This document shows, in pieces, positions 1 to 64,000 of a stretch of DNA of 64,000 nucleotides. Each line of letters starts with the position of its first letter. The stretch's first letter is position 1. Origin of the DNA: Flavivirga jejuensis. GTDB lineage: Bacteria; Bacteroidota; Bacteroidia; Flavobacteriales; Flavobacteriaceae. Both the position numbers and the translations under genes were made by a program. The notes under the pieces were generated by a model. The model saw nothing but the letters and a program-made list of their open reading frames with translations, searched no databases and was not told the DNA's origin. Location: positions 372,001 to 436,000 of the forward strand of contig NZ_JAUOEL010000004.1 of assembly GCF_030540765.1 (NCBI RefSeq), in the 5' to 3' direction.

Positions 1-1226
1 TCTTGCTTTAAGTCTAAATACTTTTTTTCTAAATTGTTTAAATCTTCATAATAATGAAACGTAATAATATCAACCTTGTCTTTTAATAGGGGAGCACTCT
101 CTATGTCAGACCAGCCAATGGTTACAGGATGAGTGGGGTCAATGGATTTTACAAGGTCGATTGTATTTCTTAACCAAGCAAGAACAAGGTCTTTTCCGCG
201 GGATTCAAAATCTAGATTAGGTTCGTTTTTAATATCCCAGGCTAATAATGCATTATGGTCTTTTAGTTTAGACACGATAGTTTCCGCGTGGCGTTGGTTT
301 AAGGTCCAGTTTAAAATCGAATAATCACCATAAAAATCAAAAAGAGTTAAGACCACTTTTAAGTTTTCTGCCTCGGCTGCATCCATTACTTGGGTTAGTT
401 TATTCAGTTTGTCTTTATCTACATTAGCTTTGCCAAAACTTTCATAAGGAACAAAAATTCTAATACTGCTAAGTCCTGTTTCTTTAATAAGTTTAAAGTC
501 TTTGGTAATAGTATCTATATCGAATTTTTTTCCGAAAACTTCCCAGGGAGAAGCTTGCGGATAATAGTTAATGCCTTTAATATCTATATGCTCCTTAGAA
601 ATAAATTTATAATTGGGTTTAAAATCATGATTAGATGTTTTTACGATGTGACGAATGCGCCAAAAACCATCTTCTAATAGCATAATTATTTTGTAAGTGG
701 ACAGGTCTTTTGTTTCAAGAAGCAGCGTTTTATCTTTATAAACACGTTTGTATTCCATAACATCCTTATCGGTAATCACCACCATATGACCATCTTCGCT
801 AAAAAACTCTAATTTAGGATGATGTTGTAACGTTGTACTTCTTATAGTAGTACCCGTTTCAATATTCTTATTGATAATATTATAAAGATTTTTACGTGCA
901 TTTTTCGTGTAGTAATCTTCAATTCCGGTTGTGGTATTGGTTTGGTAGGCGCAATGCTTAACGTACCAGGCATCTAAATAATCATTTTCAATACTTGAAA
1001 GTGTTTGTTCATCCATAGGTCGGCCTTCATTTTCATTAGCATTCCATAGGATTTTAGGAAGAAACTGTTCTACTTTTTTTATTTCTGTATGTAGCATGGT
1101 ACTTCTATCTGCTCCAGTATTTAGGTAACCAAACAAGGCACTAAGTCCGTATGTTACAAAACTTATAATTATGATATAAGATAGAAATAAAATACCGCGA
1201 ATTATTTTTCTATTGATAGATTTCAT
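1..1226 (-). CDS. Membrane-anchored GH5-like glycoside hydrolase, 3' end outside the window
   Basis: The reading frame opens with ATG at 1226 and stays open for 408 codons to the window edge, so the C-terminus is missing. An N-terminal basic stretch and one hydrophobic helix (about residues 8-30) anchor it in the inner membrane. A region of about residues 45-200 resembles NTF2-like accessory domains. From about residue 210 a TIM-barrel glycosidase begins (IKGINYYPQASPW), with DIKNEP containing the expected acid/base Glu335 of clan GH-A. The nucleophile Glu would lie beyond the window. ATGA overlap with the gene before it shows a shared operon with the Ig-like and GT-C-like proteins, which suggests processing of an exported glycan. 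Family assignment is from motif reading; GH2- or GH39-like relatives are possible. Confidence 0.7.
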   Translation of the reverse strand, partial: MKSINRKIIRGILFLSYIIIISFVTYGLSALFGYLNTGADRSTMLHTEIKKVEQFLPKILWNANENEGRPMDEQTLSSIENDYLDAWYVKHCAYQTNTTTGIEDYYTKNARKNLYNIINKNIETGTTIRSTTLQHHPKLEFFSEDGHMVVITDKDVMEYKRVYKDKTLLLETKDLSTYKIIMLLEDGFWRIRHIVKTSNHDFKPNYKFISKEHIDIKGINYYPQASPWEVFGKKFDIDTITKDFKLIKETGLSSIRIFVPYESFGKANVDKDKLNKLTQVMDAAEAENLKVVLTLFDFYGDYSILNWTLNQRHAETIVSKLKDHNALLAWDIKNEPNLDFESRGKDLVLAWLRNTIDLVKSIDPTHPVTIGWSDIESAPLLKDKVDIITFHYYEDLNNLEKKYLDLKQ

Positions 1227-2437
1227 AGCTTAACATGTTTAAATGTTTTTTCAATTTTAGCGACTTCTATCATCATATTATAAGAATCACTGGGAATCTC
1301 ATTAGGGTTTAGTTTGAAGGTAGTAAAACCTTCAAAAGACTCTTTTAAAATCATATCAATTTTAGTATCGTCTTTGTAAATATGTAGTTTTATTTGTAGA
1401 CCATCTGGAATCATTTGATCCATAAAACTTTGTAAGGGACCTACGGTGATGGTTCTGTTATTATTAGAGAAAACCACATCGTAGCCTTTAATAATTTGTC
1501 TAAAATTAATAGTAATAATATCACTCTCTGCCATACCTTCTATATAAGCCTTAATCTTCCAGATATCCTCGTAATCCGGATGGACTGTTTTAGCCATTGC
1601 AATGCCATTAATAGTAGGTGCCGAAGTTCTAAGAATGTTTTTATCCCTGTTGGTAATAAAGAAATCTACAAGCGTACCATCGCTAACAATATTGCCGTTT
1701 TTATCACGAATAATAGAGCTTAGAAGTGTTGTGATTTGATTACCATCAGCATAATTGTGATTTTGTTTAAAGGATATATTAAAATTAGTGGGAATGGCCG
1801 GTTGTACATCTATAACAAATTCTTTAGAGTTTTTTCCTAAAGTTTCAGAACTTACAAGCATCCGTCCGGTTTTAGTTTCAGAATATAAGTTTTTATAGGC
1901 AATTAAATTATGCATACGCACCATGTTACGATATTCTGAACTCAAAAACTGATGTTTAACTTCTACCTCGGTACTGTCTTTTAGAGCATTTCCATAAATA
2001 TCGGTAGGGATAACCACAAGCATAGTATAGTCCAATCCACCAGCCTCGATACTTGGAGGCCCTATATAGGTTTCCATAGTGTTGGCGACTTGTTTCGGAT
2101 TAATATAAAATTTACCCGATAACGTATTATCATTTGCTAATAATTTCCAATTAATCAGTCCGCTTCTGTTAGCAATATTTTCTGGAATTTTATAGTTGAG
2201 TGTCTTGTTTTCAATACTTGGTTCAATTAAAATTGTACCATAACTATTAGAACAATATAATATAGGTTGCGAGTTATTACTTGTGGAAAATTGTAAATTA
2301 ATACCAAGTCCAGCCTCAAACTGCGTTTTAGTAGTTAACAGTTTAATAGCTATTTCCTCATCAGATGATTGACCTATCAATAAAATAGATGATGAAAACA
2401 TGAAAGCAATAACCAGTAAGTATGTTGTTTTACGCAT
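1223..2437 (-). CDS. Exported protein with invasin-like Ig domains
   Basis: The 404-residue product begins with a signal peptide ending near residue 22 (SSILLIGQ). The rest looks all-beta. The stretch at about residues 230-265 (ADGNQITTLLSSIIRDKNG) fits the start of a Big_1/invasin-like Ig module, and a similar module precedes it near residues 130-165 (IPTDIYGNALKDSTEVEV). No catalytic motif is visible. It lies two bases after the GT-C-like gene and overlaps the GH5-like gene by ATGA, so the three are translationally coupled. A structural or glycan-contact role in the periplasm or on the surface is inferred only from these domains and neighbours. Confidence 0.6.
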   Translation of the reverse strand: MRKTTYLLVIAFMFSSSILLIGQSSDEEIAIKLLTTKTQFEAGLGINLQFSTSNNSQPILYCSNSYGTILIEPSIENKTLNYKIPENIANRSGLINWKLLANDNTLSGKFYINPKQVANTMETYIGPPSIEAGGLDYTMLVVIPTDIYGNALKDSTEVEVKHQFLSSEYRNMVRMHNLIAYKNLYSETKTGRMLVSSETLGKNSKEFVIDVQPAIPTNFNISFKQNHNYADGNQITTLLSSIIRDKNGNIVSDGTLVDFFITNRDKNILRTSAPTINGIAMAKTVHPDYEDIWKIKAYIEGMAESDIITINFRQIIKGYDVVFSNNNRTITVGPLQSFMDQMIPDGLQIKLHIYKDDTKIDMILKESFEGFTTFKLNPNEIPSDSYNMMIEVAKIEKTFKHVKL

Positions 2438-2439
2438 TA

Positions 2440-5400
2440 TTATTTTGGGTTTCCTATATAGGTGTTAACTTCAATTTTTATATAACTATAATTAGGGTGA
2501 GATACGGGTTGTAAAACCGATTTGGTTTGATTAAAAATTCTGTTTGGAACTATTTTATCTGAAATAGCCTCATTAGGCAAACCGTTAACAAAACAATTGG
2601 TCATATCGTCACTTATAGATGTTAAACTATCATTTTCAAGTAGCCTATACTCAAAGTATAGTTTTCTTTGCTGTCTAATACCTTCAGCAAGGTATTGATG
2701 GTCTACCCAGATTTTTTCTGCATTTGCATTATAATAGGAAACAATAAGTTGTGGTATGGTTACTTCTTGCAATCCGGAATTAAACAAAGTACCACTAACA
2801 ACCCCCGAAGAGATTTTTAAATCACTTAAAGAAGTTCTTTTATACAAATCTGTTTTTGCGATATTACCAGCAATTTGTAAGTTGAATTTTGTGGGTTGTT
2901 CTTCAAATTCTACCGGGGTAAACTCATCGGGATTAAAGGTTTTGGGTATAGAATCCTTGGTTTTAGACCATGCGATGCCTTCAAAATTAATTCTAAATGC
3001 AGTGACTTCCTTAGGCACTATTTTATGCTTTACCTGATGCTTGGCATTATAGGTAGCTAACTCCTTATTATCATCATTGTAAAGTGTTCCTTTAAGTACA
3101 ACATCGGCAGGAATATTGTCTATGTTTTGAATATCTCCAATAATGGAATAACTATTTCCATGCTTCACCAACTTTGCCGAAAGTATTTCTAAAACAGGTT
3201 GTTTTAATACATCTTCGTGGTGGGTCTGTTCTGTGGTAATACGTCGACGTCCCTGATTAAAATATTCTGTAACATTACCTGAATATAATTGGTCTGGAGG
3301 TAAATCTGTGGTTACATCATCGGGTAATAAATACCACTTTCCTTTTTTCTTTACAAGAGATTTATAAGCGTATGTACTCATTCTTTCCAAAGGTGTAATC
3401 CATTCCATTTCTATTTTCATATTGGCCAGGCTATCTGTCTCCTTTATCATGGTGGTTTTAATGCCATCCATTTTGGCGTAAGAACTCAACAGACCATCGG
3501 TAACCGAAACCTGTAGCATGTATTGAGCAATGCTTATATCACTATCCGGATCAATTAAACTATGGGCTTGTTCGAATCTTTTAAAATCCAACGCATCGTA
3601 ATAGGCCAAAACGGCATTTTCAGGAGAGTGATGCGATTCGTTTTTCATATAGAAAAGGTAAATTCCATAAAAAATGCAGATGGCTATAAAAAAAGACCAG
3701 ACGTGTGTAAACGTTAAAAGCCATTTAGGAAATTTGGTATAATTATTTGTGAAATTCATGTATGCTGGCACAATCTTTTCCCTTGTTTTTAAAAGCCTAA
3801 CCCATAGCATTTGAATGTTAAGTATAAAGGCAAAAAGAACGGTTGTTAGTGGCATCATACCCCAAAGTATTTTTAACCAAAGGGGGACATCTTCTTTGGG
3901 TAAAATAGATGGAGCAGGGGGGACATTGAGTTTTTCCCAAACCATAATACCATTCTCTAATTGTTGTAAACGTTGCCAACCACAGAAATATAAAATAGGG
4001 TCGTAAAATTTATCGTTAGAAAAGATATATTTTAAATGATATTTTTCGGGAGTAGTTAAAAATTGCTGTAGCGATCCGATGCCTTCCAGCCCCCTGAATT
4101 TTGAGTTTTCTAAACGTTCAATAGGACGTGTGGTTAGCTCTGGAAGTCGTCTGGCAGAATGGTAGTTACCATCTACAGACATGGCTTTGGTTTGTGCCGA
4201 TAGCCAGGCCATCTGGTCACCAAAACCTAAGGTCATGTACCGCCAGTGATCGTGCTGATCCTGATTGAGAAAGTTAACAATAGGAAGCATCTTAATCTTT
4301 TGCGGTTGTGAAGGCCTAAAATACCCCAGACTCATTGTAAAAATGGTCATAAATAAAAGTAAACCGGCTAGAACACCCCCAATAATTCTATGATATACAG
4401 ACCCGAGCCAGTTTTGAATAAGGTCTTTTAAATCACCTTCTACAAAACGATATGCAAACTCGCCAAATATAGGCAAAGACATAATAGATGCCCAAAGAGT
4501 AAATCGGTCTAATGTTAAAATATTAAAAGCCGTTTCACCCAAAACCTTTAAAGGTATAGGTGTAGTACCACCAGTTCCTAAAACAGTACACACGGTGATA
4601 GACAAACCAAAAAAACAATAACGCTTACTATAATACCTATAGAAAATATATGGTATAAGAATGAGCATAATGCCCCAGGGAATTAAAAAAAACACCAAGC
4701 CAGAAGAGGTAACTTCAAGAAAGTTATCTCTGGAACCGTGAGGGATTGGAACTTGTGTAATGGGGTTTTTCTTTGAGTTAATCCAATAGGGGAGAATACA
4801 CCCTACAATGATGACTAATGAAGAGAACCCGAAAACAACAATACGTTTGAAGAGTTTGAAAAAAGTTCTTATAAAAACCTTAATAGTAACATCTTTAGCC
4901 GAGCCCACCTGTTCGGTTGCAGTGTCCATAATCACCGTACCAATTAAAGGGAATATAAAGAATACCATTCCAAAAATAGGAGTTACATGGTGCGACGTAA
5001 CTGTAACCGATATTAACGATAAACATGTAAAGTAGTATCTGATTTTTCCGGTCTTTAACCATAAGTAAATTTCTGGAAGGGCATGCATTAGAACTGAAAC
5101 CCCAACAATACTAGGTAGTTGCCCAAATAAATGTAATGTTTCAACAAATGATGAAGAAAGTACCGCTAAGATGGCGGCATAACCGGCTGCAGTTCTGTTT
5201 GAAGTCATCAATAATGAAAACCGATAAACCCCTGTAACGAATAATAGAATAGCAATAAAAGCAACGGTAAATAGTCCGAATTTTAAACCGCCTACTAGAG
5301 ATAAAGCCCCGATGGCCTGATGTACCAATGGCGGGTAACTCATAACCGTAAAACCGGTATACCATTGATAATTCCAAGGCTCAAGCCAACTCGTAGCATA

Positions 5401-5529
5401 ATGATTGGCAAAGAACAAATGGATTAATGCATCATAAGTGCTTTCTATAGTAAAGAATATAGAAGTCCCATGAAATGCTAATCCTATAAGAATAGCAGCA
5501 ATTAAGTACTTGTTCGACTTTTCATGCAT
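2440..5529 (-). CDS. Large polytopic membrane protein with GT-C-like N-terminal half
   Basis: The product has 1029 residues. The first ~430 contain about a dozen hydrophobic helices with an acidic residue after the first helix (ESTYDALIH), the usual position of the catalytic Asp in GT-C glycosyltransferases. Two more helices lie near 575 and 630. The C-terminal third is soluble: an NTF2-like segment (NAVLAYYDALDFKRFEQAH, about 675-775) and two beta-rich modules that resemble FxLYD-type domains. Such proteins are usually annotated as 6-pyruvoyl-tetrahydropterin-synthase-related membrane proteins, a label with little functional content. It is the first gene of the leftward operon. A role in transfer of lipid-linked sugars is an inference. 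Confidence 0.6.
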   Translation of the reverse strand: MHEKSNKYLIAAILIGLAFHGTSIFFTIESTYDALIHLFFANHYATSWLEPWNYQWYTGFTVMSYPPLVHQAIGALSLVGGLKFGLFTVAFIAILLFVTGVYRFSLLMTSNRTAAGYAAILAVLSSSFVETLHLFGQLPSIVGVSVLMHALPEIYLWLKTGKIRYYFTCLSLISVTVTSHHVTPIFGMVFFIFPLIGTVIMDTATEQVGSAKDVTIKVFIRTFFKLFKRIVVFGFSSLVIIVGCILPYWINSKKNPITQVPIPHGSRDNFLEVTSSGLVFFLIPWGIMLILIPYIFYRYYSKRYCFFGLSITVCTVLGTGGTTPIPLKVLGETAFNILTLDRFTLWASIMSLPIFGEFAYRFVEGDLKDLIQNWLGSVYHRIIGGVLAGLLLFMTIFTMSLGYFRPSQPQKIKMLPIVNFLNQDQHDHWRYMTLGFGDQMAWLSAQTKAMSVDGNYHSARRLPELTTRPIERLENSKFRGLEGIGSLQQFLTTPEKYHLKYIFSNDKFYDPILYFCGWQRLQQLENGIMVWEKLNVPPAPSILPKEDVPLWLKILWGMMPLTTVLFAFILNIQMLWVRLLKTREKIVPAYMNFTNNYTKFPKWLLTFTHVWSFFIAICIFYGIYLFYMKNESHHSPENAVLAYYDALDFKRFEQAHSLIDPDSDISIAQYMLQVSVTDGLLSSYAKMDGIKTTMIKETDSLANMKIEMEWITPLERMSTYAYKSLVKKKGKWYLLPDDVTTDLPPDQLYSGNVTEYFNQGRRRITTEQTHHEDVLKQPVLEILSAKLVKHGNSYSIIGDIQNIDNIPADVVLKGTLYNDDNKELATYNAKHQVKHKIVPKEVTAFRINFEGIAWSKTKDSIPKTFNPDEFTPVEFEEQPTKFNLQIAGNIAKTDLYKRTSLSDLKISSGVVSGTLFNSGLQEVTIPQLIVSYYNANAEKIWVDHQYLAEGIRQQRKLYFEYRLLENDSLTSISDDMTNCFVNGLPNEAISDKIVPNRIFNQTKSVLQPVSHPNYSYIKIEVNTYIGNPK

Positions 5530-5701
5530 ATAACGTAGGTTATTTTTTATGTTTTAAATATATAACAAAGTTTTGTATAGACGAATAGTATTTTTAAAAA
5601 GCAATAATTCATTCATCTACAGAAGTGCTCCTGTCACCGAATTTCAACAAAAATTGCTGTTTATTACAACTACTTTTATATAAGACTTTAAACAGGTTTT
5701 T

Positions 5702-6165
5702 TATGAAAAAGGAATTATTATACCATGCTATAACGAAGAAAAGAGATTGAATGTGAACGCTTTTGTTAAATTTATACAATCACATAGTATGCAAGGAAAA
5801 TTATAAGTATGACGATAAACTTTATTATTAGAAAGATTTTATCAATGAATTTTAAAGACACATAGTGTGGTGCAAAGATTTTTCATAAAGATGTTATTGA
5901 CGTCTCTTTTAGTAAAAAAAATGTAACGAAATGGATCTTTGATGTAGAGATCTTTAAAAGAATGACAACCTTTTATGGAATTAAAAAGGCTAAGAATTTA
6001 ATTTGTGAAAAACCATTAAAACGTTGGATACATGCCGATGGTTCTAAACTTTCAATGAAGGATTCCATGAAAATTATTGGTCAATTAGCTCAAATAGCCT
6101 GGGTTTATAGAAGTAATAAGGGAAGCGGAAAATTTCAATTAGAATTAGATCGTATAACGGTTTAA
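5702..6165 (+). pseudogene. Broken GT2 (dolichyl-phosphate-type) glycosyltransferase
   Basis: Two pieces of one family lie in different frames. From 5702 the frame reads YEKGIIIPCYNEEKRLN, the start of a GT2 domain, and stops at 5806. From 5866 another frame reads CGAKIFHKDVIDVS, then WIFDVEIFKRM and KRWIHADGSKLSMKDS, which matches the C-terminal half of DPM1-like GT2 enzymes, ending at 6165. The middle, with the DxD metal site, is absent or unrecognisable. An internal ATG at 5962 leaves a 67-codon frame that should not be called as a gene. The remnant sits between the polysaccharide operon and a second GT2-like gene. Confidence 0.8.
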
Positions 6166-6203
6166 GTTACTGTATCAACTACTCTCAACAGAAAATTAAT
6201 CAG

Positions 6204-6668
6204 ATGAAAATTGGAATTATAATACTATTTTATAACAATGCTATAGCTATAGATAAAAACTTATTTAAAGGGGTTTCTAATCTTTCCGATGTTCATTTGT
6301 GTCTTGTAAATAATGGAAGCAAAGATGAAACTTTAGAAAAATTACAAGAATTAAAAGAAACGTCTGGATTAAAAAGTACCATAATAGATATTAAACATAA
6401 TAAAGGTAAAATGGCGGCTATTAAAGCAGGGGCAAGGTACCTTTTTAACCATAACGATTTAAAACATATAGGCTATATTAATGTTGGTAAAATGAAAGAG
6501 GTTATGTCTTTATTTGAATTATTAAATGAAACACAGCATCATAAAGAATTAATTATTCAGCATAACTTGAATGTTATTAAAAAGCATTTGGTACAAAAGC
6601 CTCTTTTAAAAAATATATTCTCGATAAAAGACTATTTGAGGTATTTGAATATTAAGTTGGAATACTGA
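6204..6668 (+). CDS. Short GT2-like glycosyltransferase protein
   Basis: The 154-residue protein opens with a Rossmann-like GT2 start (MKIGIIILFYNNAIAI), followed by LCLVNNGSKDETLEKLQ and NKGKMAAIKAGARYLF, which align well with the nucleotide-binding half of GT2 enzymes. The DxD site and the acceptor half are missing; family members usually exceed 220 residues. It may be a truncated, inactive relative or a specialised short form. It begins 38 bases after the GT2 remnant, so both may derive from one decaying glycosyltransferase locus. No partner can be named. Confidence 0.55.
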   Translation: MKIGIIILFYNNAIAIDKNLFKGVSNLSDVHLCLVNNGSKDETLEKLQELKETSGLKSTIIDIKHNKGKMAAIKAGARYLFNHNDLKHIGYINVGKMKEVMSLFELLNETQHHKELIIQHNLNVIKKHLVQKPLLKNIFSIKDYLRYLNIKLEY

Positions 6669-6716
6669 GAAATAAATGGTCATTAGCAATAAATTTTTAA
6701 TAATATTGTGAAATAG

Positions 6717-7232
6717 ATGAAAACTGTTTTTTTAACGCTTATATGGTTTATTTGCTTTTTTTCCTTTTCTCAACACTATGAGAATGGAAGTATTGATTTT
6801 GGTGTGGGCGCCGTAATTAGTGTTGGCTTGCAGGAAGAAGTAGGTTTTGGTGTTAGACTTCAGTATCAATCTTCAACTAACACACAGACTTATATAGCTG
6901 AGTATAATCGGTTTTTTGTAAAAGAGTTCGAAAATACAGAAGTTTATAATGAGTTTGGTATTACTTATAATGTGCGTTTAATGTATTGGGACGCATTTAG
7001 TATTACTGGGGGCGTTGGATATATTGGAAATGATTATAGAATTTTAAGTAGAGCCGAAGATACATCTTCATTGTTTTTCTCCACAGGTAATTTTAATCAT
7101 GCTGCAGCACTTAAATTTAGAGGGTTATGTCATATAAATCCGATACATGTATTTGTAGAATTTAATCTAAAGAGTTTTGGAAAACGATATGATACTGTTA
7201 TTTTTGGACTTACATATTCTCTGGGGATTTAA
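6717..7232 (+). CDS. Small outer-membrane beta-barrel-like protein
   Basis: The 171-residue product starts with a clear signal peptide (MKTVFLTLIWFICFFSFSQ). The mature part alternates polar and aromatic residues in amphipathic strands rich in Gly and Tyr (FGVGAVISVGLQEEVGFGVR; YNVRLMYWDAFSITGGVGYI) and ends in FGLTYSLGI, consistent with a small 8-strand barrel. No family can be named and no partner gene is obvious. A 28-base stretch of this gene (from 6910) recurs just after its stop codon. Confidence 0.55.
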   Translation: MKTVFLTLIWFICFFSFSQHYENGSIDFGVGAVISVGLQEEVGFGVRLQYQSSTNTQTYIAEYNRFFVKEFENTEVYNEFGITYNVRLMYWDAFSITGGVGYIGNDYRILSRAEDTSSLFFSTGNFNHAAALKFRGLCHINPIHVFVEFNLKSFGKRYDTVIFGLTYSLGI

Positions 7233-7648
7233 GCTTAGGTTTTTTGTAAAAGAGTTCAAAATACTATAAGAGGGAGTGTAATTGGTTTGTTTCCAGATTC
7301 TAAAAAAAATTGACACAAATTTCACGAATTCACACGAATACAGTTTTACCTGTTTATTTTTGTATGTCACGAAGCAAACTTTTCAGGCAGCCAAAGTTGA
7401 AAGATCATAGGTTTAGTTAATCTATAGAGTTTTTCGACGCTTTGATGTTAGTGTTAAGTTGAAAGTTTGAAAATCTTAGGTTTTTATCAAAAAAAGAAAC
7501 CCTTTCCGCTTGCAGGTTCTGTCTCTTTTCATTTAAATATCTTTAATGTGTTTGTTTTATTATGTTTATTTTTGTTGTAAGATAATTCTTAAAATTAAAA
7601 TAATTAAAACTAATATCTAAATTAGATTTTTTAGAATATTTATTGTTT
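7233..7648. repeat. Intergenic region with a gene-fragment repeat and flavobacterial short repeats
   Basis: No gene is visible. Bases 7238-7267 repeat bases 6910-6937 of the preceding barrel gene (core GTTTTTTGTAAAAGAGTTC) with small changes, which marks an old partial duplication. Around 7308-7340 lies a CACGAATTCACACGAATA-type short repeat common between flavobacterial genes. The remainder is AT-rich and probably carries the promoter of the next gene, but no clean TAnnTTTG element was found. Confidence 0.6.
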
Positions 7649-8908
7649 ATGGAAGAAAAAAGAACACTTTTTTTTAAAAATTATAATTGTTGGGTTAAAG
7701 ATAATATTTTTAAATTCTCAAATCTATCAAACCAAAGGTTAGTACCCGAATTTATTAATTCAATCAAGAGATTGCATTTCAAATTCAAACACACAAAAAT
7801 TATTTTAGATTTTTCTGAAGTAGACAAAGTATATCCATATCCAGCAGCAGCAATAGTTGGCTATATATATTATTTTGAAAATGAATTGGGTATTGAGTTT
7901 GAATATTTAAATATGCCAACATATTTAAAAAAAATAAGTTTTTCAGCTCCCAAAATAGTTACAGAAAAAAATGTTGGAAGACATAAGGATTGTTTAGATA
8001 GAATATGGATTTTTAATAATTCTGATGAAGTGCATTTATTAGTTAATGGTATACTAACAGATATAAGGAAAGCTTTAGAATGTGAACCTGGTGTAATAGA
8101 TGCTTGTACTTGGGGGTTGAATGAAATAATGGATAATGTAATACAACATTCCGAAGCTAAATGTGGGTTTATTATGGGGGTTATTCATAAAAAAACGAAG
8201 AATATTAATATTTCAATTTTTGACTATGGAATTGGAATATATACTTCATTAAAATATTCTGATAACGTATATAATCCTAAAAGTGCAGCAGATGCAATTT
8301 CTCTTGCTGTTCAAGAAGGCGTTACTAGAGATAAATCCGTTGGGCAAGGAAACGGAATGTGGGGTCTATATAATATTGTTAACTTAAACTCTGGGCATAT
8401 GAGTGTTATATCTGGAAAAGGTGGTTTGAGTTTAAATAGAGGAGTAATGAAGACTTATGAACAAATTAGAATGTTAAGCTTAAAACAACAAGCAACAACT
8501 GTTAATTTTCATTTAAATTTAAATAAGGACATATCAATAAAGGATGCTTTAGGTGGCACTGAAATGGTAGATATGTATATTGAAAATATGGAAGATGATT
8601 ATGATAGAGTTGTTTTTAAAATTTTTGAAGCTGCATCTGGAACAGGAACTCGTCAAAGTGGTTTAAAGATTAAAAATGAAGTCATAAATTTATATAAAAA
8701 AGCAAAAAAATCAATTATTATAGATTTTGATAATGTTGGAGTAATTTCTTCTTCTTTTGCAGATGAATTTATTGGAAAATTAGTTGTGGAACTTGGTTTT
8801 TATCAGTTTCAAAAGATTTTCACATTATCAAATATGAATGCTACTATTCAGACTATAGTTCAAAGATCGTTAAGTCAAAGAATGGCAGAATCTCTTAAAG
8901 TTAGTTAA
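7649..8908 (+). CDS. GHKL ATPase flanked by STAS-like domains (DUF4325 at C-terminus)
   Basis: I place the start at ATG 7649, giving 419 residues; a TTG two codons earlier is in frame but less likely. Three parts are visible: an N-terminal STAS-like segment (TKIILDFSEVDKVYPYPAAA), a central GHKL ATPase with N-box (LNEIMDNVIQHSEAK), G1 (FDYGIGI) and G2 (GQGNGMWGLYNIV), and a C-terminal DUF4325 segment (SIIIDFDNVGVISSSFADEF). There is no His phosphoacceptor or receiver domain, so it is not a normal sensor kinase. The layout recalls anti-sigma kinase and anti-anti-sigma modules joined in one chain. The gene stands alone. Substrate and partner are unknown. Confidence 0.75.
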   Translation: MEEKRTLFFKNYNCWVKDNIFKFSNLSNQRLVPEFINSIKRLHFKFKHTKIILDFSEVDKVYPYPAAAIVGYIYYFENELGIEFEYLNMPTYLKKISFSAPKIVTEKNVGRHKDCLDRIWIFNNSDEVHLLVNGILTDIRKALECEPGVIDACTWGLNEIMDNVIQHSEAKCGFIMGVIHKKTKNINISIFDYGIGIYTSLKYSDNVYNPKSAADAISLAVQEGVTRDKSVGQGNGMWGLYNIVNLNSGHMSVISGKGGLSLNRGVMKTYEQIRMLSLKQQATTVNFHLNLNKDISIKDALGGTEMVDMYIENMEDDYDRVVFKIFEAASGTGTRQSGLKIKNEVINLYKKAKKSIIIDFDNVGVISSSFADEFIGKLVVELGFYQFQKIFTLSNMNATIQTIVQRSLSQRMAESLKVS

Positions 8909-8933
8909 TTAGAATAAATAAAATGGTATAAAA

Positions 8934-8966
8934 TTTGTTTTGTAACATGCAAATTTAATATCTTTG
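8934..8966 (+). promoter_or_regulatory. Flavobacterial sigma-A-type promoter
   Basis: TTTG at 8934-8937 and TATCTTTG at 8959-8966 are separated by 21 bases, which fits the Bacteroidetes consensus TTTG-N19-21-TAnnTTTG. Transcription would start near 8973. No large gene follows; the next strong signal is the terminator at 9054. Confidence 0.65.
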
Positions 8967-8972
8967 TAAAGT

Positions 8973-9087
8973 ATTCAATAAAGAAAAAGTCTATGGATAG
9001 TGACAAAAAAACTTTATTGATAATAATAAGATGGCAACGAAAAAAATCATAGGAAAGACTTCTTTTAAAAGAAGTCTTTTTTTTTTG
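8973..9087 (+). ncRNA. Candidate short transcript (small RNA or micro-ORF mRNA)
   Basis: A good promoter (8934-8966) and a perfect intrinsic terminator (9054-9086) bracket about 115 bases. Within it, ATG at 8993 opens a 19-codon frame ending in TAG at 9050, and another ATG at 9031 runs through the hairpin. Neither looks like a known leader peptide. The simplest reading is a short stable RNA. No known RNA family was recognised by eye. Confidence 0.4.
9054..9086 (+). terminator. Rho-independent terminator
   Basis: A perfect 13-base palindrome (AAAGACTTCTTTT and its complement, 9054-9079) is followed by seven T. It closes the short unit that starts near 8973. Its AT-rich stem could also serve leftward transcripts, but moaA ends 150 bases away. 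Confidence 0.8.
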
Positions 9088-9229
9088 ACTAATTTTAACT
9101 TTTTCAAATGACCTCAGAAAACTTTGGTTAAAACAATAGGAGAGGAGCGAGCATATTTCAAGGGTTAGTTACTTTTTCCAAATTTCATTATGTTTTTACA
9201 ATTTATTTTTTGATGTAATAATGAAACCC

Positions 9230-10243
9230 TTACCCGCCAATAGTAATCATACTTCTGTTATTATTATGCAATTTAGGTTCCTGTAGTTTTTTTAAAGTAT
9301 CCATACCACCTCGAACTTTAAGCTTTGCTTGTACTGCTTTTTGAATGATTGGTTCGATAGATTTCCCTTCTCGAAGTGTGGTTAATAAATCAGATTCTGT
9401 TGAAGAAAACAAACAGTTTTTTAACTGTCCATTGGCTGTTAATCTAAGTCTGTTACAAGAATCGCAAAACGGATTCGTTACAGAACTAATAATAGCGAAA
9501 CTCCCTTTATAACCTTTTATTTTATAGTTTTTAGAAGTATCGTTTGGAGCATCTTGCAGGCGAATAATGTTTGCCTCTTCAAAAGCATCGTTCACATAGT
9601 TCATCACTTGGGCGTAAGAAACCATTTTACTCATATCCCATTTATTCCCATCAAAAGGCATGAATTCAATAAAGCGAATGGAAACAGGTAAATCTTTGGT
9701 GAAATTTATAAAATCTATAATTTCATCATCATTAAAATTTTTCATTAAAACGGCATTCACTTTTACTGTAAAGCCTTCTTTAACGAGTCGTAAAATATTG
9801 TTATAAACCTTTTTAAATTCATGTCTTCTGGTAATGTGCTTAAACTTACCTGCATCTAAGGAATCTAAACTCACATTAATTTTATTGACACCATTAGCTT
9901 TTAAAACGGGAATGAATTTATCAATAATAACAGCATTAGAGGTAATGGATAACTCTACTGGCAATGAAGCTAGTTTTTCTAAAATAACAGGAATATCTTT
10001 TCTAATTAGGGGTTCTCCACCTGTTAATCTGATTTTAGTAACCCCATGGTCTGCAAAAGTTTTGGCTATATCATAAATTTCTTCGTAAGTCATTAAATGA
10101 CTCTTGGGAGAGAGTTGTACACCTTCTTCTGGCATACAGTAGGTACATCGTAAATTACATCGTTCTGTTAATGAAATACGTAAATACGCATGGTCTCTAC
10201 CATGTAAATCTTGCAATATATTTTTATTCTGACTTCTATTCAT
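9230..10243 (-). CDS. moaA: GTP 3',8-cyclase (molybdenum cofactor step 1)
   Basis: The 337-residue radical SAM enzyme converts GTP to 3',8-cyclo-7,8-dihydro-GTP. The N-terminal cluster motif CNLRCTYC (CxxxCxxC form) binds the SAM [4Fe-4S] cluster, TGGEPL is the glycine-rich SAM site, and the C-terminal second cluster motif is CDSCNRLRLTANGQLKNC. A C-terminal GG (TIGG), needed for activity in this family, is present. It is the last gene of the leftward Moco cluster, separated by 68 bases from moaC-mogA, and supplies cofactor for NapA encoded divergently at 18.7 kb. Confidence 0.97.
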   Translation of the reverse strand: MNRSQNKNILQDLHGRDHAYLRISLTERCNLRCTYCMPEEGVQLSPKSHLMTYEEIYDIAKTFADHGVTKIRLTGGEPLIRKDIPVILEKLASLPVELSITSNAVIIDKFIPVLKANGVNKINVSLDSLDAGKFKHITRRHEFKKVYNNILRLVKEGFTVKVNAVLMKNFNDDEIIDFINFTKDLPVSIRFIEFMPFDGNKWDMSKMVSYAQVMNYVNDAFEEANIIRLQDAPNDTSKNYKIKGYKGSFAIISSVTNPFCDSCNRLRLTANGQLKNCLFSSTESDLLTTLREGKSIEPIIQKAVQAKLKVRGGMDTLKKLQEPKLHNNNRSMITIGG

Positions 10244-10311
10244 TTTATATCCTAATTATACCTATCCTTATAAGGAGGTTGGAATTGCTATTTAGCAATT
10301 TCTGGTGGCGC

Positions 10312-11223
10312 TTAATCGTGTCTTGCACCTTTTAATATTCTAAAAATATGTAGTACCGATGGAAATATAGCATCCATGGATTCTTTAGCTCCATTTGTTG
10401 AGCCTGGTAGTGCCAATACCAAGGTGTTATTCATAGTACCAGCAACGCTTCTGGATAACATCGAAAATGGCGTTCTATCTTGTCCGTAGTTGCGAATGGC
10501 TTCTTCAATTCCAGGAATTCTTCTGTCTAAAAGTGGCAAAAGCGCTTCCGGAGTGATATCTCTCACAGAAAGTCCAGTACCACCAGTATAGATAATTAAA
10601 TCAACACCTTGCTTCTGATAGCTTTTTGCTTTCTCCTGAATGATCTCTTTTTCGTCTGGAATAATAATGTAATCTTTAATTTTAACATCACTTTCCTCTA
10701 ATTTTTTTATGATGGCTTTTCCTGCTTTATCTTCTTTCTGTCCTGCTGAAATAGTATCGGAACATACTATCACTGCTGCTTTTAGGTCATTTCTGAAACG
10801 ATCTCTAAAATCAGATTTTCCGCCTTTTTTATTGAGTAATTTTATTGCGTGAATCTCAATGCCTTTATCTATAGGTTTTAGCATATCATACATGTTTAAA
10901 GCAACAACGCTGGCGCCGTGCATAGCTTCAACTTCAACACCCGTTTTGTAAATGGTTTTGACGGTGAATAAAACGGTAATTTCTAAATCATTGATTTCAT
11001 ATTCCACACCAGTAAATTCGATAGGTAAGGGGTGACAATCTGGTAAAATGTCTGGTGTGCGTTTTACACCCAATAACCCAGCTGCTTTGCTCATAGCAAA
11101 AACATTACCTTTTGGAACGGTATCGTTTTGAATGGCGATTATGGTTTCTGGTTTGCTAACTTTAACAATAGCTTGAGCTACTGCAGTTCTTAATGTGGTA
11201 CTTTTATGTGTGATATCGACCAT
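10312..11223 (-). CDS. moaCB: Bifunctional MoaC / MogA (MoaB) fusion
   Basis: Residues 1 to ~145 are MoaC, cyclic pyranopterin monophosphate synthase ([28 protein letters not shown], including catalytic His/Lys/Glu context). Residues ~148-303 are MogA/MoaB, the molybdopterin adenylyltransferase ([21 protein letters not shown]). Such fusions are known in Bacteroidetes and are usually named MoaCB. The protein therefore performs step 2 and the adenylation that precedes Mo insertion by MoeA. The C-terminal domain keeps the TGGTG motif. It lies downstream of an inserted S23 gene. Confidence 0.93.
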
Positions 11224-11248
11224 CTTTCGATTTATTATTTTCTATTGA

Positions 11249-11602
11249 TTATTTATTATTGTTGTTTGCCGTTTTTCTTGAAGCTATGAAGATTGCTGTT
11301 AATTCACTAGACTCTTTTAGCAAAAACTCAATCTTGTCTTTTTGAATAAGCTTTTCATCTAGAGCAAATTCCAGCCAGAAATTTGATTCGTCTACTTCTT
11401 CGATAACTATACTAATTTTTGCAACAAAACTGGGTTTTGATTGGGCAACACAGGTCGCTCTATAATTTGCAGCTACTGATGTTGAACATCTAATAAGTTG
11501 CATCTTGATATGATTAGCTAGGTAAGTCTTTGGGAAAAACTCTGTAATCTTAATGCAATTATGAGCAAAAATCTTAGTTCTTTTTTTTAATGCTTCCTTC
11601 AT
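11249..11602 (-). CDS. Four-helix-bundle S23/IVP-family protein, copy 1
   Basis: ATG at 11602 gives 117 residues. It shows the family pattern of S23 proteins first seen in 23S rRNA intervening sequences: CSTSVAANYRAT, then FVAKISIVIEEVDESNFWLEF. The protein is all-helical and binds nucleic acid weakly in studied relatives; its biological role is unclear. It sits inside the Moco cluster between moaE and moaCB, with no functional link to Moco. An 11-base inverted repeat (TATTGATTATT at 11243-11253 and its complement at 11603-11613) flanks it, but the sequence is AT-rich. Confidence 0.85.
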   Translation of the reverse strand: MKEALKKRTKIFAHNCIKITEFFPKTYLANHIKMQLIRCSTSVAANYRATCVAQSKPSFVAKISIVIEEVDESNFWLEFALDEKLIQKDKIEFLLKESSELTAIFIASRKTANNNNK

Positions 11603-11628
11603 AATAATCAATAATAATTAGTCAATAA

Positions 11629-12072
11629 TTAATGGTTAACTTTCCATTGATGTGATTCATCCTCAAAAATTTCCTTACCAAACACAGGAACATCCGCTTT
11701 TATGGCTTCAACAATAAATTCTAAAGCTTTAAAAACGACCTTTCTTCTTGGTGATGATACGAATACGAATAAGCATATTTCACCTGCTTTAACGGTTCCT
11801 AAACTGTGATAAATATGCATACATGTTAATTCAAATTTTTCGAATGCCGCTTCTCTTATCTCATGAAATTTGGCATTCGCCATATCCTCATAAGCAGTAT
11901 ATTCTATAGCTGAAACTGTTTTGTCGTCTATAACATCGGCTCGTACTTGTCCTAAAAAGATGTTATGAGCGCCAATGCTTGTTTTTGTTTGATGTTTTGC
12001 AATGGAATCTCCAATAAACTCTGAAGAAATTGCACCTTGTCTAAAAACGTTTTTTATTTTTTTATCTGCCAT
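11629..12072 (-). CDS. moaE: Molybdopterin synthase large subunit
   Basis: The 147-residue MoaE forms the (MoaD-MoaE)2 complex that inserts two sulfurs into cyclic pyranopterin monophosphate. Family motifs are visible: IEYTAYEDMA, HSLGTVKAGE, SSPRRKVVFKALEFIVEAIK and the C-terminal PVFGKEIFEDESHQWK with the catalytic lysines. Length is normal. Its ATG overlaps the stop of moeB by one base, which implies translational coupling. Confidence 0.96.
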   Translation of the reverse strand: MADKKIKNVFRQGAISSEFIGDSIAKHQTKTSIGAHNIFLGQVRADVIDDKTVSAIEYTAYEDMANAKFHEIREAAFEKFELTCMHIYHSLGTVKAGEICLFVFVSSPRRKVVFKALEFIVEAIKADVPVFGKEIFEDESHQWKVNH

Positions 12073-13160
12073 TATGATATTGTTTTATACTGTTCTTTTA
12101 AATATGATTGTATTTCTAAAGCCCCTTCAACGATGCTATAACAATTAGTTACTTCTAATGATTTTAATAATGAAATGGCTTTTTTGCTCCTGATTCCAGA
12201 TTGACAAAAAATAACTTTTTGTTTTTCGGAATCTATTTTATGTATAGACTGTTCTAATTCACTAAGTGGAATCGATGTCACCTCTAAGCTTTCAATTTTT
12301 GGTGTTTCGTGAATCTCTCGAACGTCTATGATTTGAATATTTGTTTGATCGGCCACTTCTTTTATAGAGATGAGGTTTTCGTCTATCTCACAAAGTTCCT
12401 CAACCTGATTGGTGTCAAAACTATCTTTTTTACTTAGAATGGTTTCAATCTCTTTTGCCGACTTACTGATTTTAAGTGTTACAGTTTTGTTGTTTAATGC
12501 ATTATAACAAAGTAACTCTCCAGAAAGCGTATTGCCAAGACCTAATATGATTTTTAAAACTTCATTAGCTTGCATACTCCCTATAATACCAGGTAATACC
12601 CCTAAAACACCAATTTCTGAACAATTAGGAACCGCACCTTTTGCTGGAGGTGTTGGAAATAAACAGCGATAACTAGGGCCGTTGTTATAATTAAACACAG
12701 AAATCTGACCTTCAAACTTGTATATAGCACCAAAAACCAATGGTTTATCCGTTAGTATTGACGCATCATTAACCAGATAGCGGGTTGCAAAATTATCGGT
12801 ACCATCAACTATAATATCATATTGATTAAATAAATCAATGGCATTTTTATGTGTTAACTTTTCGGGATAAGCGACTATCGAAATAGCATCATTTAAATCT
12901 TCTAAGCGTTTTTTTGCTGCTTCTGCTTTATTTTCTCCTAATGACGATGTACCAAATAATACTTGCCGTTGTAAATTTGATAGTTCTACCACATCAAAAT
13001 CTACTATACCAAGGGTTCCAATACCAGCAGCAGTAAGGTATTGTAAAACAGGACAACCCAAACCACCAGCACCTATTACTAATACTTTAGCCTTAGAAAT
13101 TTTGTCTTGACCTTCTTGTCCGATTTCTGATAATATGATATGTCTATTGTATCTGTTCAT
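12072..13160 (-). CDS. moeB: MoeB/ThiF-type adenylyltransferase with C-terminal rhodanese domain
   Basis: The 362-residue protein activates the C-terminal glycine of MoaD by adenylation. The E1-like domain (1 to ~245) shows the ATP loop GAGGLGCPVLQYLTAAGIG, VDFDVVELSNLQRQVLF and DGTDNFATRYLVND. The rhodanese domain (about 260-360) keeps the active-site cysteine loop CQSGIRSKKA, so it may also move sulfur to MoaD, as in MOCS3/Uba4-type fusions. The zinc-binding cysteine pairs of E. coli MoeB are incomplete here (only CLFP and NCSE are seen). It is coupled to moaE and lies 154 bases after moaD. Confidence 0.9.
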   Translation of the reverse strand: MNRYNRHIILSEIGQEGQDKISKAKVLVIGAGGLGCPVLQYLTAAGIGTLGIVDFDVVELSNLQRQVLFGTSSLGENKAEAAKKRLEDLNDAISIVAYPEKLTHKNAIDLFNQYDIIVDGTDNFATRYLVNDASILTDKPLVFGAIYKFEGQISVFNYNNGPSYRCLFPTPPAKGAVPNCSEIGVLGVLPGIIGSMQANEVLKIILGLGNTLSGELLCYNALNNKTVTLKISKSAKEIETILSKKDSFDTNQVEELCEIDENLISIKEVADQTNIQIIDVREIHETPKIESLEVTSIPLSELEQSIHKIDSEKQKVIFCQSGIRSKKAISLLKSLEVTNCYSIVEGALEIQSYLKEQYKTIS

Positions 13161-13166
13161 TCCTAA

Positions 13167-13312
13167 ATTCCTGTGAAGGCAGGAATCTCATCCTACCATT
13201 TCTAATTACTTTAATATTTCATTTTTTGTCATGTCGAAAGAGGCACGATTGAGACATCTCATAACAATGAACTATGTCATTAATTATGTGATGTCGACCT
13301 CTAGGTCGAAAT
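13167..13312. repeat. Two flavobacterial intergenic repeats
   Basis: Bases 13167-13186 (ATTCCTGTGAAGGCAGGAAT) form a 7-base stem with a 6-base loop; a near copy lies at 57638-57657. Bases 13229-13312 are bounded by GTCATGTCGA and TCGAAATGAC, an imperfect terminal inverted repeat of a MITE-like family with relatives at 38204, 43650 and 51847 in this window. They separate moeB from moaD and may contain a processing or termination hairpin. Confidence 0.65.
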
Positions 13313-13314
13313 GA

Positions 13315-13548
13315 CTAGCCTCCTGCAAAAGGAGGCAAAATCGCAATATCGTTTCCAGAAACCACTGTTTCTAATGTCACTAATTCCTGATTTTGTGCTA
13401 CTTTAAAATCTTTATTCTTTAATGCCGTATATTTTTTATAAAGCTGTTCTATAAGCTCAGAAATCAAGCTGCCTGAAAACTCTAAAGACTCTTCTTCCCG
13501 CCGAGTTACTTCAGCTATTTGACCAAAATATTTAATCGTTATAAGCAT
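13315..13548 (-). CDS. moaD: Molybdopterin synthase sulfur carrier subunit
   Basis: The 77-residue ubiquitin-fold protein ends in FAGG, the C-terminal di-glycine that is adenylated by MoeB and thiocarboxylated. N-terminal MLITIKYFGQIAEVTRREEE and the segment DIAILPPFAGG are typical. It overlaps the 3' end of mobA by 17 bases. Together with moaE it forms molybdopterin synthase. Confidence 0.95.
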   Translation of the reverse strand: MLITIKYFGQIAEVTRREEESLEFSGSLISELIEQLYKKYTALKNKDFKVAQNQELVTLETVVSGNDIAILPPFAGG

Positions 13549-14116
13549 CTTCTAATTGTTTTAATTCTTCTTTTGTATTCACGTTCATCGTAGCCTTATT
13601 ATTAGCATGGTCTAATGAAATATTTTTAACACGACATTGATTAACCGCTATGCGTAAACGTCTTTCGTCTTTTTCCAATAGACTATTAAAAACACGACCA
13701 CATTGCTTTTTATAAAGTGCTATTAATGGCATCGTTTTACCATTACTTTCTATTTGAATAATATCAGAGCCAACATCAGCATTTACTATTAGTTTTTCCA
13801 GTATCTCCGTTTTAATAAGCGGAATATCGCAGCTTAAAATTAAATTGTAGTCAGTATTGGAGGCTTCAAGACCAGAACAGATGCCAGCAACTGGTCCTGC
13901 ATCTTTTATGGTGTCCGTGATTCTTTTGAAACCTAAAGTGTCATAATCTGTATTATCTGAAACAATAATAATTTCAGAAACCAATGGCTTTAAAGCGTCA
14001 ATACTGTGTTGAACAAAAGGCTTTTCGTTTAGTATTAAAAAACCTTTGTCCGTTCCCATTCGGGAGCTTTTACCACCAGCTAAAATGATGCCTGTTATGT
14101 CTTTTTTGTCTATCAT
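13532..14116 (-). CDS. mobA: Molybdenum cofactor guanylyltransferase
   Basis: I choose ATG 14116 (194 residues) over the upstream GTG at 14140, because the ATG follows the stop of the TSUP gene by one base (TAAAATG). The nucleotidyltransferase loop GIILAGGKSSRMGTDKGFL and the LSCDIPLI metal-binding segment are intact. The enzyme attaches GMP to Mo-molybdopterin to make the bis-MGD form needed by NapA, encoded divergently nearby. It overlaps moaD. Confidence 0.94.
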   Translation of the reverse strand: MIDKKDITGIILAGGKSSRMGTDKGFLILNEKPFVQHSIDALKPLVSEIIIVSDNTDYDTLGFKRITDTIKDAGPVAGICSGLEASNTDYNLILSCDIPLIKTEILEKLIVNADVGSDIIQIESNGKTMPLIALYKKQCGRVFNSLLEKDERRLRIAVNQCRVKNISLDHANNKATMNVNTKEELKQLEDAYND

Positions 14117-14117
14117 T

Positions 14118-14858
14118 TTATGTGAAAAATAATTTAGCACAAGCTATTAGTAATACAAAAGCTAGAATGTATTGCAAGTTCTGATTGTTTATTTTTTTAC
14201 TACCATAATAACCACCTAAAACACCCCCAATTAACGCGATAGCGACTAATAAAAAAGAGGCTTTTTCTAAGGTAACACCAATGCTAAACTGACCTATTAA
14301 ACCTGAAGCAGAATTCACCCAAATAAATAAAGCTGAAACTGCTGCTGCTTCTTTCATGTTTCCCCAATGCAACAACAAAATAATAGGTGTTAATATGATG
14401 CCTCCACCAATACCAATAAGTCCTGAGAAGAAACCAATAATGCCTCCAACTAATAAGCCTTGCCATAGTTTTACATCTTTTATTGATGTACTTTCTTTTC
14501 CGAAAACGTTCAGCATTTTTAGTATGGCAAAAATCAATAGAACAGCTAATATTTTTTTATATATGGAAGCATCAATTTCAATCATACCACCAATAAAAGC
14601 TAATGGTATAGAAGCCATTGCAAATGATATAAATAACTTTTTATTAAAATGACCTTCTTTATAATAGTAATAAAATGAAATACCAGCAACAAACAAGTTT
14701 AGTAATAGGGCAGTGGGTTTCATACTTTCTGGAGCAAAAGAAAACAAAGCCATAAGCGCCAAATATCCACTGGCACCACCATGTCCCACACTGGAATACA
14801 GAAAGGATACTACTGGTAGTATGATTAAGAATATGTATATGTTTTCTGTTTGTAGCAT
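14118..14858 (-). CDS. TSUP (TauE/SafE) family membrane permease
   Basis: The 246-residue protein has about eight hydrophobic helices with the duplicated TSUP signature: SSVGHGGASGYLALMAL near the N-terminus and SGLIGIGGGIILTPIILLLH in the middle. The family moves sulfur-containing anions such as sulfite, sulfoacetate or taurine products. Its position between a ModE-like regulator and mobA suggests a link to the Moco pathway, for example anion supply, but no modABC importer is present and the substrate is unknown. Confidence 0.9.
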   Translation of the reverse strand: MLQTENIYIFLIILPVVSFLYSSVGHGGASGYLALMALFSFAPESMKPTALLLNLFVAGISFYYYYKEGHFNKKLFISFAMASIPLAFIGGMIEIDASIYKKILAVLLIFAILKMLNVFGKESTSIKDVKLWQGLLVGGIIGFFSGLIGIGGGIILTPIILLLHWGNMKEAAAVSALFIWVNSASGLIGQFSIGVTLEKASFLLVAIALIGGVLGGYYGSKKINNQNLQYILAFVLLIACAKLFFT

Positions 14859-14905
14859 TTTAGTTTATGAGTGACTAATATGAATACCTAAAGTGTTCTA
14901 AAGTT

Positions 14906-15379
14906 AAAAGTGTCTAAAGTATTTAAAGTTATGAGTTTCTAAAGTGTTTAGAGTTTGTTAGATATAGAAGTGAAAAGTGCCAAAAGTTCTTTTGCTTCTT
15001 TAACAATGGTGCTTAATGAATCTAATTCAACCCATTTTAGATCACTAATAATTTCTAACCAATATTCTGTTTCGCTTGCTTCACTTTCTGATATTTTTAT
15101 TTTATTTTTAAAATCTCTTTTACTTCTTGATCGATTGGCTTCTCTATAGTTTGCACCAATACTAGTACCCGATTTAGTAATTTGATTACGAATAACTTTA
15201 CCTTCAATTGTATTCGGTAATGAACATGATAATTTAATAATTGATATCCCAAACTGTCGTGTTCTGTATTCTAACTTTTTTGCAAACTCCTTATTATTCA
15301 TAATTAAACTTTAAATATTTATAATTTTAGAAACTTATTACTTTAGGCACTTTAAGTACTAATTACTTTAGACACTTTT
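14906..15379. mobile_element. S23-gene insertion bounded by a perfect 16-base inverted repeat
   Basis: AAAAGTGTCTAAAGTA at 14906-14921 recurs as its exact complement at 15364-15379, one base into the stop codon of the modE-like gene. A second inner pair, AGTTTCTAAA at 14934-14943 and its complement at 15326-15335, is also exact. The 474-base unit contains only the S23 gene and lies between two genes of the Moco cluster. Its form, inverted ends that can pair into a stem around an S23 gene, is that of 23S rRNA intervening sequences, but here outside rRNA. Confidence 0.6.
14948..15301 (-). CDS. Four-helix-bundle S23/IVP-family protein, copy 2
   Basis: The 117-residue protein carries the S23 pattern more clearly than copy 1: SGTSIGANYREANRSRSKRDF, then KIKISESEASETEYWLEI. 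It is unrelated to Moco chemistry and sits in the inverted-repeat element 14906-15379. The two S23 proteins in this window are only distantly similar, so they are separate arrivals, not a recent duplication. Function is unknown; relatives form pentameric helical bundles and accompany rRNA intervening sequences or diversity-generating retroelements. Confidence 0.88.
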   Translation of the reverse strand: MNNKEFAKKLEYRTRQFGISIIKLSCSLPNTIEGKVIRNQITKSGTSIGANYREANRSRSKRDFKNKIKISESEASETEYWLEIISDLKWVELDSLSTIVKEAKELLALFTSISNKL

Positions 15380-15717
15380 TACAACAACTTAATTTTTTCT
15401 AATTGTTGATCTAAAAATTCCCAGCAGTTCTTGTTGATATCATCAAAAGCATTGACTAATGATAACCCATAGTCAGTTAGTTCGGCGCCACCACCACCTT
15501 TACCACCAATACTATTTATGGTGACAGGTTTTTTCGCCGATTTGTTTACTGAATCTATCAATTGCCACGCTTTTTTGTATGATATGTTTAACGATTTTGC
15601 TGCTTTAGATAACGACCCCGTTTCTTGTATGGCTTTAAGTAAATGCACGCGCCCTTCACCTAATAATACGTTGTTATCAGATTCTATCCATATTCGGCTT
15701 TTTATTTTATAGCTCAT
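15379..15717 (-). CDS. ModE-like winged-helix regulator without molybdate domain
   Basis: The 112-residue protein matches the N-terminal DNA-binding domain of ModE: LLKAIQETGSLSKAAKSLNISYKKAWQLID is the winged helix-turn-helix, followed by GGKGGGGAELTDYGL. The molybdate-binding TOBE domains are absent, as is common for short ModE-type proteins. It may sense Mo status through a partner or act as a simple regulator of the cluster. Its start overlaps the flavin monooxygenase stop by ATGA. Confidence 0.88.
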   Translation of the reverse strand: MSYKIKSRIWIESDNNVLLGEGRVHLLKAIQETGSLSKAAKSLNISYKKAWQLIDSVNKSAKKPVTINSIGGKGGGGAELTDYGLSLVNAFDDINKNCWEFLDQQLEKIKLL

Positions 15718-16847
15718 ATGTTTCCTAATTTAAAGATGCTTTCATTTTGCTTTTTATTAACAGAGGAAGGTGTTAATCGTAATATTGTATTTCGTAATTT
15801 AATTAAGAAGGGGCTGGAATAATGAGCTATTTTACCTATAATCCAACTGATTTTAACGACCTGATGCGCTTTTGGTAATCTTATTTTCTGAAATTCATTA
15901 AATGCTTTATTTACTTCGTATTTGCTAAGGCACTCAGAAAGTATAAAAGCATCTTCAATGGCTTGACAGGCACCTTGTCCCATATTAGGAGTTGTAGCAT
16001 GAGCGGCATCGCCTATTAAACAGACATTTTTATTATACCATATCTTTGTTGGTTTTAAATCAGAAATTTCAGCCTTATTAATATGCTGCATTGAGGTTGA
16101 ACAAATTATATCTTTAATAGTAGGATGAAACTTGTAAAATGCTTCTTTTACATTATTAAATGTTAATTCATCTTTGTTTTTCATAAAAGATTTCAAAGCA
16201 TACCAATACACTTTGTCTTCAGAAATTTGTACAAAACCAAAACGCCCCTCTTTTCCCCAGGCTTCATTTAGTTCGTTTCTTAAATCTGGTGGTAAATTAT
16301 AATCTGAGATTCCTCTCCAACAACTTTGGTTAGCATGTCGAATCTTATTTTTAGGAAACAATTGCTGTCTAACAACAGAATTTATTCCATCAGCGCCAAT
16401 GAGGGTAGAGGATTTATAGTTTTTACCATTTTCAAAACTCAAGGCCAATTCATTTCCATTTTTGATGACGCTTTTGAGCTTGTGGTTTAGAATTATTTCA
16501 GATGATTTTAACTGGTCAATTAATATTTGTTGTAAAATACCTCTGTGGATTGCAATATTTTTAACCTCATATTTTTGTTCAAAATAGTTTAAATCAACTT
16601 TAGATAAAAGCTTTAGATTAGGTGTTGTAATGTTTAATGAAGAAATAGGGTTTCCATTATTTTTAATAGTATCATTCAAGTCCAATTTTTTATAAACCTG
16701 CATGGCATTATTGGCTAAAATAATCCCAGCTCCAACAGGTTTTATTTTTTCAGCTTGCTCAAAAATTCTTGTTTTAAAGCCTTTTTGTTCAAGAGCTATT
16801 GCCGTTGTTAAACCGCCAATTCCAGCTCCTATAATATCAATAACCAT
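15714..16847 (-). CDS. FAD-dependent aromatic-type monooxygenase
   Basis: ATG 16847 gives 377 residues and places the FAD loop GAGIGGLTTAIALEQKG at the N-terminus; an upstream in-frame start would overlap moeA. The second FAD motif GADGINSVV and the third motif CLIGDAAHATTPNMGQG identify a PHBH-fold class A flavoprotein monooxygenase. The substrate is unknown. It starts four bases after moeA stops and is coupled to the modE-like gene, so it is transcribed with Moco genes, which is not a textbook association. Confidence 0.9.
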   Translation of the reverse strand: MVIDIIGAGIGGLTTAIALEQKGFKTRIFEQAEKIKPVGAGIILANNAMQVYKKLDLNDTIKNNGNPISSLNITTPNLKLLSKVDLNYFEQKYEVKNIAIHRGILQQILIDQLKSSEIILNHKLKSVIKNGNELALSFENGKNYKSSTLIGADGINSVVRQQLFPKNKIRHANQSCWRGISDYNLPPDLRNELNEAWGKEGRFGFVQISEDKVYWYALKSFMKNKDELTFNNVKEAFYKFHPTIKDIICSTSMQHINKAEISDLKPTKIWYNKNVCLIGDAAHATTPNMGQGACQAIEDAFILSECLSKYEVNKAFNEFQKIRLPKAHQVVKISWIIGKIAHYSSPFLIKLRNTILRLTPSSVNKKQNESIFKLGNI

Positions 16848-16851
16848 ATTT

Positions 16852-18036
16852 TTAAGTATTAGGTAATAAAATAACTTCAACCAAATCGTCCTTTTCTATT
16901 TTAGAAACATCTTCAGGAATAAAGACCAAGGCATTCGAAAGTGCAAATGTTTGCAACATGGATGAGCTTTGTCCTTCCAATATTTCTACAGTATCATTAT
17001 TATAAATTGCTTTTAAAAATTGAGGGCGGTCTCCTTTCTTTATAAAATTTGAAATAGACTTTACTTGAATTCTTGGTAATTCCACCTGTTTATGATTCAT
17101 CATTTTTTGAAGTGCCACATAAACATACATATAAAAACATGTTAATGCCGCTGCGGGATTACCAGGTAAAGCAAATATGGCAGTGTCTTCTTTTTTTCCA
17201 AAAAATAAAGGTTTTCCTGGTTTTTGCTTAACCTTATAGAATACTTCTTCCACCTGCAGTTCTTTAAGCGCTTTACCAACAAAATCGTAATCACCAACAG
17301 AAATGCCGCCTGTAGCAATTACCAAATCATTTTCAAGGATAACCGTTTCAAGTTTATTTTTAGTCTGTATGTAATCATCTTCTATTTTATGAATCGTAAC
17401 ATCGTAAAATTTAAGATTGTATAAAGCGTTTAAAAGCATTTTGGAATTACTTTCGTATATCTTTCCATAGGATAGCGGCTGTCCAGCTTCAATAAGTTCG
17501 TTTCCAGTAGTGATTAAAGCGATTGATGGTTTGCTGTAAACCGAAGCCTCAGTGATCCCCAAAGATGTTAAATAGCCAATAGCAGCAGGTGTTAATTTGG
17601 TACCTTTTTTTAAAGCTAGATCTCCAGTTTTAACTTGTTCTCCCATGGGACGAATATTATGACCTTCTGATAAATTATGTTCTATCGTTATTTTAGAACC
17701 AGCAACCACCACTTTTTCCTGCATCATAACCGCATTGGCAGTTTCTGGAACTGGAGCGCCTGTAAATATTCTCACAGATTCCCCTAGTTTTAAGATAGGT
17801 TGATGATGATCTCCTGCTTTTACTTCGCCTATTAAAGCATAAGATAGATCATCATGTAAGGATAAAGCATAACCATCCATAGCAGATTGACTGAATGGAG
17901 GCATATTCACAGGTGCAATAACATCCTTGGATAAGTAATAGCCACCGCATCTTTCCAAAGGTTTTATGGTTTCTTTGAAAAGCGGTTTTATATTATTATT
18001 TTTAAGAGCATTCAAGGCTTCATCTATAGTTATCAT
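16852..18036 (-). CDS. moeA: Molybdopterin molybdenumtransferase
   Basis: The 394-residue enzyme inserts molybdate into adenylated molybdopterin. Motifs present are MPPFSQSAMDGYAL, RIFTGAPVPETANAVMMQE, ATGGISVGDYDFV and FALPGNPAAALTCFYMY. Length is normal. It is the first gene of the leftward cluster; a palindromic TGATATATATCA box is centred 61 bases before its ATG, which suggests control by an FNR-like regulator. Confidence 0.96.
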   Translation of the reverse strand: MITIDEALNALKNNNIKPLFKETIKPLERCGGYYLSKDVIAPVNMPPFSQSAMDGYALSLHDDLSYALIGEVKAGDHHQPILKLGESVRIFTGAPVPETANAVMMQEKVVVAGSKITIEHNLSEGHNIRPMGEQVKTGDLALKKGTKLTPAAIGYLTSLGITEASVYSKPSIALITTGNELIEAGQPLSYGKIYESNSKMLLNALYNLKFYDVTIHKIEDDYIQTKNKLETVILENDLVIATGGISVGDYDFVGKALKELQVEEVFYKVKQKPGKPLFFGKKEDTAIFALPGNPAAALTCFYMYVYVALQKMMNHKQVELPRIQVKSISNFIKKGDRPQFLKAIYNNDTVEILEGQSSSMLQTFALSNALVFIPEDVSKIEKDDLVEVILLPNT

Positions 18037-18091
18037 GTATCAATACCGTTATGTTCATGCAAATATAACGAATGAACGTTTCAATACAACA

Positions 18092-18103
18092 TGATATATA
18101 TCA
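18092..18103. promoter_or_regulatory. FNR-like operator upstream of moeA
   Basis: TGATATATATCA is a perfect palindrome and matches the core of the FNR consensus (TTGAT-N4-ATCAA). Its flanks (A before, GTTTT after) are shared by the sites at 18356 and 24753. It lies 55 bases before the moeA start codon. Confidence 0.6.
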
Positions 18104-18355
18104 GTTTTTTCGATTTTTAAGTTAAGAATTATTCATCCACGCTTATTGCGTGGTATGAAAACTCAATTTTGAAAAGTATTCAAGACACATTCAAAATTGT
18201 AAGTTGAGCTTATCCTGCTTTTAGCTGAATCTGGATTTAATCTATAAATTCTCCGACTTTAAGCTTGATTCCTAATTATTGGATTCTAGGTCAGCCCTGG
18301 AGTTTGACACCTTTTATTTAGATTAAATTTAAATAACCCGATGTTATCATTCTTA

Positions 18356-18367
18356 TGATATTTGTCA
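18356..18367. promoter_or_regulatory. Degenerate FNR-like operator upstream of napD
   Basis: TGATATTTGTCA differs from the palindrome TGATATATATCA at two positions and keeps the same flanks (A before, GTTTTTG after). It is centred about 63 bases before the napD ATG, a common place for an activator site. Confidence 0.5.
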
Positions 18368-18424
18368 GTTTTTGTTTTTTTTAATTAAGATATTTTTATC
18401 TTTTTAAAAACTAATCGAATTTAT

Positions 18425-18664
18425 ATGCCTATAAAAAGTTACTTAGCGCATCCTCAGGAAGGCCAAAAAGAAGTACTCATGGAAGCTTTATCTAAAATAG
18501 ATAATTGCGAAGTGATCCCTGCCGAAAACAAAAACCTCCTTATAGTAGTAACCGATACAGAAAGTCAAACCGACGATGAAAAAGTAAAAGGATCTATTGA
18601 AGCTATTGAGAGTTTAAAACTACTGGCGATGGTTTCCGGATTTAATACACCCAAAAACAACTAA
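18425..18664 (+). CDS. napD: NapD-like chaperone of periplasmic nitrate reductase
   Basis: The 79-residue protein has the ferredoxin-like NapD pattern: a short N-terminal strand (MPIKSYLAHPQEGQKEVLMEALSKIDNCEVIP is read as strand-helix-strand in outline) and a late helix before LLAMVSGF. NapD binds the Tat signal of NapA before export. It lies two bases before napA, which carries a Tat signal, and this context supports the call more than the weak sequence match does. Confidence 0.75.
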   Translation: MPIKSYLAHPQEGQKEVLMEALSKIDNCEVIPAENKNLLIVVTDTESQTDDEKVKGSIEAIESLKLLAMVSGFNTPKNN

Positions 18665-18666
18665 AT

Positions 18667-20994
18667 ATGCAAAATTCTTTAACAAGCAGAAGAAATTTTT
18701 TAAAAAAGATGGCAGCAGCAGCAGCAATGACAGCAGCTGCATCGATGTTTCCCGGAATTATATTTGCTTCAGAGCAAGAAGCCAATTTACCTAAAGGAGC
18801 TAATCTGGATTGGAAAAAAGGACCTTGTCGTTTTTGCGGTGTAGGATGTGGGATCTTGGTAGGTGTAGATCAAGGTAAAGCAGTAGCGGTAAAAGGAGAT
18901 CCTAACTGTGAAGTAAACAAAGGATTACTTTGTGTAAAAGGCTATCACCAAATTATGTGTACACAAGCTAAAGATAGGCTAACGCATGCTTTGGTTAAGA
19001 AAAACGGCAGATACGTCCAAACGCCTATTGATGAAGCATTAGATCTTGTTGCTAATAAAATGAAAGAAACCATAACAAAACATGGTAAAGATTCTGTAGC
19101 GATGTATACTTCTGGACAATCAACAATTCCTGAAGGCTATGTAGCTTCAAAATTAATGAAAGGGGCTATTGGAACTAATAATTTAGATTGTAATGCACGT
19201 TTATGTATGGCAAGTGCTGTAGCAGGGTTCTTAACCACTTTTGGTGCAGACGAACCTATGGGATGTTATGAAGATATAGACCATGCCGATTATTTTATTA
19301 CTTGGGGAAATAATATGGCAGAAATGCATCCTGTATTATTCTCAAGGATGTTAGAACAAAAGAATAGAAGAGGTGCAAAAATTATAGATTTTGCAACAAG
19401 AACCACACGTTCCAGTACAGCATCTAATAAATCCATTTTATTTGAACCCCAAACAGATCTGGCTGTTGCAAATGCTATTTGTTATGAGATTATTAATAAT
19501 GGTTGGGTAAACAAATCGTTTGTAGAAAACCATGTGAATTTTAGTAAAGGACTCACGAATATGGGGTATGGCTTAGAAGATAAATTTAAATTTAGCGATA
19601 AGCCAACCAAAATAGATTTTGAATCTTATAAAAAATTCTTAGAAGATTATACACCAGAAAAAGTAGCAAAATACTCTAAAGTATCTGTAAAAGACATCAA
19701 ATATTTGGCAGCTATTTATGGAGATCCTAATAAAAAAGTAGTGTCTTATTGGTGTATGGGAATGAACCAGCATACAAGAGGAACGTGGATAAACAACTTA
19801 GTTTATAACATTCACTTATTAACTGGTAAAATTTCACAGCCAGGAAACGGTCCATTTTCTTTAACAGGACAACCATCTGCTTGTGGTACAGCAAGAGAGG
19901 TTGGTACATTTACACATAAATTACCAAAAGGCGTGGTAACGAATGAAAAACACAGACGGTTAGCAGCTAAAATATGGAATGTACCTTATGAAAATATTCC
20001 AGCTAAACCGACATACCATGCTACGGAAATGTTTAGAGCTGTAGATCGTGGAGATATTAAATTTATTTGGACACAAGTTACAAACCCTTTGGTATCATTA
20101 CCAAAAACAAGTCGTTATCGTCCAGGAATGGAAAAAGAATCTTGTTTTGTTGTGGTTTCTGATGTATTTCCAACGCCAACATCAGATGTTGCTGATGTTA
20201 TCTTGCCTGCATCTTGGCATATAGAAAAAAGCGGATTATACGGAAACTCAGAACGTAGAACACAGCATTGGGATAAAATGGTAGACGGTCCAGGAGAAAC
20301 AACTCCAGATGCGTGGATGACTATTGAGGTCGCAAAACGAATGGGCTATGGCGATCTGTTCCCATATAGTGAGGAAAACCACGTAGAAGAAATATATAAC
20401 GAATATAGACAGTTTCACGAAGGCGCAAAACACGGTATGGCACCTTTAGAAGTTCTTAAGGAAGAATCTGGAGCTATCTGGCCTTATGTAGACGGAAAAT
20501 CTACGCAATGGCGTTTTAATGCAAAATACGATCCAGCATGTAGTAATGATAAAGATTTTCATTTCTATGGAAAACCAGACGGCAAGGCTGTTATTTGGCA
20601 ACGTCCTTACGAGCCAGCAGCAGAGTCTCCAGATACAGAATATCCATTTTGGTTAAATACAGGGCGTGTTATAGAACATTGGCATACAGGGTCTATGACG
20701 CGTAGAATTCCAGTATTACACAAAGCAATGCCAGCTGCCTACGTAGAATTTCATCCAGACGATGCTAAAAAACTAGGTGTTAGAAATGGTGAAAAAATAA
20801 AAGTAAGCTCAAGAAGAGGATCCTGTATTTTACCTGCTTCGATAAATGAAAGAGGGTTGCCTACCAGAGGGCAGGTCTTCGTGCCTTTCTTTGATGAGAA
20901 TATGTTGATTAATGATGTCACATTAGATGCTTTTTGTCCTATATCTAAAGAGCCAGACTATAAAAAATGCGCTGTTAAAGTTGAAAAAGCATAG
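18667..20994 (+). CDS. napA: Periplasmic nitrate reductase catalytic subunit
   Basis: The 775-residue protein reduces nitrate to nitrite with Mo-bisMGD. A Tat signal (SRRNFLKKMAAAAA) ends near residue 35. The [4Fe-4S] cysteines are C54, C57, C61 and C89 (CRFCGVGC ... LLCVKG). The Mo ligand is C180 in CNARLCMASA. Downstream segments typical of NapA include YWCMGMNQHTRG, GPFSLTGQPSACGTAREVG and the C-terminal LNTGRVIEHWHTGSMTRR. It is slightly shorter than proteobacterial NapA (~800). NapD precedes it and a NapB-like cytochrome follows by two bases. Confidence 0.97.
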   Translation: MQNSLTSRRNFLKKMAAAAAMTAAASMFPGIIFASEQEANLPKGANLDWKKGPCRFCGVGCGILVGVDQGKAVAVKGDPNCEVNKGLLCVKGYHQIMCTQAKDRLTHALVKKNGRYVQTPIDEALDLVANKMKETITKHGKDSVAMYTSGQSTIPEGYVASKLMKGAIGTNNLDCNARLCMASAVAGFLTTFGADEPMGCYEDIDHADYFITWGNNMAEMHPVLFSRMLEQKNRRGAKIIDFATRTTRSSTASNKSILFEPQTDLAVANAICYEIINNGWVNKSFVENHVNFSKGLTNMGYGLEDKFKFSDKPTKIDFESYKKFLEDYTPEKVAKYSKVSVKDIKYLAAIYGDPNKKVVSYWCMGMNQHTRGTWINNLVYNIHLLTGKISQPGNGPFSLTGQPSACGTAREVGTFTHKLPKGVVTNEKHRRLAAKIWNVPYENIPAKPTYHATEMFRAVDRGDIKFIWTQVTNPLVSLPKTSRYRPGMEKESCFVVVSDVFPTPTSDVADVILPASWHIEKSGLYGNSERRTQHWDKMVDGPGETTPDAWMTIEVAKRMGYGDLFPYSEENHVEEIYNEYRQFHEGAKHGMAPLEVLKEESGAIWPYVDGKSTQWRFNAKYDPACSNDKDFHFYGKPDGKAVIWQRPYEPAAESPDTEYPFWLNTGRVIEHWHTGSMTRRIPVLHKAMPAAYVEFHPDDAKKLGVRNGEKIKVSSRRGSCILPASINERGLPTRGQVFVPFFDENMLINDVTLDAFCPISKEPDYKKCAVKVEKA

Positions 20995-20996
20995 CA

Positions 20997-21683
20997 ATGA
21001 AAAAAAGACTAGGTATCATATCGTTATTTGTAATTCTTTTTATAGCATTTATTACTATTTGGAATTACAGCTATCAAGTAGGACTTGAAGAAGCCTATAT
21101 TCCAATTGAGAATAGTAATCCTGTTTATGCAATCCCTTCGGAGTCTGGTGTTTTTAAACGTTCACAATATGCTTTAGATTATGAAAATATGCCTGTAGAT
21201 GCCAATCACCAAAGGTCATTAACTACATACTATAAAAACAGAGCATACTATGGTGCGCCTCCCAGTATTCCACATCCTGTAGATGAACATCAAAATATGG
21301 GAGGACAAAGTTGTTTAAAATGTCATGAAAATGGTGGATTTACTGAAAAATTTCAAGCCTATGCACCAGTAACACCCCATCCAGAATTGGTAAACTGTAA
21401 ACAATGTCATGTAGAACAAAACACGCAAACGTTGTTTAAAGGAGGCGATTATGCAAGTGTGATGGCTCCAAAAGCAGGTATCAACAATGCTTTACTTGGA
21501 AGCCCTCCAGTAATTCCCCATCAAATTCAATTGAGAGAGAATTGCTTATCCTGCCACGTAGGACCAAGTGCTCCAAAAGAAATAAGAGTATCACATCCAG
21601 AACGTGTTAATTGCAGACAATGCCATGTTTTAAATAATAAAAAAACCACGGATATTGGATCCTTTATAAGAGCTGAAAAATGA
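20997..21683 (+). CDS. napB: Tetrahaem NapB-like cytochrome with duplicated module
   Basis: The 228-residue protein has one N-terminal hydrophobic helix (about 5-22) and four haem motifs: CLKCH (106-110), CKQCH (134-138), CLSCH (183-187) and CRQCH (206-210). The C-terminal half (SPPVIPHQIQLRENCLSCH ... VNCRQCH) matches the dihaem NapB core. The N-terminal half repeats the same layout (APPSIPHPV, 87-95, then LKCH and VNCKQCH). So this looks like a tandem NapB with four haems, rather than the usual two. It would pass electrons to NapA in the periplasm. Confidence 0.8.
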   Translation: MKKRLGIISLFVILFIAFITIWNYSYQVGLEEAYIPIENSNPVYAIPSESGVFKRSQYALDYENMPVDANHQRSLTTYYKNRAYYGAPPSIPHPVDEHQNMGGQSCLKCHENGGFTEKFQAYAPVTPHPELVNCKQCHVEQNTQTLFKGGDYASVMAPKAGINNALLGSPPVIPHQIQLRENCLSCHVGPSAPKEIRVSHPERVNCRQCHVLNNKKTTDIGSFIRAEK

Positions 21684-22306
21684 TGAATAGATATAATTTA
21701 AAATACATTGTAAGTGCTTTTATTATGGTGTTAGGACTCGCTTCTTGTAAACATCATGAAGATGAATATCATAGCATTACAGATAAGATTGAAGCAGAAG
21801 GTAAAAATTATCAAGGGACTTCAATATCATCTGAAGCATATATAGGAGACATAAAAACAATTGAAATTACAGAAGGCGCCCATACCTTTTTAATTCCCGA
21901 ACGAAAAAGTCAGATTAAATCGTATGCCTGTACCGAATGTCATATAAAACCATTGGCGAAAATGCAGAATAAAGACTTTAAAAAAGCACATTGGGATATT
22001 AAAATAGAGCATGCCAATGAAAATACTATGAATTGTATTACCTGTCATAATGGATCGAATATGGACGAATTAACCAGTTTAACAGGCAAGTCTATCGATT
22101 TTAATAAAAGTTATAACCTGTGTAATCAATGCCATACAAAGCAATTTCAAGATTGGAAAGGAGGCGCACATGGTAAGCGAATTGGAGGATGGGCACCACC
22201 AAGAGCATCTATGACTTGTGTAAACTGCCACAATCCGCACGACCCACATTTTGAGTCGCGGTGGCCAGCACGTTTTAATACCCAAAAGGTAAAAGAAAGA
22301 GAGTAA
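21680..22306 (+). CDS. Tetrahaem cytochrome c lipoprotein
   Basis: The 208-residue protein has a lipoprotein signal with lipobox GLASC, and four CxxCH motifs: CTECH, CITCH, CNQCH and CVNCH, with extra His residues placed as possible distal ligands. It overlaps napB by ATGA, so it belongs to the Nap electron chain. It may link the NrfD-like quinol-oxidising membrane module to NapB, taking the place of NapC; that role is inferred from position. It is unlike NapC/NirT, which has an N-terminal anchor and larger haem spacing. Confidence 0.75.
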   Translation: MMNRYNLKYIVSAFIMVLGLASCKHHEDEYHSITDKIEAEGKNYQGTSISSEAYIGDIKTIEITEGAHTFLIPERKSQIKSYACTECHIKPLAKMQNKDFKKAHWDIKIEHANENTMNCITCHNGSNMDELTSLTGKSIDFNKSYNLCNQCHTKQFQDWKGGAHGKRIGGWAPPRASMTCVNCHNPHDPHFESRWPARFNTQKVKERE

Positions 22307-22340
22307 TTAACACCATTTATGGCATTAATAATATTTAGGT

Positions 22341-23468
22341 ATGAGTAATAATAACAAAAAATGGTTTTCATTAAATCTTGGCAGGAAGGAAAAAGAGTCC
22401 TCAGGGGCTTGTGGTTGTGGGAAAACTTCAGGAGGTTGTGGTGCCGCATCACAGTCTGATCAAATGACCGATGCCGCCTTTGCCGAAGCAGCAATACACG
22501 CTTCTATTGGAGAAGAAAAAAACAAAGATGGATTTGAGCAAGTTTTCGATGTCAAAATGGATCGGCGAACCGCTTTTAAAAAGTTAACAGCTAGTTTGTT
22601 AATTGGAGCAGGAGCTGTGAGTACATCCTGTAGCGTTATAGGTGGTGATGAAAGTAAAGAAAAAGCACAAATAGATTGGGAAGAGCAATTTAAAGGAAAC
22701 TATAAATTGATGACCGACGAAGAGAAAAACGGCACTGTAGACAGATTGGTACGATCCTATCAATTAAGAACAGGAAAAACTATTAGTATGTCTTCTAAAA
22801 ATGCAGAAGAAGATGTCTTATTTGGTTATGCCTTCAATATTTCTAAATGTCAAGGGTATATGGATTGTGTAAATGCTTGCGTTGAGGAAAATAATCAGGA
22901 TAGAAATTCAGAAATGCAATATATAAGAATACATGAAATGAAGGATGGAAAAGGCTTTAATTTTAATGAAGCTGATGATAATTATTATCATGAAGTTCCT
23001 GCCGAAGGTCATTTTTACATGGGAACACAATGTTTTCATTGCGATAATCCGCCCTGTGTAGAAGTATGTCCTGTACAAGCTACTTGGAGAGAAGATGATG
23101 GCTTGGTAGTGGTCGATTACGATTGGTGTGTAGGTTGTAGATATTGTATGGCTGCTTGTCCTTATGATGGCAGACGCTTTAACTGGAGCAAACCAGAAGT
23201 GCCAGAAGCAGAAATCAATAAGAATCAACATTATCTAGGAAATCGGATGCGTAAAAAAGGTGTTATGGAAAAATGTACCTTCTGTGTACAACGATCCAGA
23301 GCAGGCAAAAATCCCGCTTGTGTAGAGGCTTGCCCTACTGGAGCACGTATTTTTGGAAATCTGTTAGACCCAGATAGTACCATTAGGTGGGTTTTAGAAA
23401 ATAAGAAAGTATTTAGATTAAAAGAAGATTTAGGTACAGAGCCTAAGTTCTGGTATTTTATGGACTAA
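22341..23468 (+). CDS. NrfC/NapG-like four-cluster Fe-S protein with internal Tat-like signal
   Basis: The 375-residue protein has a ~72-residue N-terminal extension with a Cys/Gly-rich patch (GACGCGKTSGGCG), followed by MDRRTAFKKLTASLLIGAGA, a Tat-like signal placed internally as in Bacteroidetes cofactor proteins with variant Tat signals. Cluster motifs are then C-x5-C-x3-C (about residue 165), CFHCDNPPCVEVCP, CVGCRYCMAACP and CTFC ... CVEACP. The first motif shows one cysteine fewer than the usual pattern. Together with the following NrfD-like protein it forms an electron-transfer pair of the PsrBC/NrfCD type serving NapA. Confidence 0.85.
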   Translation: MSNNNKKWFSLNLGRKEKESSGACGCGKTSGGCGAASQSDQMTDAAFAEAAIHASIGEEKNKDGFEQVFDVKMDRRTAFKKLTASLLIGAGAVSTSCSVIGGDESKEKAQIDWEEQFKGNYKLMTDEEKNGTVDRLVRSYQLRTGKTISMSSKNAEEDVLFGYAFNISKCQGYMDCVNACVEENNQDRNSEMQYIRIHEMKDGKGFNFNEADDNYYHEVPAEGHFYMGTQCFHCDNPPCVEVCPVQATWREDDGLVVVDYDWCVGCRYCMAACPYDGRRFNWSKPEVPEAEINKNQHYLGNRMRKKGVMEKCTFCVQRSRAGKNPACVEACPTGARIFGNLLDPDSTIRWVLENKKVFRLKEDLGTEPKFWYFMD

Positions 23469-23491
23469 TAATGATGTGTAATTATATTTAA

Positions 23492-24721
23492 ATGAGACGA
23501 TTAAGAGTTTTTAGAAGTTTAGTTAAAGATAGCTTAGATACTATAACACATGGTTCTAAAAAATATCATTTATGGATGGCATTTTTAACTTTTGGCATGT
23601 TGACTGGTATGTATTGTTATTCCATTCAATTAGAACATGGTCTTAGTGTTACTGGTATGACAGATAGAGTGAGTTGGGGATTGTATATTTCTAATTTTAC
23701 CTTTTTAGTAGGTGTTGCCGCGGCGGCAGTCATGCTTGTTATGCCGACATACGTTTTAAAAGATATCGATTTTAAGCAAGCCGTACTAATTGGAGAAGGA
23801 TTAGCTGTGTCTGCACTTATTATGTGTTTAGCTTTTGTGATTGCAGATATGGGAGGCCCTTCGGTTTTATGGCATATGATTCCAGGAATAGGCGTCTTTA
23901 ATTTCCCTAACTCTATGTTAACATGGGATGTTTTAGTCCTTAATGGGTATCTGTTTTTAAACATAACCATCCCTTTTTACATTCTTTTTAGACATTATCA
24001 AGGAAAAGAAGCCAAATCAAAAGTTTATATCCCTGGAGCCATTTTATCTGTTTTTTGGGCAGTAGGCATTCATTTAGTAACAGCCTTTTTATACCAAGGT
24101 CTGCAGGCACGTCCGTTTTGGAATAATGCATTATTAGGGCCTCGGTTTTTGGCTTCGGCATTTGCTGCTGGTCCCGCATTAATTATTTTAGTTTTAGCCA
24201 TTATTAGAAGCTTTACAGAGTTCAAAATTCAGGATAAAACCATTAAAAAGATAGCGATGGTAGTTACTGTAGCAGCTCAGATAAATTTAATCATGCTGAT
24301 TTCAGAATTATTTAAAGAGTTTTATGCGCCTACGCACCATAGCGAAAGTGCTTATTACCTATTCTTTGGATTGGATGGTAAAGATGCTTTATTGCCTTGG
24401 ATCTGGACCGCAATTCCTTTAAATGTATTAGCTACAGTATTGCTAACGTTCCATAAGCTCAGAAATAATTTTAAAGTGCTGTTCTTTTGCTGTTTTATAT
24501 TATTCGTGGCTATTTGGATTGAAAAAGGATTCGGGCTTATTGTACCTGGTTTTATCCCTGGACCATATGGTAAAATAGCTGAATATACGCCTACAGGCAT
24601 TGAGATAGGAGTAACGTTAGGGATATGGGCGCTTGGAGCCTTCATATTTACGATATTAGCTAAAACAGCTATTGGTATAGAGTTAGGAGAATTGAAATAT
24701 AAAAAGAACAAAGAAAATTAG
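23492..24721 (+). CDS. nrfD: NrfD/PsrC-like quinol dehydrogenase membrane subunit
   Basis: The 409-residue protein is polytopic with about nine or ten helices. MYCYSIQLEHGLSVTGMTDR and VSWGLYISNFTFLVGVAAAAVM match the conserved N-terminal NrfD region. It would oxidise menaquinol and pass electrons to the Fe-S protein encoded 23 bases upstream. The gene replaces napH/napC of proteobacterial nap operons. An FNR-like box lies 32 bases after its stop, ahead of nrfH. Confidence 0.88.
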   Translation: MRRLRVFRSLVKDSLDTITHGSKKYHLWMAFLTFGMLTGMYCYSIQLEHGLSVTGMTDRVSWGLYISNFTFLVGVAAAAVMLVMPTYVLKDIDFKQAVLIGEGLAVSALIMCLAFVIADMGGPSVLWHMIPGIGVFNFPNSMLTWDVLVLNGYLFLNITIPFYILFRHYQGKEAKSKVYIPGAILSVFWAVGIHLVTAFLYQGLQARPFWNNALLGPRFLASAFAAGPALIILVLAIIRSFTEFKIQDKTIKKIAMVVTVAAQINLIMLISELFKEFYAPTHHSESAYYLFFGLDGKDALLPWIWTAIPLNVLATVLLTFHKLRNNFKVLFFCCFILFVAIWIEKGFGLIVPGFIPGPYGKIAEYTPTGIEIGVTLGIWALGAFIFTILAKTAIGIELGELKYKKNKEN

Positions 24722-24752
24722 TATCTTATGTTCATGAAAACATCATTAAATA

Positions 24753-24764
24753 TGATATATATCA
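24753..24764. promoter_or_regulatory. FNR-like operator upstream of nrfHA
   Basis: TGATATATATCA is identical to the 12-base palindrome near moeA, with the same flanks (TA before, GC/TT after). It lies 144 bases before the nrfH start, in the 187-base gap that separates nap and nrf genes, and suggests a separate redox-controlled promoter for nrfHA. Confidence 0.6.
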
Positions 24765-24908
24765 GCTTATTTGCTCTTAAAATATAAGAGATTTATACCT
24801 AAGTTTAAGCACGTATATTATGTTTAAAAATGACTAAAAGAGTTCTCGTAATGCCCTGAAAAATGAATTTTAAAAATAGAACTTTAACCAAGATAGAAAT
24901 TAAATAAA

Positions 24909-25508
24909 GTGAATCTTAAAAAAAACATATTACCAGACAAAAAATCGAGATGGCGGACTGTTGCGGTTTTTTTAATAGCAGTCATTACGGGATTGGGTTT
25001 TTTTATGGCAAAAGAAGCTGCACTAGTTTCTTATATGTCAGACGATCCTCTAGCCTGTGTAAATTGTCATGTGATGACTCCAGTTTATAATAGTTGGATG
25101 CATAGCTCCCATCGAGAATGGGCAAATTGTAACGATTGTCACGTGCCTCATAACAATGTATTTAATAAGTATTATTTCAAGGCAAAAGATGGTTTATTTC
25201 ACGCTTCCATATTTACGCTAAGGGCAGAACCAGAGGTTATGTTTATGCGAGAAGAATCAGAAGAAGTTGTGCAAAATAATTGTATTCGTTGCCATGTACA
25301 GCAAGTAACGCAAACCAAGTATGATGGTTGGATAGACGATCATGCAAAAAACAGAACCGAAAGAAAATGCTGGAGTTGTCATCAAGAAGTACCACATGGT
25401 ACCGTGCATGGCATATCTACTATAAAAAATAATATAGCACCTATTCCAACAGATACAGAAGAAACTGTAATTCCAGATTGGTTAGAAAAACAAATAGCAG
25501 ACAAATAA
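24909..25508 (+). CDS. nrfH: NrfH tetrahaem quinol dehydrogenase
   Basis: GTG 24909 is the only suitable start; an upstream ATG is in another frame. The 199-residue protein has an N-terminal anchor (VAVFLIAVITGLGFFMA) and four haem motifs: CVNCH, CNDCH, CIRCH and CWSCH, with family segments VMTPVYNSWMHSSHREWANCN and KDGLFHA. NrfH oxidises menaquinol and feeds NrfA, encoded 12 bases downstream, at the outer face of the cytoplasmic membrane. Confidence 0.95.
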   Translation: MNLKKNILPDKKSRWRTVAVFLIAVITGLGFFMAKEAALVSYMSDDPLACVNCHVMTPVYNSWMHSSHREWANCNDCHVPHNNVFNKYYFKAKDGLFHASIFTLRAEPEVMFMREESEEVVQNNCIRCHVQQVTQTKYDGWIDDHAKNRTERKCWSCHQEVPHGTVHGISTIKNNIAPIPTDTEETVIPDWLEKQIADK

Positions 25509-25520
25509 ATTATAACAAAA

Positions 25521-27017
25521 ATGAAAAACAAAGTCTTATTTATTGTTACCGGAGTAGTCGTATTTCTACTAGGGTTGTTGGCATCTAGCATTGTTAACAG
25601 AAAAAACGAAGCCAAATACAAATATGTTCCGCAAGTTGATATAAGCGAAAACGAACCACGAAATGAAGAATGGGGTAAAAATTACCCAGCCGAATACCAA
25701 TCGTTTTTGCAAACAACAGAAACTGATTTCGCATCTCAACAAGGAGGTTCTGCTATGAGAGATGTGTTACACGAAGATCCGCGTTTAGCAGTACTTTGGG
25801 CTGGATATGGATTTTCAAAAGATTATAACCAAGGTAGAGGCCATCAATATGCTATTGAAGATTTAAGAAATACTTTAAGAACAGGAGGTCCTAAGGGAGC
25901 AGGGGATGGTCCTATGCCAGCAACATGTTGGACCTGTAAAAGTCCAGATGTACCTCGTTTAATGAATGAAAATGGTATTGCTGAATTTTATTCTGGAAAA
26001 TGGGCCGATAAAGGCGCCGAAGTTGTGAACCCTATTGGTTGTGCAGATTGTCACGATTCGGAGACTATGAAATTAACCATTTCAAGACCAGCATTAGTTG
26101 AAGCTTTTGAAGAGATGGGAAAAGATATTAATCAAGCAACTCACCAGGAAATGCGCTCTTTAGTTTGTGCACAATGTCATGTTGAATACTATTTTGAGAA
26201 GAAAAAACCAGGAAACGAAGGAGTACCTTATTTAAAATTCCCATGGAAGAACGGTATGTCTGTTGAGGCTATGGAAAAATATTATGATGATATTGATTTT
26301 AAAGATTGGACTCATAAATTAAGTCGTGCGCCTATGCTTAAAGCGCAACATCCAGGTTACGAAACGTATCTAACAGGTGTACATGCAGATAGAGGCGTGT
26401 CTTGTGCAGATTGCCACATGCCATATAAGAGTGAAGGCGGTCAGAAATTCACAGATCACCATATACAATCACCTTTAAACAACGTATCTAATGCTTGTCA
26501 GGTTTGCCATAGAGAAGACGCCGATAAATTAAAAGAGAATGTTTACGAGCGCCAACGTAAAGCAGCAGAAAACAGATTAAAGTTAGAAGATTTCTTAGTA
26601 AAAGCGCATGTAGAAGCTAAAAAAGCCTGGGATCTGGGAGCCACTGAAGAACAAATGAAAGATATCTTGATGGATATTCGTCATGCACAATGGCGTTGGG
26701 ATTATTCTGCCGCTGCGCATGGTGCATCATTTCACTCACCTGTTGAAACAGCTCGAGTTATGGGAAGTGGATTTACTATTATTCAAGAAGGGCGTATAAA
26801 ATTAGCTCGTTTGTTATCTGATTTAGGACATAATAAACCTGTAGAGATGCCAGATATTTCTACTAAAGAAAAAGCACAATCTTATATTGGTTTAGATGTT
26901 GAAAAACTGAAACAAGAAAAAGAGGCCTTTAAACAAAACTTAGTGCCTAAATGGTTAGAAGAAGCGAAAACTCGTGAAGCTGGCTACGATACTAAAGAAG
27001 TATCAATGAATAAATAA
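25521..27017 (+). CDS. nrfA: Ammonia-forming cytochrome c nitrite reductase
   Basis: The 498-residue pentahaem enzyme reduces nitrite to ammonium with six electrons. A signal/anchor segment spans about 5-25. The active-site haem motif with lysine ligand is CWTCK (136-140). Four other motifs follow: CADCH, CAQCH, CADCH and CQVCH. The segments DITHQEMRSLVCAQCHVEYY-like and HPGYETYLTGVHADRGVSC are typical. All catalytic features look intact. A hairpin terminator lies 47 bases after the stop. Confidence 0.97.
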   Translation: MKNKVLFIVTGVVVFLLGLLASSIVNRKNEAKYKYVPQVDISENEPRNEEWGKNYPAEYQSFLQTTETDFASQQGGSAMRDVLHEDPRLAVLWAGYGFSKDYNQGRGHQYAIEDLRNTLRTGGPKGAGDGPMPATCWTCKSPDVPRLMNENGIAEFYSGKWADKGAEVVNPIGCADCHDSETMKLTISRPALVEAFEEMGKDINQATHQEMRSLVCAQCHVEYYFEKKKPGNEGVPYLKFPWKNGMSVEAMEKYYDDIDFKDWTHKLSRAPMLKAQHPGYETYLTGVHADRGVSCADCHMPYKSEGGQKFTDHHIQSPLNNVSNACQVCHREDADKLKENVYERQRKAAENRLKLEDFLVKAHVEAKKAWDLGATEEQMKDILMDIRHAQWRWDYSAAAHGASFHSPVETARVMGSGFTIIQEGRIKLARLLSDLGHNKPVEMPDISTKEKAQSYIGLDVEKLKQEKEAFKQNLVPKWLEEAKTREAGYDTKEVSMNK

Positions 27018-27063
27018 GATTTTATAGTTTTACTATTACTTATTATTATTATTATTTAATAAG

Positions 27064-27111
27064 AAGATAACATTTGAGGAGCCATACCACAAATGTTATC
27101 TTTCTTCTTTT
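27064..27111 (+). terminator. Hairpin between nrfA and ccsBA
   Basis: AAGATAACATTTG (27064-27076) pairs exactly with CAAATGTTATCTT (27090-27102) around a 13-base loop, and a TCTTCTTTT tract follows. It can end nrfHA transcription or lower expression of the downstream haem-ligation gene, which starts 21 bases later and has no separate promoter that I can see. Confidence 0.7.
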
Positions 27112-27122
27112 AAGACAATCTC

Positions 27123-30100
27123 ATGCAAAAATTATATAAATTATTTTCATCATCAAGTTTAGCATTATTACTCCTGTTAATTTTTGCAATAGCTATGGCT
27201 GTTGCTACCTTTATTGAAAATGATTATGGTATAGCTACCGCATGGGTGTCCATTTATGATGCCTGGTGGTTTGAGGTTGTTATGTTGGGATTGGCCATTT
27301 GTTTTATGGCTAATATTTTTAAATATAAACTGCTGCGCAAAGAAAAATGGGCAACCCTGTTATTTCATGTGGCATTTATTGTTATCATTTTAGGTGCCGC
27401 TATTACAAGATATACTTCTTATGGCGGGATTATGAGGATACGAGAAGGTGCTTCGTCTAATATTGTTATTTCTGATACTAATTTTTTATCGGTGACCATA
27501 ACCGATGGAACCACTACTAAGACTGTAAAAGAAAAGCTAGCGTTCACTCCTATAAGCGATAATGATTTCACATTAAAAACAAGTTTTAACGATACTCCAG
27601 TCGTTATCTCATATAACAAATTTATTGCCGATGCTGTTCCAGAAGTTGTTCATGATGACGATTTGGGCGAACCGCTTTTAGAAATGGTTGTAACCGTTGG
27701 TAATGGTAGAAATACAGTATACCTTAAAAAAGGCGAAATTGAAAAAATAGGGGAGCATCAACACGAAATTGGGTTTAATTCTAATAAAGAAGGCATTATC
27801 AATATTATAGAAAAAGATGGTGCATTTAGTCTTAAAGCACCTCACGATTTAGACTTTTTTATCATGTCTTCACAACAAGCAGGAAAAATTGTTAAGGATA
27901 GCTTACAACCTATTACATTAAGAACTTTATATAGAGATGGCGATATTTCTTTTGTACCGTTGGTGTATCATGAAAAAGGGACATTTCAATTAAAAAGTGT
28001 TTCAGAAAAACCTAAAGACAACGATAAAACGAAAGATGATGCTTTAATCGTAAATGTATCTATAGATGGAGAAGAACAAGCTGTAAATATTTTATACAGA
28101 GAAGGCTTTTTACCAACACATCACAATATAGAAATCAAAGGAAAAAAAATAGTGCTATCCTATGGCGCAGCAGCAATAAAAACGCCTTTTTCAATTCAAT
28201 TAGATGATTTTCAGTTAGAAAGATACCCTGGGTCTTCAAGTCCTTCTGCCTATGCTAGTGAAGTCACTATTTTAGATAATGATAAAAAAATACCATTTAG
28301 AATTTTCATGAATAATGTGTTAGATCATAAAGGCTATCGTTTTTTTCAAGCAAGTTATGATACGGATGAAAAAGGAACAGTACTTTCTGTAAATCATGAC
28401 AGATTAGGAACTTTTGTTACCTATTTAGGGTATTTGTTAATGATGGTTGGTATGTTTTTTACTCTTTTTGGAAAAACATCTCGTTTTAAATTCATCAATA
28501 AAAAATTAAAACAATTAAAGAAAAAGCCTATTACTGCTGTATTTTTACTTCTTTTTGGTTTAACTACTGGTTTTGCACAAACTCCAACAGATTCATTAAC
28601 GCTTGCCGTTGAGAAAGCACTAGAAGATCAGGAAATAGATAAAAATCATGCCGATTTTTTTGGACGACTCTTGGTTCAAGATCTGGACGGACGTATAAAA
28701 CCCATAAATACACTGGCATCAGAATTTCTTAGAAAAATCTCTAGAAAATCTAAATTCATATACCCTTTAGCTGATAAAAAGATCGTGTTAGATGCGAATC
28801 AAACCTTTCTGTCAATGCATATGTTACCGCAAATATGGCAGAACGTACCTATTATAAAAGCAGATTTCGGAAAAATAGGAAAGCTTTTTGATAGTATTCC
28901 TAAAGGAAAAAATAAACTCATAGCTTTTGCGAATTTATTAGATAAAAAAGGAGTATATCTTTTAACGAATCAAGTTGAAGAAGCTAATAAAAAGAAACCA
29001 TCAGAGCGTAACGAATTCGATAAAGAGGTGTTAAAGATTGATGAACGTTTTAATATCCTTTACAGTGTTTTTATAGGTAACTATCTGAAAATTTTCCCAA
29101 ATAAAAATGATAAAAACAACACATGGTTTAGCTATACACATCATTTTAAGGATTTTTCGGAAGAGGATGCTCTATTTGCAAAAACAATTATACCAACATA
29201 TTTTAAAGATATTGCCACAAAAAACTATGAAAGCGCTCATGAGAAACTCATGTATATTAAAAAATACCAAGACGTATTAGGTGCTGAGGTTATTCCAACA
29301 CCAGAGCGTATAGAAGCCGAGTTATGGTATAATAAAGCCAATATTAATTTTTGGTTGTTTCAAGTGTTTTTTACGCTTGGTTTTATCTTATTGGTTTTAG
29401 CTATTGTTAGAATGTTCACGCAGAAAAAATGGCTGGAGATTTTTAATAATACGGTCATCATTTTAACACTCGTTTCCTTTTTGTGTTTTACAGGAAACAT
29501 TCTTTTACGTTGGTATGTAGCGCAACATGCACCATGGAGTAATGGTTATGAGATGTTGATCTTTGTAGCCTGGGTATTGGTGTTGTGTGGGCTAATTACA
29601 TTTCGGAAATCAGATTTCTCATTGCCTTTGGCAACCTTATTTTCAGGAGCACTATTATTTGTAAGCTATTTAGATTGGTTAAGCCCAGAAATCACCAATT
29701 TAATGCCTGTATTAAAGTCCTATTGGCTAAAGATTCATGTCGCTACTATTGTGAGTAGTTATGCACCTTTGGCGTTGTCAGCTATTTTAGGTCTCATGGC
29801 TTTGTTATTACAGATCTTTAAGACACCAAAAATAAAAGACATTATAGAAATTAAAATTAAAGAGCTTTCTTATATTAATGAGATAGCAATGACCATTGGT
29901 TTATTTGTATTGGCAGTAGGGACTTTTTTAGGTGGTATATGGGCAAACGAATCTTGGGGACGTTATTGGGCGTGGGATCCTAAAGAAACCTGGGCACTCA
30001 TAAGTATAATCGTCTATGCCATTGTTTTACATTTACGGTTTATTCCAAAATTAAATAACAACTATGTACTTAATGTGGCTAGTATGTTTGCTTTTTGGTC

Positions 30101-30275
30101 TATTATAATGACTTCTTTTGGCGTAAATTATTACTTATCTGGTTTGCATAGTTATGCTGCTGGGGATCCTTTACCTATTCCTACGTTTGTTTATGTACTG
30201 GCTGCCTTTATGATCATTGTAGCCGTTGTTGCCGCCTTTAGAAATAAGGATAAGAAAATAGTTTCGGAAAAATAA
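27123..30275 (+). CDS. ccsBA: CcsBA-type cytochrome c haem ligase (ResB-CcsA fusion)
   Basis: The 1050-residue protein fuses a ResB-like half (about 1-460, with N-terminal helices and a large periplasmic domain ending FRFFQASYDTDEKGT-like) to a CcsA half (about 735-1045) that carries the haem-binding WWD-type motif WGRYWAWDPKETWALI. Between them a signal-like helix (ITAVFLLLFGLTTGFAQ) precedes a periplasmic domain. Conserved His residues suit haem relay. It attaches haem to CxxCH motifs outside the membrane (system II). Its place after nrfA, as for NrfI in epsilonproteobacteria, suggests a ligase that may handle the CxxCK site; that last point is an inference. Confidence 0.92.
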   Translation: MQKLYKLFSSSSLALLLLLIFAIAMAVATFIENDYGIATAWVSIYDAWWFEVVMLGLAICFMANIFKYKLLRKEKWATLLFHVAFIVIILGAAITRYTSYGGIMRIREGASSNIVISDTNFLSVTITDGTTTKTVKEKLAFTPISDNDFTLKTSFNDTPVVISYNKFIADAVPEVVHDDDLGEPLLEMVVTVGNGRNTVYLKKGEIEKIGEHQHEIGFNSNKEGIINIIEKDGAFSLKAPHDLDFFIMSSQQAGKIVKDSLQPITLRTLYRDGDISFVPLVYHEKGTFQLKSVSEKPKDNDKTKDDALIVNVSIDGEEQAVNILYREGFLPTHHNIEIKGKKIVLSYGAAAIKTPFSIQLDDFQLERYPGSSSPSAYASEVTILDNDKKIPFRIFMNNVLDHKGYRFFQASYDTDEKGTVLSVNHDRLGTFVTYLGYLLMMVGMFFTLFGKTSRFKFINKKLKQLKKKPITAVFLLLFGLTTGFAQTPTDSLTLAVEKALEDQEIDKNHADFFGRLLVQDLDGRIKPINTLASEFLRKISRKSKFIYPLADKKIVLDANQTFLSMHMLPQIWQNVPIIKADFGKIGKLFDSIPKGKNKLIAFANLLDKKGVYLLTNQVEEANKKKPSERNEFDKEVLKIDERFNILYSVFIGNYLKIFPNKNDKNNTWFSYTHHFKDFSEEDALFAKTIIPTYFKDIATKNYESAHEKLMYIKKYQDVLGAEVIPTPERIEAELWYNKANINFWLFQVFFTLGFILLVLAIVRMFTQKKWLEIFNNTVIILTLVSFLCFTGNILLRWYVAQHAPWSNGYEMLIFVAWVLVLCGLITFRKSDFSLPLATLFSGALLFVSYLDWLSPEITNLMPVLKSYWLKIHVATIVSSYAPLALSAILGLMALLLQIFKTPKIKDIIEIKIKELSYINEIAMTIGLFVLAVGTFLGGIWANESWGRYWAWDPKETWALISIIVYAIVLHLRFIPKLNNNYVLNVASMFAFWSIIMTSFGVNYYLSGLHSYAAGDPLPIPTFVYVLAAFMIIVAVVAAFRNKDKKIVSEK

Positions 30276-30371
30276 GAATATTGTAATAATTAACAACCAA
30301 AATTACTTTGTTGTGAATTTGGATGTTGATTTTTGGTTTTCTCTTAAAAGCACGTGCTTTAGTTTTAGGTG

Positions 30372-30393
30372 TAAGTATTAATACTTATATTTG
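30372..30393 (+). promoter_or_regulatory. crp/fnr promoter with perfect 16-base palindrome
   Basis: TAAGTATTAATACTTA (30372-30387) is a perfect palindrome. It overlaps the first two bases of a TATATTTG element (30386-30393) that fits the Bacteroidetes -7 consensus, so a bound protein would sit on the promoter. Near-identical sites lie before the globin and nrtA genes. Confidence 0.6.
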
Positions 30394-30441
30394 AAACTAA
30401 GGCTATAGAGTCTTAGACTTTAGAAGACAACTTTTAAAAGC

Positions 30442-31206
30442 ATGCAAGCAATAACAAAAACAACATATAAAGCTGGGGTGGAAGCAAGGTTGTCATCTGG
30501 TGTAGCTTGCAGCTCGTGTGATAATATAAATTGCTTAATAAAAAAGAACTTATCTGTTTTAGCAAATTCAAGTGTCACTATCACTAATCATAAAAATGAC
30601 ATTAAGTGTAAAAAAGGACAGCAGTTTATTATAGAAGGTGCTCCTGTAAATGGATTGTTTTTTATTTTAAAAGGTACTGTTAAAGTCTTTAGAACAGGAA
30701 TTAATGGAAAAGAGCAGATAGTGAGATTTGCTAAAGAAGGTGAAATTATTGGTCATCGTGGTTTTGGTACTGAGGAATATTATTCTATTGGTGCGATTGC
30801 TTTAGAAAATACGACATTGTGCTATTTTTCAAAAGATGTTTTACAAGATATATTGCGTAAAAGCCCTGAGTTTACATACGATATGATGCTTTTTTATGCT
30901 AATGAACTTAATAAAAGTGAATCTAAAGTAAAGTCATTATCTCAAATGACGGTTAGAGAACGTATCGTTGACACCTTATTATATATTCACAGAAAATTTG
31001 GAGACCTTAATGGCTTTTTAAATCTTCCGCTTAGTAGAAGGGAATATGCAGATTATGCAGGAACTTCTGAAGAACAAGTTATTAGAGCCTTTTCTGCCTT
31101 AAAAAAGGAGGGCTTAATTTCTGCCAGTGGAAAAAAAATAGGTATTAATGATATCAGCCTTTTAAAAAAAGAAATTAATGAACATAACTTCTTCTTGGAT
31201 AGTTAA
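30442..31206 (+). CDS. Crp/Fnr-family regulator with N-terminal cysteines
   Basis: The 254-residue protein has a cNMP-type beta-barrel (about 60-150: GQQFIIEGAPVNGLFFILKG) and a C-terminal winged helix (LPLSRREYADYAGTSEEQVIRAFSALKKEG). N-terminal C23, C26 and C31 plus C56 form a CxxC-x4-C pattern like the [4Fe-4S] site of FNR, so oxygen or NO sensing is plausible. The recognition helix SEEQVIRA keeps the Glu and Arg expected for TGAT-type half-sites. It is well placed to control the nap, nrf, globin and nrt genes around it, and possibly itself. Confidence 0.88.
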   Translation: MQAITKTTYKAGVEARLSSGVACSSCDNINCLIKKNLSVLANSSVTITNHKNDIKCKKGQQFIIEGAPVNGLFFILKGTVKVFRTGINGKEQIVRFAKEGEIIGHRGFGTEEYYSIGAIALENTTLCYFSKDVLQDILRKSPEFTYDMMLFYANELNKSESKVKSLSQMTVRERIVDTLLYIHRKFGDLNGFLNLPLSRREYADYAGTSEEQVIRAFSALKKEGLISASGKKIGINDISLLKKEINEHNFFLDS

Positions 31207-31236
31207 TTCGTTGTATTTAAGAATTATATGAAATTA

Positions 31237-31263
31237 AAACCTGTGGTAAACACAGGTTTTTTT
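31237..31263 (+). terminator. Rho-independent terminator after crp/fnr
   Basis: AAACCTGTG (stem) and CACAGGTTT pair around GTAAA and run into a T tract ending at 31263. It isolates the regulator gene from the globin unit. Confidence 0.85.
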
Positions 31264-31361
31264 ATGGCATCTTGTAGGTTGTAAGCTGTTATAAAAAGTT
31301 GTTTTCTTCTGTTAATAGCCATATTTATTCCAATTAAGTCGTATTAGATTTGCTTCATAAA

Positions 31362-31377
31362 TAAGTATAAATACTTA
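31362..31377 (+). promoter_or_regulatory. Operator before the globin gene
   Basis: TAAGTATAAATACTTA differs at one base from the perfect palindrome found before crp/fnr and nrtA. A TATATTGA element overlaps its right end, as at the crp/fnr promoter. It ends 39 bases before the globin ATG. A partial copy of one half (TATAAGTATA) lies just downstream. Confidence 0.55.
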
Positions 31378-31416
31378 TATTGAATATAAGTATAGTATAT
31401 AATAATATTATAGATT

Positions 31417-31839
31417 ATGGAACAAAAAACAATTACTCTCGTACAAAATTCTTTTGAAAAGGTAAAGCCAATTGCTTCAACAGCAGCAGAAATATTTTAT
31501 TCTAAACTATTTGAGTTAGACCCAGCCTTAAAACCATTATTTCCGAATAATGAAGAAGCTATGAAAACACAAGGAAATAAGCTAATGTCTATGTTAGGTG
31601 CAGCAGTAGCAGGATTAAACAATTTAGATGCTTTAATACCAATATTAAAAGATTTAGGAAAGCGTCATGTAGAATATAAAGTAGAAGCTTTCCATTATCA
31701 AACAGTTGGAGAAGCTTTATTAGGGACTTTGGAAGCAGGGTTAGGAGATGATTTTACTACAGAGGTAAAAGAAGCTTGGGTATCGGTGTATACTACCATG
31801 TCTAATGTCATGATAGAAGCTGCATATGAAAAAGTATAA
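31417..31839 (+). CDS. Single-domain haemoglobin (Vgb/flavohaemoglobin type)
   Basis: The 140-residue globin aligns with Vitreoscilla haemoglobin and the haem domain of Hmp: TAAEIFYSKLFELDPALKPLF contains the B10 tyrosine and CD1 phenylalanine, MKTQGNKLM the E7 region, and GKRHVEYKV the proximal F8 histidine. No reductase domain is fused. An FAD/2Fe-2S reductase is encoded 1.4 kb downstream in the same direction and could be its partner. The likely role is NO dioxygenation or NO/O2 binding during nitrate and nitrite reduction. Confidence 0.93.
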   Translation: MEQKTITLVQNSFEKVKPIASTAAEIFYSKLFELDPALKPLFPNNEEAMKTQGNKLMSMLGAAVAGLNNLDALIPILKDLGKRHVEYKVEAFHYQTVGEALLGTLEAGLGDDFTTEVKEAWVSVYTTMSNVMIEAAYEKV

Positions 31840-31855
31840 TCATTAAAAATGAATT

Positions 31856-32680
31856 ATGAAAAACATTATTAAGTTTTTAAATATCGTGTGTACTATAGCT
31901 GCAGGAAGCATTAGTTTAATTTCTTGTGGAGGCGTACCTGAAGATAATAAGGTTTTGGCAAGTACTGAGAATGTATTTTCGGTAGAAGAAGTATTGGAAA
32001 TGGTCGCTAAAGAAAATGATGTGACACGCACATTATATACTAAAGCTATTGTTGGTAAGGGCAAAACTCAGGGAATGAAGTTCGATGAAGATTGGAGAAA
32101 AGATGATGTCGAGGCAGGACCATTACCAGCATTGTTTTTAAGAGGGGTAGCCACAAGTATAAAGAAAAGTCCAGTACCGCTTGGATTGTATTTGGGATCT
32201 GACTTTCCTATTAATGCAGCTAATAAATTTGAAGGGAAACAGGCTGTTTTATTTGAACAAATTAAGGAGAATCAAAAGCCACAGTTTTTTTATGATCAAG
32301 ATCAAAAATTGCATACAGCTATGTTTGTAGATATAGCAAGTGCAGACGCATGCGTAACCTGTCATAATAACCATACGCAAACCGCAAAAAACGACTGGAA
32401 ATTAGGAGATGTTATGGGAGCAACAACATGGCAATATCCTAAGGATTCTTTAAACTATAAAGAAACAATTGCTGTGTTAAATTCTTATGCTAAAGGAACA
32501 GTAGCTATTTATATGGAATACCTGGATGAAATTGAAGCTTTTGAAAAAAGCGAAAAACCAGTTATAGGAGATAAATGGCCCGCAGAAGGAAACTATTTAC
32601 CGACTGCTGCCGTTTTTCTGGATAGTGTTAAAAAACTAGCATCTTACGAAACAATGAAACATTTGGTGACTACGAAATAG
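31856..32680 (+). CDS. DUF3365 (Tll0287-like) haem-binding lipoprotein
   Basis: The 274-residue protein has a lipoprotein signal with lipobox SLISCGG. The body matches DUF3365: DVTRTLYTKAIVGKGKTQG, LFLRGVATSI, then DACVTCHNNH, a single c-type haem motif. Related domains occur in haem-based sensors and in Tll0287. It starts 16 bases after the globin gene. As a periplasmic monohaem protein it could sense or bind NO or redox state; the function is not established. Confidence 0.85.
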   Translation: MKNIIKFLNIVCTIAAGSISLISCGGVPEDNKVLASTENVFSVEEVLEMVAKENDVTRTLYTKAIVGKGKTQGMKFDEDWRKDDVEAGPLPALFLRGVATSIKKSPVPLGLYLGSDFPINAANKFEGKQAVLFEQIKENQKPQFFYDQDQKLHTAMFVDIASADACVTCHNNHTQTAKNDWKLGDVMGATTWQYPKDSLNYKETIAVLNSYAKGTVAIYMEYLDEIEAFEKSEKPVIGDKWPAEGNYLPTAAVFLDSVKKLASYETMKHLVTTK

Positions 32681-32784
32681 ATAAATAGATATTTATTCGA
32701 TGCAATCATGTCTATAGCTTATAATTTTAGGCTATAGGCAGATTGATTGTAGTAACTTAATTCTCCAGAGTATAATATTGATAT

Positions 32785-33264
32785 ATGACAACCGATAACA
32801 GACCTACTATTTTAGGCATCCTCTTGCTCGTACTTTTCTTTATTCAGTTTTTCTTAAAGCTAGAATGGGTTTGGTTATTAAATCTTCAACAAAATGAAAT
32901 GTATAAGCGTTGGTCTGGTCTGGCAATTGCTTTACTAATCACATTTCAGTGGTTGCTTACCATTACCAGAGTTGTTAAGAAATGGCGGAACTACTCAATT
33001 AAAATGACGACTATGCATAAATGGTTAGGCGCTTTAAGTCCTTTGTTTTTTTATGTGCATAGTATGGGATTAGGCTATGGTTACCTGCTATTACTTTCAT
33101 ATACATTTTTTTCAAGCGCTTTATTTGGCTATATAAACTTAGATGTTATTAAAAATAGTGGCGACTTATTATTTAAAGGTTGGATGATTGTTCATGTTGC
33201 ATGCTCTATGATTATATCAATACTTATGCTGTTCCATATAGGTGTTGTTTTCTATTATAAATAA
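32785..33264 (+). CDS. Four-helix membrane protein with paired histidines (cytochrome b-like)
   Basis: The 159-residue protein has four or five hydrophobic helices. Histidines sit near helix ends in MTTMHKWLGALSPLFFYVHSM and in MIVHVACS ... LMLFHIGV, a layout that could bind two b-type haems as in ferric-reductase-like membrane domains. No close family name comes to mind. It lies 10 bases before the FAD/2Fe-2S reductase and before a pentahaem cytochrome, so it may carry electrons across the membrane between them. Confidence 0.6.
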   Translation: MTTDNRPTILGILLLVLFFIQFFLKLEWVWLLNLQQNEMYKRWSGLAIALLITFQWLLTITRVVKKWRNYSIKMTTMHKWLGALSPLFFYVHSMGLGYGYLLLLSYTFFSSALFGYINLDVIKNSGDLLFKGWMIVHVACSMIISILMLFHIGVVFYYK

Positions 33265-33274
33265 ATATTAATGT

Positions 33275-34303
33275 ATGAAGCTACAGATAAAACATATCAT
33301 TCAAGAAACCAAAGATTCAGTTAGTTTGAGTTTTAAAAATGGAAATTTATTTAACAAATTATCTTATAAACCAGGACAGTTTTTAACAGTTCATGTGCCT
33401 ATTGATAATGTTGTTCATAAGAGAGCCTATTCATTTTGCAGTAACCCGTATACCGATAAGGATCTAAAAATAACAATTAAACGTGTTGAAAAGGGCTTGG
33501 TCTCTAATTATCTGCACGATCACATTAAAATTGGAGATAAATTAGTAATAGACAAACCTGCAGGGTCATTTTACGTAGCCCCTAAACCAGAAGTAAAAAA
33601 ACAATATGTTTTATTCGCTGGAGGGAGTGGTATAACTCCCATTTATTCTATAATAACATCAGTTTTAGCAAAAGAAGAACAATCTAAAATAGTGTTAGTA
33701 TATGCCAATCAAAACATAGAGTCTATTATTTTTCATAACGAATTAAAAGCTTTAGAAAACCAATACCCAAACAGGTTTTGTGTGGAGTATATCTTATCTA
33801 CATGTGCTAATGAAGCTAAAAACTATCATGCAGGTTTAGCCAATAAAACGTTGTTAGATACACTGTTTTTAAAGAATAACATTAAATATGAGGATCATGT
33901 TTATATGATTTGTGGCCCTTTTGGGTACATGGAAAAAATAAAAGAGATCTTAAAAACAAATGGTATTTCCAGAGAGCAAATAAAAATTGAAGTTTTTAAA
34001 AGCCCTAAAGTAAAGCTTGTAGGTAAAGATTTGATAAGTGATGTAACATTAAAGGTTAAGGGGAGCTCCCACCAAATTAAGGTTAGAGGCGATAAATCGA
34101 TATTATGGCAAGCAATGTCGGATAATATTGTATTGCCGTATTCATGCAGGTCAGGCATGTGTTCTACTTGTAAGGCTACATGTGTTTCTGGAGAAGTTAA
34201 AATGACTGAAGGTCATTTTCTTTCGGAAAGTGATGTAACAAATGGTACTATTCTAACCTGTGTAAGTTACCCTATAAGTGAAAAAATAGTTATTGAAATT
34301 TAA
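33275..34303 (+). CDS. FAD/NAD(P)H and 2Fe-2S oxidoreductase
   Basis: The 342-residue protein has an FAD-binding ferredoxin-reductase domain (KRAYSFCSNPY; VSNYLHDHIKIGD), an NAD(P) domain (YVLFAGGSGITPIYSII; MICGPFGYMEKI) and a C-terminal plant-type 2Fe-2S ferredoxin (SCRSGMCSTCKATC ... LTC). This layout matches PaaE/HCP-reductase-like proteins and the reductase part of flavohaemoglobin plus ferredoxin. It probably passes NAD(P)H electrons to the adjacent membrane haem protein or to the globin. Confidence 0.92.
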   Translation: MKLQIKHIIQETKDSVSLSFKNGNLFNKLSYKPGQFLTVHVPIDNVVHKRAYSFCSNPYTDKDLKITIKRVEKGLVSNYLHDHIKIGDKLVIDKPAGSFYVAPKPEVKKQYVLFAGGSGITPIYSIITSVLAKEEQSKIVLVYANQNIESIIFHNELKALENQYPNRFCVEYILSTCANEAKNYHAGLANKTLLDTLFLKNNIKYEDHVYMICGPFGYMEKIKEILKTNGISREQIKIEVFKSPKVKLVGKDLISDVTLKVKGSSHQIKVRGDKSILWQAMSDNIVLPYSCRSGMCSTCKATCVSGEVKMTEGHFLSESDVTNGTILTCVSYPISEKIVIEI

Positions 34304-34312
34304 TTAGCATTT

Positions 34313-35023
34313 ATGTATAAAGTAAGTCCGTTAAGGAAAAGACAGTTTATAGGTGGTATAATTGGTATTATTATAGGAGGCGCTGTTTTTTATTTTTTAA
34401 CATTAGAATCGGCTGGCATATATGTTTCTATTGGACCAATGAATACAGGACATCAAAACATATCTTGTATTGCTTGTCATGCAGATGCTAAAGGAAACCT
34501 AATACAGCAAATCCAGTCAAATATATCCCATGCAGTCGGAGGCAGAAAAGAAGGGGTCGATTTTGGTACACAAGATGTTACTGTAGATAATTGTTTGCAA
34601 TGTCATGACAGGCCTAACGACCGACACCCCAGCTACCGTTTTTCAGAACCCAGATTTAAAGAGGCCATTAAAAAAATAGATGCAACTACCTGCATAACTT
34701 GTCATTCCGAACATCACGAAGAACGGGTCTCCGTAGTTTCTATTAATTACTGTATGAACTGTCATCAGGATCTGGCTGTTGAGAATGATCCGTTAGATAT
34801 ATCACACAAAGATTTAATAGCTAAAGAAGAATGGTTTACATGCATCCAATGTCATGATTTTCATGGAAATCATAAATATGATGTCCCAACTAAATTGAAA
34901 GATACCATTCCTATGAAGGCTATTAAAACTTATTTTGAAGGCGGTGAAGATCCGTTTGGTACCAATAAAAAGTATATTGGTTTGTCACAATCTGAATGGT
35001 TGAAACAATTAGAAAACAACTAA
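34313..35023 (+). CDS. Membrane-anchored pentahaem cytochrome c
   Basis: The 236-residue protein has an N-terminal anchor (FIGGIIGIIIGGAVFYFLTL) and five haem motifs: CIACH, CLQCH, CITCH, CMNCH and CIQCH, with many further histidines. It resembles cytochrome c3/NapC-like multihaem proteins but fits none by eye. It ends the globin-reductase gene run. The last 22 bases of the gene are part of a 55-base direct repeat that recurs at 36780-36834, beyond an inserted accessory segment. Confidence 0.8.
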   Translation: MYKVSPLRKRQFIGGIIGIIIGGAVFYFLTLESAGIYVSIGPMNTGHQNISCIACHADAKGNLIQQIQSNISHAVGGRKEGVDFGTQDVTVDNCLQCHDRPNDRHPSYRFSEPRFKEAIKKIDATTCITCHSEHHEERVSVVSINYCMNCHQDLAVENDPLDISHKDLIAKEEWFTCIQCHDFHGNHKYDVPTKLKDTIPMKAIKTYFEGGEDPFGTNKKYIGLSQSEWLKQLENN

Positions 35024-35056
35024 CGTCTTCGTTTTTACCATAAACTTATCTTTAAT
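35002..35056 (+). repeat. Direct repeat, left copy (3' end of the pentahaem gene)
   Basis: The 55 bases covering the end of the cytochrome gene and its downstream flank recur at 36780-36834 with two or three differences. The two copies bracket a 1.7-kb accessory segment, so the segment arrived by a duplication-forming insertion or a tandem duplication followed by decay. Confidence 0.75.
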
Positions 35057-35170
35057 CTAAAAATTCTCCGATCCTTGGGAGTCTGTAAGAGGCATTCAAA
35101 ATTGTTATTTTTGCGAAGGCGGGAATCCGTAATAAAGCTTTAAAACTGTTTCATTTATTAATTGAAACAC

Positions 35171-35379
35171 AGAGATCTCAGATGAGGAAAACGAGCTTAC
35201 ATTAGATGAAGCTTTTGTGTTTTTAAAACCATATCTCAGAACGGCTTTTTCATCTGTCCTTGTTATTTACCACAACAAAAGATGTTACTTTTAAAATCAA
35301 TAAAAAAAGAGCAGGAAGAATTACCGAAAATTCACCAACATTTCGTGATGTTACGCCGCCTAAGAGCGATTTAAAATAG
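35171..35379 (+). pseudogene. Decayed second copy of the 130-residue repeat gene
   Basis: This stretch is closely similar to the second half of the gene at 38379-38771 (shared GAAAACGAGCTTAC, AAAGATGTTACTTTTAAAAT and AATTACCGA), but carries frame changes near 35263 and lacks the 5' half. The downstream tail (35385-35453) also matches the tail of the intact copy. The rest of the 35024-35466 gap is short dispersed repeat (TTTAATCTAAAAATTCTCCGA, GCATTCAAAATTGT), related to sequence near 18190-18262. Confidence 0.8.
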
Positions 35380-35452
35380 TTGGAGTGATAGATATATAAG
35401 ATTCTTGTTACTTTCCTGTAACGCCACTAAGCAGAGTTTAGCAGTAGCTAGG

Positions 35453-36096
35453 GTTGTATGCCTTTTTTATTTCCGTTCTAATTCGGATATTAGTTTAATA
35501 ACCTTATCTCTATTCTTTCCTGATTTCATCCAATTAGGCAATTTTTCTACCATTGTCCAATGAGTTCGACCATTCTTTTCTCTTAATTCGGCAGAAATAT
35601 ATTGTTTCAAATATTCTAAATGGTCATAATTGAAAGCCCAAAAGTTATTTCCTCTGAAATTTTCGGTTAGCCATAATGGTAGTCCAAAATAATTTTCGGA
35701 AGGTTTTCCATTACTATCAAATATCCATTCTTGCGCTATATTCCGTGGTGAATAATTTTCAGTTTCTCCGCAATTATGACATTTAACAGCAATGGTTTCT
35801 TTCTTTTCATTAACATTAGGAATATTTACTTTCAATTCAGATGTACAATGAGAACAATGACAATTTAATTCAATCGCAAAAGATTCTTTTCTTCCATTCT
35901 GTGAATGAAAACAATTCGGACATTTTAATGTTCTTTGAGAGAGATAAGATTTCGGATTATCTTTAGTAACAATTGCTCTTTTTTCACACTTTGGACATTC
36001 GACAAGTATTTCATCATCGAAATGGTAAATGCTAATATTTTTATCTTGAAATCTGTTCATTGGTCAAATTACATAGAACGTTGTTGTATGCCTTTT
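35453..36096. repeat. 14-base direct repeats bracketing the Zn-ribbon gene
   Basis: GTTGTATGCCTTTT occurs at 35453-35466 and again at 36083-36096. The first copy ends one base before the Zn-ribbon gene region (35467) and the second lies 22 bases before its start codon. This looks like a target-site or recombination scar around the gene. Confidence 0.5.
35467..36060 (-). CDS. Zinc-ribbon protein of unknown function
   Basis: The 197-residue protein has four Cys-pair motifs in its first 110 residues (CPKC, CPNC, CHCSHC, CHNC), enough for two zinc ribbons. The C-terminal half (PLWLTENFRGNNFWAFNYDH; KNGRTHWTMVEKLPNWM) is predicted helical and polar, with no catalytic motif that I recognise. An HTH gene of the same strand ends 34 bases upstream, and the pair may work together. 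The gene lies in the inserted segment between the 55-base direct repeats, so it is probably acquired. Confidence 0.65.
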   Translation of the reverse strand: MNRFQDKNISIYHFDDEILVECPKCEKRAIVTKDNPKSYLSQRTLKCPNCFHSQNGRKESFAIELNCHCSHCTSELKVNIPNVNEKKETIAVKCHNCGETENYSPRNIAQEWIFDSNGKPSENYFGLPLWLTENFRGNNFWAFNYDHLEYLKQYISAELREKNGRTHWTMVEKLPNWMKSGKNRDKVIKLISELERK

Positions 36097-36307
36097 AATT
36101 TTTTATTGTGGATATCAATAATTCTCTTACATCAATTTCCAGTACTCTAGCAATTTGAAATAAAGTTTCTACTCTTGGTTGCATTTCATTCCTGCACCAT
36201 TTAGAAATAGTAGTTCTATTCATTTCTAATTGGTCAGCCAACCAATTGTTGGTTTTTCCTTTTTCAGCTAAAACAGCCTTTATACGGTTGTAAACTTCCT
36301 TGTCCAT
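36095..36307 (-). CDS. XRE-family HTH regulator
   Basis: The 70-residue protein is almost entirely a helix-turn-helix domain (NWLADQLEMNRTTISKWCRN, then QPRVETLFQIARVLEIDVREL), close to Cro/C1 and restriction-controller sizes. It precedes the Zn-ribbon gene on the same strand. It may regulate that gene and itself. The intergenic stretch 36308-36476 between it and the divergent small gene contains several TTAATGC/GCATTAA-like words, for example near 36355 and 36418, which are candidate operators. Confidence 0.85.
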   Translation of the reverse strand: MDKEVYNRIKAVLAEKGKTNNWLADQLEMNRTTISKWCRNEMQPRVETLFQIARVLEIDVRELLISTIKN

Positions 36308-36476
36308 AATGAATTAATATCATTGAAAGCCAAATGTAATGACTTCATTTTAAATGCTAATAGCATTATTTAATGCTTTATAATGTTCAATTGAATATTT
36401 TTAATATCTTTGTGATGCTTTAAAAGCATTAAATAAACCTAATAAGATTTTTTTTGAATATTTAAAACACATAGTT

Positions 36477-36680
36477 ATGAGCAAAAGATATACCAAAGCA
36501 GATTTAGAACAAATTGTTTATAAGCAATTAGAAAATCTAAATGCTATGCACGATTTATTAGGAATCATGAAATTTCAAAATGATTTGATTCACAATATCA
36601 ATCAAACGTTAAGAGAGGAAATCGGTCAATTCAAAAAACAACAGGTGATGTATCCGACAAGAAGAAAGACCAGATCGTAA
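36477..36680 (+). CDS. Small coiled-coil-like protein
   Basis: The 67-residue product (MSKRYTKADLEQIVYKQLEN start) is highly charged and heptad-like over residues 8-52, ending in a basic tail. It has its own upstream region shared with the divergent HTH gene. I do not recognise a family. Its last codons run into the tail of the 130-residue repeat family (from about 36700), so the present C-terminus may be altered by that junction. Confidence 0.45.
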   Translation: MSKRYTKADLEQIVYKQLENLNAMHDLLGIMKFQNDLIHNINQTLREEIGQFKKQQVMYPTRRKTRS

Positions 36681-36699
36681 ATCTAATGCAGTTGGAGAT

Positions 36700-36834
36700 T
36701 TAGAATAGTTAGGGTGAAGATATATAAAATTGTTATATCTTCCTGTAACGCCACTAAGCAGAGCTTAGCGGTAGCGAGGGAAACAATTAGAAAACAACTA
36801 ACTTCTTCGTTTTTGCCATAAACTTATCTTTAAT
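36700..36834 (+). repeat. Tail of the 130-residue repeat family plus right copy of the 55-base direct repeat
   Basis: Bases 36700-36780 match the 3' tails at 35370-35453 and 38755-38850 (shared CCTGTAACGCCACTAAGCAG). Directly joined at 36780-36834 is a copy of the end of the pentahaem cytochrome gene. The junction order (repeat tail, then host sequence) is the same as expected after an element inserted behind the cytochrome gene and duplicated its target. Confidence 0.7.
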
Positions 36835-37170
36835 TACGCTTTCTTTTTATAAGCGGTTTTTTTGTCGCACTAAGCAAGCTGTTAATTAATTCTCTAAATT
36901 AGATCGTATTAAAATACCATTCCTTCTTAAGGAATGGTTCTCTTGTTTTACGAAAAAAGATTTATCATTTATAAAATTGATGTTTTTGTAGGTAAATGTG
37001 TATTTTTTTTGTTAAAAAAGTATATTTTATTCAAAATAATTAATAAATATCAGTATATTTGGTAAACCAATTTGGTTGACCACTTTGGGAAACCAATTTA
37101 GTTTTTCAATTCATTTTCAGACAAAAGTTGCTAATTAATGTTATTTAATATTAATTTAAACTAAACTATT
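36835..37170 (+). promoter_or_regulatory. Control region of the alginate lyase gene
   Basis: This gap contains a terminator-like hairpin at 36916-36950 (ACCATTCC and GGAATGGT stem), a TATATTTG -7 element at 37054-37061 and three operator boxes (listed next). No gene is visible. The first 80 bases after the direct repeat show no structure that I can name. Confidence 0.6.
37059..37096. promoter_or_regulatory. Three tandem GntR-type boxes, 13-base period
   Basis: TTGGTAAACCAA (37059), TTGGTTGACCAC (37072) and TTGGGAAACCAA (37085) start exactly 13 bases apart. Each fits the TTGGTnnACCAA form bound by GntR/FadR-like regulators of uronate and alginate genes. The first box overlaps the -7 element TATATTTG, which points to repression. 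The lyase ATG is at 37171. Confidence 0.7.
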
Positions 37171-37977
37171 ATGAAAAATTTATTGAAGCTTAAAACATTT
37201 GTTTTATTGTTAATTATTATGGGGTGCTCCTTAGATGAAGGGAAAACTCCAGAGCAAAAAGAATCAGTTAACTCAGAATCGGTTAACTTAAAGTCTGAAA
37301 ACCTATCAGCAAAAACTTCTGGAGGATTCTGTGGACCTAATGTTAATTTTAAAGATTTGGTTGTGGAAACTAGTTGGATTTCTGGTAGCACAGGAAACCG
37401 AAGTACTTTTGGAGCCTGTGGTGTAGATGGTGAAAGTTGGATGGATAAATATAACGATGGAATTGTTATGATGAGATGTTTATCGGGTGACGGACATAGA
37501 ACCGAATTAAAAGAGAATACTGGAGATGAATCCTCATTAAGTACATCCAAAACTATGACATTTACAGCCAAGTATACTAATATAGCGAAATATGGTATGA
37601 GTATAGCTCAAATCCATAACAGAGGCAGTGGGATTAAAAGACCCTGGATAAGACTTTATATAGACGATGATAGATATATTAGAATTAAAGAAACCGAAAC
37701 AAACCCAACTGGTAGCAGTTCTAGTTATTCTACTTATACAGGGCCAAAATATACTTCAGGAGATGTTATATCAGTTACAGTTAAGACAGGTATAAGTGGT
37801 CAGTCTAAAGCAGAGGTGAAAGTGCAAACTAATGGAAATAGTTGGACAAAAACACTTTCTCCCAGCAGTGCGTGGAGTAGTAAGAGTAATACATATTATT
37901 TAAAAGCGGGTGTTTACTCAGAAGGTAATGATAAAACCTGTACTGTTAAATATAGTTACTTCTCAATAAATCACTAA
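37171..37977 (+). CDS. Alginate lyase, polysaccharide lyase family 7, lipoprotein
   Basis: The 268-residue protein has a lipoprotein signal (LLIIMGCS). The PL7 jelly-roll motifs are present in order: HRTELKE (the RTELRE motif), AQIHNRG (QIH, catalytic His and substrate choice) and YYLKAGVYSEGND (the YFKAGVY motif with catalytic Tyr). It cleaves alginate by beta-elimination at the cell surface. It stands alone, without a SusCD pair, behind three GntR-type boxes whose regulator is not in this window. The island position suggests transfer. Confidence 0.92.
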   Translation: MKNLLKLKTFVLLLIIMGCSLDEGKTPEQKESVNSESVNLKSENLSAKTSGGFCGPNVNFKDLVVETSWISGSTGNRSTFGACGVDGESWMDKYNDGIVMMRCLSGDGHRTELKENTGDESSLSTSKTMTFTAKYTNIAKYGMSIAQIHNRGSGIKRPWIRLYIDDDRYIRIKETETNPTGSSSSYSTYTGPKYTSGDVISVTVKTGISGQSKAEVKVQTNGNSWTKTLSPSSAWSSKSNTYYLKAGVYSEGNDKTCTVKYSYFSINH

Positions 37978-38013
37978 GATTGCCTTTGTAAGAATAAGGT
38001 CAAACAATATAAG

Positions 38014-38047
38014 AAACCATCTAACAATTTTTAGATGGTTTTTTTGT
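38014..38047 (+). terminator. Rho-independent terminator after the alginate lyase gene
   Basis: AAACCATCTAA and TTAGATGGTTT pair around a short loop and run into seven T. Confidence 0.88.
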
Positions 38048-38203
38048 CTGTAGTTAACAGTAGGGGCATCTTAAATAGGGTGAAAATTGGTTATATCCTT
38101 AACTTAACGACATTGAACGCAAGTACCTGCTAGCTTTTGGTTTTAAATACAAGCCGATTTGTTTTTGCTAATGTTCGTTTTTGTATCATATCGCTAATTT
38201 TTC

Positions 38204-38291
38204 GTCATGCTGAACTTGTTTCAGCATCTCATAAACTTTAGTATTCAAATACTTATTTATAATTGAGACCCTGAAACAAGTACAGAGTGAC
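38204..38291. repeat. GTCA-ended intergenic repeat
   Basis: The element begins GTCATGCTGAACTTGTTTCA and ends CTGAAACAAGTACAGAGTGAC, so the arms are near-complementary over about 20 bases. It is a widespread bacterial intergenic palindrome type. The rest of 37978-38378 shows no gene. Confidence 0.7.
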
Positions 38292-38378
38292 GCGCATTTT
38301 ATAATTATTAACAGACAATCAAATTTTATTAATCTTATTTTTGAAGCATCAAAATATTGTATCATCAATTCTTAGTTT

Positions 38379-38771
38379 ATGCCGTACCAAGAAGTATTTG
38401 TTCTTTTCTGGGAACAAGTAAAAGAAAGTTTTCAAGAAGGCCGTTTTGCCAAATTAACTATGGCAAAAACCATTGGTAAGCCAGACTTGAAAAATATATT
38501 TGTCAGACCATTGTCTTATAAAGGTGACTTTAAGGTTTTAGTAAAATTGCGTTACCAATCGAGAGAGACCGAAGATGAAGAAAACGAGCTTACTTTAGAT
38601 GAGGCTTTTGTGTTTTTAAAACCATACCTCAGAACATCTTTTTCATCTGTGCTTTTATTTACTACAACAAAAGATGTTACTTTTAAAATTAATAAAAAAG
38701 GAGCAGGAAGAATTACCGAGAATTCTCCAACATTTCGTGATGTTACATTACCTAAGAGTGATTTAGGATAG
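38379..38771 (+). CDS. Intact member of a local 130-residue repeat family
   Basis: The 130-residue protein (MPYQEVFVLFWEQVKESFQE start) has no motif that I recognise; the C-terminal half is beta-rich (KDVTFKINKKGAGRITE). Decayed copies of its 3' half and tail lie at 35171-35453 and 36700-36780, so the gene multiplies or is repeatedly recombined in this island. Coding status is supported by the reading frame being kept only in this copy. Function is unknown. After it, 38772-39132 shows the repeat tail (to about 38850) and then nothing that I can name. Confidence 0.55.
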   Translation: MPYQEVFVLFWEQVKESFQEGRFAKLTMAKTIGKPDLKNIFVRPLSYKGDFKVLVKLRYQSRETEDEENELTLDEAFVFLKPYLRTSFSSVLLFTTTKDVTFKINKKGAGRITENSPTFRDVTLPKSDLG

Positions 38772-39132
38772 CTAGGGCGAGAGATATTTGAAATTCTTGT
38801 TTAACCTTCCTGTACCGCAACTAAGCAGAGTTTATCAGTAGAAGGGCTTTTGTATTTCGATTTTTATCAAACTCTTTTGTTTTATCAAATTCAGTTGTAA
38901 ACCAATAGTCTACTAGACTATACCCTTTATGACAACCATAAAGAGATTGTAAAATCGAACTTTTAATTCATAAGTTTTTTTACAAAAATGTAATTAGAAA
39001 ATCAAATGTTATTTTAGTGTTAGTTTCTAAATTTCTAAAAAATGGAAATCTAATATGCTCTATAATATTGTTTATGAATACTATTCGTTCTTAATTGTTG
39101 AAGAGTATTTATCTTATTTAACATTTTGTAAA

Positions 39133-40224
39133 TCATAGAAATCTAATTTGCAAGTTGAGTTTAAAGTAAAACTCTCCATTTTCTTCATAAATAGAACCAA
39201 AACCATGTCTGTTAGAACTTGCTGTATCTAATTTGGTGTTGTTAAATAAATAATTTTCGAACTCGTTTCTGTTGTAAATATGATAACATAAAACATCTCC
39301 GTTTTCTTTTACAATTAAATATCCACCAGTTGCATCATATTGGCCAGCCCAAACTTTAGAAGGCATCATTCCCAATGCAATGTCTGTCAAAAAACGTTTA
39401 ATTTTATATTCGTAAAATTTATGTTCGTTAGAAACATCAAAATTTAGTGGGTTTTTAAAATTGATATTCTCAACTAAATAGACAACACTTGATTTTTTAC
39501 TGGAATAAAATTCATAAACAATTTCAGATAATATTTCTGGCAATCTACTATCAATAAGAACTAAATTGTTTGAAAATATTTGCCTTTCTGTTTTATAGAA
39601 TTTAAGTTCTCTATTATTTAAACAAATTGATTTTAGTCTTCCTTTTAAATCCGCAGATTCTTTTTTACCTCTTTTTACCATCATTGAGTTGATACGCTCA
39701 ATTTCTTTGTTCTCAATTATTCCGTTTATTTTAAAAATAAAATTAGTCGTCTTACCTGCATTGAGAAGAGTTGAAGGGCTTCCTAATTGTGATTTTATGC
39801 TAAAACCTAAAGTTGGTTGTTGATTTGTTCTTTGGTCGTGAACAATAATTGTAATATCTGTTTTTGAAGTTGAACTTGCTTTTAGAGAAAGACAACTAAT
39901 AGATTGCATAAATTCTTCAATCTTTGGGACTGAAAAAGTTCTTTCTTTGTTTGTTTTGATTTTTTCAAGTAAGAATTTTGCTTTTTCTTTAAATTCTGTA
40001 ATTGCAATTTTTAAAACTTCCTCTCCTCCAGAAATAAGTATGATTTCGTCTTCTATTGAATATTCAAAATCCCCATTGTTTTCTGTCCTTAAAACACGTA
40101 AAATTGGATAGACAATTCCTTCTAATTTTTCAATGTTTTTATTACCAAGAAATAATTGTTTGTCGCCAAGTAATTTGAAAAGAGTATATATTTCACTCCA
40201 TTCTCCTTTATTTCCTGTAATCAT
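39133..40224 (-). CDS. HpaII-family type II restriction endonuclease
   Basis: The 363-residue protein opens with GNKGEWSEIYTLFKLL, as in R.HpaII relatives. A PD-(D/E)xK-like core is seen in SKTDITIIVHDQ ... TLGFSIKSQLG, and the C-terminal part (HGFGSIYEENGEFYFKLNLQIRFL) matches the family end. HpaII enzymes cut CCGG; the specificity here is an inference. The start overlaps the methyltransferase stop by ATGA, so the methylase is translated first, which protects the host. GC-poor like its neighbours. Confidence 0.88.
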   Translation of the reverse strand: MITGNKGEWSEIYTLFKLLGDKQLFLGNKNIEKLEGIVYPILRVLRTENNGDFEYSIEDEIILISGGEEVLKIAITEFKEKAKFLLEKIKTNKERTFSVPKIEEFMQSISCLSLKASSTSKTDITIIVHDQRTNQQPTLGFSIKSQLGSPSTLLNAGKTTNFIFKINGIIENKEIERINSMMVKRGKKESADLKGRLKSICLNNRELKFYKTERQIFSNNLVLIDSRLPEILSEIVYEFYSSKKSSVVYLVENINFKNPLNFDVSNEHKFYEYKIKRFLTDIALGMMPSKVWAGQYDATGGYLIVKENGDVLCYHIYNRNEFENYLFNNTKLDTASSNRHGFGSIYEENGEFYFKLNLQIRFL

Positions 40225-41606
40225 AAAGTTTTAAGTTTTTCTATAATTTTTTTAGCTGTTGCTTGAATAGCTGGAATTGCAACAGAATTACCAAATTGTT
40301 TATACGCTTGAGCATCTGAAACAACAATTTTATATTCATCTGGAAAGCCTTGTAGACGAGCCCATTCTCTCGGTGTCATTTTACGAATTCCTTCTCTGTT
40401 TACTTCTCCAGTAATATGCGTTATTGGTGTGAAATCTTTTAATCTAAAGTCGTAAACTAAATTTCTTTCTCGTCCCATTCCTCCACAAACAACTGCGTTT
40501 GCAGTTCCGTTATTTGGAATAATCTCGTAGCCAAATCCATTACCTTTACTTTCGTGTCTTGCTTTGTGATTCCGTAAAGTGTTTACATAAGTTTCAGATA
40601 AATAATATTTTACCGAAACCGTTTCGGTTTCTAAAATATTTTCAAGTGTTACTTTTTTCTTAACTGGTTTGGGGTATTCAAATTCCGTAATTTCTAAATC
40701 TTTTCTGAATCCAACAATAAAAATTCGTTCTCTATTCTGAGGAACTCCAAATTCTTTTGCGTTCACTATCTGAGGTTCTGGAATAAAGTAGTTCAAATCT
40801 TCTCGTAGGACATTTAGAATTGTAGCTAAGGTTTTTCCTTTATCGTGATTTCTTAACCCTTTTACATTTTCTAAGAAAATAGCTTTGGGTTTTTTCTTTT
40901 TAATAATTTCAGCTACGTCAAAAAACAATGTTCCTCTGGTATCTTCAAATCCGCCACGCTTTCCTGCAATCGAAAATGCTTGACAAGGAAAACCAGCACA
41001 TAAAACATCAAAATTGTCTGGAATATAATCTTTGGTTGCTTTTTTTGTAATATCTCCAAAAGGAACTTCTCCAAAATTTGCTTGATATGTTTGTTTAGAA
41101 TATTTATCCCATTCACTTGTAAAGACACATTTTCCTTTCAAGTTTTGAAATGCTAATCTAAATCCACCAATTCCAGCAAAAAGGTCAATGAATTTAAATT
41201 TGGGCTTTTTCGGTGCAAGAAAAGGAATGTTTTCTTGTTGGAAAATCAAATATTGTAGAGCTTCTTCGGCTGCTAAATTTGAAATTTTTTCTTCTGGAAA
41301 TTTATATTCAAATAAGTTTTTAACGTGCTCTATTGCATCAGGTTTATAGAATTGAGAAACTCCATTTCTGTGATTATGCAAATAATGTGTAAAAGCAGCT
41401 TCTGTATCTTTTTTAGATTCTATAAGTCTGATTTTGAATTTTTTATCTTCAAAATTTTCAATCGATATTTTCTCTTTTAGAAGCACTTTTGTTTGTTTAG
41501 ATTTATAATCGCAAGTTATGAAAAAAATCTCATTCAGAGTTGGGAAGAAAACAATGTGTGCGATAGCACTCTTTGCTTTGTACGGCAAGTTTCGGGTATG
41601 AAACAT
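40221..41606 (-). CDS. DNA cytosine-5 methyltransferase with N-terminal extension
   Basis: The 461-residue protein has the Dcm motifs in order: FIDLFAGIGGFRLAF (motif I, from residue 139), FPCQAFSIAGKRGG (motif IV, catalytic C208), LENVKG (motif VI, 246-250), QNRERIFIVG (motif VIII) and a C-terminal RLQGFPD ... YKQFGNSVAIP (motifs IX-X). About 138 residues precede motif I, longer than the minimal form. It modifies the site cut by the neighbouring HpaII-like nuclease, probably CCGG. Confidence 0.95.
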   Translation of the reverse strand: MFHTRNLPYKAKSAIAHIVFFPTLNEIFFITCDYKSKQTKVLLKEKISIENFEDKKFKIRLIESKKDTEAAFTHYLHNHRNGVSQFYKPDAIEHVKNLFEYKFPEEKISNLAAEEALQYLIFQQENIPFLAPKKPKFKFIDLFAGIGGFRLAFQNLKGKCVFTSEWDKYSKQTYQANFGEVPFGDITKKATKDYIPDNFDVLCAGFPCQAFSIAGKRGGFEDTRGTLFFDVAEIIKKKKPKAIFLENVKGLRNHDKGKTLATILNVLREDLNYFIPEPQIVNAKEFGVPQNRERIFIVGFRKDLEITEFEYPKPVKKKVTLENILETETVSVKYYLSETYVNTLRNHKARHESKGNGFGYEIIPNNGTANAVVCGGMGRERNLVYDFRLKDFTPITHITGEVNREGIRKMTPREWARLQGFPDEYKIVVSDAQAYKQFGNSVAIPAIQATAKKIIEKLKTL

Positions 41607-42148
41607 AACTTATTAAGAATATAAAACCGTTTTAATGTTTTCTATTCTAACAGAATAGAAGTTCGATAAATTTTATATAAAAGTCAAGAAAAACCCTATC
41701 ATTATCAATAGTTTATAATAAAGAATTGTATCAAAGTGAGTTTACAAGGTTATTGCAAAACAACCTTGGTAGAGTAGCGTTTCGAGGTGGTTTTATCATA
41801 ACCTACTACGATATAAAATTCGTGAAGGTTAATATTTGAAGACATCTCAGAACCCTTACTATCAAATACTTTTAAAATGATACCCTCTAAAGAGTATAAT
41901 GTATGGTAAATTTTTACACGAAATAAATAAAAATTTGTTCTTGAAATTCCTTGGAGTTTTTCCTTAATCAGATAAAATAAAAGATGTTGCAAGTAAAAAT
42001 ACGTAGGTTATACCTATTGTGTTTTTCTTAGTTAAAAATATGTTTTACAGTTGGTTATGTTAAAAACCTGTTTTTTGACAGCTTTTATCATGGTTTAAAA
42101 AGAGGTTTTAACGTGGAATTCATCATGAAATAGAATTAAGACTACTTA
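41607..42148. other. Gap with a remnant of a T9SS sorting domain
   Basis: No promoter-linked gene is visible. On the minus strand 41750-41992 is an open frame whose C-terminus (NLHEFYIVVGYDKTTSKRY then STKVVLQ) resembles the end of a type A T9SS sorting domain, with the usual upstream strand (GIILKVFDSKG). There is no cargo domain, so it is probably the tail of a lost secreted protein. The rest is AT-rich with no structure that I can name. Confidence 0.45.
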
Positions 42149-42181
42149 TATATTTGCCATATAAATAAGTATTAATACTTA
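42149..42181 (+). promoter_or_regulatory. nrtA promoter with downstream palindromic operator
   Basis: TATATTTG (42149-42156) fits the -7 element. The perfect palindrome TAAGTATTAATACTTA (42166-42181) lies just after the expected start of transcription and 22 bases before the ATG, so a bound protein would block transcription. The same palindrome occurs before crp/fnr and, with one change, before the globin gene. Confidence 0.6.
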
Positions 42182-42203
42182 GAAATAATTTAAAACTATT
42201 CAT

Positions 42204-43598
42204 ATGAAATCACTAATTACTAAAACATCATTACTGTTTTCTCTAGCTTTACTGCTTTTTGCTTGTGGTGGCGGAGATAAAAAGAAAACAACAGCAGAAG
42301 CCGTTGTAGCAGAAACTTCAAAAACAAAAGCCTTAGAAATTGAAAAGCCTCAATTAACTTTTGGTTTTATCAAGTTAACAGATATGGCACCTTTAGCCAT
42401 TGCTAAAGAAAAAGGTTTTTTTGAAGATGAAGGTTTGTTTGTTTCAGTAGAAGCACAATCAAATTGGAAAAATGTATTAGACCGTGTAATTGATGGTCAG
42501 TTAGATGGTTCTCATATGTTAGCGGGACAGCCTATAGCAGCAGGAGCAGGATTTGGACGCCAAGCGGAATTAGTGACGCCTTTTTCTATGGATTTAAATG
42601 GAAATGGTATTACAGTTTCTAACGATGTTTGGTCTAAAATGAAACCAAATGTACCAAAAGGAGCAGATGGAAAACCAATACATCCTATAAAAGCAGATGC
42701 TTTAAAACCTGTTATTACTGAATACAAAAATTCTGGTAAAGCTTTTAAAATGGGGATGGTGTTTCCTGTTTCTACACATAACTACGAAATAAGATATTGG
42801 CTGGCAGCTGCAGGAATTCACCCAGGTATGTATACTGCCGAAAACGTACAAGGACAAATTGATGCTGAAGTTTTATTATCTGTAACACCACCGCCACAAA
42901 TGCCTGCAACGCTTGAAGCAGGAACTATTTATGGATACTGTGTTGGGGAGCCATGGAACCAACAAGCTGTATTTAAAGGGATTGGTGTGCCAGTTACTAC
43001 CAACTATGATATCTGGAAAAATAACCCAGAGAAAGTATTTGTAATGACTAAGAAATTTGTTGAAGAAAACCCTAATACTGCAATTGCTGTAACTAAAGCC
43101 TTAATTCGTGCAGGAAAATGGTTAGATGAACCAGGAAACAGACCCGAAGCGGTAAAAATATTATCAATGTCTCAATATGTTGGTGCTCCAGAAGAAGTGT
43201 TAGCAAACTCTATGACTGGTACTTTTGAATTTGAAAAAGGAGATAAACGTGATATGCCAGATTTTAATGTATTCTACAAGTACCATGCAACATATCCATT
43301 CTATTCTGATGGTATTTGGTTTTTAACTCAAATGCGTAGATGGGGACAAATTCCTGAAGCTAAGGCAGCAGATTGGTATCCTAACACGATTAAAGATATT
43401 TACAGACCAGATATCTGGACAAAAGCAGCTAAGCTTTTAGTAGAAGAAGGTCATATTCCAGCTGGTGATATTCCAACGACAGACGGTTATAAACCTGCAA
43501 CTGCAGATTTTATTGATGGAACATCTTATGATGCTAAAGACCCGATTGCATATATCAATAGTTTTAAAATTGGTAATAAGGATAAGGCTGTACAGTAA
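42204..43598 (+). CDS. nrtA: Nitrate-type ABC importer substrate-binding lipoprotein
   Basis: The 464-residue lipoprotein (lipobox LLFACGG) belongs to the NrtA/CmpA/NMT1 fold: [28 protein letters not shown], then [16 protein letters not shown] and a C-terminal [21 protein letters not shown]. These proteins bind nitrate, nitrite, cyanate or bicarbonate. Its neighbours are the permease and two ATPases of the same system, and the nitrate reductase genes nearby support nitrate or nitrite. It is anchored in the periplasm. Confidence 0.9.
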
Positions 43599-43649
43599 TT
43601 GCTTTTTGCCCTTTCGAACGCTATCGAAAACAAAATATATTTTGTTTGA

Positions 43650-43733
43650 AGATATCAAGCGGAGCTTGTGAGGAGGAATCTCATCACTTTTGAGATTTCT
43701 CGTCGCTCGTGCCTCGCTCTATCGAAATGACAA
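43650..43733. repeat. Intergenic repeat between nrtA and nrtB
   Basis: The segment contains AATCTCATCACTTTTGAGATT (a hairpin of 8-base arms, 43677-43697) and ends TCGAAATGAC, the terminal sequence shared with 13302-13312. It belongs to the GTCATTTCGA family and may tune expression between the binding protein and the permease. Confidence 0.6.
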
Positions 43734-43788
43734 ACCATTGAAATTCAGTTTTAAACTTTAAAATAATAAAAACTCTAAACAAGAGAAA

Positions 43789-44895
43789 ATGAAGCAAAGT
43801 ATAACATTAGGAAAAGTTACCAAATTTATGGGATTAGGTTTTTTTAGCACATTAAAAGACTTATTTACCGGGAAGCTGGAAAAGGAAGATTTTAAGAGTT
43901 TTCTACGTAAAGCAGTTGTACCGCTTGTCTCCATATTATTATTTATTGGACTGTGGCATATGGGCGCAAAAACCTTGTACAACATAGAAGCAGATTTTAA
44001 AATAGAAAAGGCATTTAACGATCAAGGGCCAGAAGCTGCCGAAGCATTACGTGCCTGTATAGCATCGGGAGCATCTAGTTGTCAGCCAAATACATTGCCA
44101 TCGCCTAGTCAGGTTTGGGATTCTTATAAGTCTTTATTGAGAGACCATAATATTATTAGCGCTGATAAAGCAGCATTTATAGAAAAAACGGCGGCTTTAA
44201 ATGAAAAGCGAATTGCCGAAGGAAAAGATGCTATTACGTATACAGGAAGACCATCATTTGTAGATCAAATATTTAGAAGTTTAAAAACGGTATTTGCTGG
44301 TTTTCTATTAGCGTTATTAATTGCTGTTCCTTTAGGTGTTTTCATTGGGTTAAGTCCAACGTTGAAGAGTGCTTTTAATTGGTTTATTCAAATTTTTAAA
44401 CCTGTATCGCCAGTTGTTTGGTACTTATTAGTTTTTATGATTGTGAAAACACTTTTAATAGATTCTAATGAAGACAGCTCTTTTACCATTTCTTTTATTA
44501 GTGTGGGACTCTGTTCTATGTGGGCCACTTTAGTTAATACGGCTATGGGAGTGTCGTCTGTAGATAAAGACTTTATAAATGTGGCTAAAGTATTAAAATT
44601 AGGAGCGTTTCAAAAAATCTTTAAAGTGGTATTACCATCGTCTTTACCATTAATTTTTACAGGATTAAAGATTACTTTATCGGTCGCATGGATGGTTTTA
44701 ATTGCTATTGAATTGTTAGCACAAAGTCCAGGTTTAGGTTTATTTGTTTGGGAAGAATTCCAGAATGGTGCCAACGATTCTAATGCAAAAATTATAGTTG
44801 CCATGTTTGTTATTGGTATTATTGGTTTTTTATTAGACCGATTGATGTTAACGATACAAAATGCGGTGTCTTTTGATAAATCTGATGCGATATAA
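43789..44895 (+). CDS. nrtB: Nitrate-type ABC importer permease
   Basis: The 368-residue permease has an N-terminal helix (KAVVPLVSILLFIGLWHM), a long polar insertion (about 65-150), then the transport core with the EAA loop VAKVLKLGAFQKIFKVVLPSSLPLIFTGLK. The insertion makes it longer than cyanobacterial NrtB (~280). It forms a membrane dimer that couples to the ATPases encoded at 45195 and 46053. Confidence 0.9.
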   Translation: MKQSITLGKVTKFMGLGFFSTLKDLFTGKLEKEDFKSFLRKAVVPLVSILLFIGLWHMGAKTLYNIEADFKIEKAFNDQGPEAAEALRACIASGASSCQPNTLPSPSQVWDSYKSLLRDHNIISADKAAFIEKTAALNEKRIAEGKDAITYTGRPSFVDQIFRSLKTVFAGFLLALLIAVPLGVFIGLSPTLKSAFNWFIQIFKPVSPVVWYLLVFMIVKTLLIDSNEDSSFTISFISVGLCSMWATLVNTAMGVSSVDKDFINVAKVLKLGAFQKIFKVVLPSSLPLIFTGLKITLSVAWMVLIAIELLAQSPGLGLFVWEEFQNGANDSNAKIIVAMFVIGIIGFLLDRLMLTIQNAVSFDKSDAI

Positions 44896-44989
44896 AAATG
44901 ATAGAAGTTTGAAGCTGGGAGATAGAAGTTATCTGGTTTACGGATGGGTAATGACTGTTTACTGAAGATTGATAATTGCGGACTAACCA

Positions 44990-45094
44990 GCGTTAGGGAT
45001 TGAACGGTTAGACTGCGCTCACCGCAGGCTAAATGTTTGAGCTCGCCGACGTAGGAGGAAGCGAGTAGTGAAAGCCCGACCCTTGTGGTAACGC
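44990..45094. repeat. Structured 105-base element with GCGTTA/TAACGC ends
   Basis: The element begins GCGTTAGGGATTGAACGG and ends CCCGACCCTTGTGGTAACGC, with GC-rich arms inside (GAGCTCGCCG; GCGCTCACCGCAGG). It is markedly richer in G+C than its surroundings. Similar sequences are common between genes in Bacteroidetes. It splits the nrt operon between permease and ATPase genes. It may be a small non-autonomous mobile sequence or a structured RNA. Confidence 0.55.
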
Positions 45095-45194
45095 CCAAAA
45101 AAAAACTGGTTTCTTTATATCTGGATTCGATTGGAAGATTTTAACGGATGAGAGTATAAGCATTTAAACAAATAACCGAATAAACATTTTTGAA

Positions 45195-46040
45195 ATGGCA
45201 TATTTAGAATTAAATAATATTTATAAAACTTACGGACAAGGTGACAATGCTACCGAAGTGCTTTCGAATATTAACTTATCGATTGAAGAGGGTGAGTTTG
45301 TAGCTATTGTGGGGTTTACCGGAAGTGGAAAAACAACCTTAGTAAACTTAATTAATGGATTGCTGGAACCAACAAAAGGCACCGTTTTATTTAAAGGAGC
45401 ACCTGTTTCTGGAACGAGTCATGAACGTGGTGTGATTTTTCAGAATTACTCATTATTACCATGGTTAACGGTGGGACAAAATATTTTTATGGCTGTTAAA
45501 GAAACCTTTCCTAAGAAAAGTAAAAAGGAGCTAAATGATATTGTTGCAGACTATGTTGATATGGTAAGTTTAACTCCAGCAATAAATAAACGTCCTAAAG
45601 AATTATCGGGAGGTATGCGTCAGCGTGTAGCAGTGGCAAGAGCATTAGCCATGAAACCAGAAATGATTATTATGGATGAACCTTTGGGAGCGTTAGATGC
45701 TTTAACGAGAGGGAACCTTCAGGATGAGATTTTAAACATTTGGGGGAAAGATAAGCGCACTGCTTTATTGATTACTAATGATGTTGATGAAGGGATCTAT
45801 ATGGCAGATCGTATTATTCCTTTAAGACCAGGACCAAATGCAACCTTAGGACCCGAATTTAAAATCGATATTGAGCGTCCTCGTGATAAAACGGAGATGA
45901 ATGATAATGTGAATTTTAAGGAAACCAGAAACGCCATTATAGAGTACTTAATGGATATTGGAAACGAAAGAAAATCTCAGGCTAAAGAAGCATTTGTACT
46001 TCCAGATTTGAGTCCGAAAGATTTTGTTAATCAGTTTTAA
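45195..46040 (+). CDS. nrtC: Nitrate-type ABC importer ATPase 1
   Basis: The 281-residue ATPase has Walker A GFTGSGKTTL, signature LSGGMRQRVAVARAL, Walker B MIIMDEPLGALD and the family C-terminus (LRPGPNATLGPEFKIDIERPRD). It has no fused substrate-binding domain, unlike cyanobacterial NrtC. It pairs with the second ATPase 12 bases downstream to form an asymmetric dimer. Confidence 0.9.
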   Translation: MAYLELNNIYKTYGQGDNATEVLSNINLSIEEGEFVAIVGFTGSGKTTLVNLINGLLEPTKGTVLFKGAPVSGTSHERGVIFQNYSLLPWLTVGQNIFMAVKETFPKKSKKELNDIVADYVDMVSLTPAINKRPKELSGGMRQRVAVARALAMKPEMIIMDEPLGALDALTRGNLQDEILNIWGKDKRTALLITNDVDEGIYMADRIIPLRPGPNATLGPEFKIDIERPRDKTEMNDNVNFKETRNAIIEYLMDIGNERKSQAKEAFVLPDLSPKDFVNQF

Positions 46041-46052
46041 TAAAGGAATTAG

Positions 46053-46883
46053 ATGAACGCTACAATAGAAAATAAAAAAACAGATATTATTACTGATAAC
46101 GGACTTTTTCCTTCATCTCAGGTAATGTTGGATTTAAAAAATCTAAAGAAAGTGTACCCAACCCCTAAGGGTGATTATGTGGTTCTTGAAAATTTGAATC
46201 TTCAAATAAAAAAAGAAGAATTTGTAACTATCATAGGACATTCAGGTTGTGGTAAAACAACCATGCTTTCTATGATTGCTGGGCTTAATGAGATTTCTGG
46301 AGGTAACATTTCTGTATTAGGAAAACATATAAAAGGCCCAGGACCAGATAGGGGAGTGATTTTTCAATCACCTAGCTTAATGCCATGGATGACTTCACTT
46401 CAGAACGTATTATTAGGTGTTAATCAAGTTTTTCCAGATGCTACTAAATGGCAAAGAAATGATATTGCTAAATACTATCTGCAAAAAGTAGGGTTGGAGG
46501 ATGCTTTTAATAAAAAAGCTTCAGAACTATCTCAAGGGATGCAGCAACGTGTGGGAATTGCCAGAGCTTTTGCTATAAAACCAAAAGTATTGTTGTTGGA
46601 TGAGCCTTTTGGAATGTTAGATTCTCTTACCAGAGGCGAGCTTCAAGATATTCTTATTGAAATCTGGAATAAAGAAAAAATTACTGCGGTGATGATTACC
46701 CACGATGTTGATGAGGCCATTTTTTTGGCAGATCGGGTGGTGATGATGACAAGTGGTCCCAGAGCAAAAATAGGAGACATATTAAATATTGATTTTGAAA
46801 GACCGCGGACGAGAAAATCTGTTTTAGAACACGACGATTATTATAAATACAGAAAACATTTGATAGATTTTTTAGAACATTAA
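46053..46883 (+). CDS. nrtD: Nitrate-type ABC importer ATPase 2
   Basis: The 276-residue ATPase has an N-terminal ~25-residue extension, Walker A GHSGCGKTTM, signature LSQGMQQRVGIARAF and Walker B VLLLDEPFGMLD. The signature has SQG where SGG is usual. It matches NrtD and belongs to the same system as the upstream ATPase. Confidence 0.9.
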   Translation: MNATIENKKTDIITDNGLFPSSQVMLDLKNLKKVYPTPKGDYVVLENLNLQIKKEEFVTIIGHSGCGKTTMLSMIAGLNEISGGNISVLGKHIKGPGPDRGVIFQSPSLMPWMTSLQNVLLGVNQVFPDATKWQRNDIAKYYLQKVGLEDAFNKKASELSQGMQQRVGIARAFAIKPKVLLLDEPFGMLDSLTRGELQDILIEIWNKEKITAVMITHDVDEAIFLADRVVMMTSGPRAKIGDILNIDFERPRTRKSVLEHDDYYKYRKHLIDFLEH

Positions 46884-47037
46884 TTAATAAAAAATTAATA
46901 AAAATCATAATATTATAAATGTTAGGTTATATGAGATTTGTCATAAATAAGATGTTTATGTCTTTTTACATTTGGCTATCAATAATTTAACAATAAAATT
47001 AAACTCAAAAAGAATAAAATAACTTAAACTTAAAAAA

Positions 47038-48324
47038 ATGAAAAAACAATATGTAATATTGGGGCTATTATTAGCAGGATGTTTAAATTTTGCACAAGCG
47101 CAATTTACTTTAGATGGTGAATTTCGACCACGTACAGAATACCGCAATGGTTTTGGAAGCCTAATAGCCGATGATGCCGATGCTGGGTTTGGTATATCGA
47201 CAAGAGTACGTTTAAATACAGGATATAAAACAGATACTTACAAGGTATTTGTAAGCTTACAAGATATTATGGTTTGGGGTGAAAACAGACAGATTTTACC
47301 TTATGATCAAAATAATTCTTTTGCCGTTTTTCAAGCTTGGGCAGAGATTAATTTAGGAGAAGGGTTCTCAACTAAAATAGGGCGTCAGGTATTATCTTAT
47401 GATGATCAACGTATATTAGGTGGATTAGATTGGGCACAACAAGGTAGAAACCATGATGCTGCTTTATTAAAATATGCGAAAAATGGTTTTGCATTAGATT
47501 TTGCATTAGCATTTAATCAGGATTATTCTAACCCAACAGGTTTTGTATCAACAGGAACAGAGTATGCTACAACAGGTTTGTTTTCTTATAAAACCATGCA
47601 AATGTTGCATTTAAATAAGAAATGGGAAAACTTTACAGGTAGCTTACTGCTATTAAATAATGGGTTTCAAAAATATGATGATACGGATGCACCAGATGGG
47701 GTTAATAATTTAACAACTGTAGGGACACATTTAAACTTTAAAAAAGGAAAATTTGGTCTGGCTGCGAATGCTTATTTACAGACAGGAGAAAGACAAGGTT
47801 CTGTTGATGTAAAAGGGGCTTACCTTTTAGGATTAGATCTAACTTACAAAGCATCTCCTAAAGTTGGTTTAGGTGCTGGTCTTGAGATTATTAGTGGAAA
47901 TGACGCAGATGCTGGTGAAACAAGCGCATTTTTTCCATTATATGGTACCAATCATAAATTTAACGGATTTATGGATTATTTTTATGTAAGTAATCATGCT
48001 GAACCAACTCAAATAGGTTTATTTGATGTTCATGTAAGTGCTAACTTCAAATTGAATGATACTTCAAACCTTATGATTAAAGCTTTAAACTTTAGTGGCG
48101 AGCAAGAATTAACTAGCGGTGAGAAATCGTTAGGAACAGAGGTTGATTTGGTATATTCAAAAGCATTTAAAGGTTATAAATTAGTAGTTGGTTATTCTCA
48201 AATGTTTGCAAGCGATGGCATGTATGAATTAAAGGGAGTTACTGAAGATGCTGCATCCGATATACAAAACTGGGGATGGGCTATGTTAGTATTAAAACCT
48301 AAATTTTTAAATGGTACTAAATAA
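47038..48324 (+). CDS. Alginate_export-type outer-membrane porin
   Basis: The 428-residue protein has a signal peptide (LLLAGCLNFAQAQ) and the beta-rich pattern of the alginate-export domain family: FRPRTEYRNGF, STRVRLNTGYKTDTYKVFVS and TKIGRQVLSYDDQRILGGLDW. In Bacteroidetes such barrels often follow nitrate or nitrite transport genes, and an anion channel role is an inference from position. A strong terminator follows. Confidence 0.85.
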   Translation: MKKQYVILGLLLAGCLNFAQAQFTLDGEFRPRTEYRNGFGSLIADDADAGFGISTRVRLNTGYKTDTYKVFVSLQDIMVWGENRQILPYDQNNSFAVFQAWAEINLGEGFSTKIGRQVLSYDDQRILGGLDWAQQGRNHDAALLKYAKNGFALDFALAFNQDYSNPTGFVSTGTEYATTGLFSYKTMQMLHLNKKWENFTGSLLLLNNGFQKYDDTDAPDGVNNLTTVGTHLNFKKGKFGLAANAYLQTGERQGSVDVKGAYLLGLDLTYKASPKVGLGAGLEIISGNDADAGETSAFFPLYGTNHKFNGFMDYFYVSNHAEPTQIGLFDVHVSANFKLNDTSNLMIKALNFSGEQELTSGEKSLGTEVDLVYSKAFKGYKLVVGYSQMFASDGMYELKGVTEDAASDIQNWGWAMLVLKPKFLNGTK

Positions 48325-48386
48325 TTGACAAGATATATTCTATATAAAATTGGATACAAAATCTTGTTTTAGTGTTAATCCAATTT

Positions 48387-48416
48387 AAGAATCCTCGTAA
48401 GAGGATTCTTTTTTTG
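48387..48416 (+). terminator. Rho-independent terminator after the porin gene
   Basis: AAGAATCCTC and GAGGATTCTT form a 10-base stem with a GTAA loop, followed by TTTTTG. Confidence 0.93.
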
Positions 48417-48462
48417 TTAAAGTTTTACAGTGTTTAGAATAGTGATCTCTTTAAGCTCTGGA

Positions 48463-49107
48463 TTATATTTTATAAATACCATTCTTAATAGCATATAATA
48501 CAAGTCCTATTCTATTTTTAACATGCAGTTTTTGAAAAAGATTATCTCTATAACCATCTATTGTTTTTGGGCTTAAAAACATTTTTTCGGCTATTTGCCT
48601 ATAAGTCATTTCAGAACAGGTATGTTTTATAAATTCTATTTCTCTAGCTTTTAGTTGAATTTCGTCTGTATTATCACTATTTAAAGAGTTTATTAAAATA
48701 TTTGAAACATCTTTGGTATGGTAATAACCATTTTTTATAGTTTCAATTAAAGCTAATTCTAAAACATCTTTTTCAACATCTTTTAATAAATAACCTTTAG
48801 CTCCAGCTTTTAGCATCTTTATAATAGTTATATCATTTTCTTCAACAGAAAGTGCTATAACTTTAATAGTAGGGTATTCCTTTTTTACAATTTCTGTTGC
48901 TTCTATACCATTTAAGATAGGCATATTAACATCCATAAGTATAATATCTGGAATGTTTTTTGGTGTTTTTAGCTTTGTTAGGAGCTCTTTACCGTTTTTA
49001 CAAGTATATAGCACATTAAAATCTTTAAACGAATTTACGAGACTTGCAATGGCTTGAGATAGTAAAATATGATCTTCAACAATTACTATTGTATACGATG
49101 CTTCCAT
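48463..49107 (-). CDS. LuxR-family response regulator
   Basis: The 214-residue protein has a receiver domain (DIILMDVNMPILNG with the phosphorylated Asp) and a C-terminal LuxR helix-turn-helix (KAREIEFIKHTCSEMTYRQI, then KTIDGYRDNLFQKLHVKNR). Its kinase is encoded two bases upstream. It faces the nitrate importer and porin genes, but no target is shown in the sequence. Confidence 0.93.
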   Translation of the reverse strand: MEASYTIVIVEDHILLSQAIASLVNSFKDFNVLYTCKNGKELLTKLKTPKNIPDIILMDVNMPILNGIEATEIVKKEYPTIKVIALSVEENDITIIKMLKAGAKGYLLKDVEKDVLELALIETIKNGYYHTKDVSNILINSLNSDNTDEIQLKAREIEFIKHTCSEMTYRQIAEKMFLSPKTIDGYRDNLFQKLHVKNRIGLVLYAIKNGIYKI

Positions 49108-49109
49108 GG

Positions 49110-49856
49110 TTAAAGTTTATATGTAATAGTTAATTCGGTTCCTTTATTGGGTTCAGATAAGATTGTAGCATTTGCATTAACCAATTTCGCCCTATTTTTT
49201 ATGTTAGACAAACCTATTCCAGAATGGTTTTGTTCGTTTAAATCAAATCCCAAACCATTATCTTTTGCAATAATAGTCAACATATCAGTTTGATAGTCTA
49301 ATATAATATCTAAATGAGTTGCTTTTGCATGTTTTATAGTATTTGAAAAAAATTCTTGTAAAATTCTAAAGAATACAATCTCAATTTTGTTATCTATTTT
49401 TATTTGAGAGCCTTTAATAGAAAGTTTAGCTTCTATAAAATTAAGTCTATTAAACCGATCAATTTCTTGAGTTACAGCTTGATCTAAAGACATGTTTTTT
49501 AGGGCATCAGGGTTAATTAATTTAGATAAAACCCTTAACTCTTTAATACATTTATTTAATGTTTCTTTGACATCTTCGACAGAAGAATTATTTTGTAACT
49601 GTATTTTTGCTAAAGTTATTAATTGTCCAATATTGTCATGCAATTCCCAACTAATATTCCTAAAGGTTTCTTCTCTAATCTCTATTTTAGTCTTAGAAAT
49701 TTCTTGTTCAAAATGTTTTTCGGCAAATTCATTTTTTAAAATTAAGGCATTTTTTCTTTTTTTAAAAAGAAGAAAAAGGGAAATCATTGTAATTATTAAC
49801 ATAAATAATACAACAGATGATATAATTAAAAATGATTGTATTTCTTTTTCGTCCAT
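49110..49856 (-). CDS. Sensor histidine kinase, HisKA_3 type
   Basis: The 248-residue protein has one N-terminal helix (about 5-30), a coiled linker, the HisKA_3 phosphoacceptor region (WELHDNIGQLITLAKIQLQN) and the GHKL ATPase (IIAKDNGLGFDL; GIGLSNIKNRAKLV). It lacks its own sensor domain; the membrane protein encoded next door may sense the signal. The genes overlap by 31 bases. Confidence 0.93.
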   Translation of the reverse strand: MDEKEIQSFLIISSVVLFMLIITMISLFLLFKKRKNALILKNEFAEKHFEQEISKTKIEIREETFRNISWELHDNIGQLITLAKIQLQNNSSVEDVKETLNKCIKELRVLSKLINPDALKNMSLDQAVTQEIDRFNRLNFIEAKLSIKGSQIKIDNKIEIVFFRILQEFFSNTIKHAKATHLDIILDYQTDMLTIIAKDNGLGFDLNEQNHSGIGLSNIKNRAKLVNANATILSEPNKGTELTITYKL

Positions 49857-50473
49857 ATAAAGCCTAATATATAAGGGCCATATAATACTATGTTTAGAAA
49901 AAATAAAATAATACTAAATACAGAATTGTTGGCATAAATGTTAAAATATTTAGATAATAATATAGTTGGTATCACGCCTATATTAAATAATAAAAGAGCT
50001 GTAGTTATCCAAAAACTTAATTTATATTTTATTTTTAAAATATGATCCGAGTTAAATAACTGATGTAAATGAAACCCTGCTAAAACCAATGCAAAAGAAG
50101 TACCTATTACAAAACTATACTGATGAAATTCAAAATTGGTACTGTTTATAATATACAATATTATGTATATTATACTTAATACAATTATTATTTTCTTATA
50201 TAATTTTTCTTTTAAAATAGTGTAGTACCACCAGTAATAAAATAAAAAACTAATACCTGTATATCCATAATAGAGCCATGTACTATCAATTTCAAAAAAT
50301 CTTGATGATGGCCCTAATATGGCATCTACAAAAAAAGTTCCCCATAAAAAATGTAAAAAATAACGTTCTGATGAATTTACGTATTTTTCATAATGAATTA
50401 ATGCAACTAGAGCAGCAATAAATTCAAGTACATTAATTGAATATGAAAAAATATCTACGTAAAAATCACTCAT
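49826..50473 (-). CDS. Polytopic membrane protein, likely sensor partner
   Basis: The 215-residue protein has six or seven hydrophobic helices with Glu/Asp residues at positions such as VEFIAALVALIHYEKYV-like and short loops. It overlaps the histidine kinase by 31 bases, a common layout in Flavobacteria for a separate membrane input module. No family can be named. A sensory role is an inference. Confidence 0.6.
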   Translation of the reverse strand: MSDFYVDIFSYSINVLEFIAALVALIHYEKYVNSSERYFLHFLWGTFFVDAILGPSSRFFEIDSTWLYYGYTGISFLFYYWWYYTILKEKLYKKIIIVLSIIYIILYIINSTNFEFHQYSFVIGTSFALVLAGFHLHQLFNSDHILKIKYKLSFWITTALLLFNIGVIPTILLSKYFNIYANNSVFSIILFFLNIVLYGPYILGFIWTKKKYNHF

Positions 50474-50493
50474 ATTATGGGAGAATTATTTCT

Positions 50494-50988
50494 TTATAAT
50501 TCTTTTGGAGGTTTTCCTGCATGTCCATAATTATATGCTGGAATTTCTGCAATGTTATCGTTAATAACCAAAGTGGTACTTATGGGTGAAAAACTTGCTT
50601 TTGAAGTTGTTTTGTTTCCTGTTGGAACTAAAAACACCGTTGAAAGTCCTGGGTCTGGATATTTTGGGTCATTTGGATATGCTCCCTTATAAATACGAAT
50701 GCCTAAATTTTGGTAACCCAATGTTTTCGCTTCTTGTTCTACATATGCAATGTATTCTTTTAATTTTTCTAATTCAAACCAGTATTCACGAGTATCTTCT
50801 ATATTAAGGTACTCATTAATAATTTTTTCTCTGGTTCTAATAAATTCGGCTTCTAAAAGAATAGCATGCTTGTAATCAATACTTTTCTCTGGCCGATCGA
50901 TCTTTTTTGGTTTTTCTTTACATGACTGAAAGATCAATGTCATAATTATTAGAAAAACAGCTAATTTTTGATTTGATTTTGTTTCCAT
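50494..50988 (-). CDS. Small lipoprotein at the head of the two-component operon
   Basis: ATG 50988 gives 164 residues; an upstream in-frame start would add nine residues before the signal. A lipobox (LIFQSCK) is clear. The body is charged with a helical centre (EYWFELEKLKEYIAYVEQE) and a Gly/Pro-rich end. I do not recognise a family. It lies 20 bases before the membrane protein gene and is probably the periplasmic member of the same signalling unit. 51016-51306 ahead of it holds no other gene. Confidence 0.6.
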   Translation of the reverse strand: METKSNQKLAVFLIIMTLIFQSCKEKPKKIDRPEKSIDYKHAILLEAEFIRTREKIINEYLNIEDTREYWFELEKLKEYIAYVEQEAKTLGYQNLGIRIYKGAYPNDPKYPDPGLSTVFLVPTGNKTTSKASFSPISTTLVINDNIAEIPAYNYGHAGKPPKEL

Positions 50989-51306
50989 TATAAGATTATT
51001 AATATTATGGTTCAATTCAAAAATACATATTAATATTCGAATTTTAGAGACTACTGGTAAGTCGATTGGAATGCTTTTTTCTAGTTAAATAGCTGTTTAA
51101 TAGGTGTTTGTGGTGGTTTTTGAGCAATTATAAGGCATATGTATTGTTGAAAAAAGGGGAAAAACACCCTTATATAAAAATATTACACCTATTATATTTT
51201 GGAATAATCTCCTAGTAACTTTTCAAGCTTTTCACTCTTGATTTGTCATATCTTTTAAAATAGTTTTGAACCTATATAGATAAATCTAAAGTTTAAAACT
51301 TGTCTA

Positions 51307-51840
51307 ATGGAAGCAACTAGTTGCATATTAAATACTAAAAGGTCTATTGATGATACTTGGGTTAATGATAATGAAGACACAAAAAGTACCACCAAAATCA
51401 TAATTTCTAATAATGGAAAACATGTTCAGATATTTGAAAAAGCAAATTCAAAAGATTGTGACTGGGGGACAGAAGACTTAATCCCTGAAAGCAATAGTAC
51501 AAATATGTATTGGACTATTTTCGATACTAGTACTTCAAAATCTACATTCATATTTACTATAAACAAAAATAAAATGGAAGTAAGATATGAACGAGCTTAT
51601 AAGTCTTCTACTAAAGAATCAGAAATTTTTGTTGAAAATTTTACCAGACTTAACTTATATAAACAAGAACCTATAAAAGAGGAATATACTATTAAAAGGG
51701 AAACACCAGGATTTTTTTATTTCTTGCCCAGTACCTACCATTTACAATACAATGAAGATAAAAGTTATAAAAGAATGTCAAAATCAGTATTTAGTAGGTC
51801 TATTTTAACTAAAGTACGTTATGCTATCTCTAGTTCTTAG
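51307..51840 (+). CDS. Hypothetical beta-rich protein, lipocalin-like
   Basis: The 177-residue protein has no signal peptide. The sequence DDTWVNDNEDTKSTTKIIIS and following strands resemble lipocalin-like domains that open with W and N residues. There are three cysteines in the first 60 residues. It is isolated between the two-component operon and a repeat region, and its codon use looks like its neighbours. No function can be given. Confidence 0.5.
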   Translation: MEATSCILNTKRSIDDTWVNDNEDTKSTTKIIISNNGKHVQIFEKANSKDCDWGTEDLIPESNSTNMYWTIFDTSTSKSTFIFTINKNKMEVRYERAYKSSTKESEIFVENFTRLNLYKQEPIKEEYTIKRETPGFFYFLPSTYHLQYNEDKSYKRMSKSVFSRSILTKVRYAISSS

Positions 51841-51846
51841 GTTGGT

Positions 51847-52095
51847 GTCATTAAGAGACATCTGCTAAAATTTTAGCAAGCGGATGAAATGACGTAATTG
51901 GGGTGTCATTCAGGAGGTACGACTGAAGAATCTTTAGAGATTAATGATAAAGATTCTTCGCTGCGCTCTGAATTACAAACAATTGAAAATTAGGTATTTA
52001 TAATAAAGGAGGTACGACTGAAGAATCTTTAGAGATTAATAATAAAGATTCTTCGTTATGCTCTGAATGAATAATTGAAAGTTAGTTGTTTATAA
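51847..52095. repeat. Intergenic repeats, including two tandem 95-base hairpin units
   Basis: 51847-51893 is a short GTCATT...AATGAC palindrome. Two copies of a 95-base unit follow: 51913-52007 and 52008-52095, each starting GGAGGTACGACTGAAGAATC and containing arms GAAGAATCTTT and AAAGATTCTTC around a 13-base loop. They belong to a repeat type common in Flavobacteria. The remaining gap to 52252 shows nothing that I can name. Confidence 0.75.
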
Positions 52096-52252
52096 AGCAC
52101 GTCAATGGTAGGTATAACCAATCTAGCTTAATGATGTAGCGTTGATTAAGGCTATTTTCCTGGAATTTGAGGAAGACGATATAAAGAAATTAAAAAAACT
52201 TAACATATTCTATTTTAGGATGGTTGTAAACTTAGTTATGTTAAGTATTAAT

Positions 52253-52287
52253 TAAGACCTTGAAATATTTTCAGGGTCTTATATTTT
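52253..52287 (+). terminator. Terminator-like hairpin before comM
   Basis: TAAGACC and GGTCTTA close a longer imperfect stem (TGAAA with TTTCA inside), followed by ATATTTTATT. It would end leftover transcription from the repeat region. Confidence 0.6.
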
Positions 52288-52341
52288 ATTTTGTTTACAA
52301 TAAAGAATACTTTTCTTACATTTATCCAGTAAACAAACTAT

Positions 52342-53877
52342 ATGCTTAAAAAAATTTTTGGAAGTGCTGTTTTTGGCGTGGAAGCCACAACGATCACAGT
52401 TGAGGTTAATGTGGATTCAGGAATAGGGTATCATCTTGTCGGACTCCCTGATAATGCTATTAAAGAGAGTAATTATCGCATAGCTGCGGCATTACAGAAT
52501 AACGGTTATAAAATTCCAGGAAAGAAAATAACCATTAATATGGCTCCTGCCGATTTACGAAAAGAGGGGAGTGCATACGACCTTACTTTGGCCATCGGAA
52601 TCCTAGCAGCCTCTAAGCAAATTATAGCTGAGGATTTAGAGCGTTATCTAATTATGGGAGAACTTTCGCTTGATGGAAGTTTACAACCCATAAAAGGCGC
52701 CTTACCAATTGCAGTGAAAGCAAAGGAAGAAGGTTTTAAGGGGTTTATTTTACCTAGTCAAAATGCTAAAGAAGCTGCCATAGTAGATGGGTTGGAAGTT
52801 TATGGTATTGATAGTATTAAGCAAGTCATTAATTATTTTGATAAGGGGGAACCTCTCGAGGAAACCATTATCAATACACGAGAAGAGTTTTATAAAAATT
52901 TGGAGTTTCCAGAATTTGATTTTTCTGATGTAAAAGGACAAGAAGGTATTAAACGCTGTATGGAAATTGCAGCAGCTGGAGGGCATAATATTATTTTAAT
53001 TGGTCCGCCAGGAGCAGGAAAAACCATGTTAGCAAAACGCTTGCCTAGTATTTTACCACCTATGACACTGTATGAAGCCTTGGAAACCACTAAAATACAT
53101 TCGGTGGTTGGTCGTGTAAAAGATACGGGATTGATGGCACAACGTCCGTTTAGAAGTCCGCATCATACCATCTCAAATGTTGCCCTCGTGGGAGGTGGCA
53201 GCTACCCGCAACCAGGGGAAATCTCATTGTCTCATAATGGTGTTTTGTTTTTAGATGAACTCCCAGAATTTAAGCGTGAAGTTCTGGAAGTTATGCGCCA
53301 GCCATTAGAAGATAGAGAAGTAACCATATCCAGAGCGAAGTTTACGGTAACCTATCCATCCTCGTTTATGTTGGTGGCGAGTATGAATCCGAGCCCAGGT
53401 GGTTATTTTAATGATCCTAACGCTCCTGTTACTTCCAGCCCTGCGGAAATGCAACGGTATTTGAGTAAGATCTCTGGGCCTTTATTGGATCGAATTGATA
53501 TTCATATTGAAGTGACTCCCGTGCCTTTTGATAAGTTATCTGACGATAGAAAAGGAGAAACTTCGGTAGATATTAGAAAACGGGTTACGAAGGCTAGAGA
53601 AATTCAAACCGATCGTTTTAAAGAGTCGGATGTGGTACATTATAATGCACAGATGAATACGAAGCAGATTCGGAAGTATTGTTTGTTGGATGATGCTTCT
53701 AAGCAATTATTAAAAACTGCCATGGAGCGTTTGAATCTTTCTGCTCGAGCCTATGATCGTATTTTGAAAGTTTCTAGGACTATTGCGGATTTAGAAGGGG
53801 TAGAGGAAGTCAATGGTTCGCATATTAGTGAAGCGATTCAGTATCGGAGTTTGGATCGTGAGGGGTGGTTGGGGTAA
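52342..53877 (+). CDS. comM: ComM/YifB family AAA+ helicase-like protein
   Basis: The 511-residue protein has the N-terminal ChlI domain (VNVDSGIGYHLVGLPDNAIKES), Walker A GPPGAGKTML, Walker B VLFLDELPEF, and a C-terminal Mg-chelatase lid ([22 protein letters not shown]). ComM moves branches during natural transformation. The 3' third (53400-53877) has a decayed second copy at 57156-57634, on the far side of the metallopeptidase gene. Confidence 0.93.
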   Translation: MLKKIFGSAVFGVEATTITVEVNVDSGIGYHLVGLPDNAIKESNYRIAAALQNNGYKIPGKKITINMAPADLRKEGSAYDLTLAIGILAASKQIIAEDLERYLIMGELSLDGSLQPIKGALPIAVKAKEEGFKGFILPSQNAKEAAIVDGLEVYGIDSIKQVINYFDKGEPLEETIINTREEFYKNLEFPEFDFSDVKGQEGIKRCMEIAAAGGHNIILIGPPGAGKTMLAKRLPSILPPMTLYEALETTKIHSVVGRVKDTGLMAQRPFRSPHHTISNVALVGGGSYPQPGEISLSHNGVLFLDELPEFKREVLEVMRQPLEDREVTISRAKFTVTYPSSFMLVASMNPSPGGYFNDPNAPVTSSPAEMQRYLSKISGPLLDRIDIHIEVTPVPFDKLSDDRKGETSVDIRKRVTKAREIQTDRFKESDVVHYNAQMNTKQIRKYCLLDDASKQLLKTAMERLNLSARAYDRILKVSRTIADLEGVEEVNGSHISEAIQYRSLDREGWLG

Positions 53878-53900
53878 TTTTAAAAACCGAACAGGTTCAA

Positions 53901-53940
53901 TCAAAAAAGCTTCCGAAAGATAAATCTTCTGGAAGCTTCT
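53901..53940. terminator. Bidirectional terminator between comM and the metallopeptidase gene
   Basis: AAGCTTCC and GGAAGCTT pair around AAAGAT/ATCTT (53907-53938). The A-run before the stem gives a T-run to the leftward transcript, so it suits the metallopeptidase gene that ends at 53957 and also comM. Confidence 0.75.
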
Positions 53941-53956
53941 ATTTTACATATAAAAA

Positions 53957-56506
53957 TCACTTAGTTATAATAAACTTTTTGGTAATAGTCTTGTTGCTTG
54001 TATTTACTTCTAAAAAATACAGCCCATTAGATAAACGCGCTACGTTAATTTTATCTCCCGATAATTGATTTTTCATAACCGTTTGCCCCATATAGTTAAC
54101 AATTCTGAAGGATACATTTTTTTGATTCATGTTTTTTATAAATAACACTCCTTCTTTTATCGGATTTGGATACAATATAAAATCATTTATCAAAGAAGGT
54201 TCATTTCCTTTAGAAAGTAAGGCAGTACTAATATTTACACTATAATCCTCTGCTTCTTTTATTGGATTTGGATGCAATATAAAGTCATTTACCAAAGAAG
54301 GTTCGTTTCCTTTAGAAAGTAAGGAGGTACTAATATTTACACTATAATCCTCTACTTCTCCGTAGGTAAAAGTATCACATGGTGCCGATGCTGTACTATA
54401 TTTCATAGACACACGCATTCTTGTATTACCTAATAAAGCTGTAGCAGGAACATCAAAATTAAAAGATAGATTAGCACTACTATTAGACAAATTTGATACA
54501 ATCTGCTCTTCAGTATCAAAGGTGCCATTTTGATTATAATCAATCCAAACACTCCAATATTCGCTGTATGCCTTATTTGTAAAACCGGCACTTACTACAA
54601 TTGTATTTGTTCCTGTTCCGATATTCGCTATTAAATTGGTGAAATCTCCATATCCTGCATTTGCAGCTGTCGTATTAGTAATACCACCTAACCCCACATA
54701 ATCTATATACTCATCATTTACATTAGTTCCTTTAGAAGCACAGTACGTAATCGGGGTACCCGACGTAGTTGTAAAGTTCATTAAGGTACCATAAGGAGAA
54801 CTAGTTCCCCCTTCACAATTGCTTTTTACCTGAGCTTCATATTGAGTTGTAGCAATTAACCCAGTTATGTTAATCGTATTTGTATTTGAAGATAAGGTTG
54901 TCCAATTCGAACTTCCTATTACGCGATACCTTACATTATATGTGGCTCCAGAATTAACACTCCAGCTTAACGTTGCCGTAGTAGGCTGTACATTTGATGC
55001 TGTTAATCCTGTTGGTGTTACTCCACCTATAGGTGTTAATTGAACGTTTTTAATAACCGTAGCATAGTCTGCTACTGTTACTCCTGTTAAAGTAAGGGAT
55101 TCATAACATTCTGCTTCATACAAAACATTATAAGTTCCTGCCTTTATAGGTCTGTAATAATCTCCTTCTGGTAATTCTGTTGGTATCCAGGAATCATAAC
55201 TCTCACGGCCAACAACTGTTACTTTAGCTTGTATCGGTTGGTTGGTTACTGCATCAGTTACTACTCCATGGATACCATAATTTACTTGTTTCAAAAATGC
55301 AAGAAGAGCATCTCTATTATAGTTCCAAAAATTCACTAATTGATTGGAAGCAGGCACTTTATTGTTTGACAATTCAACAGTTACCTCCCTCCCTTTCTGA
55401 TTATATATTTGGTAATCCTGTCTTCCTCCTTGTACTTCATACCAGGCATAACCATTCGTAATTCCGTTATTTAATGCAGTAAAATATCCAGAAGGACTAT
55501 TCGCCTGACAGTGATCTCTATATTCTTTAGAAATATGTACAAAATAATCCTTATCAGGATGTGCTCCAGCATATGTATCCCATGGGTAATTGATTAATTC
55601 TATTCCTCCATGAAAATTAGCAGATAATACAAAATGTTTAGTATCAGCAAAATTCATAAAAGCAATGGTCTCTGTCTGATATGTATTTCCATCAGGATGA
55701 GCACCATCATCAGGATCAGGATAATTCCTGTTTAAATCTACATTATTAGCATTTCCTCGGGTAGCATTAGCGACAGATGTGTTATTAGCACTATTGCGAT
55801 ACGTACCATCAGGATTTGCCAGTGGATTAATCCAAACCTCACTATTATCCAAAAGATTTTTGATCTCGATATGTTTTGGATGACTTGTATTTTTGTATGC
55901 TCCAAGTAAATAGTCAATAAGATTAAGCATCATAGGATACCCTGCTATTTCATCACCGTGCATAGAGGAAGTATACATTACTCGGGGTTCTTGTTCATTT
56001 TGGTTTACATTATCTGATAATTTCACAAATAGTAGTGATTTATCTCCTTCGTCTGTAGCTCCAATATTTTCTACTTTACATAAGGACGGATTACTGGTAG
56101 CAAAATCATTCATCATTGCTACATAATCAGCATATGTTGGGTATGCCGTAAGTGGAAACGTAGCGGCTTTAATAGATAAATCAGAAGTCATAGTTCTATA
56201 CCCTATAATGTTATCTTCTGAAATGACTGTAAAAGCAACGTTTTTTTGTAAAAAAGATGAAAACTGATTTTTATTTGCCATTACTTTAACGCTATTGGTC
56301 TTTTCATCAAAGTGAACAATAGCTAATTCCTTAGTAATAGTGTTTAATTCTGCTTTGTTGTTGATTGTGAAGCTAAAAATCACTTCCCCTTTTAGGTTCA
56401 GGTATTCATTGGCGAGCTCTTTATTACTTTTTTGTGCAAAAAGAGAAATGCTCATGGTGCAATACACCAACAGCATTAACATAATGTTGTTTTTCATTGG
56501 TTTCAA
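53957..56506 (-). CDS. Secreted M14 zinc carboxypeptidase with T9SS sorting domain
   Basis: The 849-residue protein has a signal peptide (to about residue 24). The M14 domain keeps zinc ligands H183 and E186 (SMHGDEIAGY), a later NFHGG histidine, DLNRNYP substrate arginine and the catalytic Glu in REVTVELSNNK. A carboxypeptidase-regulatory-like beta domain follows (about 432-515), a fibronectin type III domain (TGLTASNVQPTTATLSWSV), a GEVED domain and a type A sorting domain ending KKFIITK. A 34-residue linker between the last two occurs twice in tandem, differing at three or four positions. Confidence 0.93.
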   Translation of the reverse strand: MKPMKNNIMLMLLVYCTMSISLFAQKSNKELANEYLNLKGEVIFSFTINNKAELNTITKELAIVHFDEKTNSVKVMANKNQFSSFLQKNVAFTVISEDNIIGYRTMTSDLSIKAATFPLTAYPTYADYVAMMNDFATSNPSLCKVENIGATDEGDKSLLFVKLSDNVNQNEQEPRVMYTSSMHGDEIAGYPMMLNLIDYLLGAYKNTSHPKHIEIKNLLDNSEVWINPLANPDGTYRNSANNTSVANATRGNANNVDLNRNYPDPDDGAHPDGNTYQTETIAFMNFADTKHFVLSANFHGGIELINYPWDTYAGAHPDKDYFVHISKEYRDHCQANSPSGYFTALNNGITNGYAWYEVQGGRQDYQIYNQKGREVTVELSNNKVPASNQLVNFWNYNRDALLAFLKQVNYGIHGVVTDAVTNQPIQAKVTVVGRESYDSWIPTELPEGDYYRPIKAGTYNVLYEAECYESLTLTGVTVADYATVIKNVQLTPIGGVTPTGLTASNVQPTTATLSWSVNSGATYNVRYRVIGSSNWTTLSSNTNTINITGLIATTQYEAQVKSNCEGGTSSPYGTLMNFTTTSGTPITYCASKGTNVNDEYIDYVGLGGITNTTAANAGYGDFTNLIANIGTGTNTIVVSAGFTNKAYSEYWSVWIDYNQNGTFDTEEQIVSNLSNSSANLSFNFDVPATALLGNTRMRVSMKYSTASAPCDTFTYGEVEDYSVNISTSLLSKGNEPSLVNDFILHPNPIKEAEDYSVNISTALLSKGNEPSLINDFILYPNPIKEGVLFIKNMNQKNVSFRIVNYMGQTVMKNQLSGDKINVARLSNGLYFLEVNTSNKTITKKFIITK

Positions 56507-56537
56507 GGGTTATTTAAATTGAGTTAATATTTAGGTT

Positions 56538-56882
56538 TTAATAATATCCATGTGTGTGTACAAAGGAAAGAGATGCAATCTCAGAATAGTCAACAGTCTC
56601 TTGATGAATAGTACCCGACGAATCTTCATAATAACCATTCATCGAAGCACCCTCTACATCTTTAGCTGCAAAAGAAAATGTAATAGCAATAACGAGCTGC
56701 ACTATTGGCACGCTCCAAGTAACCCATGTTGCGTAGTCGCCTATTATGGAAAATCCCTCCAATTGCGTGTTAAAATGGGTAAAACCTATGGATTTACTGG
56801 TAGCAGTATACACAAATAAAAGAATAAATAAAATACTGTTTGTTTTTGGCACATCTTCATAGACTATTTTAGAGCGTATCAT
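56538..56882 (-). pseudogene. Truncated MauE/DoxX-like membrane protein
   Basis: Residues 14-72 (LFILLFVYTATSKSIGFTHF; YATWVTWSVPIVQLVIAITF) match the start of MauE-like redox-associated membrane proteins, which usually have four helices. After about residue 72 the sequence turns into an unrelated polar tail (KDVEGASMNGYYEDSSGTIH). The gene is therefore probably truncated and fused to foreign sequence. It may still be expressed. Confidence 0.5.
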
Positions 56883-57155
56883 ATCATATTTTTTTTTATA
56901 CTAAAGGACTAGATAATATTTGTCCTTTGTATATCTCTAAGGGATAAAAATTTAACTCTAACGGATTTTTTACTTTAATCCACTTGTAGATAGCATTATA
57001 TATGGTTTCATGGTCTTGAGAAATGTTTGTAGCGGTTCTCTCTGCGCTCTGAATCCCGTTATGTTAAGCATGTTATGCTCCGTGTAAAAATAACAAGTAT
57101 TCAAAGTTGCGTCAGAAGGCTTCGTCATGATTTTGTCGTTCATGCGGTTACAAAA
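56883..57155. other. Gap with no recognised gene
   Basis: The gap precedes the comM fragment. Around 57034-57060 there is a CTCTCTGCGCTCTGAATCCCG-like stretch reminiscent of the repeat tails near 51960. No promoter or gene is visible. Confidence 0.4.
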
Positions 57156-57634
57156 GTTTTTATTTTAATGATCCTAACGCTCCTGTTACTTCCAGCCCTA
57201 CGGAAATGCAACGGTATTTGAGTAAGATTTCTGGGCCTTTATTAGATAGGATCGATATTCATATTGAAGTAACGCCTGTGCCTTTTGAAAGCTGTCGGAA
57301 GATTGAAAAGGAGAAACTTCGGTAGACATTAGAAAACGAGTTACGTAGGCTAGAGAGATTCAAAACCGATCGTTTTGAAGAGTCGGATGTGGTACATTAT
57401 AATGCGTAAATGAATACGAAGCAGATTCGGAAGTATTGCTTGTTGGATGATGCTTCTAAACAATTATTAAAAACGGCCATGGAGCATTTGAATCTTTCTG
57501 CTCGAGCCTATGATTGTATTTTGAAGGTTTCTAGGACTATTGCTGATTTAGAGGGCTTGGAAGATGTAAATGGTTCGCATATTAGTGAAGCGATTCAGTA
57601 TAGGAGTTTGGATCGTGAGGGGGGGTTGGGGTGA
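57156..57634 (+). pseudogene. Decayed copy of the comM 3' third
   Basis: The segment aligns with 53400-53877 almost base for base (for example TAATGATCCTAACGCTCCTG), but has a frame change near 57292, stop codons at 57317 and 57409, and a GG insertion at the end. Only the last 75 codons stay open (57410-57634) and should not be called as a gene. The intact comM lies 3.7 kb upstream in the same direction. Confidence 0.92.
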
Positions 57635-58020
57635 TAAATTCCTGTGCAGGCAGGAATCTTTTAGTTTTATATGCACAGATGTAAATCTAAATTAAAATGA
57701 ATTAATTGTTTTTGCTTACTCTTGCCTCTACTAGTTTTGAAACTAGAGGTAGCGTGGGGCTCTTTTAAACACTTAAAATACAAAAAATGTCCTGTTTTTA
57801 AAGTAGCTTCCTTGTATTATTTTTTCTTAATCTTACCAGATACTAAGCACAACTTGGCGACATAATATACGTGAGTCTTAATAATGAAATTTAACTATTA
57901 TTAAACAATAGTATATCTATAAGTAAATTTAAAATAGTAATATATTCTTTATTATTCTAACCATAAATGAACAGTCAAAACCAAAAGATAATTTAGAACA
58001 AGCAATCACAAAAACTAAAA
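57635..58020. other. Gap ahead of the peptide unit
   Basis: 57638-57657 is an ATTCCTGTGCAGGCAGGAAT hairpin, a near copy of 13167-13186. The rest to 58020 is AT-rich and holds no gene that I can see. Confidence 0.6.
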
Positions 58021-58088
58021 TAAGGTTTTTCCTTGTTTTAAATAAGGGTTTTTCCTTCTTTAAAAGAGAGTTTTTTCTTCTGTTTTAA
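58021..58088 (+). repeat. Three tandem 22-base repeats before the peptide gene
   Basis: TAAGGTTTTTCCTTG (58021), TAAGGGTTTTTCCTTC (58043) and AGAGAGTTTTTTCTTC (58065) begin 22 bases apart. The first two contain AAGG-TTTTT-CCTT, a short dyad. They end about 79 bases before the peptide start codon at 58167, so they could be binding sites on one face of the helix, two turns apart. Confidence 0.55.
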
Positions 58089-58166
58089 TATGTGCTTATC
58101 TAATAATTTTGAATCATTGTATAACCAGCCTTGATTTTATTAAATCTTGGCACAACTTAAATATTT

Positions 58167-58397
58167 ATGGAAAATAAACAAAGGTTTAGAAAGATTTCAT
58201 TAAATGATTTTCAATCAATGAAAGACACGCCAAGTGTTGAGAAATTGGCAGATTCATTGAATGGAGGTAGTTTTATGAAATGTCATGTAGAATTTTATGA
58301 ATCAACAGGGTTATGGATTCCTGAATTAGTCCCAGTTTTCAAAAAACTGGATGCTCAATTAATGACAAGAGATCTTCCTGCTGAGTTACAAGTCTAA
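58167..58397 (+). CDS. Candidate RiPP-type precursor peptide
   Basis: The 76-residue product starts with a polar leader-like part (KISLNDFQSMKDTPSVEKL, about 9-27) and a double glycine at residues 33-34 (ADSLNGGS), after which the sequence changes to aromatic, His, Cys and Pro-containing residues (FMKCHVEFYESTGLWIPELV). This is the leader-core layout of ribosomal peptides, although the core lacks the Ser/Thr/Cys density of lanthipeptides. It precedes an aldo-keto reductase by 67 bases and a HExxH-like gene. A small folded protein is the main alternative. Confidence 0.45.
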   Translation: MENKQRFRKISLNDFQSMKDTPSVEKLADSLNGGSFMKCHVEFYESTGLWIPELVPVFKKLDAQLMTRDLPAELQV

Positions 58398-58464
58398 TCT
58401 AGTATAGCTATCTATTCTATGCAATAGGTAGCTATGTTTTTTCAATATTAAATTTATAGTAATT

Positions 58465-59736
58465 ATGCTAAGTCTTGAAGAATTGAATAAAATTGGATTT
58501 GGAGCTTATAGAATCTCAAAATTTTCTAATGAGCATAATCAAGCACTCCAATATGCAATTGATAATGGATGCAACCTTATTGATACATCATCAAATTATA
58601 CTAATGGAGAATCCGAAATGCTTATAGGAGATGTTATTTCGGAAAGGCGAAAACATTTATTCGTAATAACAAAAGCTGGTTATATTAGATCTAACAATGA
58701 GGATATAGATCAGGTGTCTAAAAGACTAAAAATTCCTAAAGAAGAAATTTTTCAAACATCAGATAATAGCTTTCATTCCTTTGGAGCTGAGTTTTTAGAG
58801 AATGAAATTAAAACATCATTAAAAAGATTGAAAACGTCTTATATAGATGGTTTTCTATTACATAATCCTGAATATTACTTTAACCAAAATAAAATATCGA
58901 TTTCTGATAATAGATTTTATGAGTTAATAAGAAAGGTATTTGTTTTCTTAGAAACACAAGTTAAGAAAGGTAAAATTAGATATTACGGAATTAGCTCTAA
59001 TATGTTTCAGTTACCGAATAATGACAATGGAATAAATTTGTTAAAGATTATAAAAATTGCTCAGAATATTTCAGAAACCAATCATTTTAAATTCATCCAA
59101 TTTCCTTTAAATCTTGCTGAATATGAACCGTCTAAACCTAATTATGAAGGTAAAAGTTTAATAGAGTTTGCCAAATTAAATGGCTTAATAACAATTTCTA
59201 ATAGAACGTTGACAGCTGTAACAGAAAAAGGAACTGTTAGATTTGCTAATTACACAAAAGACATATCAAACTTAGATGAAGAATTTGATTTCAAGGTGAT
59301 CACTAACTTTTTAAATCAGATAAAAGAGCAACTTTTAGCTATAGATGTTCATGATGATATTCTCAGTTTTGTACCAATTCAAGTAGTTAAAACTAGTTGG
59401 AACATTTTTCCAAATACAGATGTTGTTGATGGTGTTTTTAACAAGCATCTTATTCCATTTGTAATGAGAATATTTGACAATGATTTGCCCCCTAAAATAT
59501 TACAAAGCCTGTCAAACCTCAAGGCCATATTAAGAGGTTACGCAAAAAGAAATATGATGACCTTAACGAATTCTTATTTAAATACCTTAAAAAAGAATGG
59601 TACAATTAAGGATTTTAACAATATGTCTTTATCAGAAATAGCTTGTAAATTTTGTATAGATTCTGGTGTTGATCATGTATTAGTTGGAATGCGGGAAAAA
59701 CAATATGTAGAATCTTTAAAATCTTTAATAAAATGA
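58465..59736 (+). CDS. Aldo/keto reductase with C-terminal insertion
   Basis: The 423-residue protein keeps the AKR tetrad: D40 (LIDTSSNYTNGESE), Y45, K70 (FVITKAGY) and H133 (FLLHNPE). The barrel continues with RYYGISSN and ends in VLVGMREKQYVE. About 100 residues (roughly 255-365) are inserted before the last barrel part, unlike standard AKRs of ~320. It probably reduces a carbonyl with NADPH. The stop overlaps the start of the next gene by four bases, so the two are coupled. A peptide substrate is an inference from the neighbours. Confidence 0.85.
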   Translation: MLSLEELNKIGFGAYRISKFSNEHNQALQYAIDNGCNLIDTSSNYTNGESEMLIGDVISERRKHLFVITKAGYIRSNNEDIDQVSKRLKIPKEEIFQTSDNSFHSFGAEFLENEIKTSLKRLKTSYIDGFLLHNPEYYFNQNKISISDNRFYELIRKVFVFLETQVKKGKIRYYGISSNMFQLPNNDNGINLLKIIKIAQNISETNHFKFIQFPLNLAEYEPSKPNYEGKSLIEFAKLNGLITISNRTLTAVTEKGTVRFANYTKDISNLDEEFDFKVITNFLNQIKEQLLAIDVHDDILSFVPIQVVKTSWNIFPNTDVVDGVFNKHLIPFVMRIFDNDLPPKILQSLSNLKAILRGYAKRNMMTLTNSYLNTLKKNGTIKDFNNMSLSEIACKFCIDSGVDHVLVGMREKQYVESLKSLIK

Positions 59737-60920
59737 TAGATCAAAAAATAACACCTCCAGCTTTTTTGTCTAAAGGTTTTGAAGAGGGACAAAAAAAATT
59801 AGCAGAAAAAATCAAGTTTCTTATTTACAAAACAGCACCTGACCTTTTTAGTTATTTGGATTTTAACAATGACGATACATTCCTTAATCCTTATTTGTTT
59901 ACCTATTTTGTTTGCGAAGAAAAATCTTTGACACTTGAACAAATACTAATTAAAAATTTAGTAGCATTTAGCAACGAAAATGAGATTGAGGTTTATGTTA
60001 ACAAAGAAGGAGTCATTGAATTACCTGGTATAGGATATCTCCAAACAGATGTAACAAATACAAAACTAACTCTAAGAACAGAATCTTTTCCCGATTCATT
60101 TGATTTGACTCAAAGGGGGAAAGAAATTAAATATAAATTTGAACCATCAATGTTTGTTTTAAACAGAGAAATTGAATTATCATTTTACAATAACCCATAT
60201 CTCAACTATTTTTTAACAGGCAGTTCAAATGCTGACAGTAAATTTGAAATCCCTTTTTTTTCAAAAACATATATAAAGGAAATTGAAAACTCATTTATAT
60301 TAATCAAACAACATCTTCCGAAATACTATTCTAAATTAGTTAAAGCCGTTAAAAGAATAGTTATCTATAGGCATGATATGCCGTTTTCATTTGCATCACT
60401 TGGCTGTCATGGCACAATTTTTTTGAATGTTCCTAAAAATTCTAATGAAATATTTTTCTCTGAGGATTTAATACATCAAGGAGGGCATGTCATTTTTAAT
60501 GCAATTTCTGAAACTAAAAATTTTATGAATATTTCAAAGGAAACCCTAATGGTTAACCTTAATAATAATGATAGAGATACGAGAAATGTTTTTGAGGTCT
60601 TACATGGTATTTATACGGAAACATGGATGAATTTATTTTGGAATTCTTGTAACGAAAAAAATGATTTCACACAAGAGATGACATTTGAAATGCTAGGGCG
60701 CTTTACTTATATTTTAACCAGATTTGGTTATGATTTAAAAGGTTTATCATTCGAAAATATTTTTTCAAGTATGGGGGAGGAGCTTTTTAAATGGTTTATG
60801 GATGTTTATGAGAGTATAGTAAATCATAACTATAAACTTATTTCAAAATATGATATTTCAAAACAACCGTATTGTTTTGACTTGGAATTGTTTAAAAAAG
60901 ATAACCCAAGGTATATCTAA
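59733..60920 (+). CDS. HExxH-like peptide-modification protein (HQxxH variant)
   Basis: The 395-residue protein has SFASLGCHGTIFLN then EDLIHQGGHVIFNA (H248-Q-G-G-H252) and later VLHGIYTETWMN (H291). This order matches the HExxH-type putative peptide beta-hydroxylases, where a Ser-rich strand, an LxHExxH helix and an LHG segment recur, with Gln in place of Glu. The family is thought to use Fe and 2-oxoglutarate on ribosomal peptides. The assignment is by motif only. It is coupled to the aldo-keto reductase, and a terminator follows. Confidence 0.5.
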   Translation: MIDQKITPPAFLSKGFEEGQKKLAEKIKFLIYKTAPDLFSYLDFNNDDTFLNPYLFTYFVCEEKSLTLEQILIKNLVAFSNENEIEVYVNKEGVIELPGIGYLQTDVTNTKLTLRTESFPDSFDLTQRGKEIKYKFEPSMFVLNREIELSFYNNPYLNYFLTGSSNADSKFEIPFFSKTYIKEIENSFILIKQHLPKYYSKLVKAVKRIVIYRHDMPFSFASLGCHGTIFLNVPKNSNEIFFSEDLIHQGGHVIFNAISETKNFMNISKETLMVNLNNNDRDTRNVFEVLHGIYTETWMNLFWNSCNEKNDFTQEMTFEMLGRFTYILTRFGYDLKGLSFENIFSSMGEELFKWFMDVYESIVNHNYKLISKYDISKQPYCFDLELFKKDNPRYI

Positions 60921-60956
60921 TAAGGCACCTTAAATAGATTTACAACTTATTTTCTT

Positions 60957-60996
60957 AGCCCTGTTATTGGTTTACAATAATAGGGCTTGGCTTTTT
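60957..60996 (+). terminator. Rho-independent terminator after the peptide unit
   Basis: AGCCCTGTTATTG pairs with CAATAATAGGGCT (one G-T pair) around GTTTA, followed by TGGCTTTTT. It ends the three-gene unit from 58167. Confidence 0.8.
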
Positions 60997-61145
60997 ACAT
61001 AATAATTCTTCCTTAGTTTTTCTGTTTATAAATTGTTTTGATGTACTTGATTAGGTGTAAGGTTCTCTATACTGTTCTTAAAATTAAAAAAAATGTATTT
61101 AAATCAGAGGAATAATATAAATTAGAATTTGTTAAAAAACAGTTT

Positions 61146-62477
61146 TTAAAACAATCTACCTTCTTTTATATATTCTTTTTTTATACCCTCTAGAAGAATT
61201 TCTAGGGTTAAAACGGTACTATTTAGATTTAATACTTTTAACGAGCAGTGTTGAATGATGTTCATTATATTAGAGCCACTTACTTCATATTTTTCGGCTA
61301 TTTCACCTAAATTAATTGTATGGTCTAGTTTTAATTGCTTAGGAAGATTAGATTGCCATAAGATGAGTCGTTCTTTCGAAGCAGGAAGATGAAATTCACA
61401 AATAGATTGAAATCTTCTCATAAAGGCTTCATCAATATTTTCCTTAAAGTTGGTAGCTAATATAACCAATCCAGAATGAGATTCTACGCGTTGAAGCAAA
61501 TAGGATACTTCTTGATTGGCATATTTATCATGAGCATCTTTAACGTTTGTTCGTTTTCCAAAGATTGCATCTGCCTCATCGAAAAATAGAATCCAATCCT
61601 TATGTGCGGCCTTATCGAATAAGTTTGATAAGTTTTTTTCTGTTTCTCCAATATATTTAGATACTACAGTCGATAAATCAATTCGAAATACGTCTCTGTT
61701 AATGTACTTTCCAAGCAAGGAAGCTGTAAGGGTTTTACCCGTACCAGGGGGACCGTGAAATAATACACGAAATCCTGATTTTACACGGTTTTTCATACCC
61801 CAATCTTCTAGAAAAGTCACACTGTGTTTAAGCCATATTTTGAGTTCCTTTACTTCGTTACTTGTTGAATCATTTAATACTAAATCCTCCCATGCTAATC
61901 CAGTTTCAAGTTTTTCTGCTGGAAATTGTGCACTCATTTTTGGAGGGGGAACAACTCCTGTTGTAGCAAGAGAAAATGATTCTGGATAAAGTAATACTTT
62001 ACCACTCATAACTGGTTCGCCAGGTAAGGCCTTTTCAAGAAATAAAACCTTTCTTTTCTCTAGTGTACTTGTTGCAGAAAATAAAGACATGCATTGTATG
62101 CGATCCTGTGTATTATTTCCCCCTAATATGAATTGTATTGTTTCTCCTGTTGGGATTATACCGCGATGTTGTTTCCCTTTAACACCACCAAATTGTGGTA
62201 AATCTGTACCGTTGGGAAATGCTTCTGCAATGCAGTCCAATAAAAAACTAGGTTTTATATTTGGACTTAAAGCAATTAGAAAAGTTACAAGTTCCCATTG
62301 CGACACTTTTCTGTTTATGAGAAAGGATGTTATTGTTGTTGCTGGAAGTGCAGTCAAATCTATTTTAGGGGCTTCTTCATCAAAGGAAATTTCGAGGTTT
62401 TCAAGACGCCATAGTATAACTTCTTTAAGGAATGAAAAAAGTATGTTTATATTATTATTTATTTCGGTAGTTATCAT
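61146..62477 (-). CDS. eCIS-associated AAA+ ATPase
   Basis: The 443-residue protein has an N-terminal domain of about 170 residues (start MITTEINNNINILFSFLKEV) followed by a AAA+ module with Walker A HGPPGTGKTLTA, Walker B LFFDEADAIFGKR and the arginine pair RRF. It matches the ATPase found in extracellular contractile injection system loci (Afp15 type) that is needed for sheath assembly. It lies 48 bases after the 158-residue gene and probably belongs to the same leftward operon, whose larger part lies past the window. Confidence 0.85.
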   Translation of the reverse strand: MITTEINNNINILFSFLKEVILWRLENLEISFDEEAPKIDLTALPATTITSFLINRKVSQWELVTFLIALSPNIKPSFLLDCIAEAFPNGTDLPQFGGVKGKQHRGIIPTGETIQFILGGNNTQDRIQCMSLFSATSTLEKRKVLFLEKALPGEPVMSGKVLLYPESFSLATTGVVPPPKMSAQFPAEKLETGLAWEDLVLNDSTSNEVKELKIWLKHSVTFLEDWGMKNRVKSGFRVLFHGPPGTGKTLTASLLGKYINRDVFRIDLSTVVSKYIGETEKNLSNLFDKAAHKDWILFFDEADAIFGKRTNVKDAHDKYANQEVSYLLQRVESHSGLVILATNFKENIDEAFMRRFQSICEFHLPASKERLILWQSNLPKQLKLDHTINLGEIAEKYEVSGSNIMNIIQHCSLKVLNLNSTVLTLEILLEGIKKEYIKEGRLF

Positions 62478-62525
62478 TTGTTGTATCGTGTTTATTTACT
62501 TTATATGATAAGGCTATTATATTTC

Positions 62526-63002
62526 TTATTGTTTCCATTTTTCTATATAAATATTATCTCTTCTTTCTTTGTTTTGCTGAATAAGCAACTCTAGTTCACT
62601 AATAATTGAATCGAACTTCGATTGATGTAATCTCATGGCTTCAGAAATATTGATGTCCAATCGAAGTTGAGTATCAATAACAAATTCTTGAACACTATCA
62701 TCTTCATAAGGATCGTAATAAGTGATCTTTTTTTCTAACTTATTTAAAAAGCGACCGTTAAAATATCCTATCGCCTGATAAAAGTCTTTTATATTCCAAA
62801 TACTTTCGTTGAATACGGCCCAGCTTTCATCTATTAAGAACTCAAGAACGTGTGTAGAAAAATATATATTTTTCAAAAATTCATCTTTAATCTTAGGTAT
62901 ACTGTCTTTTTTAAACCCATAGAGTTGGTATAAATATCGCTTAATTGCTTCTAAGATTTGTCTATCAGTGTACTTACACCAAAATTCTGAACTATTAGTC
63001 AT
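62526..63002 (-). CDS. Hypothetical helical protein of the eCIS operon
   Basis: The 158-residue protein is predicted helical with aromatic residues (KYTDRQILEAIKRYLYQLYG; KIDEFLKNIYFSTHVLEFL-like) and ends in a long charged helix. No family is recognised. Its start overlaps the stop of the upstream large gene by eight bases, so it is coupled to it and probably acts in the same system. Confidence 0.6.
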   Translation of the reverse strand: MTNSSEFWCKYTDRQILEAIKRYLYQLYGFKKDSIPKIKDEFLKNIYFSTHVLEFLIDESWAVFNESIWNIKDFYQAIGYFNGRFLNKLEKKITYYDPYEDDSVQEFVIDTQLRLDINISEAMRLHQSKFDSIISELELLIQQNKERRDNIYIEKWKQ

Positions 63003-64000
63003 TATAAAGGGTGTTTAAAAATGTTATAATATCGCGTATTACATATGGATTAGGTCTTGTTGCGCCTCTCAAATATTTATTCACAAGATCTCTATTGATG
63101 TCGAATTCATCTTGAATTTTATTTTTCACATCGTTTGAGCCTAATCCGTTATCGGCTTCTACGACTTTATCAAATTTACTTTTTAATGTGATATGATTAT
63201 TATCTCTTAATACAGATTCATATTCTGCAATTTTTTGACTTACCTCCCCTCGAATGACATCTACATTTTCGTTTTCATTAAACAAAAACACATTTGCTTC
63301 ATGAACATCGTTTCTAAGGAATGGGCCTAAACTATCCCTAACATCTCTCAAATATCCTAGTTTTGTTTCAAATTGGGACCTATTATCAGATGGTTCTTCT
63401 ACCAGCTGTCGGCCTATATCGGAAACTGAGGAAGCACCGCTAATCGCGGCGAATTGTCTGGCGCCCCATTCACCAAGCTGCGTAAAGTTTACGAGGTTAG
63501 TCCGCCCACCATTGTTCATGATGAAGGACTTAACTTCATCTGGAGATCTTGATCTTAATGGTGAATCTTTGAATGTGAAATTTTTCCCAGAAAAGATTGG
63601 TGTTGTTTTGGAACGATCATTGTGATAGTCATTATATTCTTTTGCATTAATAGTTAAGGAAACTGGAAAATCTGATAAATAAGGTGCTTCATCAGTAGCT
63701 TCGCGATATCCGTCCACAGTAATTTCATAGGTATAAATACCATTGGAAGTAGGCCCCAGTTTGTTTACCATGGTTTCTTCAAAGTCACCGTAATATGCGG
63801 AATTATCTTTTTTACTAGCTGGAACCAAATTCCATCCTTCGCCTGGCCCATGCATTCTCAGATTATGAAGTAAGTGGAATTTGACCCAATTCATTACTCT
63901 TAATACCTTGTCCTTGTCATAATCTAGATCAAATGATCTTACGTGGGGCCAACCTCTTGGAACAGATGGGTCAGTGGTTGGGTTCGAGCCACCTGGATCT
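62995..64000 (-). CDS. Large eCIS-linked protein, 5' end outside the window
   Basis: The frame is open from the window edge to the stop at 62995 (335 codons seen; the ATG at 63894 is internal). The segment VMNWVKFHLLHNLRMHGPGE then WNLVPASKKDN matches the GPG-WNLVP region seen in DUF4157-type eCIS core or effector-like proteins. A C-terminal helical part ends FINTLYND-like. The upstream part, where a DUF4157 peptidase-like domain would be expected, is not in the window. It is the first visible gene of the leftward eCIS operon. Confidence 0.6.
   Translation of the reverse strand, partial: DPGGSNPTTDPSVPRGWPHVRSFDLDYDKDKVLRVMNWVKFHLLHNLRMHGPGEGWNLVPASKKDNSAYYGDFEETMVNKLGPTSNGIYTYEITVDGYREATDEAPYLSDFPVSLTINAKEYNDYHNDRSKTTPIFSGKNFTFKDSPLRSRSPDEVKSFIMNNGGRTNLVNFTQLGEWGARQFAAISGASSVSDIGRQLVEEPSDNRSQFETKLGYLRDVRDSLGPFLRNDVHEANVFLFNENENVDVIRGEVSQKIAEYESVLRDNNHITLKSKFDKVVEADNGLGSNDVKNKIQDEFDINRDLVNKYLRGATRPNPYVIRDIITFLNTLYND

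Follow-up and report, generated by a model that had tools for sequence, protein, structure and literature searches.

A three-gene unit of Flavivirga jejuensis is a reduced member of a Cys-His peptide family built around a divergent HExxH-fold protein

A compact unit in the genome of Flavivirga jejuensis, made up of genes for a precursor-like peptide of 76 residues, an aldo/keto reductase (AKR) and a 395-residue protein with an HQxxH motif (here called HX), is a reduced member of a widespread peptide family that surrounds a divergent protein of the HExxH fold. The peptides of this family typically carry a Cys-His pair four residues after a double glycine (GG-x4-Cys-His). Judged by titles and the starts of abstracts, the open-access literature yielded no description of such peptides, and to that extent the family is undescribed. 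It is moderately probable that the unit makes a RiPP whose Cys-His pair is oxidised by HX, with a further step by the AKR. (The window, below, is the whole stretch of DNA that was analysed, 64,000 nucleotides in length.)

Layout and setting of the unit

The features of the unit, all on the forward strand, are as follows.

58016-58083, +: three imperfect direct repeats of 22-23 bases, upstream of the peptide gene
58167-58397, +: precursor-like peptide gene, 76 aa, with the leader motif ISLNDF, GG, CH and then the TGLWIPELVPVF block
58263-58268, +: codons of the double glycine, peptide residues 33-34
58281-58286, +: codons of Cys39-His40, the proposed modification site, from the recurrence of GG-x4-CH near HX
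58305-58361, +: TG-x-WIPEL-x2-VF-x3-D-x2-L block, peptide residues 47-65, common to the peptides of loci L095 and L112
58403-58436, +: hairpin, then a T-run, between the peptide and AKR genes; possible attenuator
58465-59736, +: AKR gene, 423 aa (Pfam Aldo_ket_red)
59254-59634, +: extra AKR segment, helical, residues about 264-390, from the secondary structure of the model and the alignment extent of solved AKRs
59733-60920, +: HX gene, 395 aa; its product has the alpha-ketoglutarate HExxH peptide oxygenase fold
60474-60488, +: codons of HQGGH, HX residues 248-252; His248 and His252 are candidate metal ligands
60603-60605, +: codon of HX His291, candidate third metal ligand from its conservation
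60954-60997, +: terminator-like hairpin and T-run closing the unit

An ORF check found the three genes, the double glycine at residues 33-34 and the HQGGH motif where the earlier note had put them, and the DNA elements that it had listed were recovered as well. Its three 22-base repeats are imperfect copies, the second and third being 83% and 74% like the first; the overlap that it saw between the AKR gene and the third gene is 4 bases long (59733-59736), and the two genes are therefore probably translationally coupled; and its terminator is a hairpin (60954-60990; -20.4 kcal/mol, z -4.8, equalled by none of 200 shuffles) followed by a C and five Ts. The hairpin between the peptide and AKR genes is additional to these elements (-15.4 kcal/mol, z -3.4, with 1 of 200 shuffles equally good). 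Six Ts follow it, and it could yield more peptide than enzyme message.

The unit adjoins a decayed partial duplicate (57160-57642) that corresponds to the 3' end of a comM/yifB-like gene (52342-53877). The genes downstream of comM differ from one congener to the next in the four inspected (among loci L108-L111), and one congener has the same M14-type peptidase gene, in DNA that is 97% identical, without the unit. The site is a variable one, an insertion hotspot, and the unit has the look of an insertion specific to this strain. Partial extra copies of the comM/yifB-like gene also occur in four congeners (G001, G004, G005 and G006), with a weak one in a fifth (G002).

HX is rare. It was absent from the 59 relatives searched besides the genome itself, 11 of them congeners; of 395 genomes spanning the phylum, four had a match to a single-sequence query, and a profile found the same four full-length proteins and one fragment of 52 residues. 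Within the family it was present in 11 of 397 genomes, in two of them as weak fragments only (the genome itself is included in both phylum counts and in the family count). The profile searches (for HX in the family, and for HX and the AKR in the phylum) evaluated no more than four candidates in each genome, and misses are therefore possible. Scanning genome contigs with a profile yielded 33 loci, of which 30 are Bacteroidota by title and three Proteobacteria (L008, L012 and L017). Loci that were duplicates or fragments (L041, L042 and L050-L062) or identical to another (L021, to that of L007) were dropped before the Cys-His peptides and the HX motif residues were counted.

A Cys-His signature that goes with HX

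The window peptide reads GGSFMKCH, that is, a double glycine, four residues and Cys-His. The same GG-x4-Cys-His arrangement occurs in 30 of 42 HX loci, in 46 ORFs (among small ORFs up to 7 kb from HX; window excluded), and the count rises to 32 loci when spacings of 3-6 are permitted. At the GG-x4 spacing, the next-commonest of all 400 dipeptides is found in three of these loci only, and Cys-His at spacings of 0-3 or 5-8 after the double glycine is found in none to three loci each. Seven loci (L010, L016, L018, L024, L031, L032 and L045) have small ORFs with Cys-His at another spacing or place, which is weaker evidence; no convincing peptide was found near HX in L020 and L028, which are short contigs, or in L040, where no HX ORF was recovered. 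The pair is invariant in 20 aligned peptides, these having been chosen for the motif. Many of the peptides also have in common a leader motif resembling [LI]SLxx[FL]K, of which ISLNDF is the window version.

In a small control, double-glycine peptides of the same genome that lie beside C39 transporters without HX had Cys-His in 0 of 4 cases by pattern, and a fifth such peptide had none either. Thus, Cys-His appears to go with HX and not with the transporter, and it is therefore the natural candidate for the modified site.

The window peptide might have been a fragment of a known folded domain. No NCBIfam family matched it or the four other peptides tested, and the only Pfam family to match fell below its cut-off and was judged a chance match. 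The unit had been read from the start as a peptide-modification system that should recur in other genomes: HX and the peptide do recur widely, the AKR partner is present in ten other loci, these comparisons support that reading, and the Cys-His signature extends it. As in RiPP clusters, a leader peptide gene stands beside genes for putative modifying enzymes, and the arrangement is conserved across genomes. The window peptide is like the double-glycine RiPPs exported by C39 peptidase transporters (PCATs) in its leader and double glycine; it differs in the Cys-His pair and the conserved block that follows, and its unit lacks an adjacent transporter.

HX, a divergent protein of the HExxH-oxygenase fold

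Against the NCBIfam model TIGR04267 (alpha-ketoglutarate HExxH peptide beta-hydroxylase), window HX scores 23.9 bits (E 3.4e-5; 25.9 bits in the genome search), short of the cut-off of 40. The structural model has the fold of the alpha-ketoglutarate HExxH oxygenases, including that of the ChlB HExxH domain, and two matches are far better than the rest, SjiH and the alpha-ketoglutarate oxygenase domain of ChlB. The fold and the conserved histidines agree with the proposal of an HExxH-hydroxylase layout with HQGGH; the family cut-off is not reached and the HExxH motif itself is missing. Glutamine at the second motif position is the rule, being present in 38 of 46 HX sequences (window included) against glutamate in 6. 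His248 is kept in 43 of the 46, His252 in 44 and His291 in 43. (In a reduced alignment without the second copies of L027, L032 and L045, the contig-cut L028 and the broken L043, His248 and His252 are fully invariant, partly by that choice; the 46-sequence counts are the fair ones.) HX is best described as a divergent protein of this fold in which, by their conservation, His248, His252 and His291 are candidate metal ligands.

The described alpha-ketoglutarate HExxH hydroxylases (the ChlB HExxH domain, BpmH, PflC/PosC and PesO; TIGR04267 / IPR026337) are like HX in fold over most of the chain, in the His-x3-His spacing and in standing beside a leader peptide. HX differs in the HQxxH of most members and in its low TIGR04267 score. 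Its peptides belong to another family, and its partners are an AKR, a carnosine N-methyltransferase-like protein and a C39 transporter, whereas radical SAM or MNIO enzymes are described for the hydroxylases.

Second HX copies that have lost at least one motif histidine stand beside intact ones in three loci (L032 11895-13028, L045 2701-3801 and L027 9965-11137), and these may possibly be partner pseudoenzymes. In another locus (L094 8383-9505, genome G544) the HX gene is in two pieces near an intact-looking Cys-His peptide gene.

Partners of HX in related loci

The AKR scores 99.3 bits against Pfam Aldo_ket_red (PF00248; cut-off 24) and has the AKR barrel. The Asp-Tyr-Lys-His tetrad is the hallmark used for this superfamily, and Asp40, Tyr45, Lys70 and His133 are invariant in all 11 HX-linked AKRs. 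Solved AKRs align to about 220-280 of its 423 residues, and the insertion of about 100 residues noticed earlier corresponds to the helical extra segment of the model. That segment is no peculiarity of the peptide clusters: longer AKRs that occur without HX have an extra segment there too. Long AKRs (ORFs of about 470-580 codons) occur in 26 of the 395 phylum genomes (L079, L081, L084 and 23 more), in none of which the HX profile found HX; the three compared are longer than the window AKR and 31-33% identical to it over nearly the whole chain, with the extra segment in the same region.

An AKR is present in 11 of 43 HX loci (window included), all within one part of the HX tree. Because window HX sits on a long branch (1.8), its placement among the AKR loci is unsure. 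The other 32 loci, some of them short contigs, show no AKR. No description of an AKR beside an HExxH enzyme was found in the titles and abstract openings of the open-access literature, and the part proposed for it here is inferred from this association.

A methyltransferase like the second one of L007 is found in 11 of 42 HX loci, with CARME (PF07942, carnosine N-methyltransferase) as its best Pfam family, above the cut-off in all 11. Ten of the 11 AKR loci also carry it, the window being the exception; the eleventh CARME locus, L010, is too short to show whether an AKR is present. A CARME search gave no match in the F. jejuensis genome or in any control genome. Since CARNMT1, of the same family, is described as methylating protein histidines (PMC12275196), histidine is, judged from the protein family, the likelier target in the CARME-bearing clusters.

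In 35 of 42 loci HX has a C39 transporter homologue nearby, and the number becomes 37 once seven of the short loci are widened. For the window, the suggestion that no transporter is nearby holds: the query met only two ABC ATPase genes, which are 32% and 27% like it and lie over 11 kb away. The window unit is in this respect a reduced form of its relatives, which usually have the transporter. Other contigs of the genome encode two full-length C39 transporters that are 53% identical to the cluster type, and another that is 34% identical; these could act in trans on the window peptide.

Other recurrent neighbours of HX are TPR-like proteins (by inspection), a 169-residue protein that matches no Pfam family, and membrane proteins resembling Rce1 (examples are L007 3209-4532 and 11020-11814, and L034 9221-9961), which perhaps serve in immunity or regulation. 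Within 10 kb of HX, three loci (L006, L016 and L027) have LanB (lantibiotic dehydratase) genes, that of L006 having been checked with Pfam, and two have LanC-like genes.

The closest relatives of the window peptide

Among 72,556 plasmid records, the window peptide and window HX each had one match (E 9e-4, limit 1, and E 3e-6, limit 0.01), both on the same plasmid of Pseudorhodobacter turbinis (L095), the only record that two further HX queries matched. The HX ORF there starts right after the peptide stop codon; with an assumed TTG start it encodes 285 residues and lacks about the first 110. In local alignment the two peptides reach a score of 96, and none of 2000 shuffles scored above 45. When viral contigs were scanned with the HX profile, a single locus came up (L112, IMGVR_UViG_2924165586_000010), where a peptide ORF (2000-2209) with CHV-x5-TG-x-WIPEL lies directly upstream of a full-length HX (23% identity to window HX, E 2e-26 in a single comparison).

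The three peptides have in common CHV-x5-TG-x-WIPEL-x2-VF-x3-D-x2-L, with Cys-His invariant in 3 of 3, and the double glycine is missing from those of L095 and L112. That the block beyond the core is conserved hints at a partner that is itself conserved, or at a product that stays in the cell. The window AKR query found nothing beside L095, no C39 transporter was seen by eye among the ORFs listed for it, and no AKR was seen by eye beside L112. A profile of the three peptides found nothing more when 138 other genomes of the class were searched, and among viral contigs it found that of L112 only. Phage-like genes were seen by ORF inspection near both peptide-HX pairs (L095 4441-8594; L112 2000-8787), with portal- and protease-like ORFs in L095 and ParB- and transposase-like ORFs in L112.

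What does the unit make?

In the favoured reading, the peptide would be recognised through its N-terminal leader, with the ISLNDF motif. HX would act as a divergent Fe(II)/alpha-ketoglutarate oxygenase that uses HQxxH and probably His291. It would oxidise the Cys-His pair four residues after the double glycine, with the histidine beta-carbon as the likeliest position, and the AKR would then alter the oxidation level of the product, either reducing a carbonyl or oxidising an alcohol. In the ten AKR-bearing relatives the histidine would probably also be N-methylated by CARME. Most relatives would have the product cut after the double glycine and exported by the C39 transporter; here, a transporter encoded elsewhere may serve, or the peptide may remain inside. 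Cleavage of the window peptide at its double glycine is likely rather than certain, its two closest relatives having no double glycine. Several observations speak against this reading: HX scores too low for TIGR04267 and has Gln where HExxH has Glu, the window unit has neither CARME nor transporter, L095 and L112 have neither a double glycine nor an AKR that could be seen, and most HX loci show no AKR.

Could HX act elsewhere on the peptide? It might oxidise the cysteine to an aldehyde or thio-adduct, link Cys to His, or cleave the backbone oxidatively in the manner of PflC, the AKR reducing the aldehyde or alpha-keto group that results. The cysteine is conserved as strongly as the histidine, and an AKR makes most sense where a carbonyl is formed; however, CARME in the AKR clusters points to histidine, and a carbonyl product cannot be general when 32 of 43 loci show no AKR. 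This alternative is considered rather unlikely. That HX is no oxygenase at all, its Gln replacing the catalytic Glu of a binding protein, chaperone or inactive zincin, with the Cys-His peptide left unmodified and serving in metal binding or signalling, and the AKR a bystander, is very improbable: its two far-better fold matches are SjiH and the ChlB oxygenase domain, 43-44 of 46 sequences retain the candidate ligands, and the AKR is confined to one part of the HX tree. A further idea concerns the CHV-x5-TG-x-WIPEL peptides, which might form a mobile intracellular subtype in which HX (with the AKR here) makes an oxidised or cross-linked Cys-His redox or metal cofactor while the C-terminal block binds a partner. 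This is distinctly unlikely; if true, the Cys-His product would be a built-in cofactor rather than an exported antibiotic.

Implications

The small two-enzyme unit of the window belongs to a peptide family that can be defined by GG-x4-Cys-His near an HQxxH protein of the oxygenase fold. Standard models miss this family, none of the five peptides tested having an NCBIfam match and window HX falling below the cut-off. AKR and CARME genes are found in such clusters, and the natural Gln variants make it possible to ask how the HExxH Glu contributes in these oxygenases.
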